Made by a program: the position numbers and the translations under genes. This document shows positions 1 through 64,000 of a stretch of 64,000 nucleotides of DNA, piece after piece. The stretch is from Liolophura sinensis. Taxonomy: Eukaryota > Mollusca > Polyplacophora > Chitonida > Chitonidae. The stretch covers positions 40,285,187 to 40,349,186 of the forward strand of contig NC_088301.1 of the NCBI RefSeq assembly GCF_032854445.1. Reading direction: 5' to 3'. Positions within the stretch are counted from its first letter, which is position 1; each line of letters begins with the position of its first letter. Below the pieces are notes generated by a model, which saw only the letters and a list, made by a program, of their open reading frames with translations, was not told the DNA's origin and did no database searches.

Positions 1-1020
1 GTCACATACATAACGCAGTGGTTCAATCCCAACCGCAGGCGACGAATCGTCACGGTTCCCCCGAGCCGCCCGATTCTGAGGGGGGGCCTGTATTGGTGGC
101 AAACAGTAAGGGGTCGACAGCGGTATGCATGATGCATGTCTGCATGGTGATATATAAATTGTCTTCCATGCGGTTCGTGGCGACTATAAAGCTTCCACCT
201 GGGATTTAATATATAAGGTCTGATGAAGCTTCCACCATTAACATGACGTATATGTTGGCGTGAAATTCATGTAAGGCGAAATCACGCCTATTGAGCGAGT
301 TTTAAGTGTTTTCAGATAAGACTACTGTTCACGTCTCAGCCTTGTATCATTTTGAAGGTAACTCACGTTGAGAAATGGGAGTGTATTGATGTCATTATAC
401 ATAAATTAAATGTCACTATAAACTGAACTTGCGATGTGGTTGATTCCGTGCGTTACATGTGGGAAGGAGGGTACATCACTGACTTGTCAGTTAAGGCCGG
501 TGATTTACTTCGTGCAGGCACACCAATAGATGGGGTCCGCATTTTAAACTATGCCACAATCGAAGGGAGATAACTATGACCTGCTTGTGCTATTTAGGCC
601 TATAAAGGAATATCTCGGGCAAATCTTTTATGCTAGTGAACCCCTTAACCAGTTCACAATGAGCATATTTCTACTAAGGGCTATAGTGATAAATAAAAAT
701 GTGATCGTGCAGTGAGTAAACAAACAACAAAGGTACAAGAAAGCAGGATTTGCGTGGGTCTACGTACATAGAGTGAAATTACATTGAACTTAGTTTGTGA
801 CGTAGCGCATCCGCTTTAGAACCCACGTCATCAGTGACATCACTTAATTAAGGTTACCCTCCCTCGAGGCAAAAGTACATTGTTTGTTGTGAGGTCTTTG
901 GAGAGCGTTACCTAAATGACGGTTAGGCCACGGAAATGATATCTTATTTGTTGACAACGAGTAATACTAAGCTCCTGGCCTGGTAGTTTAGATTCTAAAC
1001 ATGCATAAACCATCAAATCC
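1..1020. other. non-coding stretch at window start
   Basis: I see no convincing coding exon here. The stretch holds one AAGGGAGATAAC motif near 565-576, which belongs to the dispersed GGGAGRTAAY family described elsewhere in this window. A tRNA B-box-like string (GTGGTTCAATCCC) sits near 18-30, but it is not part of a foldable tRNA. Confidence 0.6.
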
Positions 1021-1030
1021 AGTTAGCACG

Positions 1031-1149
1031 ATAAAAAAAACCCAAAAACAAACAAAAAACAAAACAAACAAACAAACCCCCCCCCCCCCAAAAACAAACA
1101 AAATAAAACAAAAAAACCAAAACAAAACAAAAAACCAAAACAAAAAAAA
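1031..1149. repeat. A/C-rich low-complexity tract
   Basis: The tract is made of irregular CAAAA/CAAAC units with a central run of ten or more C residues. The open frame it creates on the minus strand is a compositional artefact. A similar CAAAA-rich tract lies at 18508-18565. Confidence 0.9.
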
Positions 1150-1370
1150 ATACTACCGACAGTGGGGGCAATAAGTATAGGAATGTAATGATTAAGGGCG
1201 ACGAAAACACTTTAAAACGACATATATGTCAGTCGAAAGGCCATTCAAAGAATTTTTTGGAAATATTTTTATACCATCAGATTGTATACTGTAGTCCCTT
1301 GGAACCCAGTGTGTGTCAGAGACGTCATTTTTCTTTTTTGAGTGAATGTTCATTTCGGGTTCATTTGACG

Positions 1371-1507
1371 AATGCATTCATACGGCCCTATACAAGTAAA
1401 TGGATTCTAATTCAGAAGTTAAAGTGCAAAAACCTGACGAGACGTCACTGGTCACAATATAATCAGAAAAGGCCGTCAAAGAATCCAGTGTTTCAAAGGC
1501 GTTTATG
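1371..1507 (+). repeat. dispersed repeat C, copy 1
   Basis: This segment aligns by eye with 22543-22690. Shared blocks in the same order are AATGCATT-TATAC, CTATACAAGTA, GAC(G/A)TCACTG, CAGAAAAGGC and ATCCAGTGTTT. The copies are diverged, with small indels. No coding capacity or terminal repeats were found. It is a dispersed non-coding repeat of unknown class; a short fragment of the same type may lie near 61355. Confidence 0.65.
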
Positions 1508-1784
1508 GCGTTGAGCCATAATCATTCATTCATCCATTCAAAGACGTTTTAGTCAATTGAAAAAAAAAATGTAAAAAATAAATCACGCTATTTTCCAGTA
1601 CATTGTTTAATGGTCTTTCATATGTCCCATACTTACGCAGTGTTTTGGGTCAGCTGAGTGGGGTCGTTATTTGGCTCATTTTATTATTACATTCACTAAC
1701 ACTGCGCATACACGTAATAACATGACATATATAGAAGATAAGTATGTATGTATAGGGGTTTAACGTCGTACTTCATATTTAGCG

Positions 1785-1960
1785 TCAGGTCATATGACGA
1801 GTCCATGCCGCCAAAGTACTGTCGTCACTAACGTATCATGATGACGACATCTACCGTTACCAACAAGTACCATCTTTTAAGGTCTTTGGTATGATCCGAC
1901 ACGGGTTTGATCCCGTGGTCTGCAGACTACGAGGCGGACGATCTAGCAATCAGGTCACCG
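1785..1960 (+). repeat. SINE-like repeat B, copy 1 (internally deleted)
   Basis: It shares with the minus-strand copy at 2976-3270 an ordered set of blocks: GCCGCCAAAGTACTG, AACAAGTACCAT, a TTTTAA-GTCTTTGG-like stretch and CGGGTTTGATCCC. The last resembles a tRNA-type B box (GGTTCRANNCC), which suggests a SINE derived from a tRNA gene. This copy lacks about 80 bases that the other copy has in the middle. SINE status is inferred from repetition plus the B box; no poly-A tail or target duplication was identified. Confidence 0.6.
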
Positions 1961-1986
1961 AAGCGTTCAAATATTTCACCTCATAG

Positions 1987-2121
1987 TTCTATTTGAATGT
2001 GTACGTCTGTATATACTTGCAGGGAATCGAGTTCTACTTGAATGTGTACGTCTGTATATACTTGCAGGGAATCGAGTTCTACTTGAATGTGTACGTCTGT
2101 ATATACTTGCAGGGAATCGAG
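1987..2121. repeat. 45-bp minisatellite, three copies
   Basis: Three head-to-tail copies of a 45-bp unit (beginning TTCTAYTTGAATGTGTACG and ending GGGAATCGAG) are almost identical, with one substitution in the first copy. Because 45 is divisible by 3, an open frame runs through on the minus strand; I regard it as a by-product of the repeat. Confidence 0.95.
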
Positions 2122-2975
2122 CAGAGAGGCAACATGCTGCATGGTGTCGACTGAAATAAACTGCAACACAAATATATACATGTAGTAATAATCATAATGA
2201 TGGCAGAGCCATGAATTTTTTTCACTCCTTTTTAAAGATTTTAGAGCATCTAAATATGGGAAACGTAATATTTAAAGCTAGAAAATTAGCTACTTTTTGC
2301 ATTATTAATACACATTGCTCAATAAATTTCAAAATAATTCGCTGGCACAAAATGAACTATATATATAGGCCTCATGGTTAATGTATCAAATTTCCCCGTA
2401 TTGTTTTGTCTTTCGTATTTATGTACATGTGAATATTTTTCCTACACTGATCATACGGACATTCACTTTGATCATGTCTTTTGGATCGATATACCCGAAG
2501 CCCATCGTGAATTGTGCACCGCGTCTGTCAATATCTATCATCTCCTCGATTTTCTCCTGCAATTAACTTCAAGTCATACAAGAATATTAATATATTCTTA
2601 TACCCGATTTGATTTATTCACACCGCATGCTTCAATACCGAAATGGGATTAGTTGATTTAACATTGATGTGAAGAACGTGGTTTTGTGCTTGGGCAGATG
2701 CAAAGACCAGGTTTGTCCTTTTGATAGTTAATCCGCGAGATTCACGAATGCCTATTCATTGTGGAAAGCTGGTTCTTCAATGAATTGATTCAAGTTGAAA
2801 CGTGATAGCAACCTCAACTTTCAAATTCCCTGTGCACGTACAGTATAAAGAATCCCAGCATGTCGAATTAAGACAACAGCTCGTCACTATGCACAAATTG
2901 AAGAACTGTCATCCGAAGTTAATTTGCTCACTATACTATAATTACGGCCGGTTAACATATATCTGTGTTGTGCGT
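2122..2975. other. non-coding stretch
   Basis: AT-rich sequence with no recognisable exon or element. Short open frames on the plus strand near 2374-2652 have no recognisable domain. Confidence 0.55.
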
Positions 2976-3270
2976 TAGTCGCGAGATCTAGCTGGGATCA
3001 AACCCAGGTTGAGTCACACCCAAGGCTTTAAAAATGGTACTTGTTGTTGCCGCACTTGGCCCTAAGCAATGAGAGGTTGGAGCAAGGAAACAGGACTGGT
3101 TGCGCCCATGTCAGTATAATGTGAATGTGTGGAGTGTCATGTCTGGTGTCTTCGGCATGATATACTCCAGTGGCGGCAGCACTTTGGCCGCATGGACTTG
3201 CCTTGTCACATGAAGACACATTATAGCCTATGTACGGAAAAACCGATCTCGAATCATTCCTCGTCGCCAT
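2976..3270 (-). repeat. SINE-like repeat B, copy 2
   Basis: Read on the minus strand, this is the fuller version of the repeat seen at 1785-1960, with GCGGCCAAAGTGCTGCCGCC, CACATTATACTGACATGGGC, AACAAGTACCATTTTTAAAG and the B-box-like GGGTTTGATCCC in order. I recognise this arrangement as a repeat type common in molluscan sequence; that is recollection, not a database match. An 80-codon open frame inside it is not considered a gene. Confidence 0.65.
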
Positions 3271-3460
3271 ATCTGGCTAAAAAATCGTTGAGTATGACGT
3301 AAAACCGCATGTATACATACACACACACACGCACACAGTATGTGTGTGAATATGAATATTCCTTGAAAATAACATGAAGTTTGAAACTGCAGTTGGAATA
3401 TAACAGAATGTAGAAAGTTAAGAAGGCGTTTTATTTTTTCCCTATGTATATGTATATACT

Positions 3461-3663
3461 GTTAAGGTTAGCAGAAATTCTGTTGTCTGAGTGATGCTAA
3501 ACTGTATTCTGTTATTATAACACAATGTTGTGTCATATTCAGCTAAAAGAATGGTTCTGTTGAATTAATAGAATGCGTGTGTTATATTTAACAGAATTGT
3601 CTGCTGCAGTAACAGAATACATTCCAGTATCACTCAGATGACAGAATTTCTGTTAAATTTAAC
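3461..3663. mobile_element. fold-back (MITE-like) element
   Basis: The first ~57 bases (3461-3517) and the reverse complement of the last ~57 bases (3607-3663) match at most positions. Shared strings include AGAAATTCTGT, TCTGAGTGAT and GTATTCTGTTA. The ~90-base interior contains further AACAGAAT/ATTCTGTT motifs. The whole could fold into one long hairpin and has no coding capacity, which fits a miniature inverted-repeat transposable element. TTAA strings occur at both edges, but I could not establish a target-site duplication. Confidence 0.75.
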
Positions 3664-4390
3664 AGATTAATTGCTCTATCAAGGGAGGTAATTGAATATA
3701 CGATACGTTTATTTATTTATTTATTTACTTATTTGACCGTTGTAAAAGAACGAAAGAATACCACACATGTAACTGGAACAATGACCTTTACATATGTTAA
3801 ATTATTGAGGATTTCTAGTTGTGTGTTATTCTTCTTACCAGAATAAGTGAACCGTGGGACACAGTGATCCACTGATTCAGATTGTGCAGCAACTATCCCA
3901 ACCAAGTAGCCACACCAGATTAATGCACCAGACAATGAAAAGTGTCAGTGATCCACCATCCTCCATCAGGTCGTCAAATAAAATGTCAGTGATCAACAAT
4001 TATCAATTCGGTCGTACAATTAACATCGAGTTCCACCCTACTCAAAAGGTCGAATTCAGAAATGCAATAAACTCTCTGCATGCCGCCACACACACAGGAG
4101 AAACAATCCATGTGGGGTGTAAGTAGCTTCCGGTATTTTGGCCAAGCTCAATTCCTTATATTATGTATTTTGGTCATAACCTTGGAAATGTGGGGAAAAG
4201 CAAGCAATGCTAAGTAGACATAAGTACAACCACAAAACTAAATAATATAAAAGCTTTTCGTGACAGTTCAATGAAAATATTCAACTAAATTCTAAACTCG
4301 ATTTAGTATGAAACATCTCTGTAACAATTCACAAGGGAGACCATGTAGCATCAGCATTTTTATGTACCACAAGGCAATCTAAGAGGGTTG
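3664..4390. other. non-coding stretch flanking the retroelement
   Basis: It starts with a TTTA microsatellite (3708-3734). A 90-codon open frame on the plus strand (3854-4126) has no recognisable domain or splice context. The 3' boundary of the adjacent minus-strand retrotransposon may lie within this stretch, but no terminal repeat was recognised. Confidence 0.5.
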
Positions 4391-4870
4391 TTTGGCTGCA
4401 TTAGCATTCACAATGAAAGTTTCTATCCCGGCTTGAAGTGTATTTGGAAATATATTGTTACCCAACCGAGACAAATGCACTCCATCCTGATGAAAAAAGT
4501 TGACTGGCTGGTAGTTATTCGCAGCACTGCTTAACCCGATGACCTGTGTAGCTCAACAGCTATTTAAACGTGATAAGCTTGCCTACACGGCACTTGTATT
4601 TTGGCTGTTGCGCCAATTGATCCTGAGGGAGCAAATGTGACCACACTAACAAGGCATTTGGAAAAATTAATTTCAAATACAAGATGACAAGTTCCAGTTG
4701 TTCACGTAATCTTCCAATTTTGAAACGCCTAAGTCATTGGCGCCACAGTGCACTACCATGATGGAAGAGTCGTCCTCACACTAACGAAGGTGATTTATGA
4801 GGCTCACATACGCGACTTATCCACCAACCATTCACATTCAATCTCTATAAACCCTGATTGATTCAATCAG
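4391..4870 (-). pseudogene. SGNH-hydrolase-like remnant of YR retrotransposon
   Basis: Translating the minus strand in shifting frames gives two blocks typical of SGNH/GDSL hydrolases. A block III-like string 'MVVHCGANDLG' lies around 4735-4770, and a block V-like string 'FFHQDGVHLSRLGNN' around 4450-4495. Frameshifts and stops separate them, so the gene is broken. It lies just downstream (on the minus strand) of the tyrosine recombinase of the same element. Some Ngaro-type retrotransposons are known to carry such a hydrolase, as do some CR1-type LINEs. Its role in transposition is not established. The assignment rests on two short motifs, with the catalytic nucleophile block not confidently seen. 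Confidence 0.6.
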
Positions 4871-4991
4871 GTCGACTTCGAGCTTGTTTGAAAGCGTGTC
4901 TTACGATTGATGATCAAACCACCCGAACAAGGATGGGATAACGTGACAAATTAAACAGTAAAGTACTTGACACTTGTAAAGTACCTACAAA

Positions 4992-5952
4992 TTATGTAGC
5001 TGTTTTACGGATGTATCTCCTATTTGACTCACTGGAGCACCTACCCATTTGCTTGATTTCTTCATCTGACCAAACATTTATCAAAGATCTTACTGTTGCT
5101 GTCCTAATTCTAAATGAACGAGACTCTGTTGCCCTACAATCCCACACCAAGAAGCGAACCACTGTATTTGGAACTGAGGAAGACTGGTTAATGGCTTACC
5201 TCTATAATGACAGTAAAGGGGACCGGGAATTTTTAGTCTTATGACGAGGAATGCTTTTAACAAGGTCACAGGACAACTGTTGTCTGCTACAGGCTTAACC
5301 AAAGTTGATACACCTTTCCCATATTGATCAGTTTTGGAGAAGGGTAGGTACATTTTAACACTGCCGTTTGCAGCCATGTGAGTATTCTGTATTGCTAAAG
5401 TCCTACTATTGTCGTCTTCAAGTGATACTTCGCCCACTTTTAAGAAAGCATGGAGAGCCAATGAAAATACGGATGCAAATAGAGTGGCTTCGTACTGAGA
5501 ACATACTTATGGAGAGGGCCGACACTAGTTGCGAAAGCATAGCATCAGTAAAAGGTTGCCTTTCATCTGGAGATTTGTTTGTATGGCGCGAACTCTCCAA
5601 CAATTTCTTTGATACAATCTCTGATGTTGCATCTTTATAGCCGTTGATACGACTGTGAAAACTTATACCTGCCATGTAGCACTTAGCTGTGGCATATTCA
5701 ACTCGATTTGATGCCATGTAATCTACGTATGAGGTGCCCAAGTGGCACTGGTCAGGTACATGGGAGTTGGGAAGCAGTTCTAAATTCATTAAACTCGTCC
5801 AAGGCTGTCCGGTAACTTTTACTTGTATTGGGTGCCACTGATGAATTGATGAGATGTTCTATTTCAGCTAAAATATCAGCTGGCGAAACATTTCTGGAGT
5901 TTCTGTTGGGTGTGCATCTGCACTCGGCGCTAAATTTCGACACCTGGCCCAT
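4992..5952 (-). pseudogene. degenerate tyrosine recombinase of DIRS/Ngaro retrotransposon
   Basis: Three overlapping minus-strand frames (about 5952-5752, 5789-5418 and 5461-4992) together spell a tyrosine recombinase broken by frameshifts. The N-terminal part has 'NTSKSYRTALDEFNEF', the core has 'MALHAFLKVGEVS' (the region of the first catalytic Arg), then 'CPVTLLKAFL' and 'PGPLYCHYRGKPLT'. The C-terminal part has 'RSFRIRTATVRSL', then 'SDEEIKQMGRCSSESNRRYIRK' ending near 4992. The catalytic Tyr (in RRYIRK) is present. The usual His of the HSFRIG motif reads Arg here, and the motif's Gly also reads Arg, which supports inactivity. In the family this enzyme integrates a circular DNA intermediate without a classical integrase. 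Confidence 0.85.
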
Positions 5953-6960
5953 TGAAAACGAGGCAGACTGTCGTTAATACCATTAAGACAATGTGACTTG
6001 TTGGAAACTGAATGTTGTGCTGCATGGTGAACAGTACCAATTTCCTGACAAGGAACATCACACGCTCAGAGCTGGATATGGTTTTGTTTAGTATTTGGCA
6101 CAAAGCTTGGTTATCTACCCACAGGATCAGTTTTTTTTTCTGTTTCAACAGGTCACCCTATGTATACAAGGCCAGCAGGATAGGTATAATCTCAAAGAAA
6201 GTACTGTCGGCTAAAAGATCTGTAACGTGCCGTGATTCAGGCTACTTGAAAAGTGGAGCAGTGGCCACCGAAATAAGCTCCGCACTCCAGACTGCTTTCC
6301 CTGGCACTATCAGTAAAATAATATCACTGAATCGTAGAATCGCCTATTGAACGGACGTGCAGATGGTATCTCTCTTGCACAGAATGCTAGCATGCCGCCA
6401 TGGACTGCATTTCCCTCAGTGTTACTTTGTTGCAGTTGTAGAAGTATTCAAGTTTAGATGTTGATGCTTCAGCTTTGTTTTGTGGGATTTGTACCTCCAT
6501 TCTCTTGGTATCAATAGGTAAACCTAGGTGGGTTAAACGTGTTGTCGGCCCTACGCTTTTATCTTCTGCAATGGGGGGCCCCGATCTCTTCGCATACAGT
6601 CAAAGGTCGACATTAACCTGGCACATTCATTGGTATTTTCTGATCCTATCGCTACGTAGTCGTCTAAATAATGGCGCGTTAATTCCAAGACTTGCGTTTA
6701 ACGGCCCACGCGATAAATGTAGCAAATTTTTCTAGAAAAGTACTGGAGATGGATGAGCCCATTGGCAGACACTTGTCAATATAATATTGATTTTCAGATT
6801 TAAAGCCAAGAAGGTCAAAATCTGCAGGATTTATAGGGAGAAGACAAAAAGCTGATTTAATATCCTTTATCCCCAACAGTGAATTTTGCCATGTATTGGC
6901 AACCAGCTCAACCACTTCATCAAATGATGTATATTGCACCAAGCACATGTGAGGATTCAA
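5930..6960 (-). pseudogene. degenerate reverse transcriptase / RNase H
   Basis: On the minus strand, RT fingers/palm appear as 'GIKDIKSAFCLLPINPADFD' with 'CLPMGSSISSTFLEKF' (6960-6690). The catalytic box is HYLDDYVAIG, with YLDD encoded at 6659-6670. It is followed by 'PPIAEDKSVGPTTRLTHLGL', a conserved segment of DIRS/Ngaro RTs. An RNase H remnant follows as 'ILWVDNQALCQILNK' (about 6130-6085) and an 'RFQWARCRNLAPSADAHP' tail that leads into the recombinase. At least one stop and several frame changes interrupt it. No methyltransferase segment is seen between RNase H and recombinase, which favours a Ngaro-like rather than DIRS1-like layout. Confidence 0.88.
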
Positions 6961-7205
6961 AAATCATTTACACTTTTACTTGGTGGGCGAGAAGCGAAAA
7001 CCACCTTCATATAGTAGGCACTATAGAAGAAATGTGGAGATTGGTGGGGATAGGAATGGCCTGGCAATGTGACTCAAATTTATCTCTGATGTGATTTTTT
7101 GTGAAAGCTCTGATGCATATGTGCTAGCTGAAGAAAGATTATCAGCTTGAACAAAATTTATAGGTGTTGATTAGCATAGCCCAGAACCTTTTTTGATCCC
7201 ATTAA

Positions 7206-7508
7206 CTAAATAATCACTGATATGTTTGTCTGGGTAATCTTCAAGATGGAACTTTTGGCTTGTATTTTAATATATGACCCTCTACTTGCGGAAATGGCGT
7301 CGCCACGAAAGAGGGCTTTGTGTAAGCAACTGTAATGAGGACGGCTGCCAATACATTTCAAACACCTGTGTGCATATTTGCATGGATTGGCAAATGATTT
7401 GCCTTTGTAGCTAAAAGTGCAACATTTCAGGTCTGTTTGTACCCCTGACAGATTGATGTTGCCTTTCTTTGATATCGGAGGTGACCCCCCCTCCCCCCCC
7501 TCCAACAC
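7206..7508 (-). pseudogene. gag zinc-finger segment of the YR retrotransposon
   Basis: The minus-strand frame includes 'KCCTFSYKGKSFANPCKYA' followed by 'HRCLKCIGSRPHYSCLHK'. This Cys/His pattern (F-x-G-x-C-xx-x-C-x-Y-x-H-x-C-xx-C-x-G-x-H-x-x-x-x-C type) is characteristic of gag-like proteins of DIRS/Ngaro and Crypton-like elements, where it probably binds nucleic acid. It sits upstream of the reverse transcriptase in the expected order. The sequence before it contains a C-rich slippage-prone run (7486-7500). Confidence 0.7.
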
Positions 7509-7706
7509 TCACAGCTCCTGTATATCAGCCAAAGTTCTGTGTCTTGCAACCTCCACTGTGATGTAATGTCCCTGGCTTCCGCAGGCGGTACTGCTCGTCA
7601 TAGCTCTTTTAACCTAGCCCAAATGACCTAGCTGCCCGTTGTCTAACTGTTTGCATACATTTCAGCATGTCTTGCGTATGCCCAGGATGTACTAAAAAAA
7701 TGATGC

Positions 7707-8123
7707 TCATGTATGGTATGTAAGCATCGGTCCAAGTGTCATTGTCTTGTCGATTTTCGCTGAATAAACTAATTCTCCGCTCATTATAGCTAGCTTTTGG
7801 GGGTCTTCGCTTACAAGGATGTTATTTCTGGGTAAAAGCTTTGCTAACTCTACACAGCCCCCACCCTTCCCAAATGGTTTGCTCAGTGCTTTGAGGGACA
7901 TGGAGTGAAATCTCATCATGAATGCATTATATGGGGACTGGAGAATGATCATGTAGCAACACGTTTGATTGAAGATCTGAAAGACGTTGGGTTCAGTGGC
8001 AATGAGGTAAACCAAGTGGCCTGGACGTCTTCTGAGAAAACCCTGATAATGTAGGGGAGTGTAGACACAATGTAAGTGTAGAAGGTTGGCAGGCGGGTGT
8101 AGGCATCGCCGTTGGCCCTCCAT
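7707..8123 (-). pseudogene. probable gag-like segment of the YR retrotransposon
   Basis: A 138-codon open frame precedes the zinc-finger segment. I do not recognise a domain in it; the assignment rests on position (5' of the zinc finger, RT and recombinase on the same strand) and on openness in an otherwise decayed element. Its true reading frame may differ from the open one. The 5' limit of the element is not visible; no terminal repeat was recognised between 8123 and 8660. Confidence 0.4.
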
Positions 8124-8660
8124 CGCGGTTGGCCTCCAACTGGTGCAGAGACGGCTTTCCTATGTTTGTCAGTTGATGTGGCTTTTTGCAGAAGATGATG
8201 CCTCCTTATTGAGGTCCTTATGAGTGCGTCTCTGTAATTGGCATGATGACATGACTTGTCTCAGATATAAGAGTACAGAAAACGGAAATAAAAAGAAATT
8301 TATTCTATAGCCTAAACGTAACGTTCATGGAGTTAGTACAAAACTTTGCTCGTTTGCTCAAGGATACAAATGTATCTTACAGATTTAGCAAACTGCTTCT
8401 TCACCGACGGTTCATGTAATTAGCGCCAATTAGCCGTTCACGTGTTGTAAAACAAGGATCAAGTCTTTCAGTGCCAAAGCATGTAAAAAAATTACTAATC
8501 GTACAACATCAAACGCTGAATTAAGGAAAATGGTGCTAAGGAAACTTTATATGCGTATAAAATCACGTATATCTATGTAACGGTTAGTGGATTATTAAGA
8601 TTAAAGTTTGGTTGCATCTTACGATTTTCCTCCACGTTACGATGGCCCATGTACAGAAAA
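8124..8660. other. non-coding stretch
   Basis: No gene or repeat recognised. It may include the 5' non-coding end of the retrotransposon at 4391-8123. Confidence 0.5.
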
Positions 8661-8661
8661 A

Positions 8662-8804
8662 AGAGGAATAACTCTTACTTCGAAGAAGATAACTCTTACT
8701 TGAGGGCATATGATTCTTACCTCTAGGAAGACAACTCTTACTTTTGGGAAGACAACTCTTACATCCGGGAAGACAACTCTTACTTTTGAGAAGATAACTA
8801 TTAC
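8662..8804. repeat. 21-bp minisatellite, about seven units
   Basis: Units of the form GAAGAYAACTCTTACTTTTGG repeat about seven times with substitutions. Central copies are the most regular. The open minus-strand frame across it (with repeated 'KVRVVF'-like units) is produced by the period being a multiple of three. Confidence 0.9.
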
Positions 8805-8914
8805 ATAATAATTTGAACCGAGTAGTTTATACTGATTAACCATGTAAGTTTTTAAGTTCTTTATCTTTGACAACTTGACTTGTTTAGGCCATAAATCCGA
8901 TTGTTTTACACGGT

Positions 8915-9000
8915 GCTGAAGAACATTTCACTTACGCGAGCGCACCTAGCATTACGGTGGGAAGAAACCGTGTATAGCCCGAGGGAAACCCACAACAAAT
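8915..9000 (+). repeat. SINE-like repeat A, fragment
   Basis: Contains TTCACTTACGCGAG, AGCATTACGGTGGGAAGAAACC and GAGGGAAACCCACAAC in the order seen in fuller copies at 11651-11787 and 27084-27300. It is diverged and truncated. Confidence 0.55.
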
Positions 9001-11650
9001 CTACGATACAGGCCAGATCATGTAATGAGACGTCAAACCTGACATACAATATATATTGCATTTCAGATCAAAGTACCATAACTGTTGTTATAGTTCAATG
9101 GCATAAAGCCAATCCAATGAAGCCTATAATTTCTCAACAGGCCAAATATACACATGCTTGTTCGGTCTGTTAAGTACCATTATACAGGTTGTTGTGGTTG
9201 AAAGTACATCTATATATATATATGATATAGTGGTTTATCATGAATGTAATCTCCCATACACATTTGCCTATAAAATTCCTCATTTTGACGCTTCTCAAAG
9301 GATCCAGTAAACGAACTTTCAAACTAATATACTAAGAATAATCGACTCAGCTTTTAGGCCTAAGTGACTCTCCTCTAGCCCCACTCCCACCATAGTTTTT
9401 TTTTTATTTATTCGATTTAATGTTATTATTACGCCAAGTAAAGAAATTTCATCCTCTTACGCATCCATGTATGCAATAATCTAAAACTCTTGCACGGATC
9501 GAATTTTACTTTCTACATCGTTCAAATTAAGCAAGCTTTGAAAGCAGTGTAAACAAAGACTGTTCTGAAAGGCAGAATACACACGATCATGTTTTAAATA
9601 CAGTTTATTATTTTAGAAATTATACATAGGCCTACATCAATTTCATTTATTTGACTGCATGGTGTAAATATATATATCATATACCATGACTATAACCACA
9701 GTCATTCGCCAGGTATATACCTTACAAACATTATTGAATTAGGCCTATATAAACCCGAAGTCGATATTCGGAGAGCCAGATTCGAGCCTGTGACCTCTCT
9801 GGCCAGGGTCCAAAATGTATCCAGTGAAGGTCCTATATATATCGATACATGGGCAGACCCCCTGAATCTCGCGCACTGTGAATGTGTGGCCATATCCCTA
9901 GAAAAAATTAGTTATACCTTAAGAAATGATAACAGAGCTTATCGCACATATAACGAATCAAGTGCAGGAGGGATGGGTGGGGAAGGGTTTTCGCAGTTCC
10001 GGACCAAATAGAAAATGCATTGTATACGTACAGTTCATTCGAGTATAGGCATATACATATACGTATAGGCCTTAAAGAGATTCAACAAATATAGTGTACG
10101 AAAATAATATAGCGAACAGAAATAGAAGAATGGGACAACTTTGTAGAATGAATACATTAACGATGCCTTGTCAGAAGTGAATGTTAATGTGTTAATGTTC
10201 AGAATGTCGCACATTAGTTTCCCAAGCCTGGTGGTTGGTTCCCTACTCTCCACGAACTTGCTTCTACGAAAAGAGGGCCTATGTACGATAAGACTTCAGT
10301 ATGTAGGCCTACGGTAATAAATTTTACACCCTTTTGGGCCCTATATTATATTAAAGAATAACCATCGTTATTATAGGCCCAAGCCTGCCAATTGTTTCAA
10401 GCAAGACAAATTTTACAAAAACTTAATTTAAAGGGTGTTTTTTTTTTTACTAACAATGTCCACAATAGCATATTGTTTTTTTAACAAGTGTTCGCTGGGT
10501 GCCTGACAAGAGGCCAACGGTATAAGGGAGGTAATTCAAAAATATTATGCGGTCTATTTCCCTTCAGCAAAATATTCTCAGAGCTATATTTTTCTTCCAA
10601 CATTTTTTTTTGCGACCTACATTATTTTTGCAGGCTACTAAGAGTTTGTCTAAGTTCAAAATCAACAACAGAGTACGTAGGTTGTTTAACGTCTTACTTA
10701 GGTACATACGTAGGCCTACACATGTATATAGTCATATGTTGTACATGCCCTGAATCAGCAAAAACGGTATGTGGGCCTTACTGAAGCTGGAGTTCTCCCA
10801 ACACAACCAAGATCAATCATAAACTCACAACTGCTAATTAATTACATGAACAGGCCACGCTGACTAATGTGACATTCTAACTACACGAGTTTCAATAGAA
10901 GTCACTCATGGCACATGCTATCCGCGTGTCCCCGCATACGATCGCCATGTGACTTGATGGGCGTGGCACACTTACCGATAATGAATAACACGTGCAGGGA
11001 TTTTCTTTAAACACGTGCAAAGCATGGTGACATGGAGTCATTTCCTGTTTTTGATTTTAGATCACATGACATGCTTTGACAAAACTCGTACAGTCACCCT
11101 GGTTTATTTTCTTCTTTCAAATGTGCGTTTAATTCTTGGCATCTGTGAACTTTGGGGCTAAGTATTATGCCTATATATACCTCCTATACTGAGATATATG
11201 CCTCCTGGTTATTGATAACGAAATCCTTTTTCTTGTCATTTTATGTGCTGAAAATTTCGGGGTCGAAATTTTCAAAATCATTCAAAATACTGATAAGAGT
11301 TTGTATGAATGAACACACTTTCGATACCTAATGAAGAATGCAGAATATACATCTTAGTCTAGTGTAATACATGAGAGTCTCTATCCAACCTTAGCAGAGA
11401 TATTTGTACAACATATTGCACCAGTTTCAGGCTACGTGTTATTACATGCCACTACCTATAGGCCAAGACTATTCATGACTGGAAAGGTATATAGCTATAT
11501 AAATACTGTTTACACCTAAGGTACACACGCTGAGTATGGCAGTAAAGTATATAAACAGTTTGGTATGTGCATATGGAAAGCTGACAAATATACAACTATG
11601 GTGTACCATACGTTTACCGTATGTCGCTTACAGTATTCCACGGGATTTCT
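9001..11650. other. non-coding stretch
   Basis: No coding exon recognised. It holds an AAGGGAGGTAATTC motif near 10524-10537, TA-rich tracts near 9210-9230 and 9667-9685, and repeated TAGGCCTA-type strings that recur through the window. An anticodon-like or tRNA fold was not found. Confidence 0.5.
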
Positions 11651-11787
11651 TTCTTTATTCGATTGGTGTTTTTCGATGTACTCGAAAATATTTCACTTAT
11701 ATATGACGTCAGTCAGCATTATGATGGGAGGAAACCTGGCAGGGACCGAAACCCACGACCATCCGCATATTGCTGACAGTCCTTTCC
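11651..11787 (+). repeat. SINE-like repeat A
   Basis: Ordered blocks are TTTATTCGATTGGTGTTTTT, a GTACTCGAAAATATTTCACTTATA-type stretch, CAGCATTATGATGGGAGGAAACC and CCCACGACCATCCGCATATTGCTG. This is one of the two fullest copies in the window; compare 27084-27300. I recognise it as a widespread repeat type in molluscan sequence, from memory. Confidence 0.7.
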
Positions 11788-13612
11788 ATATACAACAAAC
11801 CATTTGAGAATAGTTCCTGCCTATATTGGTATACTTCAGGAAAGTCTTATATGCGTATTTTGGAGTATCGTGTCCATATAGGCAGTGAATACTACCATAT
11901 ATACATATTTGGTGTACACCATACACTTCTCAGTGCAGTAAACGTACATCAAGTATCATATTTATACACATACATAGATAGAGAGACAATGAGTATATAC
12001 GTATATATGTAAAGAGTACGTTTTAGCCGGGACAAATATAACAGAATCTAATATAATTGAATCAAAACTGTTATATTAGTCTCAGGTTTCAGAAGTACGC
12101 AGTATGAGATATCGTGTATATACAGTACTGCATATTAGAGTATTAGAACTATATATACAATCATAATAAGTAGGAAAATGTGCTCCCTAAGTTTGGAGTA
12201 TATCATGTGTATCATACGTAAGCATGACATAGGCCGTACCATGTACCGTACCAGTATAAGAACGCGGAGAGTCGAACATCTCCATGGAAACCGTATATAT
12301 AATATAGTGGAGTCTACATTCAATGTGTCGTCGTATTGTACATGCAAAGTTGCAACGTGCATCTAAGCCGTTGATCTTCTCGATTTGTCCATGTCCAGCA
12401 TGGCTGCGTTCACTGATATGGGGAATGTAGCGGATTGGCGCCACAAGTCCACCTATTCCACCTATTCAGACTATCCTACGGTCTGCCGCGTACACGCCCA
12501 GCGTGTGGGTTCGGGGGAATGTCGCATATCTGCTGCTGGGTGACTCAGATTCACGACTTTCACATGGCCTCGTCTAAAAGTACATGGCTCTTATGAACAC
12601 ACTATATACCCCAAATCAGTTGCATGAAGATATATATCGTTTGCAACACGTGTAGAAATAAATCATTCATTAACTTGACACCTTTCACAAAGATTTTTAA
12701 TTGATGAAAATATTTTGAACGTATATGCATGGTAAAGACAGCTCTTTTAACCATAAATATATCTTGTTTTTTTTTTTTTTTAATTTTTGTTTATTGATCT
12801 ATTTATTTGTTTACTTTTCGCCACGGTGTCTCTACATTAGTTGTAGGCCCCAATGATCAGTGTTTAAATAATGCGAATTCGTTGCTGCAATTCGAATAGC
12901 GAGTGTCTGCAGATTTAATCAGCATGGGGAACTGGCACAGCATATAGTTACGTGCTGAAGTAATGAATGGGGTGGAGTTGGGGGTGGAAGTTCAAGGGGC
13001 GTGGCAGGTGAAGGGTGCATGGTTACCAAGGGCGAATAGGGTTGGTTTCCACACACGTGCAGACAAGAAATGAACAGCTGTAAGTTTAATAGCCATTACG
13101 GATACAGTTTTTGCATGGCAAGCTGTTTAATGGGCGTTTTCGGCTAGCCCTTATTCAATAAAGTCACATGCATATTTGTTTACCTGGAACACGCTAATTG
13201 CATGGTGATAAAAAAACAAAATAAAAAACAAAAAGGCCGTTTCATATTATAGTACATATTACGGAGTGTGTTACACTGGCATGTGGCATGCATGACAGCA
13301 CCTGAAATCATCTATGTGAAAGGAAAAAGAAACTTTCCCCAAACATGCAGGTCTAGGGACCAAAAACGGAGGTCTATATATGCCCCTCGCTCACTACCAC
13401 TCAATACGCAGCCGTGTGCTATACATGTGAAGTTTACTTATATGTGGTATCTCTGTTTAGAGAAGAAATGAGAGATACGCAACACATTTTCCTCTGGTAG
13501 CTTAAAAAAAAGAACTGTTCGATGTGTGAAATTAGGCACACAGGCCTACATAGTCATCGAAAAGTTGAAGGCTGTCCTGCCGACGTATATTTTTGTCTGC
13601 TTACTTCATCTA
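11788..13612. other. non-coding stretch
   Basis: No gene recognised. A poly-T run lies near 12766-12781. Short open frames on both strands around 12135-12444 overlap each other and have no domains. Confidence 0.5.
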
Positions 13613-13908
13613 AAACTTTGAATCTAGAGAATGTCACAGAACAGATACCGAAGTCAGTTTATTCCCCAGATTCCGACAAATAATCTATCCAACATAAAGT
13701 CTGAATCGGGAGAATACTGCAAATTGGCACCAGAAGTCTAGTTATTCCCTGGATTCCGAGAATGTCTACCAAACTGACACGACTGGTCAAAGGGAGATAA
13801 TTTAGAGAGGTTGGTCTCGAGTTACTTCCCTTCACACATGTAGCGCAGTTGTCAAAGCAAGCGTTCGCTCATTGAATTGTCGACTGGTCAAAGGGAGATA
13901 ATGTTGTA
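13613..13908 (+). repeat. dispersed repeat D, copy 1
   Basis: This segment aligns in order with 14671-14930, about 1.06 kb away in direct orientation. Shared blocks include AGAGAATGTC-CAGAACAG, AAGTCAG-TATTCCCC, GATTCCGA, AATCTATCCA-type, GAATACTGCAAA-type and GGTCAAAGGGAGATAAT (twice in each copy). In both copies the first AAGGGAGATAA is followed after about 20 bases by an inverted TTACYTCCCTT. No coding capacity is seen. Confidence 0.8.
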
Positions 13909-14670
13909 AGGTTTCTGCGCAGACACGTCAACCTTACGGCGTTAATCACAGTTATACTACACCACGGAACATGATTGCAGCCTTCGAGAGCTAACAAGGC
14001 CATTGTTTATAAGAAACCCCAAATAACACGAAGTACTACTGGTACTAAGACATGGTTGGCCTTGTTACTAATTCAACAGCACTCAGATTTCACTCACGCA
14101 GTACAATATGCGGTAGCGGTGACAATAAACGCAATAGGCCTACTCATTTATTTATGTTTTTATGACTGGTGATTTGCGTCCATCATCCCGATACTCAAAA
14201 ATATTTCATTTATCCAACGACGACCAACAGTATCACTGTAGGCCCAACTTATGAAGATATTCAATGCACGTATGTCTCAACTGGAGTTCTAACCCGTCTC
14301 ACAATAGACGATCAGCTCCTTATATAATAGTCCCAGGCTTTCGTGTAAGTCTCTCTAGTTCGGCTGCGTTTAGATGTAATTAACCTGATGAACATTTCTT
14401 CTACTCTATAAGACGTACGTTAGATGAGTCAAATGATTGTAACCGGGTTGGGCTACATGAGGCACCTGGGGTGCCTTAATTAAAAGACAAAGTCCATTTC
14501 TCCGTTTGAATTGCCGTATTCAAAAGGAAACTAAATCAATGGCAGTTATAACGAGCTTCTAAAAATCGTCCATGAAGAATAACGGTAACTAACACTGAAG
14601 TTGTACCTGTGTAAAGGCCCACCCACCGTATACGTCCTGCTTATATAATACATGTATTTGTTCACATAAC

Positions 14671-14930
14671 ACTCTGAATTTAGAGAATGTCGCAGAACAG
14701 GTACCCAAGTCAGCGTATTCCCCCGATTCCGAAACTAATCTCTCCACTACAAACTCTGAATCTGGGGAATGTTGCAAACTGGCGGCCGTAGTCTACTCAT
14801 TCTCTGAATTCCACTTACTTCTACAATTCAGATGCTGCTGGTCAAAGGGAGATAATTTGGAATAGTGTGTCTCTCTTTACCTCCCTTGTACCAGATAGCT
14901 ACTCAAATGGTCAAAGGGAGATAATGATGT
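14671..14930 (+). repeat. dispersed repeat D, copy 2
   Basis: Second copy of the repeat at 13613-13908, with the same order of blocks and the same two GGTCAAAGGGAGATAAT motifs (14841-14856 and 14911-14925). The first is followed by an inverted TTACCTCCCTT at 14877-14887, so the pair could form a hairpin stem of about 11 bp. Confidence 0.8.
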
Positions 14931-17150
14931 AAATTATGTTTGACTTGCGTACCCACATCTAGAAATTGTCTGTTCGTTTATTTGCTTGCTCGGGTGTAGG
15001 TGGCATGTGGAAAACGCTAAATAATAAACCAACCAACCATTTATCATCGGTACGTGTATTTTAGTACGATGAATTAAACAGAACACCAGGTATCAAACTT
15101 GCAACAGACTGATGGATACAACAGCCTTTTTCAAGTATACCTGTAGCTGATGAAATGCCTCATACGCCCTGTTCCGGTGCATGTCGTATTCGTGAAAGCC
15201 ATCTCGACAGAACTGCATGTAAAGGGACACAGTTTTCCCCGTTATCAATGCAGGACTAAACTAAAATTAGGGCATAGATTTACTGCAGTGAAAGTTGAGA
15301 TGACCTGGGTTCGAACTCACACACTCTACAGTCGGCGTCTCCTAAAGATCGAGATATGGATCAGGCAGACCTACAAATCCGCTTGTCTAGTGAATTTGTC
15401 CTACATGTGTCAAATGTAATATCCCGAAATGCAGTTAAACCGAGGTGTTGCCGGTTTCCCCCAGATCTTTCACAGTTTATCAACAACTAGATAAAACTAG
15501 TCTCCTATAGTTTCTAGCAGTGTACTATATATCTGATACCCACTTATATATGCAATGTATAGAATGATAAGTAGGACTTTAAAAAAAAAATACCCCAATC
15601 CTTATTGCACACACACAGTGCAACAAAGTAGGTTGCTTGGTCCCATTATTTATTTCATACCTGTCGGAGAGTGCTTGCCTACAGACCACAGTTCTTGAAT
15701 GGGATAAACAATTATTGGATTTTATTACGCCAAGAACCTGCTTTTCCAAGAGCACGAAAATGCACGATAGTCATCTAGAAATATCTTATGGGAACGGGCA
15801 TACACGGAAAAATCGAGTCAAGGTGGGTGCTTGATTTACTTACTCGTAGATGTCTTATTTACATGTATATAGTTACTAACAAATATATAGGCCTGTATAC
15901 ATGTATAAAACTTCAAATATTGCATACCTTCTTGTGCAGAAGACATTTCTATATTTATTTAGGATTAATTCAGAAATTTTTAAATATTGACATGAAATTT
16001 AATAATTTGTTTTACTTTTTTGGGTGGGGGTGGGGTGGGGTGGGGGGACCGGAGAGAGCACAGTGCCAGTATCAGCTCCATGCGCACTGCTTGCTTTTGT
16101 ATTTGGAGATAACGTAAATGTAAGTTTGAATGCCATATTTTTACTTCTTAAATAATATAAAAAATATATATATGCAAACGTTTACATAAATATCGTACTG
16201 CATGTTGAAGCATAGATCGAGTGGTTGTCTCATTGCTTTCTCAGCTTAGATGTGCGTTGCGACTAATACACAGGCTAGCATTTTCACTTAAACCAATAAA
16301 TAAATTAATGATATGTATACACAAGTTGTTTGCATGATGCTGAGTGCATAATAAAACTGTATTTCTTGCTGATATTTGCTTAACCTGTTCACTAGCAGCT
16401 GGTGTGCGCATGTTGTGTGAGAGTCTGGCTTACTTTTACATATCTTTAGCCTATGTATGTATATAGACCATCCGGTCAGGAGTTTACGGGAACAGATGTT
16501 GACCTGTGAAGGAGGGTGTCGCTGGAGTCAAGGTGTGAGTGTGGTAGGGAGAGCGTGTGAGATTTAATGGGTGGAGTTGGGGGTTGAGAGGGAGTTGTGA
16601 CTTTTGTTAGCGAGATGGGTAGGCTTGCCGGTACGTCAACAAACATGCCTAACTTCAAGCATCTTCATGTATTAGAACTAAATGTACAATTACGGTATTA
16701 AATATTCATACACATGTGGAGTATGCTGTCGCCATTAGTTAATTGAGGCCTCGATTGTATACCCTTATATCATACTCTCAGCTATAGCGCCTGATGTTGG
16801 AGCGCCAACAGAATTAGATATAATAATATAGATACCGGTATTGGCGTTATGAGAGAAACTTAGCTTTCTTAATTTTCTATGCTGACAGATTGTAAATAAT
16901 TGTGATTTCAGGGTATGTTTTCGATGGGTGAATTTAATATTATTTATTTATAATCTGAAGATCTTTATGGTTTTTAATCGAAACTGATTTCTAAATTTTT
17001 CCTAACTTGGCCATTCTTAATTAGGCCTTCTCCTGAAGTACGCTGGATTGTGTTTAATTCTCAGATTTCAAAGCTTCAATTACGTATGCCTAAGCACGCT
17101 TTGGGTGAAACTGATGCAAAATTATTCAAATGACAGGCGTGGGCTGATTG
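14931..17150. other. non-coding stretch
   Basis: No gene recognised. It includes a G-rich tract at 16021-16047 and, near 15295-15330, a string with GGGTTCGAACTC that resembles a tRNA B box but lacks a tRNA fold around it. Confidence 0.5.
16021..16047 (+). other. G-quadruplex-capable tract
   Basis: Runs of three to six G separated by single T residues occur five times in succession (TGGGTGGGGGTGGGG and onward). This matches the G3+N1-7 pattern four or more times on the plus strand. No gene is associated. Confidence 0.7.
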
Positions 17151-17154
17151 TCGG

Positions 17155-17197
17155 AAGGGAGGTAATGCGTGCTTGGGAAGCATGGATTACCTCCCTT
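17155..17197. repeat. inverted AAGGGAGGTAAT pair (hairpin)
   Basis: AAGGGAGGTAAT at 17155-17166 is perfectly complementary to ATTACCTCCCTT at 17186-17197, giving a 12-bp stem with a 19-base loop. The same motif in single or paired form recurs at about 565, 3677, 10524, 13789, 13891, 14845, 14914 and 18013. Confidence 0.85.
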
Positions 17198-18507
17198 TGA
17201 CCATGGGTGAATTTGAAAGGCCTTGCGCAAGTGAGCCCATCCCTATACTGTCAACTCTTCAAGTATTGTCTTGGGTGAAAATGAAACTACCATGATGACT
17301 TCGGCGAATTATATCGAAATTAGTACTTCTACAAGTAGTATCCCACATTGTACCTTGTGTACACGTGTGATTCATGCATTGAGGGCGCATGGAGAAAACT
17401 ACATTCATGCATACAAAACAATGCATGACTATGAAAAACTAATATTATCATCTGGGATACTTAAATAATAAATACAAGAGGTAAAAAAAGTGTGAAATTG
17501 CGTGTGAGAGAAAAAAAACAGGAGAGACGGGGGCCAAACGCAAGACAATCAGGTACATGTTGATCTTCATAGATCTTCATCGCTCTCGGTATATGCATAT
17601 ATATATATACAGTCTGCTCTTTACCCCGATATGGAAATTACTTTCGTTCCTGCAGATTGTTCATATTTATCTGAATTCGGTGAAAGTCGCAGATCTGCTG
17701 CTTGGGTCGTAGTATTTCCTGTTTTCCGACAGTTTTCTAGTAGAGACAAGGCTAGGAACTCTCTGAAACAAGAGAATGTAGCCAAATGGGGAATCCCTAT
17801 CACCTTATTCACCGCTTTCCGACAAATACAGTGCGTGCAACATCACTACCACTAGATGGGAAACGAAATATGGACCAGAAACAACCAAGCATATATCGTA
17901 CAGCAATCATTATAACAGTGATTGGTTGCACATCTTTATTTAAATTAACACTAGAAAATCGCCCTAAAGTAAAATTCTGTTAACGTAAATATCCAAAGCA
18001 TGATCTACATCGGTTACCTCCCTTAGACCATTGTTGCTCGTGAATGAACAGCCGGTTTGGAGCATATTTATGGGTTATAGTTTGTTGAGCTATTTCACAT
18101 TTCTTTGCTTAAGTTAATAATGCACATGAGGTGAACATACGTGACTGGGTACGTAATTTTTGCCTAATATTCTAATGCATGACATTTCAGCTGGATTAGC
18201 AGTCGGAACACCCTCATTTTATTGATTAAGTGCAACGGAATATATATTATGACCATACTGTCACATACACAGCAGTAATAAAAAAAAAACAAGAGCTATA
18301 GTTCTTGCAAACTTTTTAAGAGCAATATTGATACATGTCGTTTAAGAAGAAACCATCCGTTCCCGTACACAGCCGTAATCTTCTGAATGAGAGCAATTTA
18401 TGTTAATATTTACTGATTTATACTGGTAATTACTTACATACCATATTTTGATTTTAGTTTAACACGATGCAAACTTTCTTATGCCAGAATGGTTACATTT
18501 ATGGGGA
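17198..18507. other. non-coding stretch
   Basis: No gene recognised. An inverted-orientation TTACCTCCCTT motif lies near 18014-18024. Short open frames near 17621-17983 overlap on both strands and lack domains. Confidence 0.5.
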
Positions 18508-18565
18508 GACAAAAAACAAAACAAAAACAAAACAAAAAAAAAAAAACAAAAAATAAAAAAATAAG
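18508..18565. repeat. A-rich low-complexity tract
   Basis: CAAAA/AAAAC-type units with long A runs, similar to 1031-1149. It could be the decayed tail of a retroposed copy, but nothing adjacent supports that. Confidence 0.85.
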
Positions 18566-18589
18566 CAACAGGCTATCTTTCGCTTGTAG

Positions 18590-19255
18590 GTGCTTGGGAA
18601 TCTGGGAATCCTCCCGACGTGGAGCCGCATCTGAAACAGACAGGGATTAACCCAAATAACAAATCAGAAATGACCCAATGCCGCACCATTCAGATGCCTA
18701 AAACTGCCCCCTCCATACTCATACACCACCATGCACACTGGCGTTAAACTGGTCCTTTTATGTTTAACTCAAACGGCCCGGCCTAGGGCCGGCGTTTCTC
18801 CATTATTGAGCCGACACAGGTGTGCCAGTTAGGGCAGACAGCTAGGGGTGTCCCAATGCCAGGGTGAGGCTGCTCTATGCTGGTATCAGCCTTGCATGGC
18901 CCATTTGGAGACAAGAATAACCGGAATGGGGAAACACGAAACACGCGATAAAGGGTGCGGATCCTCGATCAGCGCGCCTTGAGCGGTGGCACGAAGATAG
19001 CCGTCGAAAAACGAACGCTATCATGCAGTTTTTCTTAAAAATCTAATAAATGCACAAAATGAGTCCAACGCACGCCTAAAGCATTTTTATTGATGAATGA
19101 TTACAGGTCCGCACAAGGCTATCAGTGGTGAGACTAGTTCTCACCACGTGCACATGTTTACACCTGACGTACAGGGTCGAAATGTCAAATTTGTTTGGTG
19201 CGCGTTAAAACCAAAAATGAATCAAATGCATTGAGAGCGGCGCATGTACTATGAG
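18590..19255. other. GC-richer non-coding segment with two hairpins
   Basis: This segment is visibly richer in G+C and CpG than its surroundings. It contains a near-palindrome CCGGCCTAGGGCCGG around 18778-18792, and a perfect 9-bp stem (GTGGTGAGA / TCTCACCAC, loop CTAGT) at 19125-19147. I compared it mentally with U1, U2, U4, U5 and U6 snRNA, 5S rRNA and tRNA consensus and found no match. It may be part of an uncharacterised repeat. Confidence 0.45.
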
Positions 19256-21114
19256 GAGTGTGATCTGTGAACGGAGCTCTTTGTAGGATTTGTGTTTATT
19301 AAATATTTCTTGTATGTGGACAGCCATAGAAGATATATATTCCTATATAGGACTACTTACATACGCATAGAAGATGTGATATGATGGGGGTAATGAACAA
19401 ATGGGCAATAAGCATGTACAGACTACCAGCTTTACCCCTCACTATACAAATCCACGTTAAACAGCACATTCAAGACAGCGCGCATCTGGGCACCTCATTC
19501 GCCTGTTCGGCGAATGGAATACCCTAAGAACTGCTCACCTGTCACCGGAAATTATAGTATATTAGAGAAATGAACAATCTGCAGAAGATACGTAAACTAT
19601 GCCTATAGTTTTGCATGGACGGCTTTGGGCAATTGCGTGTGTACGCCTACCTATTTATGGGCCACCTCCAATGACCAGGCGTCGAAACAGATAGCCTTAT
19701 TCCAGTTGTCAAACATGGACGGTGGTCAATAATCGTAAGGCCATTTCCCAAAACCACCAACTACGAAATTTCGACGATTCACGCAAAGAAAAGCAGCCAC
19801 CAGTTTTTAATGATGCTATTGGAAAAACGTATGCACTCAAAAATTAATGTATTAATTGTAACAGAAGTCTGTTGTCATTCTAGCATCACTCGACAACTGT
19901 AGTGTAGGTAATTGGTCTCAAGATACACGCCTATCGTTATTTTTTTTAGGAGTTTGGCGACAAACATCAAATGAGTGAGTTTACTCATGAATCTGAACAT
20001 TTCACGTTTGTCTATCATGTACAGTTATATGTATTTTCGCCTGTCATGCATAATCTGCATTTGAACTAGTGGCCGATATCTGACGTGGTAAACGGTTTTT
20101 ATTTATGGGCATACCTGGTCGATATTTGAAATGGTTTTGTTGACGGGTGTCTTCTGTAAAATTTCATACAATTTAGTAGATTTAGAGAAAGTTTAAAGTC
20201 AGGGCAAAATTTCATTTATCGGTTTTGACGCGGCCGATAAGAGTGTTGTACCATATGAAAGTACGATATATAAAGTATAGAATTAACGAAGGTGAATTAT
20301 TTGTATTTAAATTTTCTTGTTATTACTCTCTCTATTTTGGTTTATAAGTGCTGGTTTACAATAAATATAGATTACAAATGCGTATTAGCAGAAGTAAGAA
20401 TTGTTCAGAGTTTCAGGGTCACATCAAGACTTGGATAGCCAGTTATTTTTTTTGACTGGCAATATCAGCTTTTTGGTATTCTGATATAAAGACGTTTCGT
20501 TCTCACATAACATCAGAATTGTTCATATCATTTCAAAAGATTAAAGTACAGTGGGTTAACTAGAAATCATTGGCACTGTAAGCCATAAAAACAAACAGCA
20601 TCGATCCTATAATTTCTTTTTCAGTATTTCAAACGGTTTAATTACCGGTATGCTGTTGAAGATATGCAAAACAGGACAAGAGATAGGTGGACGTGTACCA
20701 GAAAGCAGAAGTTTTGGATCTTCCTCTGTCTTGACATTTAAGGAAGAGCAAACATTTCAAGGCTGGATCACTGGGTTGTGGAAAGCCACGAATTTCCACG
20801 AAAAAGGGCTCACATAACTATTGTGGAAATTATCTAAATGAAGATAAAAAAGGGAGTCCATTTCGAAGAAATCGTCTCGGAGAAATCTCCATGGCACAAA
20901 AACTTTCCAAGACAGTGTCCCTCTGAGATCGTTATCATAACCGCTGAAACTGTAAATAAAGAGTTTCAGAAGAGTATACAAGAGCTTGGTTTCAGGATTT
21001 GGAAGTCTTTATTTAGGAACACAACTGGATATTTTATTGGACGGAAGAAAATCATAAACAGTGAAGAAAGTGACTTTCAGCTGGGATCTAAAAGTGAAAA
21101 GGTCCTGTATTAGT
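19256..21114. other. non-coding stretch
   Basis: No gene recognised. Open frames on both strands around 20757-21113 overlap each other, have no recognisable domain and lack obvious splice sites. Confidence 0.5.
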
Positions 21115-21290
21115 TCATGGGCCAAGGCCCAACATTTCACATATTGGTACTACCTAGGGTGGCCAAATCTCCTTGCTATTTTTAAGTTGGTACATGTCAT
21201 TAGACCTTGTTTTGATATGATAGCCCTCGCGGATGGGTAGCTTTGTATGGATTATGCTCTTTTTAATAAACATACTTACTGATCAATGGG
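21115..21290 (+). repeat. dispersed repeat F, plus-strand copy
   Basis: It matches the reverse complement of 23240-23400. Shared blocks are GGCC-x-ACAT, ATTGGTACTA/ATTGGTACCA, GGTGGCCAAA, a GTTGGTAC/ACTGGTAC block, then TTAGAC and GGTAGCTTT followed by TTTTAATAA. The copies are diverged and form a widely spaced inverted pair. Confidence 0.55.
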
Positions 21291-22542
21291 CTAATTCATA
21301 TATTGACAACAGGCAAATAAAAACAGCGCTATTTGAACCCCCAATCAACTCAGGAACAGAGTATTTACCTTTAGGAATAGTTCTTTGACTAATTCAAGCT
21401 AATCTTCTCCAACATAATGGCTGATTTGTTGATGAAAGATGACATTTTAGCCCTAAGACCAAAAAAACTGCATAAGCAGTTTTCTTTACAGCCAGAAAAA
21501 GACAGAAGACATCAAGTTTATGTTTTGTAACATTTAGGGCATTCTATCGTGGTTGTGTTAAGAATTTACTGCTGACTTCAGGTCTAAATATCCAAATGGT
21601 AAATTCCAAATGGCACACAGTAGGGCTATTTCCATGACCCCAAGCACCAAAGGAAACTGCAAGACTTTTGATTCTTTCAGAGGGGCATTCACACTCTCAT
21701 TTATCTGTCAGCGGTTGCTATGGAACAACATCTTGCTCATTAATTTGATGTCTTAATTGCATGGTGGCTTTAATTACGGAACCCTGGATATTGGCATTCA
21801 TTGGTTGGTTGTATGGTAAAGCTGTCTGGATAAAGGAGAAGATTTGTCTTCTCATCGGAAAAACAAAGCAGTGATTCATCCAAATCACTCTGAAACATGA
21901 CTGTTTGCTGACGTTTTGACCTTGATGTTAAATCTGTCAAGCGTAACACTGTTTGATTTAGAAGGAGAAGATTCATTATAAGAAGAGTTTTTCATTTTAC
22001 GCTTTCATTAACTCCTACAGTCTGTTTCTATTTCACCCCTGCACTGCTTCTGGAGGAACAAATGAATGATCATGGATTAACACTCCTATTTCTGGAGGAG
22101 GATTCCTGTTTGTTTACAATCTATAACTTCTAATATGCGACTGCAGCATCGAAGCCCGTCTTGTGCAGAGCAAACATTCTTTGGTCAAGTTTTTGGATAG
22201 CTGTACTGTCTGCTGCCATCTGCACCAAGCTAAGCAAACTGGAATAGGAGGTTCGTTTGTTTTGGTCCATTAGAGAACAACTGCATCTGCACGACAATCC
22301 TTGAAACATCTTTGTGTGCTTTACTGCTGGGAGAGAGTCAGGGCAGAATGTCATCTTTAAAAAGCGAATATCTTGAGATCTCTCAAACAACGTCTATGGA
22401 AGGACCCCCCTCACGATATCAAGGATTCAGAGTCATCATCAAAACAATAAACGATGCCTGTCTGCTCCATTTACATTACAGTCTCTTCATCAATGAATGA
22501 TATGTCCATTAAGAAATGCTTTGCTTTAGGGTCTATTCAGTT
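21291..22542. other. non-coding stretch between inverted repeat F copies
   Basis: No transposase or other gene recognised between the inverted copies. Short open frames near 21770-21976 and 22130-22390 on the minus strand have no recognisable domain. Confidence 0.45.
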
Positions 22543-22690
22543 AATGCATTTATGGCTCTATACAAGTATGTCTGTGCATTTTAATGTAATAGTTTAGCAG
22601 GCGGTATTTATCAAGTGGCAATAACCTTATATGACATCACTGTTCACAGTAGTCAGAAAAGGCTTCTGAAGTATCCAGTGTTTTAAAAGC
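22543..22690 (+). repeat. dispersed repeat C, copy 2
   Basis: Same ordered blocks as 1371-1507: AATGCATTTATGGCTCTATAC, GACATCACTG, CAGAAAAGGC, ATCCAGTGTTTTAAA. Direct orientation relative to copy 1, about 21 kb away. Confidence 0.65.
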
Positions 22691-23239
22691 AAATTACTAG
22701 GTTTTAAAAATTGAAAAAAAGTATTTCATTTGACATACACTTTATAATAGTGTTGTTTCCTTTGTCTAACCTCAAAGTACACATTTACACTCTGCAAGGA
22801 GTGTTGCGGAATAATTTAGTCCTTAATTTAAGTATAAATACGGAGCTTTCAATTACCAGTATTCTTGATGGAAAGACCAAACATCTGATCAAAGTTTGGC
22901 TCTGACATTGTAGTTTTCAGACTTGTAGATCACAGATAAGGAAATGGCACGAACGTTTTCTTACCTGAGCTAATCTACCTCAACTCACCGTAATAATGGG
23001 GGTAAAGAAAAGAAGTACACAACTGGGTATGTAAATTGTTATCAACACAGCTGAAAACCATGTAAATCTTATATGTAAATGTACAGATCTACTGGATATT
23101 CAGCTAATTGCGTACATGGAATATAGACAAAATGTGGACTGCTAAATATTCTTTGCTTCAAAAACAGTACAAACCACCCTTTAAAACTGGCCTTATTATT
23201 AACTGAGAGTCCACGATATACTGGCGTTTCTCTTGCTTT

Positions 23240-23400
23240 TTTAGTTTGCACAATGCCTTATTAAAATGGTTTTTCATTTTATTAAATTGTGTGATAAAGC
23301 TACCTTTGCAGAGTCTAATTTTACGTCTACTGACCTCATGTAAGTACCAGTTAGGTTTGGCCACCTCTAGTGGTACCAATATCATGTCTGGCCCACGGAC
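23240..23400 (-). repeat. dispersed repeat F, minus-strand copy
   Basis: Inverted, diverged counterpart of 21115-21290 (see that entry). The 97-codon open frame over this region on the minus strand is probably incidental. Confidence 0.55.
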
Positions 23401-23960
23401 AATATTTAAAGAGATAGAAATATACCTATGTGACATTGTGTCTGGGAACAAAAGAAACCATCAAAGTGTTATAGGCACATTTTTTGCCAATGGAAAAGTT
23501 CTGGAAAGAATCATGCTATTATACTCTAACCAACGTAGCCCTGGTAAGAAGCTGATCCAGTCGTTGCCTGACATCTGAGTTGTAGGCTTATTGGAAAGTG
23601 GATAGATGAAGTTTGAAACATTCTAATAGTGTACGTCAAACGTCCTGTGTGCGTGGCTTGTGTAAAATACAGTTCTTTTCCGGTTGTTGTTATTGTCGAT
23701 GGACTCAAGATACCATTGAATATTGTCTAAGCGAGGTTTGCTAGGCACATGAGATCACCTGGTGTTGCCTTTTTTCGAATGCAACAGATATGCCACAACC
23801 GGCAGGCGTTTCTGTTTTTCGATCCTAAAAGATGCAGTGGGAAAATATATCAGGGAGGGGCAGACGGAAAGCGTTGGCAAGTTATAGGCAATAAATTCAA
23901 AACCAGGACAAAAAACAAGTCCGACCTTTCATCCATTGCATGTTCTGGACAAATTTGATT

Positions 23961-24031
23961 TTTTATCATTTATTTCATAAGTGATACTCAAGAATATTGG
24001 CCACACGACGGTGGCCAGCATTATGGTGGAA
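23961..24031 (+). repeat. SINE-like repeat A, 5' fragment
   Basis: Contains TTTATCATTTATTTCATAAG, GATACTCAAGAATATTGG and GACGGTGGCCAGCATTATGG, matching the first half of the copies at 11651 and 27084. It ends abruptly at a GT/G-rich tract. Confidence 0.6.
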
Positions 24032-24094
24032 GGGTGGTGGTGGAGGTGTGTGTGTGTGTTGGGGGGGTGGGTGGGGGGGGGGTGGGGGGGGGAA
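24032..24094 (+). repeat. GT/G-rich low-complexity tract
   Basis: GGTGGTGGTGG followed by a short GT repeat and runs of seven to ten G. It can form G-quadruplexes on the plus strand. Pro/His/Thr-rich open frames on the minus strand here are compositional artefacts. Confidence 0.9.
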
Positions 24095-27083
24095 GAGACC
24101 GTGGACAAATGTGACACCGCCTTGAAGTCTTGGACCGCACCAGGATTTCCGATTTAAACTGTACAAACTGATGGAGTCTGATGTCACAGAGATGACATCG
24201 GTCTTGCAGCAGGTTTGTACCTATCAGCCAGCATTTACGGAAGAAAATCTGTTTGAAAACAATGAACAAAAATGAACAAAATGTAGCGTAAAATGTAGCC
24301 AAGTCTCAATATCATGAACTGATATTCAGCCCCAGAAGACATCCTTTTCTACGAAAGTACATACCCCAATAGCATTACATGCTAAATGGACCCCTACCAA
24401 GGTCCCTTGCCTTTTCTTGTACAATAGCCACCCGGGACTAAGCCTAATTGGCCAATATTCATTTGAAGCACAGAACTTATCAGTTTGTCCACAAAACTCC
24501 ATCTGTTAAATCCACTGCCATTCATGCACTTTTGTCAGCATGGCGATCAACAGCAATGACAAAAAAAGAAATGAAAATGGTTGGGATATAAGCATCATTA
24601 TATTTTTTCTGCCCAAAGGTGACTAGCTGTATACATAGCGTGTCTTTTCTCTTTCATGATGTGCTGTAGGGTCTCTTATCGAAGCCAAGAAAATACTATA
24701 CTCGCACTCTCAGGAAGAGTAGTTAAATGCAAAACACATCCCTTTTCCCCCAACGAAGAACGGTAAGATGCAGCCAACGAATACCCATTCGTCACAGGCT
24801 CATCGTAAATAGTCCCTACTCGATGTCTTCTGTCCTCGCTTGGCGAGTGAGTTTTGCACGATCATTAGTTCTTTACGAATAACATACCGAGGACTTACAG
24901 CTTTGAAGAAAGCAAGTAGAGTCTATAGTGTGTAACGGGTCCTCCTTCAGTGTTGGGACCACTGTTTACGTCGGCTTTCCGTCCAAGGGGAAATAACTCC
25001 GCATATCAAGCACGTTATTGAACAACCTTGAGATGGCCTTTAGCACAACGTACAAAAATTGAATGGTAGGTTGACCTTGTTAAACGGTTTGTGCCATTGT
25101 ACTGTTCTTAATAAACTAAGTATAATTCCACTAAATGTTTTACTTTACATGTATATATTCAGACGTTTCGGTAGCTGCGCAGAAGGCGCGCATTATACTG
25201 ATCTTGAACCGACTTGGGTTAAGTGAGCGCCACACTGGCGCCATCTATAAGAGCACGAGCTATTTCTTAGGGTGTATGCCGGTGCTTACTCCTTACAACG
25301 CATGTGTCGCTCTCCACGCTGGCTTTGCATCACTGCCACGCCTGAAAAACATATCGACAAGCTTGGTATTTAGAGCTTGTGCCAAGTCGTGCAAATGGAC
25401 TTGTGTAGACTTATAGCCCTACCACTTCTGTCCTCGCGCGAAAGTATTTACTTGCTATTTCCTTATATTAGGCCTTCTTCCTGCCTCATCACGATGACCC
25501 CATGCAGTTACCTTGGCGCTGTTCAAGATTTCTGTACAAAATTTGCTAGTTCTGGCAGTGATGTAAAAAGTCTATGTAGAGGGCGGCGCATGTGCTGGAA
25601 AGAGTACAATACCGCTGTTTACGGAGTTAGGTAGGGCCTACCAAAATGGCGAAGTTTGTGGTGGTGGCGGTGGTGGCGAGTTATAATTCTATTCATAAAC
25701 TGGGTTGCTTGTAGGCTATGTATACTTAAAAGACTGCCATTACATTTTCTAAACAGATCAATTGCAAAAGCTGACGTAACAAACATTTGATCACCGTGTT
25801 ATGTATAATGGTATATACATTATGGTGTCTGCAAATGCGTACACACCACCCCAGACACGTGCTTAGGCAAACTGACGCATATTTGCATCTTGTTAAGTGT
25901 AATCTGCCTCGTTTTCAGTGTCGCCTCGTTTTCACATTCTGCTTTAACTGCGTAGTAGATTTATGCAGTTGTCTTTTGAGCTTCACAATGCCGACTGCAT
26001 AGATCATATCATATATTCGCCCTCACGCTGTGCGTGATAGGGATGATTTATATTATCCACAATATCGTTTATAGGCGACCTTGTGACTTTTTTACGCGCT
26101 GAAACATGCATAGGCCTACACTGTATAGGTGTATATAGATATGCTTGTATATATCAGGGTGATCCGATATAAATATAGTTCAAAGCATAGCATATAACAA
26201 AGTACATCGTAAGGAATGTTTTTCGACTCTTATTTTTTCCCCAGCACATTTCTCCTGATGATGATTTAATTGAAGTTTAAATATTGATGTGGTCAGATGC
26301 ACTTTAATTTACTTGTGAACTTCACTTATATGCCTTAACTCTTATATCCCGCATGTATATATTTATTCATTTGTTGCTTAACGCCATTCTCAGAACTTCT
26401 CACTTAAACGGTGGCGGTAAGTGCATGTTATGGGCGGAGGCGTGCCTGTCTAAAACCTGGATCTTTGGCAGGCCACTGACAAAAGTTCCCACACGTGACA
26501 CCATATATTTGTGGAAAACAGTAACACGACCATTTAATGTTCCATGGGCAAAACTCATATACCGGTAGTTCTTTGCTATACTCAGTTGTTTGCTTCGAAA
26601 TAAGACGTCTGATCGTCTCATACAGTAAGCAGGAAGCACTTTATCCCCATGTATACCTGAATACCGAAAAGGCAATCCTTGTGTGAAACCGTATGATTTC
26701 AGTTATGTTCACAATACTGAGACTGTTTCCACTCCGTTTCCATGTTGTTAAAGATATACATACACTATTAATGACATCGTGATTACGCCATTTGTGTTAA
26801 TAAACAAGACTATACTGGCTAGAAATTCAGAGAATGATGTTCACCGGAAATTTTTTTTTTCTTATTTGGCAAGGTGAAGCAATAAAGGGCATTATATATA
26901 TCCTTTATACTGGTCAATTCCATTATATTTATTTCGTTAACTGGTGTTTAACGCCATGTTCATTTGTCACTTTTAATGCGGTGGTTTAAAGAAACTGGAG
27001 TGAACCCACCGACTTTCACCAAGAATCTGACAAATCCAGGATAAACTAAGGCGCGGCCGAATCAGGGAGAGCTGGCAATCCTT
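24095..27083. other. non-coding stretch
   Basis: No gene recognised. Diverged fragments that resemble SINE-like repeat A occur near 26355-26445 (TTTATTCATTTGTTGCTTAACGCC..., GGTGGCGG) and 26925-27040 (TGGTGTTTAACGCCATG..., CCCACCGACTTTC). Open frames around 25135-25634 on the plus strand have no recognisable domain. Confidence 0.45.
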
Positions 27084-27300
27084 TTGTTTATTTGATTGAC
27101 GTTTTATGCTGTACTTAAGAATATTTCACTTATAAGTCGGTGGCCAGTATTATTGTGGGAGCAAAGCGACTAAAGGCTGGAGGAAACCTACGATGATTAG
27201 CAGGTTGCTGGAAGTCCTGCCCACGTACAACCAAGGAGGAAGCCAGCATGAGCTAAGACTTGAAATCGCAGCGATCGCATTTTTGAAGTCTCCTGGGTCA
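27084..27300 (+). repeat. SINE-like repeat A, longest copy
   Basis: Ordered blocks: TTTATTTGATTGACGTTTTA, CTTAAGAATATTTCACTTATA, GGTGGCCAGTATTATTGTGG, GAGGAAACC, AGCAGGTTGCTGGAAGTCCT, GCCCACGTACAACC, GGAAGCCAGCATGAGCT, then GCAGCGATCGCATT and CTCCTGGGTCATTG. The 3' half is present here but missing in most other copies of the window. Confidence 0.75.
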
Positions 27301-28030
27301 TTGTTCGTATGCATTAACGCATACAATTATGATGATGAAATCTGGGAAACCTAACTTCTCCTGCAGAATCCACCATCTTCTAATATAATTTTTCGTTCCA
27401 TGTAGAATTCTTAGTGAATCACGTCACCTATATCATTCTATGAACCGAATAAAAACTTACAAAGCCATTTGACAAAAAACGGTATACGAGAGACTGGGAC
27501 TTGGTAAAGTGTGACAATGGATCGAGAAACACCAGTGTGGAGACCAAGAGTTTGTGCAAAATTCGTGTCGGGGTAATTCCTATGATTTATCAAGTTCCGC
27601 AGTATTTATTATCTTGATTGGTGTATATTATCAGAAAAAATTCACTCAGGAACCCTACACTAGTAGTACTCAGACTAAATCATCCATCTCCCTACACATA
27701 GCTACCTAACCTCTTTACTGTTATACACATGCCCCAACCAATACAGCGATAGCTGGATTCGAACACATAACACTCAATAGGTCAAGGGTCAGAAATCACA
27801 TCAAACTGCATGTAAATAGTCCAGCGAGAACCCGACAAGTAATTACTGGATTACTCTTTCATCCATTTCATCGCCACATTCGGCATTGGTAAAGGTAAAG
27901 AATTACACAACTGTGCTTTATATACATAAAGCAACGCCAAACATCACTGAAATCGGCTTTTGTACAAACGGGACTCGTATTTCATATGAGAAAAACAAAG
28001 ATAGCGTCAAAGTTATACGGTTCAAAAAAG
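27301..28030. other. intergenic stretch downstream of PNO
   Basis: No gene recognised. An 82-codon plus-strand open frame starts at 27886 and runs into the presumed 3' untranslated region of the minus-strand gene; no domain is recognised in it. Confidence 0.45.
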
Positions 28031-28038
28031 TTCGCATT

Positions 28039-28044
28039 TTTATT
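28039..28044 (-). terminator. candidate poly-A signal for PNO
   Basis: TTTATT on the plus strand gives AATAAA on the minus strand, about 1.5 kb past the PNO stop codon. It is the best canonical hexamer I see downstream; an ATTAAA variant lies near 29140-29145. Which one is used cannot be told from sequence. Confidence 0.3.
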
Positions 28045-29559
28045 TTGCTTTTCCACTCACCGAAACAATACATAAAAGATATGTACAATAGTTACACTGT
28101 TGGTGACCTCATCCAAGGTCTATTCATATTATAACAACTTACATTTATATCAGGTGTGTTTTTACTTGATCTAGTATAACACCATCAACATCACGCGCAG
28201 ATAAATAAAAAAGACTCAGTGGGAGACAACTGATTTGAAATGGAGACAATTAGGTATTTACTAATAATACAATACTAAATATTTATACGCATATAGGAAC
28301 ACAGCAAGGAATTTAAAAAAAAAAACAAGAGTACAATGACATGCAAAATCAAAACGTTTGTATTCATCAAGTCATTCACAAAAGCATTAGTTCATTTATA
28401 CTTGACTGAACATGAAGTATTTAAGACAACTTCAAAAATCCTTCATTGTGGATATAATTCATGCGCATGCGGCGTCACAAGTAAATTCCCTCCAGTGTCA
28501 AAGGTGGATCAGTCCGGTGTCACAATATACGCCGACTCCAGATGACACAGTGAAAAACCTTAACTGTTAGGAGACTGTATATTACTTATGGCAAAATAAT
28601 GCCAATCGACACCAAAAATATATTCAATTTAGATTGTTAGTCTATCATTAAGTACAGGCAAAACGTAACGTTAAGACTGTCCTAAACCTAGATGTCATGA
28701 CAATCTGTGGAGCGTCATAGTTGAGCAGAATAAAATACAAGTTTCTTTTTTTTTACACCTATACACTCTTATGTACTCCAGTGAGACGGGGATCTCTTAG
28801 AAGTAAACATTTAGCCATTGTCGTCATTACACAAAGACAAGCCAATTAGCCAATTAATCGAAGACCATTTCATGACATAAAACTATGTCTTGCTCATCAA
28901 CCTCAGTTACAACTTTCATCAAATGTAACAAACAATACAAGCCAATTCCAAAAGGGACAGATCAACAAACATATTCTGAAGGCCCACAAGAGACAAGTGT
29001 GGATCTCCGTAGTATTTACAACGTACCGGTTTACACGAACTTGGTAAACCTTCCGTTAAATAAGGTACATAATACAACTTTCTAGACTTCATTCCACTAT
29101 ACTTTGTTTTATATGCTTCAGTGATGTAACTAGAGCTATGTTTAATCAGTGTAACAGACTTATGATTGTAAGTCACTACCGAAACTAAATTCTCCGAGAC
29201 ACCGTAATACAGGTTACTAAACACTATTATACATCTCAGTAAACACTTCAAAAACAAATAGCTTTCCCTGAAGACAATTTTTATCGTGAAGTAAAACTAA
29301 TAATGGGGAACAAAAACATACTCAGGAAAATAATAATAGCACTAAAATAATGGCACTGATAAAATAATGGCACTGATGAAACAGAGTTTTTCATAGTCTT
29401 CCAGTGTCTGCGACGTACACGCAATTTAACCCTAACTGAAAGTACATCTGCTGGAGGAACATCGCGTGAAAAATCCATTGAGTCTCACACATACTGAAAA
29501 TTTGCCTAGGAATGTTTCTAACTGTTTCTATGTTGAGTCAGGTCTATGTAACGGTTATG
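28045..29559 (-). other. presumed 3' untranslated region of PNO
   Basis: AT-rich sequence directly downstream of the PNO stop codon without a recognisable gene. A 65-codon minus-strand open frame (29281-29478) and others here lack domains. The assignment as 3' UTR is inference from position only. Confidence 0.35.
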
Positions 29560-32500
29560 TTACCAAGCCTCAACGTTGTAACGGCCTTCAATCTGCATGT
29601 CGGTGACCATCTTGTCAGCTTCCTCAGGTTTGTGTCCGCCAACTTTCACAAAGGCGTCAACGACGGCTTGCCTTACAGCCGGGGGCACGTTTCCTGCTGG
29701 CCCACACAGGTAGAAATAACCCTTCTTCTTCATCAAGTAGTCGTAGATAATTTCTGGATGTTCCTGGATACGATTTTGTACGTAGATCTTGTGAGCTTGG
29801 TCACGGGAGAAGGCGTTCGACAGCACGGTAAGCACACCTTTGCCATTCGAATGGTACTCTTCCAGTTCGTCGCCGTATGTGTAGTCCGTCCTCTTATGAC
29901 GAGCACCGAAGAACAGAGCCATTTCTCCGACGTCTTCTCCGCGAGTGCGGCACACTTCACGTTCTTCAATGAAGGCTCGGAATGGGGCAAGACCAGTTCC
30001 AAGTCCAACCATGACAAATGGTGGTTTGTGTGAGTCCGGAATGGTGATTCCTGCAGCGTTGATTTTACCAGAAATGAAATCTGGTGACTCACCAAGACCC
30101 AGGTTTTGCAAATAGTGGGTGCAAAGACCCCTGCGGTATTTTCCAGAAGGTGTTGTCCAGTCATCTTTTACAATACACAGATGGAGTTTATCGCCATGCA
30201 TTTCAGAAGCTGAAGCGATGGAGTACAGGCGAGGTTTAATTCTTGGTATGTGGTCCACCATGTAGTCCAGGGGCAGCTTTGCAGAGGGATATTTTCTTAA
30301 CAGATCGGCAAAAGTCGTCGTTTCACTTATCATTTCCTTGTACTTTTCAGTTCCTTCTTTGCTGATGATATATTCAATTTCTTTCTTCTCATTTTCGTCT
30401 GTAGCCGCAAGTGCAAGTGTTTCGTAGAATCGTCGGCTGGGCCTGCCGAAGACATCAAGTACCTCCTGGAAAAGCTGACTGGCTGTTGCAACCGCCGGTA
30501 GCGGGTCTTTGCGTCCAGTTGTGTCTTCAAGGGTAATAACATTATCTGGGCCAATGTTGCACTCAGCCAGAAAGTTTATCACCTCATCTATGTTGTTGTG
30601 AGGGTAGATTCCAAGGCACTCTCCGATTGCGTACTGCATTCCGGACTCCTTCAAATCAAACTCGTAGTGCCGAATGTCACGATCGTAGTCTGGTGGCGTC
30701 AGGACAACATTTTTGGTCATAGGGACGAGTTTGTAGCCTGATGGAACGATAGCGTCCTTCGGAGCCGAAACAGACCCAGTCGTATCAACCTCCACACGAT
30801 ATGTTGGTGGCATTAATTCTTGTGGGGGTGGAGGAGTGCCCAGCTCGTTCCACAGGTTGGGGCACCAGTCGGACCAAGCAGTTTCGTACTTCTCATCGTC
30901 TTTGTCGTCTCCCAACCCAATGTCAAGAATCCTTTGGGCCCCGAGTTCTTCCAGACGCTTGTCAAAGGCCTTTGCGGACTCATTGTAAAATACATATGAA
31001 GTGTCACCAAGGCCGAAGACAGCAAACTTAGTATTTTCCAGGAAGTCTGCAGGCAAATCGGGTTTGGAGAGCTGTTCCCAGAAGTTCTTGCAGTTGCCTG
31101 GGAATTCACCCTGCCCACATGTTGCTACGATACAGTAAACGTTGGCTTGTGATGGTAGTTCCTCAACGTCGAAGTCATCCATAGCAAGACACTTTGCCCT
31201 TATTCCCCGCCTTTTTAATTCCGTTGAAAACACATGGGCCAAGTTTTCTGCATTGCCTGTTTCAGAACCATAGAGAATAATGGATTTCTCAGTTGACACT
31301 TCTTCTCCCAGTAAATTTTTCAGATGTTCTAGAAGTTCATGTTCATCCATGGCCATCTTAAGTAGTTTCTTGTGACGATGGGATGATATATCGTGCAGTG
31401 ACGTATGAAGCAAGGCAGCTTCATCCTTGTTCTTTCGAACTAACTGCTGGAATCTGTTTTGCTGATGCAAAAACTCGTGCAAGTCTCCTTTGATTCTTTT
31501 TGAATCAAGTTGGAAAGGATTTTGTCCTAAATCTGCCTTCCGTGGGTCAAATCTGTACAGTGTCCAGTAGCCGCTTTCTACAGCTTCCTTTTGTTCGTGC
31601 ATCATGTTTTTCATCTCGATGCCCCAGTCAATGCACGGTGAGTAGGCAATAATAATTGATGTGCCATTGTAAGACTCCGCCTCCTTGAACGCTTGCACGG
31701 TTTGATTCATGTTGGCACCCAAAGCCACCGAAGCAACGTACACGTTTTCGTACAACATGGCCATCATTCCAAGGTCTTTCTTGACATGACGCTTCCCGGA
31801 GGACGCGAACTTCGTTACAGTCGATAGCTGTGTGGCCTTTGATACCTGACCTCCTGTGTTGGAGTACATTTCAGTGTCCAAAACCAAGATGTTAACATTT
31901 TCACCTTTCGAAATTACGTGGTCAAGGCCCCCGTATCCGATGTCATATGCCCAGCCATCTCCCCCAACAAGCCAATGAGACTGTGTGCGGAAAAGATCCC
32001 GCTGTTGGTGTAGTCTCTGTAAGATTGGGTCTTTGTCCTTCTCTTTTTCCAAGGCTTCTTCAATCATTGGGGCCAAGTTATCACAATGGGCAGAGCTATC
32101 CATGTTTTTAACCCACTTTCCAAAGAGACTGTGTAGCTCTTCACTGAGGGGAACATTTTCCATCGCCAATTCAACGTCCTTCTGCAACATTCTACGTCTC
32201 TGTTTGGTTGCAAGCATCATACCGAATCCGTACTCAGCTGTGTCTTCAAAAAGTGATCTGCCCCATGCTGGTCCCCTGCCATCTTTGGATGTTGTGAATG
32301 GCACAGCCGCTGCTGTTCCACCCCATACAGAAGAACATCCAGAGGAATTGGCAATCACCATCTTATCCCCAAACAGTTGTGTTGCTAACTTCATGTAAGG
32401 CGTCTCTCCACAACCAGCACAGGCTCCTGAAAATTCCATCAATGGCTTTTCAAACTGGCTGCCTTTCACAGTGAACTTGTCACCAATTTCTCCCTTTTCG

Positions 32501-35091
32501 TCCAGCTTAATAGCATAGTCCCAGTGTGGACGATATTTCTCTGCCACCTCGTTAAATGGGGCCATGTACAAAGCATCATCTGGGCAAGATTCAACACACA
32601 CTTCGCAACCTGTGCAGTCCATTGGTGAGATTTGGATAGTGTAATTAAAGCCAGACACTTCAGCACCACCTTTGGCTTTTCTTGCTTCAAACCCAGGTGG
32701 AGCAGATTTGGCTTCATTTTTGTCCAGTAAAAATGGTCTAACCACAGCATGAGGGCAAACAATGGCACAGTAGTTACACTGTGTGCAGGCATCTGGGATC
32801 CACACTGGGATATTTGGAGCAATTCCTCTTTTTTCATACTCTGTAGTTCCAATAGGCATGTAACCGCCAGGTTCAAAGGCGCTGACAGGCAATTTATCTC
32901 CTTCTAACGCCAACACTGGGTGCATGATCTTTTCAACAAATTCTGGCTCGTTTGATGCACTTTTCTTCGCAGCATTGGCATCACTTCTGTCCCAAGATGA
33001 CGGATAATCAATCTTTTGAATGCTTTTCCTTGCACTGTCGACTGCAGACTGGTTGCTCTCTACAATCTTTGGTCCCTTATGGCCATAGGACTTCTCAATG
33101 GAGCGTTTTAACAACTGCATTGCGTCTTCAACTGGCAAGACACCAGACAGCTCATAAAAAGCCGCCTGCATGATCATGTTAATGCGCTTTCCAAGGCCCA
33201 CTTTTGCAGCTAGTCCAATGGCATCAATATTGTAGAACTGAAGTTTCTTTTCAGCGATCTGTTGCTTGATGAGAGCCGGCAGTTTGGCTTGCATTTCCTC
33301 CATCGTAACCCAAGGTGAGTTTAGGACAAAGGTTCCTCCAGGCTTGAGTGGCTCCAGCAACTGATTGAATTTGTAGACATAGCTGGGGTGGGCACATGAT
33401 ACATAATCTGCATCTGAGTGGATTGTGTACTCACTCTTGATGTCTTCTGGTCCAAAACGTACATGTGAGATCGTGACACCATCAGCTTTATGAGAATCAT
33501 AAACAAAATGTCCTTGGGCTTTCAGGGGAGTGTTCAGGCCAATTGTTTTGATGGCTTCCTTAGCAGCTCCCACTGTGCCATCTGATCCCAAACCCCAGAA
33601 TATGCACTGCTTGGTACCCTCAGGGATGGTTTTAAGTGGAGCCCCATATGGGAGGGAGGTGTGGGTCACGTCGTCTTCAATTCCAATCACGTAACTTTCC
33701 TTAGGTTTTTCTGCATTCAAGTTTTCGAAGACTGCTTGTACCATTTCAGGAGTAAATTCTTTGGAGGCTAATCCATACTGGCCACCTGTTATTAGGGCTT
33801 GTCTTTTGGCATCACTGAAGGCAACGTTGACATCCAGAAACAGTGGCATCCCAGCAGCCCCATCTTCTCGTGTTCTATCCAAAACTGCGATCTTGGTGGC
33901 TGATTGTGGTATGGCCGCCAAAAGATGCTTGGAAGACCAGGGTCTGAACAAATGAACATTCACAACACCCACATTTTCTCCTTTGGCATTCAGGTAGTCA
34001 ACAGTTTCTTCGATGGTCTTTGCTCCAGATCCCATGATAACGGCCACTCGATCTGCTGTGGGTGAGCCATGGTAGTCAAACAGATTGTACTTTCTCCCTG
34101 TGATTGCATACACTTCTTCCAAGGTTTGTTCCACGATTGAAGGGCATTCATTGTAGTATTTGTTGGCTGCAACTGTGGACTGAAAAAAGATGTCTGGCCG
34201 TTGGCCAGTACCTCTTATCATTGGCTTGTTTGGATTCAAGGCAAAGTCTCTTAAGTGCTTCTGTGCTAGGTCGTCTGGAAAGATTTCAGCCATTGCCGAG
34301 TATGGTATTGGCTTAATCTTTGAAACCTCTGCTGATGTTCTGTAACCATCAAAGAAGTGCATAAATGGCAATCTTGCCTTCACTGAAGCAATGTGAGACA
34401 CCAGAGCAAGATCCATTACTTCTTGTACTGAACTTGAGCATAGCATGGCAAAGCCAGTTTGTCTAGTGGCCATGACATCAGAGTGATCATTAAAAATGGA
34501 GAGGGCATGCTTAGAGACAGTGCGAGCAGAGACATGAAACACTGTGGGAACAAGTTCCCCGGCAAGTAAGTACATATTTGGGATCATGAGAAGGAGCCCC
34601 TGAGATGCAGTGAAAGTGCTACTTAGAGCCCCTGCTGCAGCTGCACCATGAAGAGCACCCGCCGCTCCACCTTCTGACTGCATCATGTTAACATCTACGG
34701 TTGATCCAAAGATGTTCTTTGTCTCCAGACTTGCCCACTTGTCCATGTGGTCTCCCATTGATGTGGCAGGGCTAATGGGATAGATAAAAGAAATATCACT
34801 CAGAGCATAGGCAACATAAGCTGCTGCTTCATTGCCATCCATAGCAACATACTTTTCTGCAGATTCAGGGGCTGTCTTAGAGACTTCTTTCTCTTGTAAC
34901 TGTGGCATTGGGGCCACTGTTTGCATTGTCCTCTTTGGAGTATCTGATGTAGAAGACGCCATGGCTCTTGCTGCCTGGACAGTTGTTTGGCGCCATGCTC
35001 GGGCAGGTTGCTTTGGCAACACCTTGTACATGGACCTCCCCTGCCGCCACAGGGGAGCCTGGGCGGCTTTAGAGGCGACAGCTTTCCACAT
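29560..35091 (-). CDS. PNO: pyruvate:NADP+ oxidoreductase, mitochondrial (PFOR-diflavin reductase fusion)
   Basis: A single 1843-residue frame with no stop or intron. Family reaction: pyruvate + CoA + NADP+ to acetyl-CoA + CO2 + NADPH. Residues 1-45 are rich in Arg, Lys and Ala without Asp/Glu, a probable mitochondrial transit peptide. Residues ~81-740 form the PFOR pyruvate- and CoA-binding domains (YPISPAT at 104-110). EKRGIAPNIPVW (753-764) starts the EKR/ferredoxin region, with ligands Cys769, 772, 775, 779 and Cys826, 829, 832, 836. Proximal-cluster ligands are Cys891, 894, 919 and 1153; the thiamine-diphosphate signature runs from GDG (1044-1046) to NTGGQ (1078-1082). After a linker (~1200-1268), the FMN flavodoxin domain spans ~1270-1418 (YGSETGN 1274-1280). 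The FAD domain has RLYSIAS (1621-1627); the NADPH domain has GLGTGLAPFR (1696-1705) and CGPAGN (1796-1801), ending in Trp1843. All key residues are present, so it looks functional. Met1 is preferred because starting at Met44 would remove the transit peptide. Confidence 0.97.
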   Translation of the reverse strand: MWKAVASKAAQAPLWRQGRSMYKVLPKQPARAWRQTTVQAARAMASSTSDTPKRTMQTVAPMPQLQEKEVSKTAPESAEKYVAMDGNEAAAYVAYALSDISFIYPISPATSMGDHMDKWASLETKNIFGSTVDVNMMQSEGGAAGALHGAAAAGALSSTFTASQGLLLMIPNMYLLAGELVPTVFHVSARTVSKHALSIFNDHSDVMATRQTGFAMLCSSSVQEVMDLALVSHIASVKARLPFMHFFDGYRTSAEVSKIKPIPYSAMAEIFPDDLAQKHLRDFALNPNKPMIRGTGQRPDIFFQSTVAANKYYNECPSIVEQTLEEVYAITGRKYNLFDYHGSPTADRVAVIMGSGAKTIEETVDYLNAKGENVGVVNVHLFRPWSSKHLLAAIPQSATKIAVLDRTREDGAAGMPLFLDVNVAFSDAKRQALITGGQYGLASKEFTPEMVQAVFENLNAEKPKESYVIGIEDDVTHTSLPYGAPLKTIPEGTKQCIFWGLGSDGTVGAAKEAIKTIGLNTPLKAQGHFVYDSHKADGVTISHVRFGPEDIKSEYTIHSDADYVSCAHPSYVYKFNQLLEPLKPGGTFVLNSPWVTMEEMQAKLPALIKQQIAEKKLQFYNIDAIGLAAKVGLGKRINMIMQAAFYELSGVLPVEDAMQLLKRSIEKSYGHKGPKIVESNQSAVDSARKSIQKIDYPSSWDRSDANAAKKSASNEPEFVEKIMHPVLALEGDKLPVSAFEPGGYMPIGTTEYEKRGIAPNIPVWIPDACTQCNYCAIVCPHAVVRPFLLDKNEAKSAPPGFEARKAKGGAEVSGFNYTIQISPMDCTGCEVCVESCPDDALYMAPFNEVAEKYRPHWDYAIKLDEKGEIGDKFTVKGSQFEKPLMEFSGACAGCGETPYMKLATQLFGDKMVIANSSGCSSVWGGTAAAVPFTTSKDGRGPAWGRSLFEDTAEYGFGMMLATKQRRRMLQKDVELAMENVPLSEELHSLFGKWVKNMDSSAHCDNLAPMIEEALEKEKDKDPILQRLHQQRDLFRTQSHWLVGGDGWAYDIGYGGLDHVISKGENVNILVLDTEMYSNTGGQVSKATQLSTVTKFASSGKRHVKKDLGMMAMLYENVYVASVALGANMNQTVQAFKEAESYNGTSIIIAYSPCIDWGIEMKNMMHEQKEAVESGYWTLYRFDPRKADLGQNPFQLDSKRIKGDLHEFLHQQNRFQQLVRKNKDEAALLHTSLHDISSHRHKKLLKMAMDEHELLEHLKNLLGEEVSTEKSIILYGSETGNAENLAHVFSTELKRRGIRAKCLAMDDFDVEELPSQANVYCIVATCGQGEFPGNCKNFWEQLSKPDLPADFLENTKFAVFGLGDTSYVFYNESAKAFDKRLEELGAQRILDIGLGDDKDDEKYETAWSDWCPNLWNELGTPPPPQELMPPTYRVEVDTTGSVSAPKDAIVPSGYKLVPMTKNVVLTPPDYDRDIRHYEFDLKESGMQYAIGECLGIYPHNNIDEVINFLAECNIGPDNVITLEDTTGRKDPLPAVATASQLFQEVLDVFGRPSRRFYETLALAATDENEKKEIEYIISKEGTEKYKEMISETTTFADLLRKYPSAKLPLDYMVDHIPRIKPRLYSIASASEMHGDKLHLCIVKDDWTTPSGKYRRGLCTHYLQNLGLGESPDFISGKINAAGITIPDSHKPPFVMVGLGTGLAPFRAFIEEREVCRTRGEDVGEMALFFGARHKRTDYTYGDELEEYHSNGKGVLTVLSNAFSRDQAHKIYVQNRIQEHPEIIYDYLMKKKGYFYLCGPAGNVPPAVRQAVVDAFVKVGGHKPEEADKMVTDMQIEGRYNVEAW
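34960..35091 (-). other. predicted mitochondrial transit peptide of PNO
   Basis: The first 44 residues hold about ten Arg/Lys and no acidic residue, with many Ala, Gln and Ser, ending 'AARAMASSTSD'. This is typical of a matrix-targeting presequence. Homologous catalytic sequence starts only near residue 80. The cleavage site cannot be fixed by eye. Euglena PNO is likewise mitochondrial, whereas the Cryptosporidium enzyme is not thought to be matrix-targeted. Confidence 0.7.
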
Positions 35092-35107
35092 AGCTGAAAG
35101 TGATCTG
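35092..35107 (-). other. splice acceptor(s) just upstream of the PNO start codon
   Basis: On the minus strand a pyrimidine tract followed by CAG (TTTTTTCCAG, exon then starting at 35104) lies 13 bases before the ATG. A second acceptor-like CTTTCAG lies two bases before the ATG (exon starting at 35093). Either would place the whole coding sequence in one last exon with introns in the 5' untranslated region. The proximal one would leave the PNO frame open into the upstream exon at 37066-37137. Confidence 0.65.
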
Positions 35108-37065
35108 GAAAAAAGGTGGAAAAAAGGAAATAGTTTCCTTGTATTTATTCAAGGATGTATTCACAGACAAGAATGCTACAAATATCATGTGTCTTTTCAA
35201 ACTGTGAACACAATATAAGTTTATAATATTTATCATCTTCCATTTTCAAATAACATGTAAAATACATCTGTCAGTCAGCGAACTAAATCAAATATTTGAT
35301 TTTTTATGCTCAAGGAAATTACATAGTTATTCAAATACACTAAAATTTGTGGTGATAATTTGCCAGTTTTGAGAACTGGTCATCCATCTTAAAAATCCAG
35401 GATCAAATGAGCGAATGACTATGGTTTATAGCCACACTAAAAATTGATTCTGAAACGACATTTAAAAAAGAAAATCAAAATGATGAATTTCTTGCTATGA
35501 ACTTTCAGGTTTGGGCACATACATGAACAACACATTAGGGAATTCGCAACAGTAGTTTAAATTATAAACAATTAATACCTTCACCACATGTGATACTGGT
35601 GTTACAGGAAATTGTCCACAAGTCAACTTTGCCCAATGTACATGTACAACCCAGTCAGCACTCTCAGTTCCTCCTCTAAACTGGGCCTACAAATGAAACA
35701 CATTTTCCCTATGCTGAATGTCATAATGATATGCACGGCCAACGTTAAAAATATGTTTACTGGGGGTAGCCAAATTGACTGTGCCAAAAAGGGCTCTAAT
35801 GTTAAGTTATTACAGGATGTTTGATGGGATTCTGTAATAGAGTTTTTTCCCATTCTCTTTAATTAGCCAGGATAAAAACAAAAGGAAACAACTAAGCATG
35901 TTCCAAGCAAAATCCTCCCGCCTAAAAAAAAAACAAGCAAATTCCCTACGAACAAACCAACCCTATTTTTGGATAGAGCTGTTTTACCCCAATGAAAGGA
36001 TTGTTTAATGATGGCCTGTACAATGCATATTTTTCATTTACATCTCTACATGTGTATAGGCAGTGTTTTGCCAACATCTACAGTACTTCAAGTCTAAAAA
36101 CTTTACCTTCATTGATACTAGAAAATGTAGTTCAGCCTAGAAAATGTAATTCAATCTTTTCCCATATTTGCAAGGTGTCTATTCAAGCATATTCTGAAGG
36201 CGTTATTCTGTGTTGACTGATAAAATCATATTTTTTGTGAAACCCTGAAATTGGCAAACCCAACCAATGTAGTTGTGTCTCCTAAATTAAATTAAAAATT
36301 TGCACTAATTGCACTGAAAGTCGCTCTTTCATATGCGAAAAGGTTGAGGAATTAGGTAATTTCAATACGACAAACTATTAAGAAATATTTCTTTTCTGTT
36401 TGTGCACACAGTTCAACTTCAGTTATGCTCCATATACGCATATAAGCACTGTACATATAAGCACTGTACATATAAGCACTGTACATATAAGCACTGTGCA
36501 TAGAAGACAAGTGAGTATTCCATAAATACCATCCTTAACTCCTGATGTGCCCCACATGTACTAGATCGTTTATTTATATATTTCATTGGTGTCGATAATA
36601 ACATACTCAAGAGATTTTCACATACACAATGCTTGAAAGTTGAAAGAAAAGATTTTCACTCATTTCAGCATAACCTGAAATTTAAGTAGATTCTGAAATA
36701 ATAGTCATGAAAATTATCCTTTTTTGTCTGGGCACCATGTTTACCACATAACTGTAACATGTGCAGATTGCAGGTTCCAGCAAGGCAAAAGTAATTTCTG
36801 CAGAATCTGAATGCTAATTCTTCAAGATCCTTGACGTACAGCGACCTATATTCCCTACTTTAATGCCTTTGACATACAATAAAGACATGCAGTCTCCCAG
36901 TATTGTGGAGTATGTACAGCAGACATACTCCAGCATACTTTAATGCACATTAACTTAAAAATAAACAAAATAATATACCACACCATACAAATTCCCCTGC
37001 AGGCACTGTACTTTAAGGATCTTAAATATAATCCATACAAATACTTAAGATCCAACTAGACTCAC
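35108..37065 (-). other. predicted 5'-UTR intron of PNO
   Basis: The stretch begins (minus strand) with GTGAGT next to the exon at 37066-37137 and ends with TTTTTTCCAG before the PNO coding exon. It is AT-rich with no recognisable gene. It contains a small 15-bp minisatellite at 36441-36500. Confidence 0.5.
36441..36500. repeat. 15-bp minisatellite, four copies
   Basis: TATAAGCACTGTACA repeats four times without gaps, the last copy with one change. It lies in the predicted 5' intron and shares the TGTACA hexamer with the large array at 37281-39534. Confidence 0.93.
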
Positions 37066-37137
37066 CTGAACTGAGAATCAAAACCCCTTCAGAGGTGAAT
37101 GTCAGTCTGATGCAAGGTTCCCTGTTTTGGTTCCAGC
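37066..37137 (-). other. predicted small 5' exon of PNO (72 nt)
   Basis: On the minus strand the segment is bounded by an acceptor TATTTTTTCAG and a donor CAG|GTGAGT, both near-perfect. It contains no ATG. One of its frames is open throughout (23 codons) and, with the proximal acceptor before the PNO ATG, would join the PNO frame in phase. It could therefore be 5' UTR or part of a longer N-terminus in an alternative transcript; I favour 5' UTR. No transcript evidence is available here. Confidence 0.5.
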
Positions 37138-37280
37138 CTGAAAAAATAGAAATAAACCCATGCTCCCATAATGTGAACTGGTAAAGTAAGCAGCAATTAG
37201 TCTAGAGAGTTGCAATCAGAATATTTTGCAGACTTCTGCACTTTACATAAACTAGTATTAGGTATCTTACTGGTATACTG

Positions 37281-39534
37281 ATTGCTTTGGCAGCCAGTAC
37301 ATGTCCCACAGTATTACTTTTGCAGCCAGTACATGTACATGTCCCACAGTATTGTTTTGGCATCCAGTACATGTACATGTCCAGCAGTATTGCTTTGGCA
37401 GCCAGTACATGTCCACTTCCAGCAGTATTCTTTTGCAGCCAGTACATGTCCCACAGTATAGTTTTGGCAGTCAGAACATGTACATCTCCCACAGTATTGC
37501 TTTGGCAGCCAGAACATGTACATGTCCCACAGTTGCTTTGGCAGCCAGAACATGTACATGTCCCACAGTATTGCTTTGTCAGCCAGTACATGTGCATGTC
37601 CAGCAGTATTGCTTTTGCAGCCAGTACATGTCCAATAGCATTCCTTTGGCAGCCACTACAAGTACATGTCCCACAGTATTGCTTTGGCAGCCAGTACATG
37701 TACATGTTCCACAGTATCGCTTTGGCAGCCAGGACATGTCCCACAATATTGTTTTGGCAGCCAGTACATGTACCTGTCCAGCAGTATTGCTTTGACAGTC
37801 AATACATGTCCCACAATATTGTTTTGGCAGCCAGTACAAGTACCTATCCAGCAGTATTGCTTTGACAGCCAATACATGTCCCACAGTATTGCTTTGGCAG
37901 CCAGGACATGTCCCACAATATTGTTTTGGCAGCCAGTACATGTACCTGTCCAGCAGTATTGCTTTGACAGTCAATACATGTCCCACAATATTGTTTTGGC
38001 AGCCAGTACAAGTACCTGTCCAGCAGTATTGCTTTGACAGCCAATACATGTCCCACAGTATTGCTTTGGCAGCCAGGACATGTCCCACAATATTGTTTTG
38101 GGAGCCAGTACTTGTACCTGTCCAGCAGTATTGCTTTGACAGCCAATACATGTCCCACAATATTGTTTTGGCAGCCAGTACATATACCTGTCCAGCAGTA
38201 TTGCTTTGACAGCCAATACATGTCCCACAATATTGCTTTGGCAGCCTGTACACGTCCCACAGTATTGTTTGGCAGCCAGTACATGTACATGTCTCATAAT
38301 ATTGTTTTGGCAGCCAGTACATGTCCCACAGTATTGTTTTGGCAGCCAGTGCATGTACATGTCCCACAGTATTGTTTTGGCATCCAGTACATGTACATGT
38401 CCAGCAGTATTGCTTTGGCAGCCAGTACATGTACATGTCCAGCAGTACTGTTTTGGCATCCAGTACATGTACATGTCCAGCAGTATTGTTTTGGCAGCCA
38501 GTTCATGTACATGTCTCAAAGTATTGTTTTGGCATCCAGTACATGTACATGTCCAGCAGTACTGCTTTGGCAGCCAGTACATGTACATGTTTCATAATAT
38601 TGTTTTGGCAGCCAGTACATGTACATGTCTCATAGCATTGTTTTGGCAGCCAGTACATGTACATGTCCCACAGTATTGTTTTGGCATCCAGTACATTTAC
38701 ATGTCCCACAGTAAAGTTTTGGCAGCTAATACATGTACATGTCCCACAGTATTATTTTGGCAGCTAGTGCGTCCCACAATACTGTTTTGGCAGCTAGTAC
38801 ATGTCGCACGGTATTGTTTTGGCAGCCTGTACATGTACATGTCTCATAATATTGTTTTGGCAGCCAGTGCATGTACATGTCCCACAGTATTGTTTTGGCA
38901 GCCAATACATGTACATGTCCAAGAATACTGTTTTGGCAGCCAGTACATGTACATGTCCAGCAGTATTGCTTTGGCAGCCAATAAATGTCCCAGAATATTG
39001 TTTTGGCAGCCATTACATGTACATGTCACACAGTATTGTTTTGGCAGCCAGTACAAATACATGTCCCACAGTATTGTTTTGGCAGCCAGTACAAATACAT
39101 GTCCCACAATATTGTTTTGGCAGCCTGTACATGTCTCATAATATTGTTTTGGCAGCCAGTGCATGTACATGTCCCACAGTATTGTTTTGGCAGCCAGTAC
39201 ATGTACATGTCCAAGAATACTGATTTGGCAGCCAGTACATGTACATGTCCAGCAGTATTGCTTTGGCAGCCAATGCATGTCCCAGAATATTGTTTTGGCA
39301 GCCATTACATGTACATGTCACACAGTATTGTTTTGGCAGCCAGTACATGTACATGTCCCACAGTATTGTTTTGGTAGCCAGTACCTGTACGTCCCATAGT
39401 ATTATTTTGGCAGCCAGTTTATGTACATGTCCCACAGTATTGTTTTGGCATCCAGTGCATGTACATGTCCCACAGTATTGTTTTGGCAGCCAGTGCATGT
39501 ACATGTCCCACAATATTATTTTGGCGGCCAGTAC
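37281..39534. repeat. large tandem array of 32/38-bp units with ACATGTACATGT palindromes
   Basis: About sixty head-to-tail units follow the pattern CAGCCAGTACATGTACATGT then CCCACAGTATTGTTTTGG. Two main length classes, 38 and 32 bp, differ by one TGTACA hexamer. Long forms carry the perfect palindrome ACATGTACATGT, short forms ACATGT. Common variants are CCAGCAG for CCCACAG, GCTTTGG for GTTTTGG and TCATAAT for CACAGTAT. The left part is rich in short units and the right part in long units. Since 32 and 38 are not multiples of three and the unit has few stops, many frames stay open on both strands (up to 311 codons); these are not genes. The array lies in the predicted 5' intron of PNO, about 150 bases upstream of the exon at 37066-37137. 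Confidence 0.95.
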
Positions 39535-42500
39535 ATTTAGCAAAATGTGCATGTTAAACATCCAAAACAGGACAAAAATGCTCACAATTTTGTTGGAAAC
39601 AAACATATTGACGTTTCCAAACTTGGAATTGATCACTAACTTGTACTTGTTAGGCCATGTACTAAACTTCAATTTAGTATGATTGACTGTTATAAAACAA
39701 ATCGAGATAACTGTCATAATTGAAAAGAGCATGTTTATGCTGAAGTCCATAACTGAAACAAATATGGCCATAATTTTGTCGAAAACAAAGACAATGAATG
39801 TCGAACTTGACCGATAATTTGCTATGAAGTTTCCAACTGGAGACACAACTGTCGCAACTGGGGACTGATCTCACAAACATACTTTCAGAGATGCAAACTT
39901 AAAGTTTTGTGCTTGATGAGAAGTCAAGGTTTGTGTGTCTGATTATGGACTAACTTAAATATCTATGCACATGCTTTTATTCAAAGTATGTGACATAGGT
40001 TAAGTACCAGCTCACTATGAAGTAGACAGTACTTTCACAGCTCCCACTGTAGACATTTTTACCCCGTGATATTTGGTTTTGCATTCAAATTTTCCCAACT
40101 GTCAGCCCACAGGCCTATCAACAAACATTGGTTGATTATGCCCTGAGTATAAAAATGGCTATACTTTTGCTCAAAATATTTGAAATGACTCACAACTCAA
40201 CCATGATTTGTACATGTAACTAGTTGTGCTGAAGCCATGTACCAAGTTTTACTTTAATATGATGAAGTCAATACACCATGAAAGTTCAGAAAGATGACTG
40301 CCAGAAAAACATGAAAGTCTACACGCATATAGTCCCTCCACCTACATGTAGTTATGGCACTAATAAGTGCCACTATTTTTTGAAAAATAAACATGCAGTT
40401 GATTAAATGTTTTTTTTCCATCCCAAACATATTATTTAATGATGGAATAGTTGTTTAAATTAGTTAGTATATTTCACAAGAATTTCTTCCATTATTCTTT
40501 AATAAAAAAATAAAAGCTAGGTTTCATATTACCAGCAGACAACATACCAGCGAGGTTTATAAAGCCAGCTACATAACTAGATTTAATCCTTTTGAGCCCT
40601 CAGTGCCAGAAGAAACAAAAAACAGTTGAACTGCAGAACTAAGAAAAACATCACTCAAAGAAAAGTAGTATCAATTCATGCAACATGAAGTGCCATTAAT
40701 TGCAAGACAAATCTCATAAATTTTCGTACAAATGCAGGAGTGTTTGAAGTGAAGTAAAAATCTATCCTGAAGGCATGTTAAATGCTCATCTGAGGAAAAA
40801 GTATTACAGTGATCCCATTTTTTTTAAAAATTTGACATGATTTGTTCCAAAGACAAATGTTGTCCCTTGACAAATTTAATAATAAACCAGAGCGTTTTGA
40901 GTTTGAGCTACACGTACCTTACCACTGTATTGCATTTCCTATGCTACTGTATACCTTTGTAAGTAACATTATGTACACAATGATATATGTAATGTCTTCA
41001 ATCCGAGTACCATACACATTACTGGTAGATCAAAGTTCACCATATTCTGTTTGTCATTTCGTCATCACTACAACAGGCTGAGATGTGGGCAAGCTCTGGG
41101 ACATTGTTACACTGCGTTCACACAACGGCCTGTAATAATACTCTAGAATCATAGAAATGTGATGTGCAGGCATATGTATTTTAATCATTACATACCAAAC
41201 CAATCTTCTTACGGGGAAAATTTCAATTAGAAATACGTTATTTTAACAATACACTGTAAATGCCAAAGAAAAAGGAAAGACCCACAAAGATGTGAAATGG
41301 GTTCTCTGTCATTCAGTCAGCAATGCACTAGCCTGCTAATACCCTTAAAAAGTCCATTATGTGCATTATATGTGCGAAACAATATTATAAAGGATAAAGT
41401 GCAATTAAAAATTTTACTTAGAAAAGGAAGTATATGAAGATTTTCAAAATTATTTCGTAAGTGAAAAATAGTTTTGATCCTTACTTACTTTGGTTTATAT
41501 TGGTGTTAGAAGGTATGTTCAAAAACAGGTGAAAAAAGGAGGCATTTCAGAGGAGAGAAATCCCCCCTCCCCGCCACACCCAAAAGTGTGCAAAATGTCA
41601 GTCATCTGACAGTAACAAAACCAGAAACCTACAGGGAGTAAATCCTGTCTGATGTCAGATGACTGAAGGGGACACACTCATGAATGCAAAACAGTAGCTT
41701 CAGCTCAATACATTCATCTTAACCTTAAATGCACAAAAAAAAGACATGAATTTTGTAGTTTATGATAATTTCCACACAGGGCATCAATGATGGAACACCC
41801 TTGTGTTATTGTGCTTTACATGTATGCAAAACTTATAATGTAACATGGATTAGGCTGAGGTCTACACGTACTGCCTCAAATCTAGCAAACAGTATAATCG
41901 TATACCTGGTTATGTTGCGTAATTGCCTGCAGCAATACATGTCAGTCACAGCAAGCAACAGTCAGGGCAGAAAAAAACAAATGCTAGAACTTACACTCCC
42001 TGAAAAGATATGTCTTGTTCTTTTGTCCTCCAGCCTGCATGAGCTGCGATCGCCATGTTCGTCTGCTTTCAAGTACACATTACATACTTCTAAATGTGCA
42101 TGTGAGCAAATAATATCAACATGTCTGTATTCCTAAGCTGTAAGTAGGTTACTTAAACACAGATGTAAGACGGGTCTGTCATAAAACCATCTATGCATGC
42201 TGAGAGGCTTGGATCAAAATACATCTGTCGACCTGTCATTGGGTGTGCCAGTTTAACATTCAGCAGATTAGTTGATAAAAGGCAGTGATTAAATGAAATT
42301 CATCTTAATACTCAACATGCCTTAAATATGAATCTTACTCCACAGTCTTCTAGCAAGATGAACATCATCCATCCTTTGCAATCTGTATCTACTTTATTAC
42401 CCTTTTATCTTGGAATTACCAAGAATTAACAAATTAGTGACTTTATTGATACCTTGGCAGTGGATATCAAAATCACTTCATATGTACTCCAATTCTTTTA

Positions 42501-43645
42501 AACTTATTTTTACTGACAATTGTCACTGGGATCAGGGATAAGTTCTTACAACTTGCATACCCTTCTCCCCACAGAGAACATACACGAATATCATACATCT
42601 TTGGATACAAAATATTTTACACGATAAAAGCAAAATAATATTAGCTTCAAAAAATACAAATGTAAACAGTGAGTTGTCATAGTATTCAAAAAAAAAAACA
42701 AAACAAAAAATGAACAGTGTAGTATCAGACAGCGAAAAAGTATTTTACTCTAACATTGCCAGTCAACTTTGGGTCCCTAACCAATAAATCTTTTGGTTTC
42801 TAATACACATCTTCTCAGATAAGTAGGATCACTGCAATTTCCCCAAAGCAAATTTTGGGACGTAAGATTAGTAAGAAGACTTTTATTATAAACTTAACTT
42901 TAAAAAGATGGACAAATCAAGATGTTAATAATACTCAATTCCTTTTTTCTATTTTGTCACAGTTTCACTTTTGATGAAATTGTCAGAGTATGCATGTCCC
43001 AGGATTTTTTGGTTCTGTTTACTTCATCACTCACTGGCAAAGCACCTTCAGCCACAGAGCAATCATAAGGGCAATCAAGATATTGTTTCAGTGTAAGCCT
43101 CAGACAGGGAAAATCTATAGTTCATATGTGGAAAATTTCATAGCTGCAACTTGCAAGTTTTGATTATTCCCAAATATAAATTGTTCTTTGTTTTCTTGTT
43201 GTTTTTAACCTTATATCATGTCTACATGTATTTCCTCCCACCTCCATTTTAGAACCTTCATTTAAAAAAATCTGTCCCATCTCTACACCTCTCCCCCCCA
43301 CCGTAACCCCGCCCCTCCCAAAAAAAACAAGGGAAAATGTAGAAAGCCAGACATTAGGCAACACAAATTGGTATGTACAGGAATACAAATTAACACTACA
43401 AAGTATAGACAACATCTACAATAAATAATTGACTATCCAAACTCCAGACTCCAAAAATAAAGGACCAACAGTATCTGAGGTGTACTGTCAATAATGAAAA
43501 TTTTAATATGTATATTTTCATGCACGAATATCAAATGATTGTACTTTAAGATTATTCTATGCAAATGATGCACTAATAATGCATGAATAATCATGAAGTT
43601 GATAGCAATACTAGGAACTGATGGCACTGAAATAAATAAACTCAC
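39535..43645 (-). other. predicted intron sequence without recognisable genes
   Basis: AT-rich sequence between the tandem array and the upstream exon candidate. No coding exon is recognised. A short repeated string (CATGAATGCAAAAC...CTTCAGCTCAATACAT) occurs near 41680 and again near 43945 and 44060. Confidence 0.45.
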
Positions 43646-43724
43646 TCAGTATTAGTGTCCCTTCTTGGACGGTTTCGAAACTGAAAAGCAGCAGCCCTGC
43701 CTGTGCTGCGGCTGGGTGGTTAAC
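43646..43724 (-). other. predicted small 5' exon of PNO (79 nt)
   Basis: On the minus strand it is bounded by TTTTTGTTTCAG (acceptor) and GTGAGT (donor). The segment is GC-richer than its surroundings. It contains no ATG. One frame is open throughout and continues in phase into the exon at 37066-37137 and, with the proximal acceptor, into PNO; another ends in a stop near its 3' end. It may be 5' UTR or belong to a separate small gene. Splicing of the exon candidate at 47113-47158 directly onto it would give an immediate stop. Confidence 0.42.
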
Positions 43725-45746
43725 CTGAAACAAAAAGTCAACATTTAACAACTGTTTTACTTGATTTTGTGATGAAAAGTTTAAAATCAAAATGTCATGT
43801 CAAAAATATACTGTTATGTAGAAATCATATACACAAACAAAAATGATATAAAAAAAAACTGTCCTCTTAATCCTTGCTAACAATTTCCAGAACTTACATT
43901 ACATTTGTTAGCAAGGCTAGCAAAGAGCTCACCTGTCGGAGACACATGAATGCAAAACTTCAGCTCAATACATATAAAGAAATGAAGTCGTTAATTTGAT
44001 AATTTACAGTAATTTACAATAATTGATACCAACATGAGTCACTGTGCTTAAATATAGGCATGTAAAACTTCAGCTCAATATATGCAGCACAGTATTTTAT
44101 GAGATACTACCCGTGACATTTACTTTAACATTCATTCTTATACACAAAAAAGGAAGTTGTGAGTTTTGTAATTCACTTGTCAGGTAGAAGTTATTCCTAC
44201 ACTCTGTGCAGGCAAGCTAAAAATAAATTAATAAATTAAGCATCAGGAATTAGAATTGTGTTATGTATAATATTTGTTATGAGATAACCACTAGCTTAGC
44301 TTTTCTAAAATACTTCTATAACAACTCAAGTTGCTTGAGACACGTTCTTATCAGGTTACCTGTATAAAGAAAGTATCTAACACTAAAAAAGTCTATTTTG
44401 TCATAAAGTCACAAAAATTTAATTAAAGATACAGACTCTTATTTAGAGAAATTTGATGTCCAAGTTGAATAATTTTATGAAAGTGTGACTCTAGAGGAAC
44501 ATGTATTTTGCTTAATTTGTTATATGAAAATAAACAGCAATTAAGTCTAGAAGTCTTAAAAAGGGCCCTCAAAAATAGACTTGATGGTAGAATCTGAGAG
44601 TAGACACTTAACTACCTGACTTGTTTACTTTAACATGTTTTGTTGTGTCTTCAGCAGCAAATGATGTCAAACTCCATGGAGACTTACAAATTCACAACTG
44701 ATTTCCTGCAGGATTTTAGGCAACAAAAATAGGGATTGTCACAATACATGTAGCGATTTCAGAAGGTACTTTGCTGGTGTTAAGTGGTTCAGAAATGCAT
44801 CATGTAATTCATGTAAGCTAAATACTGCATGTAGAATGAATAAAATTTACACCAACGTACCTATTTTGAAAAGTTGGTGGGAATAGTTTTGTAACTGTTA
44901 CATCTGAGCAAACAGACCTCCCATCTTATCTAAATATGAAAATTCATGTTTCCTGCAGTCTGGGTGACAATAAGTATGATGGTATTCCACTGGATGATGT
45001 CCTAATACTAATAGGAATAACATCAGTTTCATCGCACTGTTTTACATGCTGCCTACAAGGTTACAATAAAAACCCCAACGAGACCACATACCAGAGTGTG
45101 CACACCTGCCCTGGCCACATATAAACCTATCAAAAAGCGTCATGAATATCGACCACCTAAAAACAATGTCCCAATGAATCGGTCCAAGATCAAAAGCAAC
45201 AACCGATGCCCTCAAGCACACAATATGAAAGACTTACATTACCAGATGCAAAACTGTACCTTTCATGAATGTATGTCACAGAAAAAGTGCCAAAATAAAT
45301 CAACCTTCAACTACTTTTCCACACTGGTGTGATGTTGTAAGTCATAAATTTCTGTAAAAACTAACTAATTTTGAGATTGCCACATTGCAGGCCCTCTCTT
45401 CACACATTGCCAACAGCAACAAATTCAGATGCCATCGTTGCACGCGTTTCACGCGCCGCTAGGTGTCCCCCTATCATATCCGGGTCAAAACTGTGCAACA
45501 ACAACATTGGAAAACAAAACAATGTTAACAACAACTGTCTGTAGTGCAGAAGATAACTCCATTTCGTTAGAACTGAAGTGAACTGTCTGGTTTTTCTGTA
45601 ATGGCGTCAATTGGAGCTCACAGCGTCTTGTGACACAAAGACCTACAAAGACCAAGTAGACAGTGAACGTTTAAAATAGCATCTGGCGCCTTATAATTTA
45701 TGCCGACATGTGGGCCTACTGTGCGAGTACATTGCCTCTGACTTAC
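43725..45746 (-). other. intron/upstream sequence without recognisable genes
   Basis: No convincing exon. Plus-strand open frames at 44936-45332 lack domains. A CpG-rich patch lies near 45430-45475 and may be regulatory; this is inference from composition only. Confidence 0.4.
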
Positions 45747-45768
45747 CTCGCCGCCCTTTGTCTATCAG
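45747..45768 (-). other. alternative first- or micro-exon candidate with GTAAGT donor
   Basis: GGCGGCGAG|GTAAGT on the minus strand is a strong donor at 45747, and an AG (TACATACAG) lies 22 bases upstream. It could be the end of a first exon starting further up or a 22-nt micro-exon. A second donor-like AAG|GTACGT occurs at 45941. The role is uncertain. Confidence 0.25.
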
Positions 45769-47112
45769 CTGTATGTATTTTTATTTATATATATTTCAAG
45801 TAACGCGAGAAGATTTCTTGAAAATCTATAGACCTAGGAAGTTAAATTTATAGGCAACTGTGAACATGGCAAAAACATAGGCCTTTCACAAGCATCTGAA
45901 ATAGCAAAACTGAACTTCATGTGAGCTCTGTAGGACGTACCTTGTCTCGGAGCAAGGAACGAATGCATCCTACTCTGGTTGAATAGTTAGCAACTGTATG
46001 TGTCTGTCTGTATCTCAAGGTACTCTTAATGTTATTTAGTAGTATACTGATTTCGCGTAATTGTTCAAGAACATATAGGCTGAGGAAAGAAGTAGCTAAA
46101 GAGCACGTACACAGTTGTCACCAAAGGATCACTGAAGTGCAGGCCTCTAAGTGTCCGGATGCAGTAATGAAGACATGTATGGTAGCTACTGTAATACTTA
46201 GGCTCTATACATTGCAAAACTAAAGACAGTTTGAAAACAAAGAATACGCCAAGATTTTCTTTTCACGCATTATAGCGGTGTATACATTACTTAGATACGG
46301 GTCCCATATGTAAATGGCATACTTGTGCAGCTTTATGAAAACTTTCGCCATTACCCGTGCGACAAAAATCACGTACACCACTTCGAATCATCATAGAGCC
46401 CGCCCTGAGGACCTTTTTCCACCAATGAAATTCTTACCCGGCTGTTGATGTCTTTCTAAAACCCTACAACAATTTACGCAATTGCAGCATTTCAGAAACT
46501 CTTGTTGGATGGGATGCCACAGCTTGGTCTATGGCGCAAACCGTAAGTCACACTGTTTTCATTTTGAACGAGCCCACTGTAAAGTACTATGTGGTGAAAA
46601 CGAATGTGCTTTCGACCAGACTGTAATAAGACTTGTGAAAAGAAGGGGGAAAACGGTGTAAATTTTACCCGCATTGCCCTTTTAACGCACGCTACCTTTG
46701 AAATAATAAGAACATCTAATTGCAGCGAGCGATTCTGTTGATTTTAGTGAAGGAAAAAGCTTGGGATGAGTCCTGCAAATGGTTGAGAGTAGTGACAAAG
46801 ACCCGCTATTGCTAACGGTAGGCCTGGACTTGGCAGAGCGGCAGTAAACAAGTGCCTGGGAGTTTCGATCAGTCTGACATTGACCTGGAATAGCAAGAGT
46901 TGTGACGACGAGCTGCGCGGCGTACGCAGCATGGCCTAGTTCTTCTCCAGCCCGACCAGACCGAGGGACCCTCTTTCACAAAAAACTGCGCAAACGACTT
47001 ATGTATTATAATAATTGATAAAAATGAACACCTGAAATGATACACCTCAATTATACATTTCTGAAAGCTCACTGAAATCTCGCGACAAGGCCAATTTGAG
47101 CCACAGTCCTAC

Positions 47113-47158
47113 CTTTTTTCAGCTGTACGTCGAAAGAAAACGCATCCACGTCTGCCAT
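47113..47158 (-). CDS. candidate first coding exon or upstream ORF (MADVDAFSFDVQLKK...)
   Basis: On the minus strand an ATG in fair context (CTTCAATGG) opens a 15-codon frame 'MADVDAFSFDVQLKK' ending in phase 1 at a donor-like AAAAAAG|GTAGGA. Upstream lies a TGACGTA motif and CpG-containing sequence, consistent with a promoter. It could be the first exon of an unrecognised gene, or the first exon of the PNO transcript carrying a short upstream ORF. In the latter case joining to 43646-43724 would give a stop one codon later. The same bases read on the plus strand resemble an acceptor (TTTTTTCAG), so strand is not certain. I do not recognise the peptide. Confidence 0.25.
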
Positions 47159-47980
47159 TGAAGCGACATGTTTTGTTAAGCAGCTTTCTAGAAAGCATAC
47201 GTCACGCTACCAAAATAGCCCCTGGTAAAATATGATGGCGTATCCAAGATGACTATATCATGTACCCTGTGACATAAGAAGATGATACTGCGAAGCAAAC
47301 ACACAACAGAGGTTTTCACCTATGTTTCTACTTGCCTTGTCCGTGAACCACGATGAAGTGTTATTCTACTGGCGGATCAAATGCTCGTTGTGACCTCACC
47401 TAATTTCCCTTCAACGTCGGCCTCAGACATGGAAGGGTCGGGCCTGCCGTAAATCAGGTCAAATTCGCATACACTCTAGAGAGTACTTTAAACAGCTAAT
47501 TCGTGCGTTCGCGGTTCTATATTGTACCCGCTGATGTTCGCCTCATGAAACAGTCTTTATTGTCTGTTTACATACAACTCTATAGGCATATATATATATG
47601 TATATAAATAAAGGATATAAATCTAGAAATCATAGCAGACAGTCGTGCATGTAAACCAGTCGTCAACCACAGTGAACAGTCTATGTCAATATCAAATCAT
47701 AAAAAGTTTCCAAAACATTGCTGAACATAAACCACAAAACTAAGAACAGTGAGTTGGCCTAGGCCTATATAAAACAAGAAATTACTACTGTAAGAGTTCA
47801 ATGATGCATGCTGGAAAGACACATTATTATTTCTGTACGCACGACATTTATTCATTATTCTGATGAAATAAAAATGATGGAGTATACAGTTTTAAAGTTT
47901 GTGACTTGTAAATCGTGAATCAAAAATATATGTCTCGCTCTGTAGTGCAGGTCTTGTGATATAACCGCACATATACATCA
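47159..47980. other. possible promoter region, otherwise non-coding
   Basis: No gene recognised. It lies upstream of the first-exon candidate at 47113-47158 and contains a CRE-like TGACGTA (minus strand, near 47198-47204). Regulatory function is inference. Confidence 0.3.
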
Positions 47981-47983
47981 AAG

Positions 47984-48060
47984 ATTCCCGGTTTCCTCCC
48001 ACCATAATGTTGGCCACCGGTATTCCGTTTAAATAAATCTCGATGTATAATATTCTGTAA
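47984..48060 (-). repeat. SINE-like repeat A, minus-strand fragment
   Basis: Read on the minus strand: CCGGTGGCCAACATTATGGT then GGGAGGAAACCGGGAAT, the central blocks of repeat A. Confidence 0.6.
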
Positions 48061-50860
48061 GGGACTTTGACACATTTTTAATGTCATCTTAATACATATT
48101 AGGGTAATTTTTGTACTGGCACATATAATAGATACAGCTGACGAGTATGGTGCACTGCAGTTTGTCATCGAGTCTGTATAGTTATCAGAATCCTACATTG
48201 CTCTACATCCGATATGAAATAATTAAATTGCATTTACACATCTTCGTTTTGTCGGTCACACATCATACACTGTTGTTGCTTTGTGCGTCAGATGGGTGTG
48301 GTGCAACTCTGAAGCGTTGTATGTTTTCGAAGTTCTTTGATTGACGCTGTATTAGAAGAAGTGTGAAGAAATTTATGAAGCTTAAGGAGCGACACTGGGG
48401 ATTGAATTCGTCTGCATACATGCCTCAGGAAGAAACCATGCTCTAGTTTTCGGCCCACGAAGCCAAAAAGTCAGCTATATATAAGTCACTGCTATATATA
48501 GTTATGTTGGACAACAACATATGCATGGGAGACTAGTGTAACACACATATCCCCTATCTCGCGCAGTCTTTTTGAATATGTGGAATTTGATTGGGATTTC
48601 CCTAAATAACTGCTTTAAGAGCGCATATATATGAATAAGGGGTGTCGCTAAAATTTGCGATTATGTTTGCTCCTTAAATCTCGACGAAAAACATAATTAT
48701 AAACCAGGAGCTTTCTGTGAGTGCGCCTTACTCTTTCAGCAGCGGCTCATTTCAAGGTGACTGTATCCTCATTGGGTTAGGGCACTGAAACCTATTTGCC
48801 TTCCACACTTTCATCCCAATTTTCGTGAGTACACACTATGTGTCATATATATCACTATACTGAAATTCTGAAACAGAATTTAGCAATACTTGACAATTTC
48901 GCATTTGATCAGTTGACAACAAATAGGCCTAAAAACATGCAGGATCGGACATATAAATAAATATTTCATTCCAGTGAAGAAAAGAAATTGCACCAAATTC
49001 TCCGCAACAAACGTGAGAACAGTTGGATGGCATTGTTTTTCCCATCTTTAACGTGCAATTCAACTGGTTTAACAGGTTTTTTGTGTTGTTAAGCAGAAAA
49101 CGTTCCGTGCAAAGTCAGGATGGAACCTTTGTTCCCTGCAAAGATCATCTGTGGTGTTTTTTCCTGGCAGAACGTGCTGCTTTTCTCCTGAGTCACCTTG
49201 ACGTATATGCCTTGCCTTAATGTTATCTGGGGTGTTTATATTAGGACACATCGCTCTACCTCCACAGTTATTGCGCATTAGAGCTATATCGACTGCATTT
49301 GGATGGATATATAAAATAGAAAGTGAAGTGATATAAAAGGCAAACATATCCGTTGCAACATCAACATTTGATGGGTAATGTCTGATACATGCTTACTGTA
49401 GACCTTAACGTCTAAATCTGTAATAGTTATGTCAAGCATGCATCGTTAACTGTTTACTTTTTTTAGATCAAATAATTGTCACTGGCAGGTGTTTCCGAAT
49501 GCAGCTTTCGCTTTTGAGGTCATTGATGTTTACCTGGATTTAGTTTTGTTGCCATGCCCATAAAATGTGAAGTGAAGTGAAGTCTTCATGTATCCTTATT
49601 ATAAATGGTTCTGGTAGCCATAGTTTTATATGGTCACGTGACAATAGGCCTTCTCACAAAATTTTTTGCATATTTCTCAGCTGCAAGTTTACAGGTAAAT
49701 CGAACAAACTAATATCATCACTCAAAAACATCATATATCTCTGTATAGGTTATTTCTATGATTACTGATACGATGCAGGCGATAATCGCTCTGATAGCGC
49801 TAATTAGTGATCAATATGTTTGCCTATTTCTACTATATATGTCATAACACTGTGTATATTTACTGGTAGACTACTAACTTCGTTTGCCAAGCTCACCTAT
49901 CTTTTGCCACGGGAATATTTTTAGACGCATCATCATGCTCATTAAATTGTTTTCGTGATACTTTTTCACAAATACCGGGGATTAACAATGCATTGACATT
50001 GTCAATACTATTGACCTGCTATTTCTTTATAACTCCATGAACATCTGCGTCTTATGAAGAGTTTGGCATTTTGCCCGCGAAAGACACTTATTTGCACAAA
50101 TTGTGTCACGAATTCACGTCATGGCACTTTGCTGCTCCATGGCAACGGGATATTTTTGGGAGGGTCACTAGGAATGGTGTGGGTATTTCTCTGAACCATA
50201 TCTGACTTAATACAACACGTACACTACGCTTTTGAAGTTCTTTTTTTAAGGTTTGATGTAGTGAATTTGTCCCTTAAATGCTTTTTGTTCCCTGGTACTA
50301 GTATATGTATTCTGTAAAAGAATTCTGTAAAACTAAAGCACACTTTTGCACGAGAATCGCTTATCTTCATCCTCTTGCCGTTTTAATGTATGCACTTCCA
50401 TATTCACAAATGCATAGCTCATGCTCTATGTCCGCATAGTTTGAAATAATGATATTGCCAGAATTAATTTTTATTTAAATATGTCATATATGGGAAAATA
50501 TGAGTCTGTAAGGCATTTTTTTTTCTGATTTTGGAGTCTTTTTTTTTTTGCTTGAATTAGAAAACCATAGAAGCTCTTTCCCGTTTCCACTCGTTTGAGA
50601 GCGTTTATGGACATGTTCTATTCTTTTTTTCACTTTGATATATGTGAATTTCCACGCAAAGGCTATTTATAATATTGGTATGTTCAGGTAGAGCCGTTCT
50701 CTGCAGGCAACACATTTGTTCTGGAGTGTGAGGAATTGTCAGATGTTATACAACAGCTCTACATGAAGGATTATCTGTGCTAGACTCCCACCTGTATAGA
50801 GTACATTGGCGTTCAGACGGTGCAGAACAGTGACCTCGCGTCACTAGTGGTATATACCGA
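48061..50860. other. non-coding stretch
   Basis: AT-rich sequence without recognisable gene, RNA or mobile element. Overlapping open frames at 49023-49347 on both strands have no domain. Confidence 0.5.
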
Positions 50861-50861
50861 G

Positions 50862-50862
<1 letters not shown>

Positions 50863-50909
<47 letters not shown>
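50863..50909. repeat. (AT)n microsatellite
   Basis: More than twenty uninterrupted AT dinucleotides. A Tyr/Ile-repeat open frame across it is an artefact. Confidence 0.98.
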
Positions 50910-50910
<1 letters not shown>

Positions 50911-53900
50911 GCCGGCCTAATAACCAGGTGATACGGGTGACGAATGTCCTTGGCATAAATAAAGACAGGTCTCTTGTCCGTGGAGGGGAATTAAGAGGTC
51001 CGCCACATGTACTTCATAACTGTACGCAAATCAGTCTTTATTGACCTGACCCATTGCTTTTCGCGACTAGGTTGACCGTTGTTATCGATTTAAACCATCG
51101 TCTGACACGAATTGTTTTTCCTTTCAAAGTACATGCATAAATGAAAATATGTTCAAGATGATCGCGACAACTGCATGTGTAGGTCTACGTTATATAGTTG
51201 TTATCACTATTCTTTTGGTTTTGTGAAATCAAAAATAGTTCTTCGAAAAAAGAACATGTTGCAGGCACCGGACTGTAGTTGTAGATTTACTAATTTTACA
51301 CATGTTAAAACTTATAACTCCACAGAGACCTGGGCCTCCTTGATATCATTCAATAAAAGCTAAACTGATTCTTACAGCGCGTGTTTTAAATATCACAAGA
51401 CCAAGTATTATTTTAATATTAAAGAAGTATAATACTAGAAATATAAGCTTGTTAGAATATATATAAACGGACTTCGCAACTAGGTTAATTGAGCCGTTTG
51501 CGTGACTTCCTTCATATCCAATGTGCATTCGCGAGTGTGAACTTTTTAAACGACAAAGTTCTTACGCTAAATGTCTGTAAAGAGACAACTATCTAAGGGA
51601 TATATTATATCAAAGACGGTGATTAGTAAGATGTACTGCGTTTGCAGTTTACACGTGTATATACACTCCAGTTACTTCTCCCTATTTATATATAGAAAGA
51701 CATGATAGAATATATACCTGAATATATATATATATATATATATATAGTTTCAGTGCTTTGAGGATTACGGACTTTACACTTACGTTTTTTATCAGTTAAT
51801 ATAAGAAATAATCTTACAAAGACAGCCGTTGTCATTTAGGTTAAACTGAGAGTCAAGAAGTAAGCTTCGCAGAACTTAAACCAGTGTATTACACGCCACT
51901 AATTTCTCTTGGTAACCTTGCTACACCCCATTTTATGTCTTTCTCTATTGGCATAACTTGCGTGACCACAAATTTGGTTGTAGTTGTTAGATCGTGTCTG
52001 TTGTCTTAATTTATAATGCATATTAGAAACCCTTGTACGCCAATAGCGTTTTGATAAAAATCCAGTTATTAGTACTTTTAATCTCCAATTTTTGTTTCAC
52101 ACCAAGGAGGATAGGCCTAGCTAAGGGCAAAGGCAATTGCTTATACAATTATTGGATTCGTCAAATTTGGGTTTCAACCCTGCAAACTTTACTGTTTAGC
52201 CCGGATCTAAAGAGCAAACAACATGTCTGATAAAAGCAACTTTCTTAACTTGGCTTCCAAGTTTTCTTAATTTTGGTCCGCACAGTGTATTGAGTATTGA
52301 CCTAAAGGATTAAATTTCATACTTTTAGTGCTCAGAGTGCCTCATATCAAGTTAAGTTTAATGGGTTGTCTTTGTCCCAAATACAATCATGATAATGTGT
52401 TATGATTGATTGTTGACTGTTTTACTTGAGTATAACGCTGAAAGTCTTTGTACACGTAAAAGCACTCTGTCCTTTCCAATAGGTTTTTTTGAGGTCACCT
52501 AAATGCAATGCACATATACATTCCATACATTTTGATTTTTTTTCTCGCAGATAATATAAGCTGTGACACCTCTAAATAATAAAAAAAAAACAGCATAGGT
52601 TTAAATCCTTAGTGAGTGCGTTTGATAATGTCTTTGGAAATGGGAGCTGTTTTGTAATGACAGGAAGCCTTACGATGATTTAAAGGGACATTCAGTATGT
52701 TCAGAAGTCAAGAATATGTGTTAATACGTACAGATTGTGGGTTCAAGCATAGCATATATTGAATGGTCTCATGGGATCATTTAAGCATCCATTAATTGAC
52801 AACAAGCATTTCTGATTCATATCAATCTGATATGTTGGAAGAGAAGTGCAATTTGGACATCTACATATATACGTGTAGTTTAATTTAGTGTGTGTGTATG
52901 CATATAGGGAGGGAGTACACTAGATACAGCGTTTATGCGTGTATGTTTTGGTATGTGCAAAATTTGTGCACTGATGAGGCTATAATTCTGAATTCAACAC
53001 CGCTGACTATGGATTGATCGATATATTTTATGCTTTCTTGTTCACGTGACAGAACCAAACGAGGACCGTTAAATCAAGCCGTCGCCCATCAGGTTATCTT
53101 ATTCTGGACTGCTACAATGTTTTCATCAATTTCAGACATTTTAGCTTCACTCCGTACACCCAAATGGATGTACACACACACACGTACATATACATATATA
53201 CATATATAGACCACATACATGTTTACCCTGTAAAGAAGCTGCACAGCATATTTTCACTTTTAACAACAAGGCAAGTAAAAGATACAAAGATTTTTCACAG
53301 GTTGAAAATGATTCACACTTAGCACTAAAACAAGAACGAATGTAAATGGTTAGGATACAAGATATCAATAGTTTTAAGTTAGAAGCTGAGGAAAGCAGAG
53401 CAGAACCAGAATTTGAACAGAAACGTCCATGCGAACTTACCGCTAGCTCGGTGTGTTAGGGTCTAGAGTCAATATAAATCACTCCGCCTAGAAGTCTCTG
53501 CCTGAACACACTGACCTACATACTACTGGGACTTGAAGCTCTGCCAACCTAGATAATATGTCAAAGATTTCTTTCCCAACAACCACGTTTAAATGTGGTA
53601 TTGTGTAAGTGCACAATGTTGAATAACACTTCGTTAAGAAATGCTTCTGGTTTGTGTTTCACTGTTACATGATGTGCCCCACCCTTTACTCAGTGAGGTG
53701 ATTATCTTATGCATGTTTTGTCCGTGCGGAAACATGGATTCCATTTTGAATGCATAGATGGGTGGCAGTGTGTATGTATACTCATACACAGCTCTGTCCT
53801 CGCGACGTAACGTTTCAGTGGTTATGAGTGACGGTATACCGTAACATGTGCGAACAGTCCCAGCTTCGCTCCAATATTCCCTGTTCCACAATTCAGGCAC

Positions 53901-56900
53901 GTCGTTAGGATTAAAGAAAATTCTCATCATTATTTTTTGTATGCAAGTACGTCACTGTAGGATTTAAAGTCCAGATTCAACCACACGATGGTATGGACGG
54001 TATTAAAAATGTCAGCGTTTCGCCAAACAGTTTCAAAAAATATACCCCAGCGGTAGACTATAGTAGGGGTATCAGAGAGATCATTACAGTTACATGAAAG
54101 CAAAGCCATGCAGGCGTGGAGACTGCGTTTCTTGTGGCGTGGTTGTGGAGGTTTTGTCTTAAACAAGTGCTCGCTGAGGAATAAGTCACAAAAGGTAAAC
54201 AGAATGATGCGCTGTTGTGATTTTATACCACAGTTGCCTTAACAGAAACATTTCTTTAGTTCGATGAGTTTTTAAAAAATTTTAATATGACCTTCAGGTA
54301 TGAACTATTGTGTCATACCTGGTGATATGAAAAAAGTAAAGTGTTTAATATTGTAATATAGCTGACACAGTGCAGCATTACATGGTAATTGCGAAGATGA
54401 AAATAACTGGTGTCTTGTTGAAATGCTGTATTTAGCACTTGTTTTCTATGTATATAAGAGGAAAGGCTTATGAAGTGAAGGTCACCGGATAAGGCTTTAA
54501 TACTAACAGTTAATCAGTCATTAATCAGAATCAGTTCAGTCATCGGAGGTCACTCGACTGGCTTTAAATTCTATGCATATGTAAATGAATTTATTTCAGG
54601 ATGCATGTGTGTAGTACTCCGGTGTGCCATATTTCTACTTTTCTTTCATTTGGAACATACCAGCATTCAAAGCATTTCTAAGGTGGTACGAGAACACAGT
54701 CTTGACCTGCGTACATGCAGTTACATCATGCGTGTAATGAAAATTGCCTGCTGGTGTCGATAAGACACGTTTGTGTATTTAGGTTTATCCATTTTTAACA
54801 CTAACTGAGAATCTCGGCACAACGAGTTGGTTGCTGATTACAAAGCAGTCTTAATCAAGCGACTTGGTTCTTCCCCGTCGCCTTTCCCGTGAACCTTGAC
54901 ATTAAATACAATTGTTACATTTACATTTCATTATTTTGATCCTTCAGAGGACTCGTAAGCTAAAAATCATGCCTAGATTGTCTTGAGGACTAAGTACACT
55001 ACCTACGTAATTGATCACTTTATTGATGGGTCCGATTTTTTTGTGGTATTCGATGTGTGTCCACACAGATAAATGTTAATCCTTTTTTTCAAAAGCAGCA
55101 AGTATTCTGCCGATATTGTGGTACTCCACATACAAAGAAAAAAGACCTGTGTTCTATGACACCCGTCATTTGCAGCTGATTGAGTTTCATATATGTAGAC
55201 ATTTTTGTATAACCTTACGGATCGCTCTATACCACCCCGATAAAGATAAGGATTTTGTTGTAATTCTATATCAAATAAACATGATTTTGGGATTTTAAAA
55301 ATCCACTATAAGAATTATGTATTGGTGAAACTAGGGAACTGACGCTTATCACATTTTCTCCCTTGTTCTTTTCCACCCCTTTTGTATAGACAGTTCTGGC
55401 AGATATAATAAACGGTGTAGGAGTGCAAAGCATTAATTCTTTCTTCTCACTCAGACAGACGTTAGATCTTGACATTTCTTCCATATTGCCTGGAATGTTA
55501 TGTAATGTGGTTCCCGTCTAGATGTGCGACCAGTAGCATTTAGTGGAAAGTGGAGAACCCAGCGGATGCAGACTCCTGAGGTATATACCTGTGATCTTGC
55601 CAAGCTGTACTCCTCAAAGTACATCAGAACCAGCATGTTTTCCATTTGCTAACAAAGGAATCCCGGTGGATCTGCCGACTCGTATTGAATCATATTTACA
55701 TGTTTTGTAATTTGTACAGAAGTAGTACATATAGAGGGTGTTTCCAAAAATTCAGGCCCATTTTCACATCAAATAAATAAACATTTCACGATTGCAGCAA
55801 TTTGCAACTGCACAAAAAGTTAAATGATTTATTAGATTTTATTAACCTTTTATAAATAGTGTTCTTCATCTACTGACCGCACTACATCGAGATGATGCCT
55901 CTCGGAACATCTTCATTCAATGAAGTCACCGTTGTCGTAGCAGTTGACGAGGCTGTTGGTGTGCAGTTAGAATTATCTAGGGGTGGTCATTAGAAAACTG
56001 TTCGCCCCGCCCTTTCAAGTGGTAAAGAGTTTCATTCATGGGCGGCTGGTGGCTGCAGAGATATAGCGATTTTAATTGAAACACCATGTATTCTATCATT
56101 TACTTAGAGACAAAAACTGTATTATATGCAAAAGTTTGTCTTAATTTTCTTATGGTTTTACACGTTCCTGGACGTGCTAAAAACGAACCATTGTCCTAAA
56201 AATAGAACGTCTATTGCAGTCTGGCCTACATTTCGTATAGGTTCTTTTAAGTTTTTTCCTTTATTTAAAAATACGCTTACTTTTACAGTGTATAAGGTAG
56301 ATGAACATTCAGACATGTATAAGCGTCTGTTTTACATGTCTTATGTTACATAAAATGTTAACTGGAAATACCTTACCAATAATTAAAAATGTTACCTTGG
56401 GTTTCTGTTAATAGTACAAATTAACATACTTAGCAGACAGTTTGTGTGGTTCCTTAGTTTACTTAACAAGTACCTTGTAAAGTGTGAAAATAGGAACACT
56501 GTCCCTTCAAATTCATGTTCATGGGTAAGAAAGATTTGCAAGAAAACCTCAAACGCTAAAAGATTAGAAAGAATACACGATTAGTTATTTGTTTAACCAG
56601 TTGCATGGGGAAAACATAGAGGCCTTTATGCAGAATTTACAGTAAATTAAATTCCCTGTCTACCTATATTTAGCCCATAGTATATATGACAGCATTTGCA
56701 CTTTTTAATGGGTAAACCTCACACTTTGGCCTACAGCAATTATATCTGCATGGCTTGTTTTGACCTTTGTGATGTGCCCACAAAGCGTTGCGGTTATACA
56801 CTGGTGGATCTATAAAACTTTGCCAAGACATTGTTTTCCTAAATCCTAATGATTAGCAGGTAAACGTATTCAGTGATTCTCTGCTGTGGTTTGTGGTTTG

Positions 56901-59900
56901 TAACAGATGTACTTTATGTATGTATAATGTTATAGCACCACCCGATAAATGTATACAGTATATACTGATGGTTTCCATGGCATACATTCGCAAGTATATT
57001 ATCTCATGTTGTAAATTACAAATATCGCAAATCAAAAACTTAGATACCCAACTCTAACTGTTTGTGGGACCTCGGTAACTATCCACGACGCTCGTGTGGT
57101 CGCTTATGGTGTCTAACGTTCGAAGGGGACCACTTGTCTTCCACCAGTGTATGGCGTGCATATCAGGATGTAGCATGTCGAAAATTTCGTCCTGAACTTG
57201 CTTAAGTTTGGTGGTTTACCTCGGGCATTCTGGTTTCCTTCATCCATAAGACCGACCGTCATGAAACTGTATAGGAGTATGGTGTTTAAAACAATCAAAT
57301 GAATGATTATGTGAACAAATAAAAAAAATGCTTAATAATTTAAAGCACAAACTTGCAAATCATAAACTTGTGTGAAGTCACATATTTCCAGCTAAACCTA
57401 GGTGTAGTTAGGGGTTCACACGGTCATTGAAATTATTATTACATTTATTAGTATTCTTTTAAAACTGCTAAGGTGAAAAAAAAACTTCGCCGTACATGGT
57501 CGTTAAAATACTGAACATATTCGGTAACTTTTGCAATTGAAGGATTTTTGACTGGTCACATAGCCTAGTGGCCATTTTGAATTTTATAAACAAACCATAA
57601 AAAATGTTCTTCTCAAAAACTAGTACGCCCTTCAGGTTGCAGTTTGGTATGTACAGTTACTAAATGAGTAGGGCTCGAGTGTATCCACCAGCAGTAAATC
57701 AAATGTACAAAATACATTGTATGAATACATTGTATTCTTTCTATTCAAAGGTTTTCAGTGCTAAGCCCATTGCACATGTGTTGTCATATTCAACTCTAGT
57801 TTATCCCTTTTCTTTTTTTCACTTATCATAAATTCATCATAGGCAACAGGCTACCAGAAATACTAACATGTTAATAGCTCGGTCCCCGGCAACAGTATAT
57901 TGCTTAACAGCTTTAACTAAATCTGTGTATGTAAAATCTGAAGTTTAAAAGATTATCTGAAATTCTCCCTTCCTTCTTCTGTACTTTGTGAAGGCGTGTC
58001 TTTGTCTAACTCGATGTAGTAACACGACTCTTTCAATAGAATTGAGTGATTTTATCACCGCATTTTTCTCGTGTATCAAATAAATACCATTGAATGCGTG
58101 CTTATCTCTGGCACGAGATAGATATCACTCGGTACCACGTAGTACAAACTGGTATCTATGTTTCGTACTGATAAACAGTGTCGGTTTTGTCATCTTGCAG
58201 ATTTCATTTTCATGTCTTCATTTTATTTTCATGTCCTGAAAATTTCATTTTCAGGCAGTTTGTTCGTATATTTGAGATATATCGAACATGGTAATTTTCT
58301 TGTTTACGCCTCAGGACTGCATAAAATAGGTCACCATACGTATAGAGATCTAACCTAGTTAAGTCACGACTACCTGAACAGAAGCAAAATGGCTGCTCTC
58401 AAGTGTTCCATACCTTGTTCAATATTTCCTTGTGATAGGCATTAGCATTTTAGAAATGAACTCGTACATATCCGTTTGGCCTGGTTTATGCTTTGTTGGT
58501 GAGAAAACATATATACATGTACATGTATCAGGAAGATTGGACAACCAAACCGTTTGTACAGTAGGTTGGTGAGGGATAGGGTGTATAGCTTATGTCTTTA
58601 GTTCCCTAAAGCTTTATCAGTGAGATCGCGTGTTGGAATCACGCTCTCGCCGCTGGTTGCCCTCTGCTTTATACGATATAGCAGCTTTGTTATCAAAACA
58701 AAAATCTAAACATTAATTCCAATGCAGCTCTTAATGGCATAAATTCAATCATATCAGTGGTTTACCGGATTGCACAGTATATAGTAGATGTATACTCTCA
58801 ATATTGATTTATTTCCTCTGTATATAAGGTCTAGAGCTAATGTCCTTACGAGGTCATGCATGAAATATTTCCAGATGCCAGTAGCGTTTTTGTATTTCCT
58901 ATATGACAGAATGATGGTGTAAGACTATTGTCTGATAACTTAGCTTCTAAAATAAACCGCCGTTTTGGGTCCAAAGTCTAATGATCCAGTGGCCACGAAA
59001 TTACATATTCCATGAGGACAACATGGCCTGCTACCTTATACTACAGAAAAATGACCCAGTTTTAGTACTTCCTTGTTAACACAAAATCTTCAGTGTGATA
59101 TAGCATTTGAATTATAACAAATATATGGGTTGAAATTATGATTATTGTCTGGAGTAAGTGTTGAAGTATGAAAGTCTATCTTCAAACATTCTCATAGATA
59201 ATCATCCGTTTATAGATAACCCTCTCTATTCACTGACTCAAGTTTGCTGCTTATTTGCTCGAAGAAAACATTTCTATTTTAGGAAAGGTTTCAGTGTTTT
59301 CACACTCCATTCTTGCATTATGCTACGTTAAAGCATACATGAAACGCTTGGTTTTTATTTCTTAATGGCGAGTATATTGTGTGGTCTAACGTATAATGCT
59401 AGAAAAAAGCTTCCCAGGTTTATCTTTTCTTAAACCTATACTCTCCCTTTTACAGTATGTTTTCATATATCCTCTAATGTTTTGACGACAAATACTGGTG
59501 GTTGAATATGTGTTAACAGGCTAAGGTGTAGACATTGTTGAATAACTTTTATTTCTTTATTACTCGTGCAAATGCTCAATGATCTCTTTATATCAAACAT
59601 TTTATATTTTTAAAAATTGTTTACATATACCTAACGTTCACAAAAACATGTATTATATCATTAGTATTGGGTTCTTTAGGTATGCGTTATCCAGTCGTGG
59701 TTCAGCCATTTGACTGGCTTCTGACATTGGTCTGGTTTCTCTTTGCAGGAGACTTGTGTTAGGGATCTTGACCTTGGTCTGGTTTGGCGTTTGGGAAATG
59801 CCACGCACCAGTGTTTGTACTGCCTCAAAACAGGAACCTTGGCTCACTCACACTTAGCTCAGATGACCTGACATTATCCAGAAATATTTCCTGCCGGATA

Positions 59901-60258
59901 ACTTTAAAAGAGCAGCTTTCCAGATGGATGTTGTCTTGTCAGTAGAACTGAGTCAAGTATCAGTAAGTTAGCTATTGAGTAAGTATACATACAGGTATAG
60001 CCCCGATTTTTTTCAGCGGTGAGACACACAGTTTTAATTTATAGTGTTATAGAAATTTTAGCTATAAGATCAGGTAGAGATTCATATTATACCCCAATTT
60101 TGCCAAAAAAAAATAAATGAATAAAAATAAATAAAATAAATCATCGGATCAATTTTATTCTTTGTTCTTTTACTCTTACTTCTTCATGCAGTCAGTTTTT
60201 GTTCCTTGGTTGACTTTATTGCGTTGTAACATACACCTGTTAATTTGTACTTCTAACT
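50910..60258. other. long non-coding stretch
   Basis: No gene recognised over 9 kb. A second (AT)n tract is at 51722-51746. Two adjoining minus-strand open frames at 54166-53930 and 53930-53634 are in different frames, lack splice sites at their junction and show no domain I recognise. Isolated donor-like strings (for example at 53440 on the minus strand, GCG|GTAAGT) occur without partners. Confidence 0.45.
51722..51746. repeat. (AT)n microsatellite
   Basis: About twelve AT dinucleotides in a row. Confidence 0.95.
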
Positions 60259-60259
60259 T

Positions 60260-60345
60260 ATTTATTTGATTGGTGTTTTACTGCTATACTAAATATAGGC
60301 GGGAGGAAACAACGGCGGAAAACCACGATCATCCGCAGTGAAATG
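60260..60345 (+). repeat. SINE-like repeat A, internally deleted copy
   Basis: TTTATTTGATTGGTGTTTTA is followed by TATACTAAATATAGGCGGGA, GGAAAC and CCACGATCATCCGCAG, the blocks of repeat A with a deletion in the middle. Confidence 0.65.
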
Positions 60346-60877
60346 TTTATGAGGCCCTATTAACTGACAAACAGCTGACCTTATCGATCTCAAATTTTCT
60401 TATTTGGATTTTCTATACACGTTTCTGTAGATTGTCTTTCCCTACGTTGTATAGGATGGAAGCTTGGTTAAAAAATCTTCGATAAGCCTGTCTTATGGTG
60501 CACATGACTGTTTTAGCTAGGGAACAAACCCTTGTGGTTCATAAATTTCATGCATTTTATGTGACACTTGAGACTCTACATGGGTCGAAAACCATGAAGA
60601 CATGAGGTGAGTCTATGACTGTCACCATATTGTCTGTAATGTTCTAGTATAGGTATTTAAATTCACCTCTCGAAACCACTATCTGGTTTATTGGGGGCAT
60701 ATTCAACATCTTCGGACCTGATCGTAAACTGAATTCACCGTTCAACGGAATAGGGGAATAGCGTGTATTGATCAGCAAGTCAAGATATTGGGAGCAGGTG
60801 TTCGTCACTTTGAAACAACTTACACATCGCCGCATACATCTGTCAGCTGTCGCGGGAGGAAATTTAGCAAAACTTAC

Positions 60878-60988
60878 CTGACTGAGGGGCCAAACTCTAG
60901 AAAACGTGTTCTTGTTTCCTGGTCTTTTAAACGTTAGAACGCCCGATTTGTGTGCGGTAGCCCTGTGATCAATCCCGAACAAGGCCAT
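60878..60988 (-). CDS. weak candidate first exon with strong donor
   Basis: On the minus strand an ATG at 60988 opens a 37-codon frame (starting MALFGIDHRATAHK) that ends exactly at a perfect donor CAG|GTAAGT (exon edge 60878). GC-richer sequence lies upstream (61080-61150). No downstream exon or domain was recognised, so this is only a candidate first exon of an unknown gene. The frame also continues open past the donor to give 114 codons. Confidence 0.2.
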
Positions 60989-62560
60989 GTGACTGACTTG
61001 AAAATGGTCTGCTTACATTTGCACCCCGGGGCTGATACCGCCAGGTGGAAGTGTCACTGTCTGACAAGGAAGAGTGTTCTTCATGATGCATGAGTCTTGT
61101 GTGAATATGGCGGGACCGACCGGGGTCTGTTTTAATAGTGGGTGACGCCGTCTTGAAAACGGTAAAACCTAATCAGATGATTCCCTTCTGCTGACTGAAG
61201 AAATGGACTGTTTAAGAACATCTTCCGAGGTGTGGTGTTGGGCTTTAACTAAGCTCTGAAAAAGCTACCACATCGACATAATATAACTCCCGCAAGGCTC
61301 ATAGCACCATGGCTTAAGTGGAATAAGGTGAACAAAAATGCAGTGATTTCAATAGACGTCACTGGTCTATAACACTGGTCGATGCAATTTCTCATCTATG
61401 TAAATATGTATTGGATGTTTATACCCGCGTATATAGATCTCACTTTATGACTGACATTTGATGTAACCAAATGTAACCAAAATGTAACCAAAGATACCCC
61501 ACTTGTACATGAAATTACTTTTGTCATTGCTCAGTGTTTCGATATATGTCACTGGCGTTTGACTCAGCTTAGTCAACATTATTTTTTGTGCATATGCATG
61601 GCGTGCACCTCAGTAATATTGTTCTGTTAGCATCTATATATCGTTGATGGACGATCCACATAAATTCACATAGCCAGTATTTTATGATGCTGTACATATG
61701 CAGACTGGACTGCCTGCAGCGGGTCTCCACATTCAATATTATTTCATCCACATGTACTTGTAGGCTTGCAGCTTATATGCTGATCTCTGTGTCCTCTCAG
61801 TTCATTCTGCCCGGTCTGCATAATAAAGAGTTTTTAAAGGGCAAGAAAGGTCAAAATAAGAGGGTGAACCGGTAGACGAATTAGAAAATATTTCGCGGGA
61901 TTTTTTTGAGTGCAATGGCTAAATATATACCCATGTTCGTTTCATTTCGATCACTGTTCATGACAGAATTATTGGACAGTTGGAGATCATTCCATCTCAG
62001 AACACTTTAGTGAGAAGATATCTCATCCAATTATTACGACCGATATTGTATATCGTGTACCTTTATTGCAGTAACAACCAATATTATGCCAACTAGTAAA
62101 AGATAATATTAACGTAAGGCCAGTAATGTTTACGGTTTTCTTGCCGATGTTGAAAGTGGATTCCAACAGGTGATGTCCTTAATTAGCGTTAATAACACTC
62201 ATATATGATGTACGGATTATTACGTCATCATCGTAAGTTACTACACGGTCGCATAGATAAGAGTTTACTATGTGTCAATTAGAAAGGAACATATACACTG
62301 TACTGCGTTATTGGTGTTAACACAATATCCATGAGAAAAAGGTAACTATACTATCTAACTGAAGTGTCTGCAGCATCGAAGAGAAAAGTTTTAACATTAT
62401 TGGTTGTTTATATAAATGTATGTAAAGATGATACAAAATGGGTTTGTTTACTACAACAAAGTAGCTACTTCACAATTGGTCGTAATAAGAGACTTATGCA
62501 AAAAGATATACCAAAACACAAGCCTATATCATGAGTTATAAATGGTAATCATAGGATATA
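60989..62560. other. non-coding stretch
   Basis: No gene recognised. A short triplicate ATGTAACCAAA occurs near 61461-61492. Confidence 0.5.
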
Positions 62561-62566
62561 TTTATT
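62561..62566 (-). terminator. candidate poly-A signal of the membrane-protein gene
   Basis: TTTATT on the plus strand is AATAAA on the minus strand, about 170 bases past the stop codon at 62735-62737. This is a plausible distance for a short 3' untranslated region. Confidence 0.45.
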
Positions 62567-62734
62567 ATCTGCGTGTGAGGAAAAATTCAAGGTAGAATCA
62601 CAACAAAAATATAGTTAAAAATATAGGAATAAGTAAATGTTTCCAATATTGCATGTAGTACAAAGAAATGTGTATCATTTTGAAAATTGTTCAACGCCGC
62701 AATTTGTGCAAGTTGTGGAACGGTGCTTGGTGTC

Positions 62735-63101
62735 TTACGAAAAAGAGAACTTTCGCCGAAGGTTAGGTTTAGGGACCGTTGGTTTCGCTTTAGGATAGCT
62801 ATAAGGCCCGACTTTGCCACAGCCCTTATGCCACTGCCTGAGTGTTATGAAGGAGGCCACTCCTGCCAGTGCCGCGGCCCCGCTCACCACGCATACAATC
62901 AACACCGTGTCGTCGGTTGCTCCGTCGCTAGTGGACTCCTGGGTTTTTGGCGTGGTCACTGGTGAAGTTGTGGGCAAGATGTATTCCACCGCAATATCTG
63001 CGGCTGATATTGCTGTTTCGTTGGTCAGGTAAACACCGAAACTGTTGTAGTTCGTTGATACGGTTCCAGAACCAGTTGACGTGATGACCACAGACAGTGA
63101 C
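62735..63101 (-). CDS. last coding exon of a single-pass membrane protein
   Basis: The exon begins after the acceptor TCTCCCCAG and continues in phase from the exon at 63681-63888 (codon GG|G). It encodes the end of an extracellular beta-rich domain ('SLSVVITSTGSGTVSTNYNS'), then a Thr/Ser/Pro-rich stalk ('PTTSPVTTPKTQEST') and one hydrophobic membrane segment ('TVLIVCVVSGAAALAGVASF'). A short basic cytoplasmic tail ends 'RRKFSFS'. An Asn-glycosylation site (NET) precedes the stalk. This is a type I topology by position. The 5' part of the gene is outside the window. The domain resembles the C-terminal region of hemicentin/VWA7-like invertebrate proteins to my eye, but I cannot name it. Confidence 0.8.
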
Positions 63102-63680
63102 CTGGGGAGACATGCGGGAGAATTATTTCTCATCTGTGAATTTAGCTATATTTATTTATTTATTTATTGTTTGATAGGAGGTTTAACATGAATGAGAATT
63201 ATCAATCGTCTGTGGATCTAGCTGTATTCATTTCCCTTTTGTTTTGCTTGATGGGTTGTTTACTTGCTAATATTTCAGTTATATGGGTGGAGGAAGTGTG
63301 TATGTGTAATACGAGGAATAAATTAACCTCCAGCCTTTCGCATGGAACTGACCAACTTTCCCAAATGACAAGTTAGCTATTGATAGAATATATAGGCGTC
63401 AAACAGACATTCGTATACCAGCCGTTAACCAAAATGCACGTCCTAGGTCAATAATCGTGAGATCAACACCGTTTAACACGAACCATCAAAGAAATGAGAA
63501 AGTATATAAAGTAAGATATTAGGGCTTATCCCTACAAAGAAAAGCAGCCAACAACTCTCAGTGACGATGGAAAGACGTAAGACATTTCTTCGTCAAATAT
63601 TTTCATTTCCAAAATGCACAAGGCACTGCTTTATATATGCCGATAACGACGTTATGAGTATATAAAGTCATGAAACTCAC
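63102..63680 (-). other. intron of the membrane-protein gene
   Basis: Starts with GTGAGTTTCATG after 63681 and ends with TCTCCCCAG before 63101 on the minus strand, joining the two exons in phase. It contains a TTTA microsatellite near 63147-63168 and no gene. Confidence 0.8.
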
Positions 63681-63888
63681 CCAAGGTCAAAGTTTTCTGT
63701 TAGGTTTAACCCCTGCAGATCTAAAATGAAGACCCCAGAGCCATTTCCGGCAGCCGAGGCGGTGACGACGAATGTGGTATCAATCAGACCGCTTGCATCT
63801 GTTATGGTAACCGTGAAGTTTTCATCAGAGCTCCCATAGTTGTGGAGAGTGTAAGGTATCTCAATTGGTACGTTTGGGTCAGCTCGAA
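63681..63888 (-). CDS. penultimate exon of the membrane-protein gene
   Basis: This 208-nt exon lies between an acceptor (TTATCCAG, minus strand) and a donor (GG|GTGAGT). It has two leading bases that complete a codon, 68 whole codons and two trailing bases, so both junctions are phase-consistent with the next exon. It encodes 'RADPNVPIEIPYTLHNYG' followed by 'FTVTITDASGLIDTTFVV', then 'LDLQGLNLTENFDL', a beta-sandwich-like extracellular sequence with NFT, NGS and NLT glycosylation sites. The upstream exon is not in the window. Confidence 0.78.
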
Positions 63889-64000
63889 CTGGATAACAAG
63901 GACATAGACAAAGGAAATAACACTAGTAGTCATTGGTGTAGTTGTTTTGAAATCAAACCTGTGTCATGGTGACATAATGATATACATGCACTGAAGCAAA
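63889..64000. other. intron sequence at window end
   Basis: Upstream of the acceptor at 63889 on the minus strand; the preceding exon is beyond the window. Confidence 0.55.

Follow-up and report, generated by a model that had tools for sequence, protein, structure and literature searches.

An intact gene for a putative mitochondrial pyruvate:NADP+ oxidoreductase in the genome of the chiton Liolophura sinensis

Results

A single long frame combines PFOR with a diflavin reductase

We analysed a 64-kb stretch of the Liolophura sinensis genome, hereafter referred to as the window. Positions 29560-35091 on the minus strand are occupied by a single open reading frame in the ORF list, starting with ATG and comprising 1843 codons plus a stop codon, which the ORF analysis, Pfam, TIGR02176 and homology to solved structures mark as the coding sequence of a pyruvate:NADP+ oxidoreductase (PNO). 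The surrounding stop-to-stop frame extends to position 35148, and at the local base composition the chance of a run of 1843 codons without a stop is about 10^-44.

The frame matched 17 Pfam families. On the PFOR side, the families over their cut-offs were POR_N (residues 93-322), PFOR_II (346-432), POR (502-688), EKR (708-758), a 4Fe-4S dicluster domain (765-840) and TPP_enzyme_C (1039-1147), and on the reductase side they were Flavodoxin_1 (1272-1409), FAD_binding_1 (1456-1660) and NAD_binding_1 (1694-1799); the overlapping Fer4_21 and Fer4_16 matches fell below theirs. The PFOR equivalog model TIGR02176 gave a score of 1638.6 bits against a cut-off of 911.35, and a search of PHROGs yielded a weak flavodoxin match only.

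The PFOR half, delimited by Pfam, TIGR02176 and alignment to solved chains, spans residues 79-1247 (31351-34857, minus strand). When solved structures were searched by sequence, it aligned over this whole range with three distinct PFOR chains, which we take to be from Moorella and Desulfovibrio-type organisms, and the homology begins at around residue 79-83. The second half, residues 1268-1843 (29563-31290, minus strand), contains the FMN, FAD and NADP(H) domains of a cytochrome-P450-reductase-type enzyme according to Pfam and alignment, and residues 1269-1843 aligned with cytochrome P450 reductase in the same structure search. A complete single-chain PFOR module and a diflavin reductase of this type are thereby present in the same frame. 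Judged from its sequence, the locus encodes a fusion of PFOR with a diflavin reductase of the cytochrome-P450-reductase type, that is, a PNO. The original prediction had called this fusion full and intact, and the single frame of 1843 amino acids, the order of the Pfam domains and the TIGR02176 score all bear this out.

Elsewhere in the window, Rfam gave nothing at the gathering threshold and 10 chosen neighbouring frames had no Pfam match over the cut-off. A minisatellite array at 37297-39536 (period 38, about 62 copies, 79% matches) stays open for long distances on either strand and thereby produces long ORFs that are not genes. Broken frames at 5093-6963 on the minus strand look by eye like what is left of a retroelement, including parts similar to a reverse transcriptase and a recombinase; the RVT_1 match there (E = 0.024) is below the Pfam cut-off.

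Cofactor sites and N-terminal extension

Pfam and a check of individual residues placed a first ferredoxin-type 4Fe-4S motif, CxxCxxCxxxC, at residues 769-779 (32755-32787, minus strand; cysteines 769, 772, 775 and 779) and a second at residues 826-836 (32584-32616, minus strand; cysteines 826, 829, 832 and 836). Together with cysteines 891, 894, 919 and 1153, these make up the twelve cysteines expected for the three 4Fe-4S clusters of a PNO, all of them at exactly the positions named beforehand, and the proximal-cluster cysteines align with those of solved PFORs. The stretch examined for these residues contains one extra cysteine, at position 1003.

A thiamine diphosphate (ThDP) motif, GDGWAYDIGYGGLDHV, was located by alignment at residues 1044-1059 (31915-31962, minus strand) and is followed by YSNTGGQ at 1076-1082. 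Counterparts of the ThDP site are the Glu of QSEGG (138-142), the Arg of SARTV (188-192) and the Asn of YSNTGGQ, which we take to be the residues that contact ThDP and pyruvate in PFORs. The Thr of YPITP in the solved PFORs is represented by Ser107, a replacement that retains the hydroxyl. Alignment of the other half to cytochrome P450 reductase showed ATCGQG in place of ATYGEG, the Tyr replaced by Cys being presumably an FMN-site residue, while RxYS, S-R-x4-K-x-Y (here AFSRDQAHKIY, 29782-29814, minus strand) and the C-terminal Trp are kept. We assume that RxYS belongs to the FAD site and that S-R-x4-K-x-Y binds the 2'-phosphate of NADP; as far as the alignment tells, the residues are of the NADP(H) rather than the NAD(H) type. 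The ThDP motif and the FMN, FAD and NADPH sites that had been predicted thus all have counterparts in the alignments; the two substitutions described above are points against the PNO reading.

Residues 1-78 (34858-35091, minus strand) form an Arg/Lys-rich extension that by its composition is a candidate mitochondrial presequence. The original prediction regarded the N-terminus as suited to mitochondrial import, which this basic extension makes plausible; that import takes place is something we infer. Upstream of the frame, a pyrimidine-rich tract ending in CAG (35105-35130, minus strand) resembles a 3' splice site, its AG ending 13 nt before the ATG, and suggests an upstream intron, either in the 5'UTR or preceding a further N-terminal exon.

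The enzyme might instead be cytosolic, if the extension is not a presequence or if translation begins in an exon further upstream. The splice-acceptor-like tract leaves room for such a coding exon, and one of the three C. porcatum PNOs is described as lacking a targeting signal (PMC6993867). Since about 78 residues precede the conserved core and the first 50 residues include 9 basic amino acids and 1 acidic one, we find a cytosolic location unlikely and retain the mitochondrial reading.

The gene has the features of resident chiton DNA

The gene is located around 40.3 Mb along a pseudomolecule of 60 Mb, and the 64-kb window contains no N. About 1.1 kb upstream of the gene, at 36150-36356, lies a dispersed repeat roughly 210 bases long that a genome search also placed on numerous other host contigs; with the best 40 of 4179 candidates scored, there were at least 42 matches (one being the window itself) on at least 12 contigs. 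The 3' flank contained no dispersed repeat in the genome search, giving one weak second match only, and is therefore neutral in this respect.

To compare base composition and codon usage we used a reference of 1262 codons from 13 host exon stretches. The GC content was 0.470 for the PNO coding region versus 0.471 for the host exons, with flanks at 0.34-0.36, and the GC content at third codon positions was 0.466 versus 0.499. The observed-to-expected CpG ratios were 0.53 and 0.52, respectively. Relative synonymous codon usage in the gene correlated at 0.70 with the host exons, compared to 0.40 with a clostridial PFOR, whereas the split-half mean among the host exons themselves was 0.59 (sd 0.08). 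With a gap-free window, a host repeat nearby, codon usage and CpG content in line with the host and a tract resembling a splice acceptor, the gene therefore looks like the chiton's own, and the placement of a PNO in an animal genome, as originally claimed, holds for this chromosome-scale scaffold.

The coding region has no introns, whereas the other 11 of the 12 FAD_binding_1 matches in the host are in frames of 49-140 amino acids, as in split genes. This would also fit, weakly, a retrocopy or an acquired gene. However, long single frames occur in other host genes as well, such as two of the UbiA family (413 and 339 amino acids) and an opine dehydrogenase (421 amino acids), so that little can be concluded from the absence of introns. 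We searched the host assembly of 609,464,459 bases in 632 contigs and found, among the best candidates scored, at least one POR-domain match, the gene itself being the single one recovered, and no PFOR paralogues.

The contrast with the exon-sized frames of the other FAD_binding_1 matches is what speaks for a lateral transfer, in which the chiton lineage would have taken the gene from a protist rather than inheriting it from animal ancestors. The presence of PNO in annelids and other non-chordate bilaterians, reported in PMC12403961, favours an older animal origin, the host-adapted codon usage argues against a very recent transfer and the long single frames of other host genes weaken the argument from introns; we therefore give transfer a small, though real, share of the probability. 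Still less credence is due to a gene that is intact but unused or repurposed, either as an unexpressed retrocopy or as a reductase with another electron donor: such a fate would suit an intronless coding region, but 1843 codons are free of stops, all twelve cysteines are kept and no second copy that could have served as the source of a retrocopy was found beside the one POR match among the best candidates scored. Contamination by a protist, for example an apicomplexan or euglenozoan, or a chimeric scaffold, the case named beforehand as fatal to the claim, is suggested by PNO papers dealing mostly with protists (PMC8611851, PMC6993867, PMC6938325) and by the intronless frame, but can practically be set aside given the absence of N in the window, the host repeat 1.1 kb away in the 5' flank, codon usage, GC3 and CpG values resembling those of the host, the position well inside the pseudomolecule and the reports of PNO in other animals (PMC12403961). 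We thus consider it very likely that this nuclear gene is native to the chiton and encodes a mitochondrial PNO.

Pyruvate metabolism and anaerobic functions in the host genome

Among 13 E1_dh matches in the host genome, exons of the PDH E1-alpha type were recognised by eye at a locus on contig C1, with the PDH-type stretch YRYHGHSMSDPG. The original prediction set the PNO against the PDH that animals normally use; a full PNO is indeed present, but it is no replacement for an absent PDH, because these E1-alpha-type exons are there.

Eight of nine matches to the alternative oxidase (AOX) family were found in two adjacent clusters of opposite orientation at 77838041-77846142 on C1, which may represent a duplicated alternative oxidase; for Alvinella, PMC12403961 reports two AOX genes in tandem. 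The opine-dehydrogenase and AcetylCoA_hydro families had one match each. Pyruvate formate-lyase (PFL) gave no match in the host genome search, a result that does not by itself prove its absence. Given these family-level matches, a route from pyruvate via acetyl-CoA to acetate appears possible in the chiton. Three Fe_hyd_lg_C matches form a tight group on C1 and resemble, on inspection by eye, what we take to be animal CIAO3/NARFL; a hydrogenase partner or hydrogen-producing route is for that reason not supported.

Animals that make rhodoquinone are described as having a COQ2 gene with two mutually exclusive exons, the e-type exon carrying Leu and Ser at two diagnostic places (PMC7434440), the second of which is less clear according to PMC12403961. 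The chiton COQ2 gene, on contig C7 at about 53.968-53.969 Mb, contains an a-type exon of 134 bases (local positions 2944-3077). Further upstream, e-type sequence that includes LTL and YDSIYSHQ is present (local positions 2464-2595). This stretch spans 132 bases from one splice-like end to the other, and no single frame through it is open, indicating either a decayed exon or assembly errors in single-base runs. Because the e-type exon cannot be read in a single frame, a complete rhodoquinone-based anaerobic chain is in doubt for this assembly.

Two further observations concern the assembly at large. Neighbouring UbiA-family frames of 339 and 413 amino acids at 26630201-26635668 on contig C9 are, by eye, possibly a tandem UBIAD1-like pair. 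COX1 matched seven times at intervals of about 15.5 kb on contig C99 and once on C632, the tandem chain of mitochondrial DNA being probably an assembly artefact. Using the invertebrate code, frames for ND3, ND2, COX1, COX2 and part of ATP6 were identified by eye in this order on the mitochondrial contig; the order ND3-ND2-COX1-COX2-ATP6 is usual for several mollusc groups.

Discussion

Proposed function

The most likely role of the enzyme in this shore-living chiton would be mitochondrial pyruvate oxidation alongside PDH, chiefly under low oxygen. ThDP in the PFOR half would decarboxylate pyruvate and the acetyl group would pass to CoA, while the electrons would travel through the three 4Fe-4S clusters to FMN, FAD and finally NADP+, so that the products would be acetyl-CoA, CO2 and NADPH. 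The acetyl-CoA could supply acetate:succinate CoA-transferase and succinyl-CoA synthetase, yielding ATP, and reductive reactions could draw on the NADPH. We infer the import, expression, direction and low-oxygen role of the chiton enzyme; operation in the reductive direction, which had also been proposed, finds no support in the present analysis.

Evidence from protists on the response to oxygen points both ways. In PMC6938325, the Euglena PNO protein is given as 1.68-fold higher in mitochondria under hypoxia, and a study cited there found that suppression of PNO markedly inhibits wax-ester production. The same source mentions an earlier study in which the transcript fell 0.60-fold in hypoxia, though the protein rose, and the Diplonema PNO is described as unresponsive to oxygen (PMC8611851); both the transcript decrease and the lack of response count against a low-oxygen role of the chiton enzyme.

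We tentatively suggest, while granting that the opposite is somewhat the better bet, that facultatively anaerobic molluscs possess a second, NADPH-yielding pyruvate oxidation beside PDH in ordinary aerobic mitochondria, that it dates back to an early bilaterian or even earlier ancestor and was lost in chordates and others, and that it accounts for some of the acetate and NADPH produced when the animals are exposed to air. Accounts of anaerobic metabolism in molluscs usually name PDH as the enzyme that oxidises pyruvate in mitochondria. The chiton PNO, intact in a genome assembled to chromosome level, provides a concrete target for asking whether animals employ an oxygen-sensitive PFOR-type enzyme in aerobic mitochondria, and also a handle on the age of PNO in animals. 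It may surprise a general biochemist, but less so readers of the annelid report. Since animal PNO is already in print (PMC12403961), the weight of the finding rests on the mollusc case and its testability.

Comparison with known systems

PNO is most familiar from protists able to withstand low oxygen. The original prediction named Euglena and Cryptosporidium, but the range is wider. Among animals, the 2025 Alvinella genome paper (PMC12403961) lists the annelid Alvinella pompejana itself, siboglinids, further annelids and "some non-chordate bilaterian taxa" as having the enzyme. A PNO is also described for C. porcatum, an anaerobic ciliate, in PMC6993867, which names Vitrella as well, and for Diplonema in PMC8611851. 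The surprise initially expressed at an animal PNO was overstated, because annelids and some other non-chordate bilaterians had been reported to have it. The literature searched contained no PNO from a mollusc or chiton, a weak negative since most subscription papers lie outside that search.

The Euglena gracilis enzyme likewise joins PFOR to an NADPH-cytochrome P450 reductase module (PMC6993867) and resides in mitochondria that also have PDH (PMC8611851 and PMC6938325), the location being predicted in the chiton. It differs in feeding wax-ester synthesis (PMC6938325), whereas the host here is an animal, and the two are likened by description. The annelid enzyme, as presented in PMC12403961, bears the same name and comes from a marine lophotrochozoan; this likeness is one of enzyme name rather than of sequence, gene structure or residues. 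Alvinella has standard OXPHOS, alternative oxidase and opine dehydrogenases (PMC12403961), and the chiton has family matches for AOX and opine dehydrogenase.

Bacterial single-chain PFOR (NifJ) shares with the chiton protein all PFOR domains, the twelve cysteines and the ThDP site. Pattern scans of phages, plasmids, genome contigs and viral contigs find close relatives only, and within this scope the identity was 47% for a clostridial contig and 48-51% in the phage and plasmid matches listed. In contrast to the chiton frame, no fused reductase was seen in the matched phage and plasmid records: none of 27 phage and none of 181 plasmid records matched as much as 80% of the query within a single region, and the best 5 of the phage and 8 of the plasmid matches cover the PFOR part only. 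The genome-contig scan returned the one clostridial contig, source of the PFOR used above for codon usage, which matches query residues 1-814 of 1168 and ends there, and the viral-contig pattern scan returned no relatives.

NADPH-cytochrome P450 reductase usually has an N-terminal membrane anchor. It shares its FMN, FAD and NADPH domains with the whole C-terminal half of the chiton protein, which ends in Trp where the best solved reductase chain has one residue more, and differs in that the chiton version is fused to PFOR.
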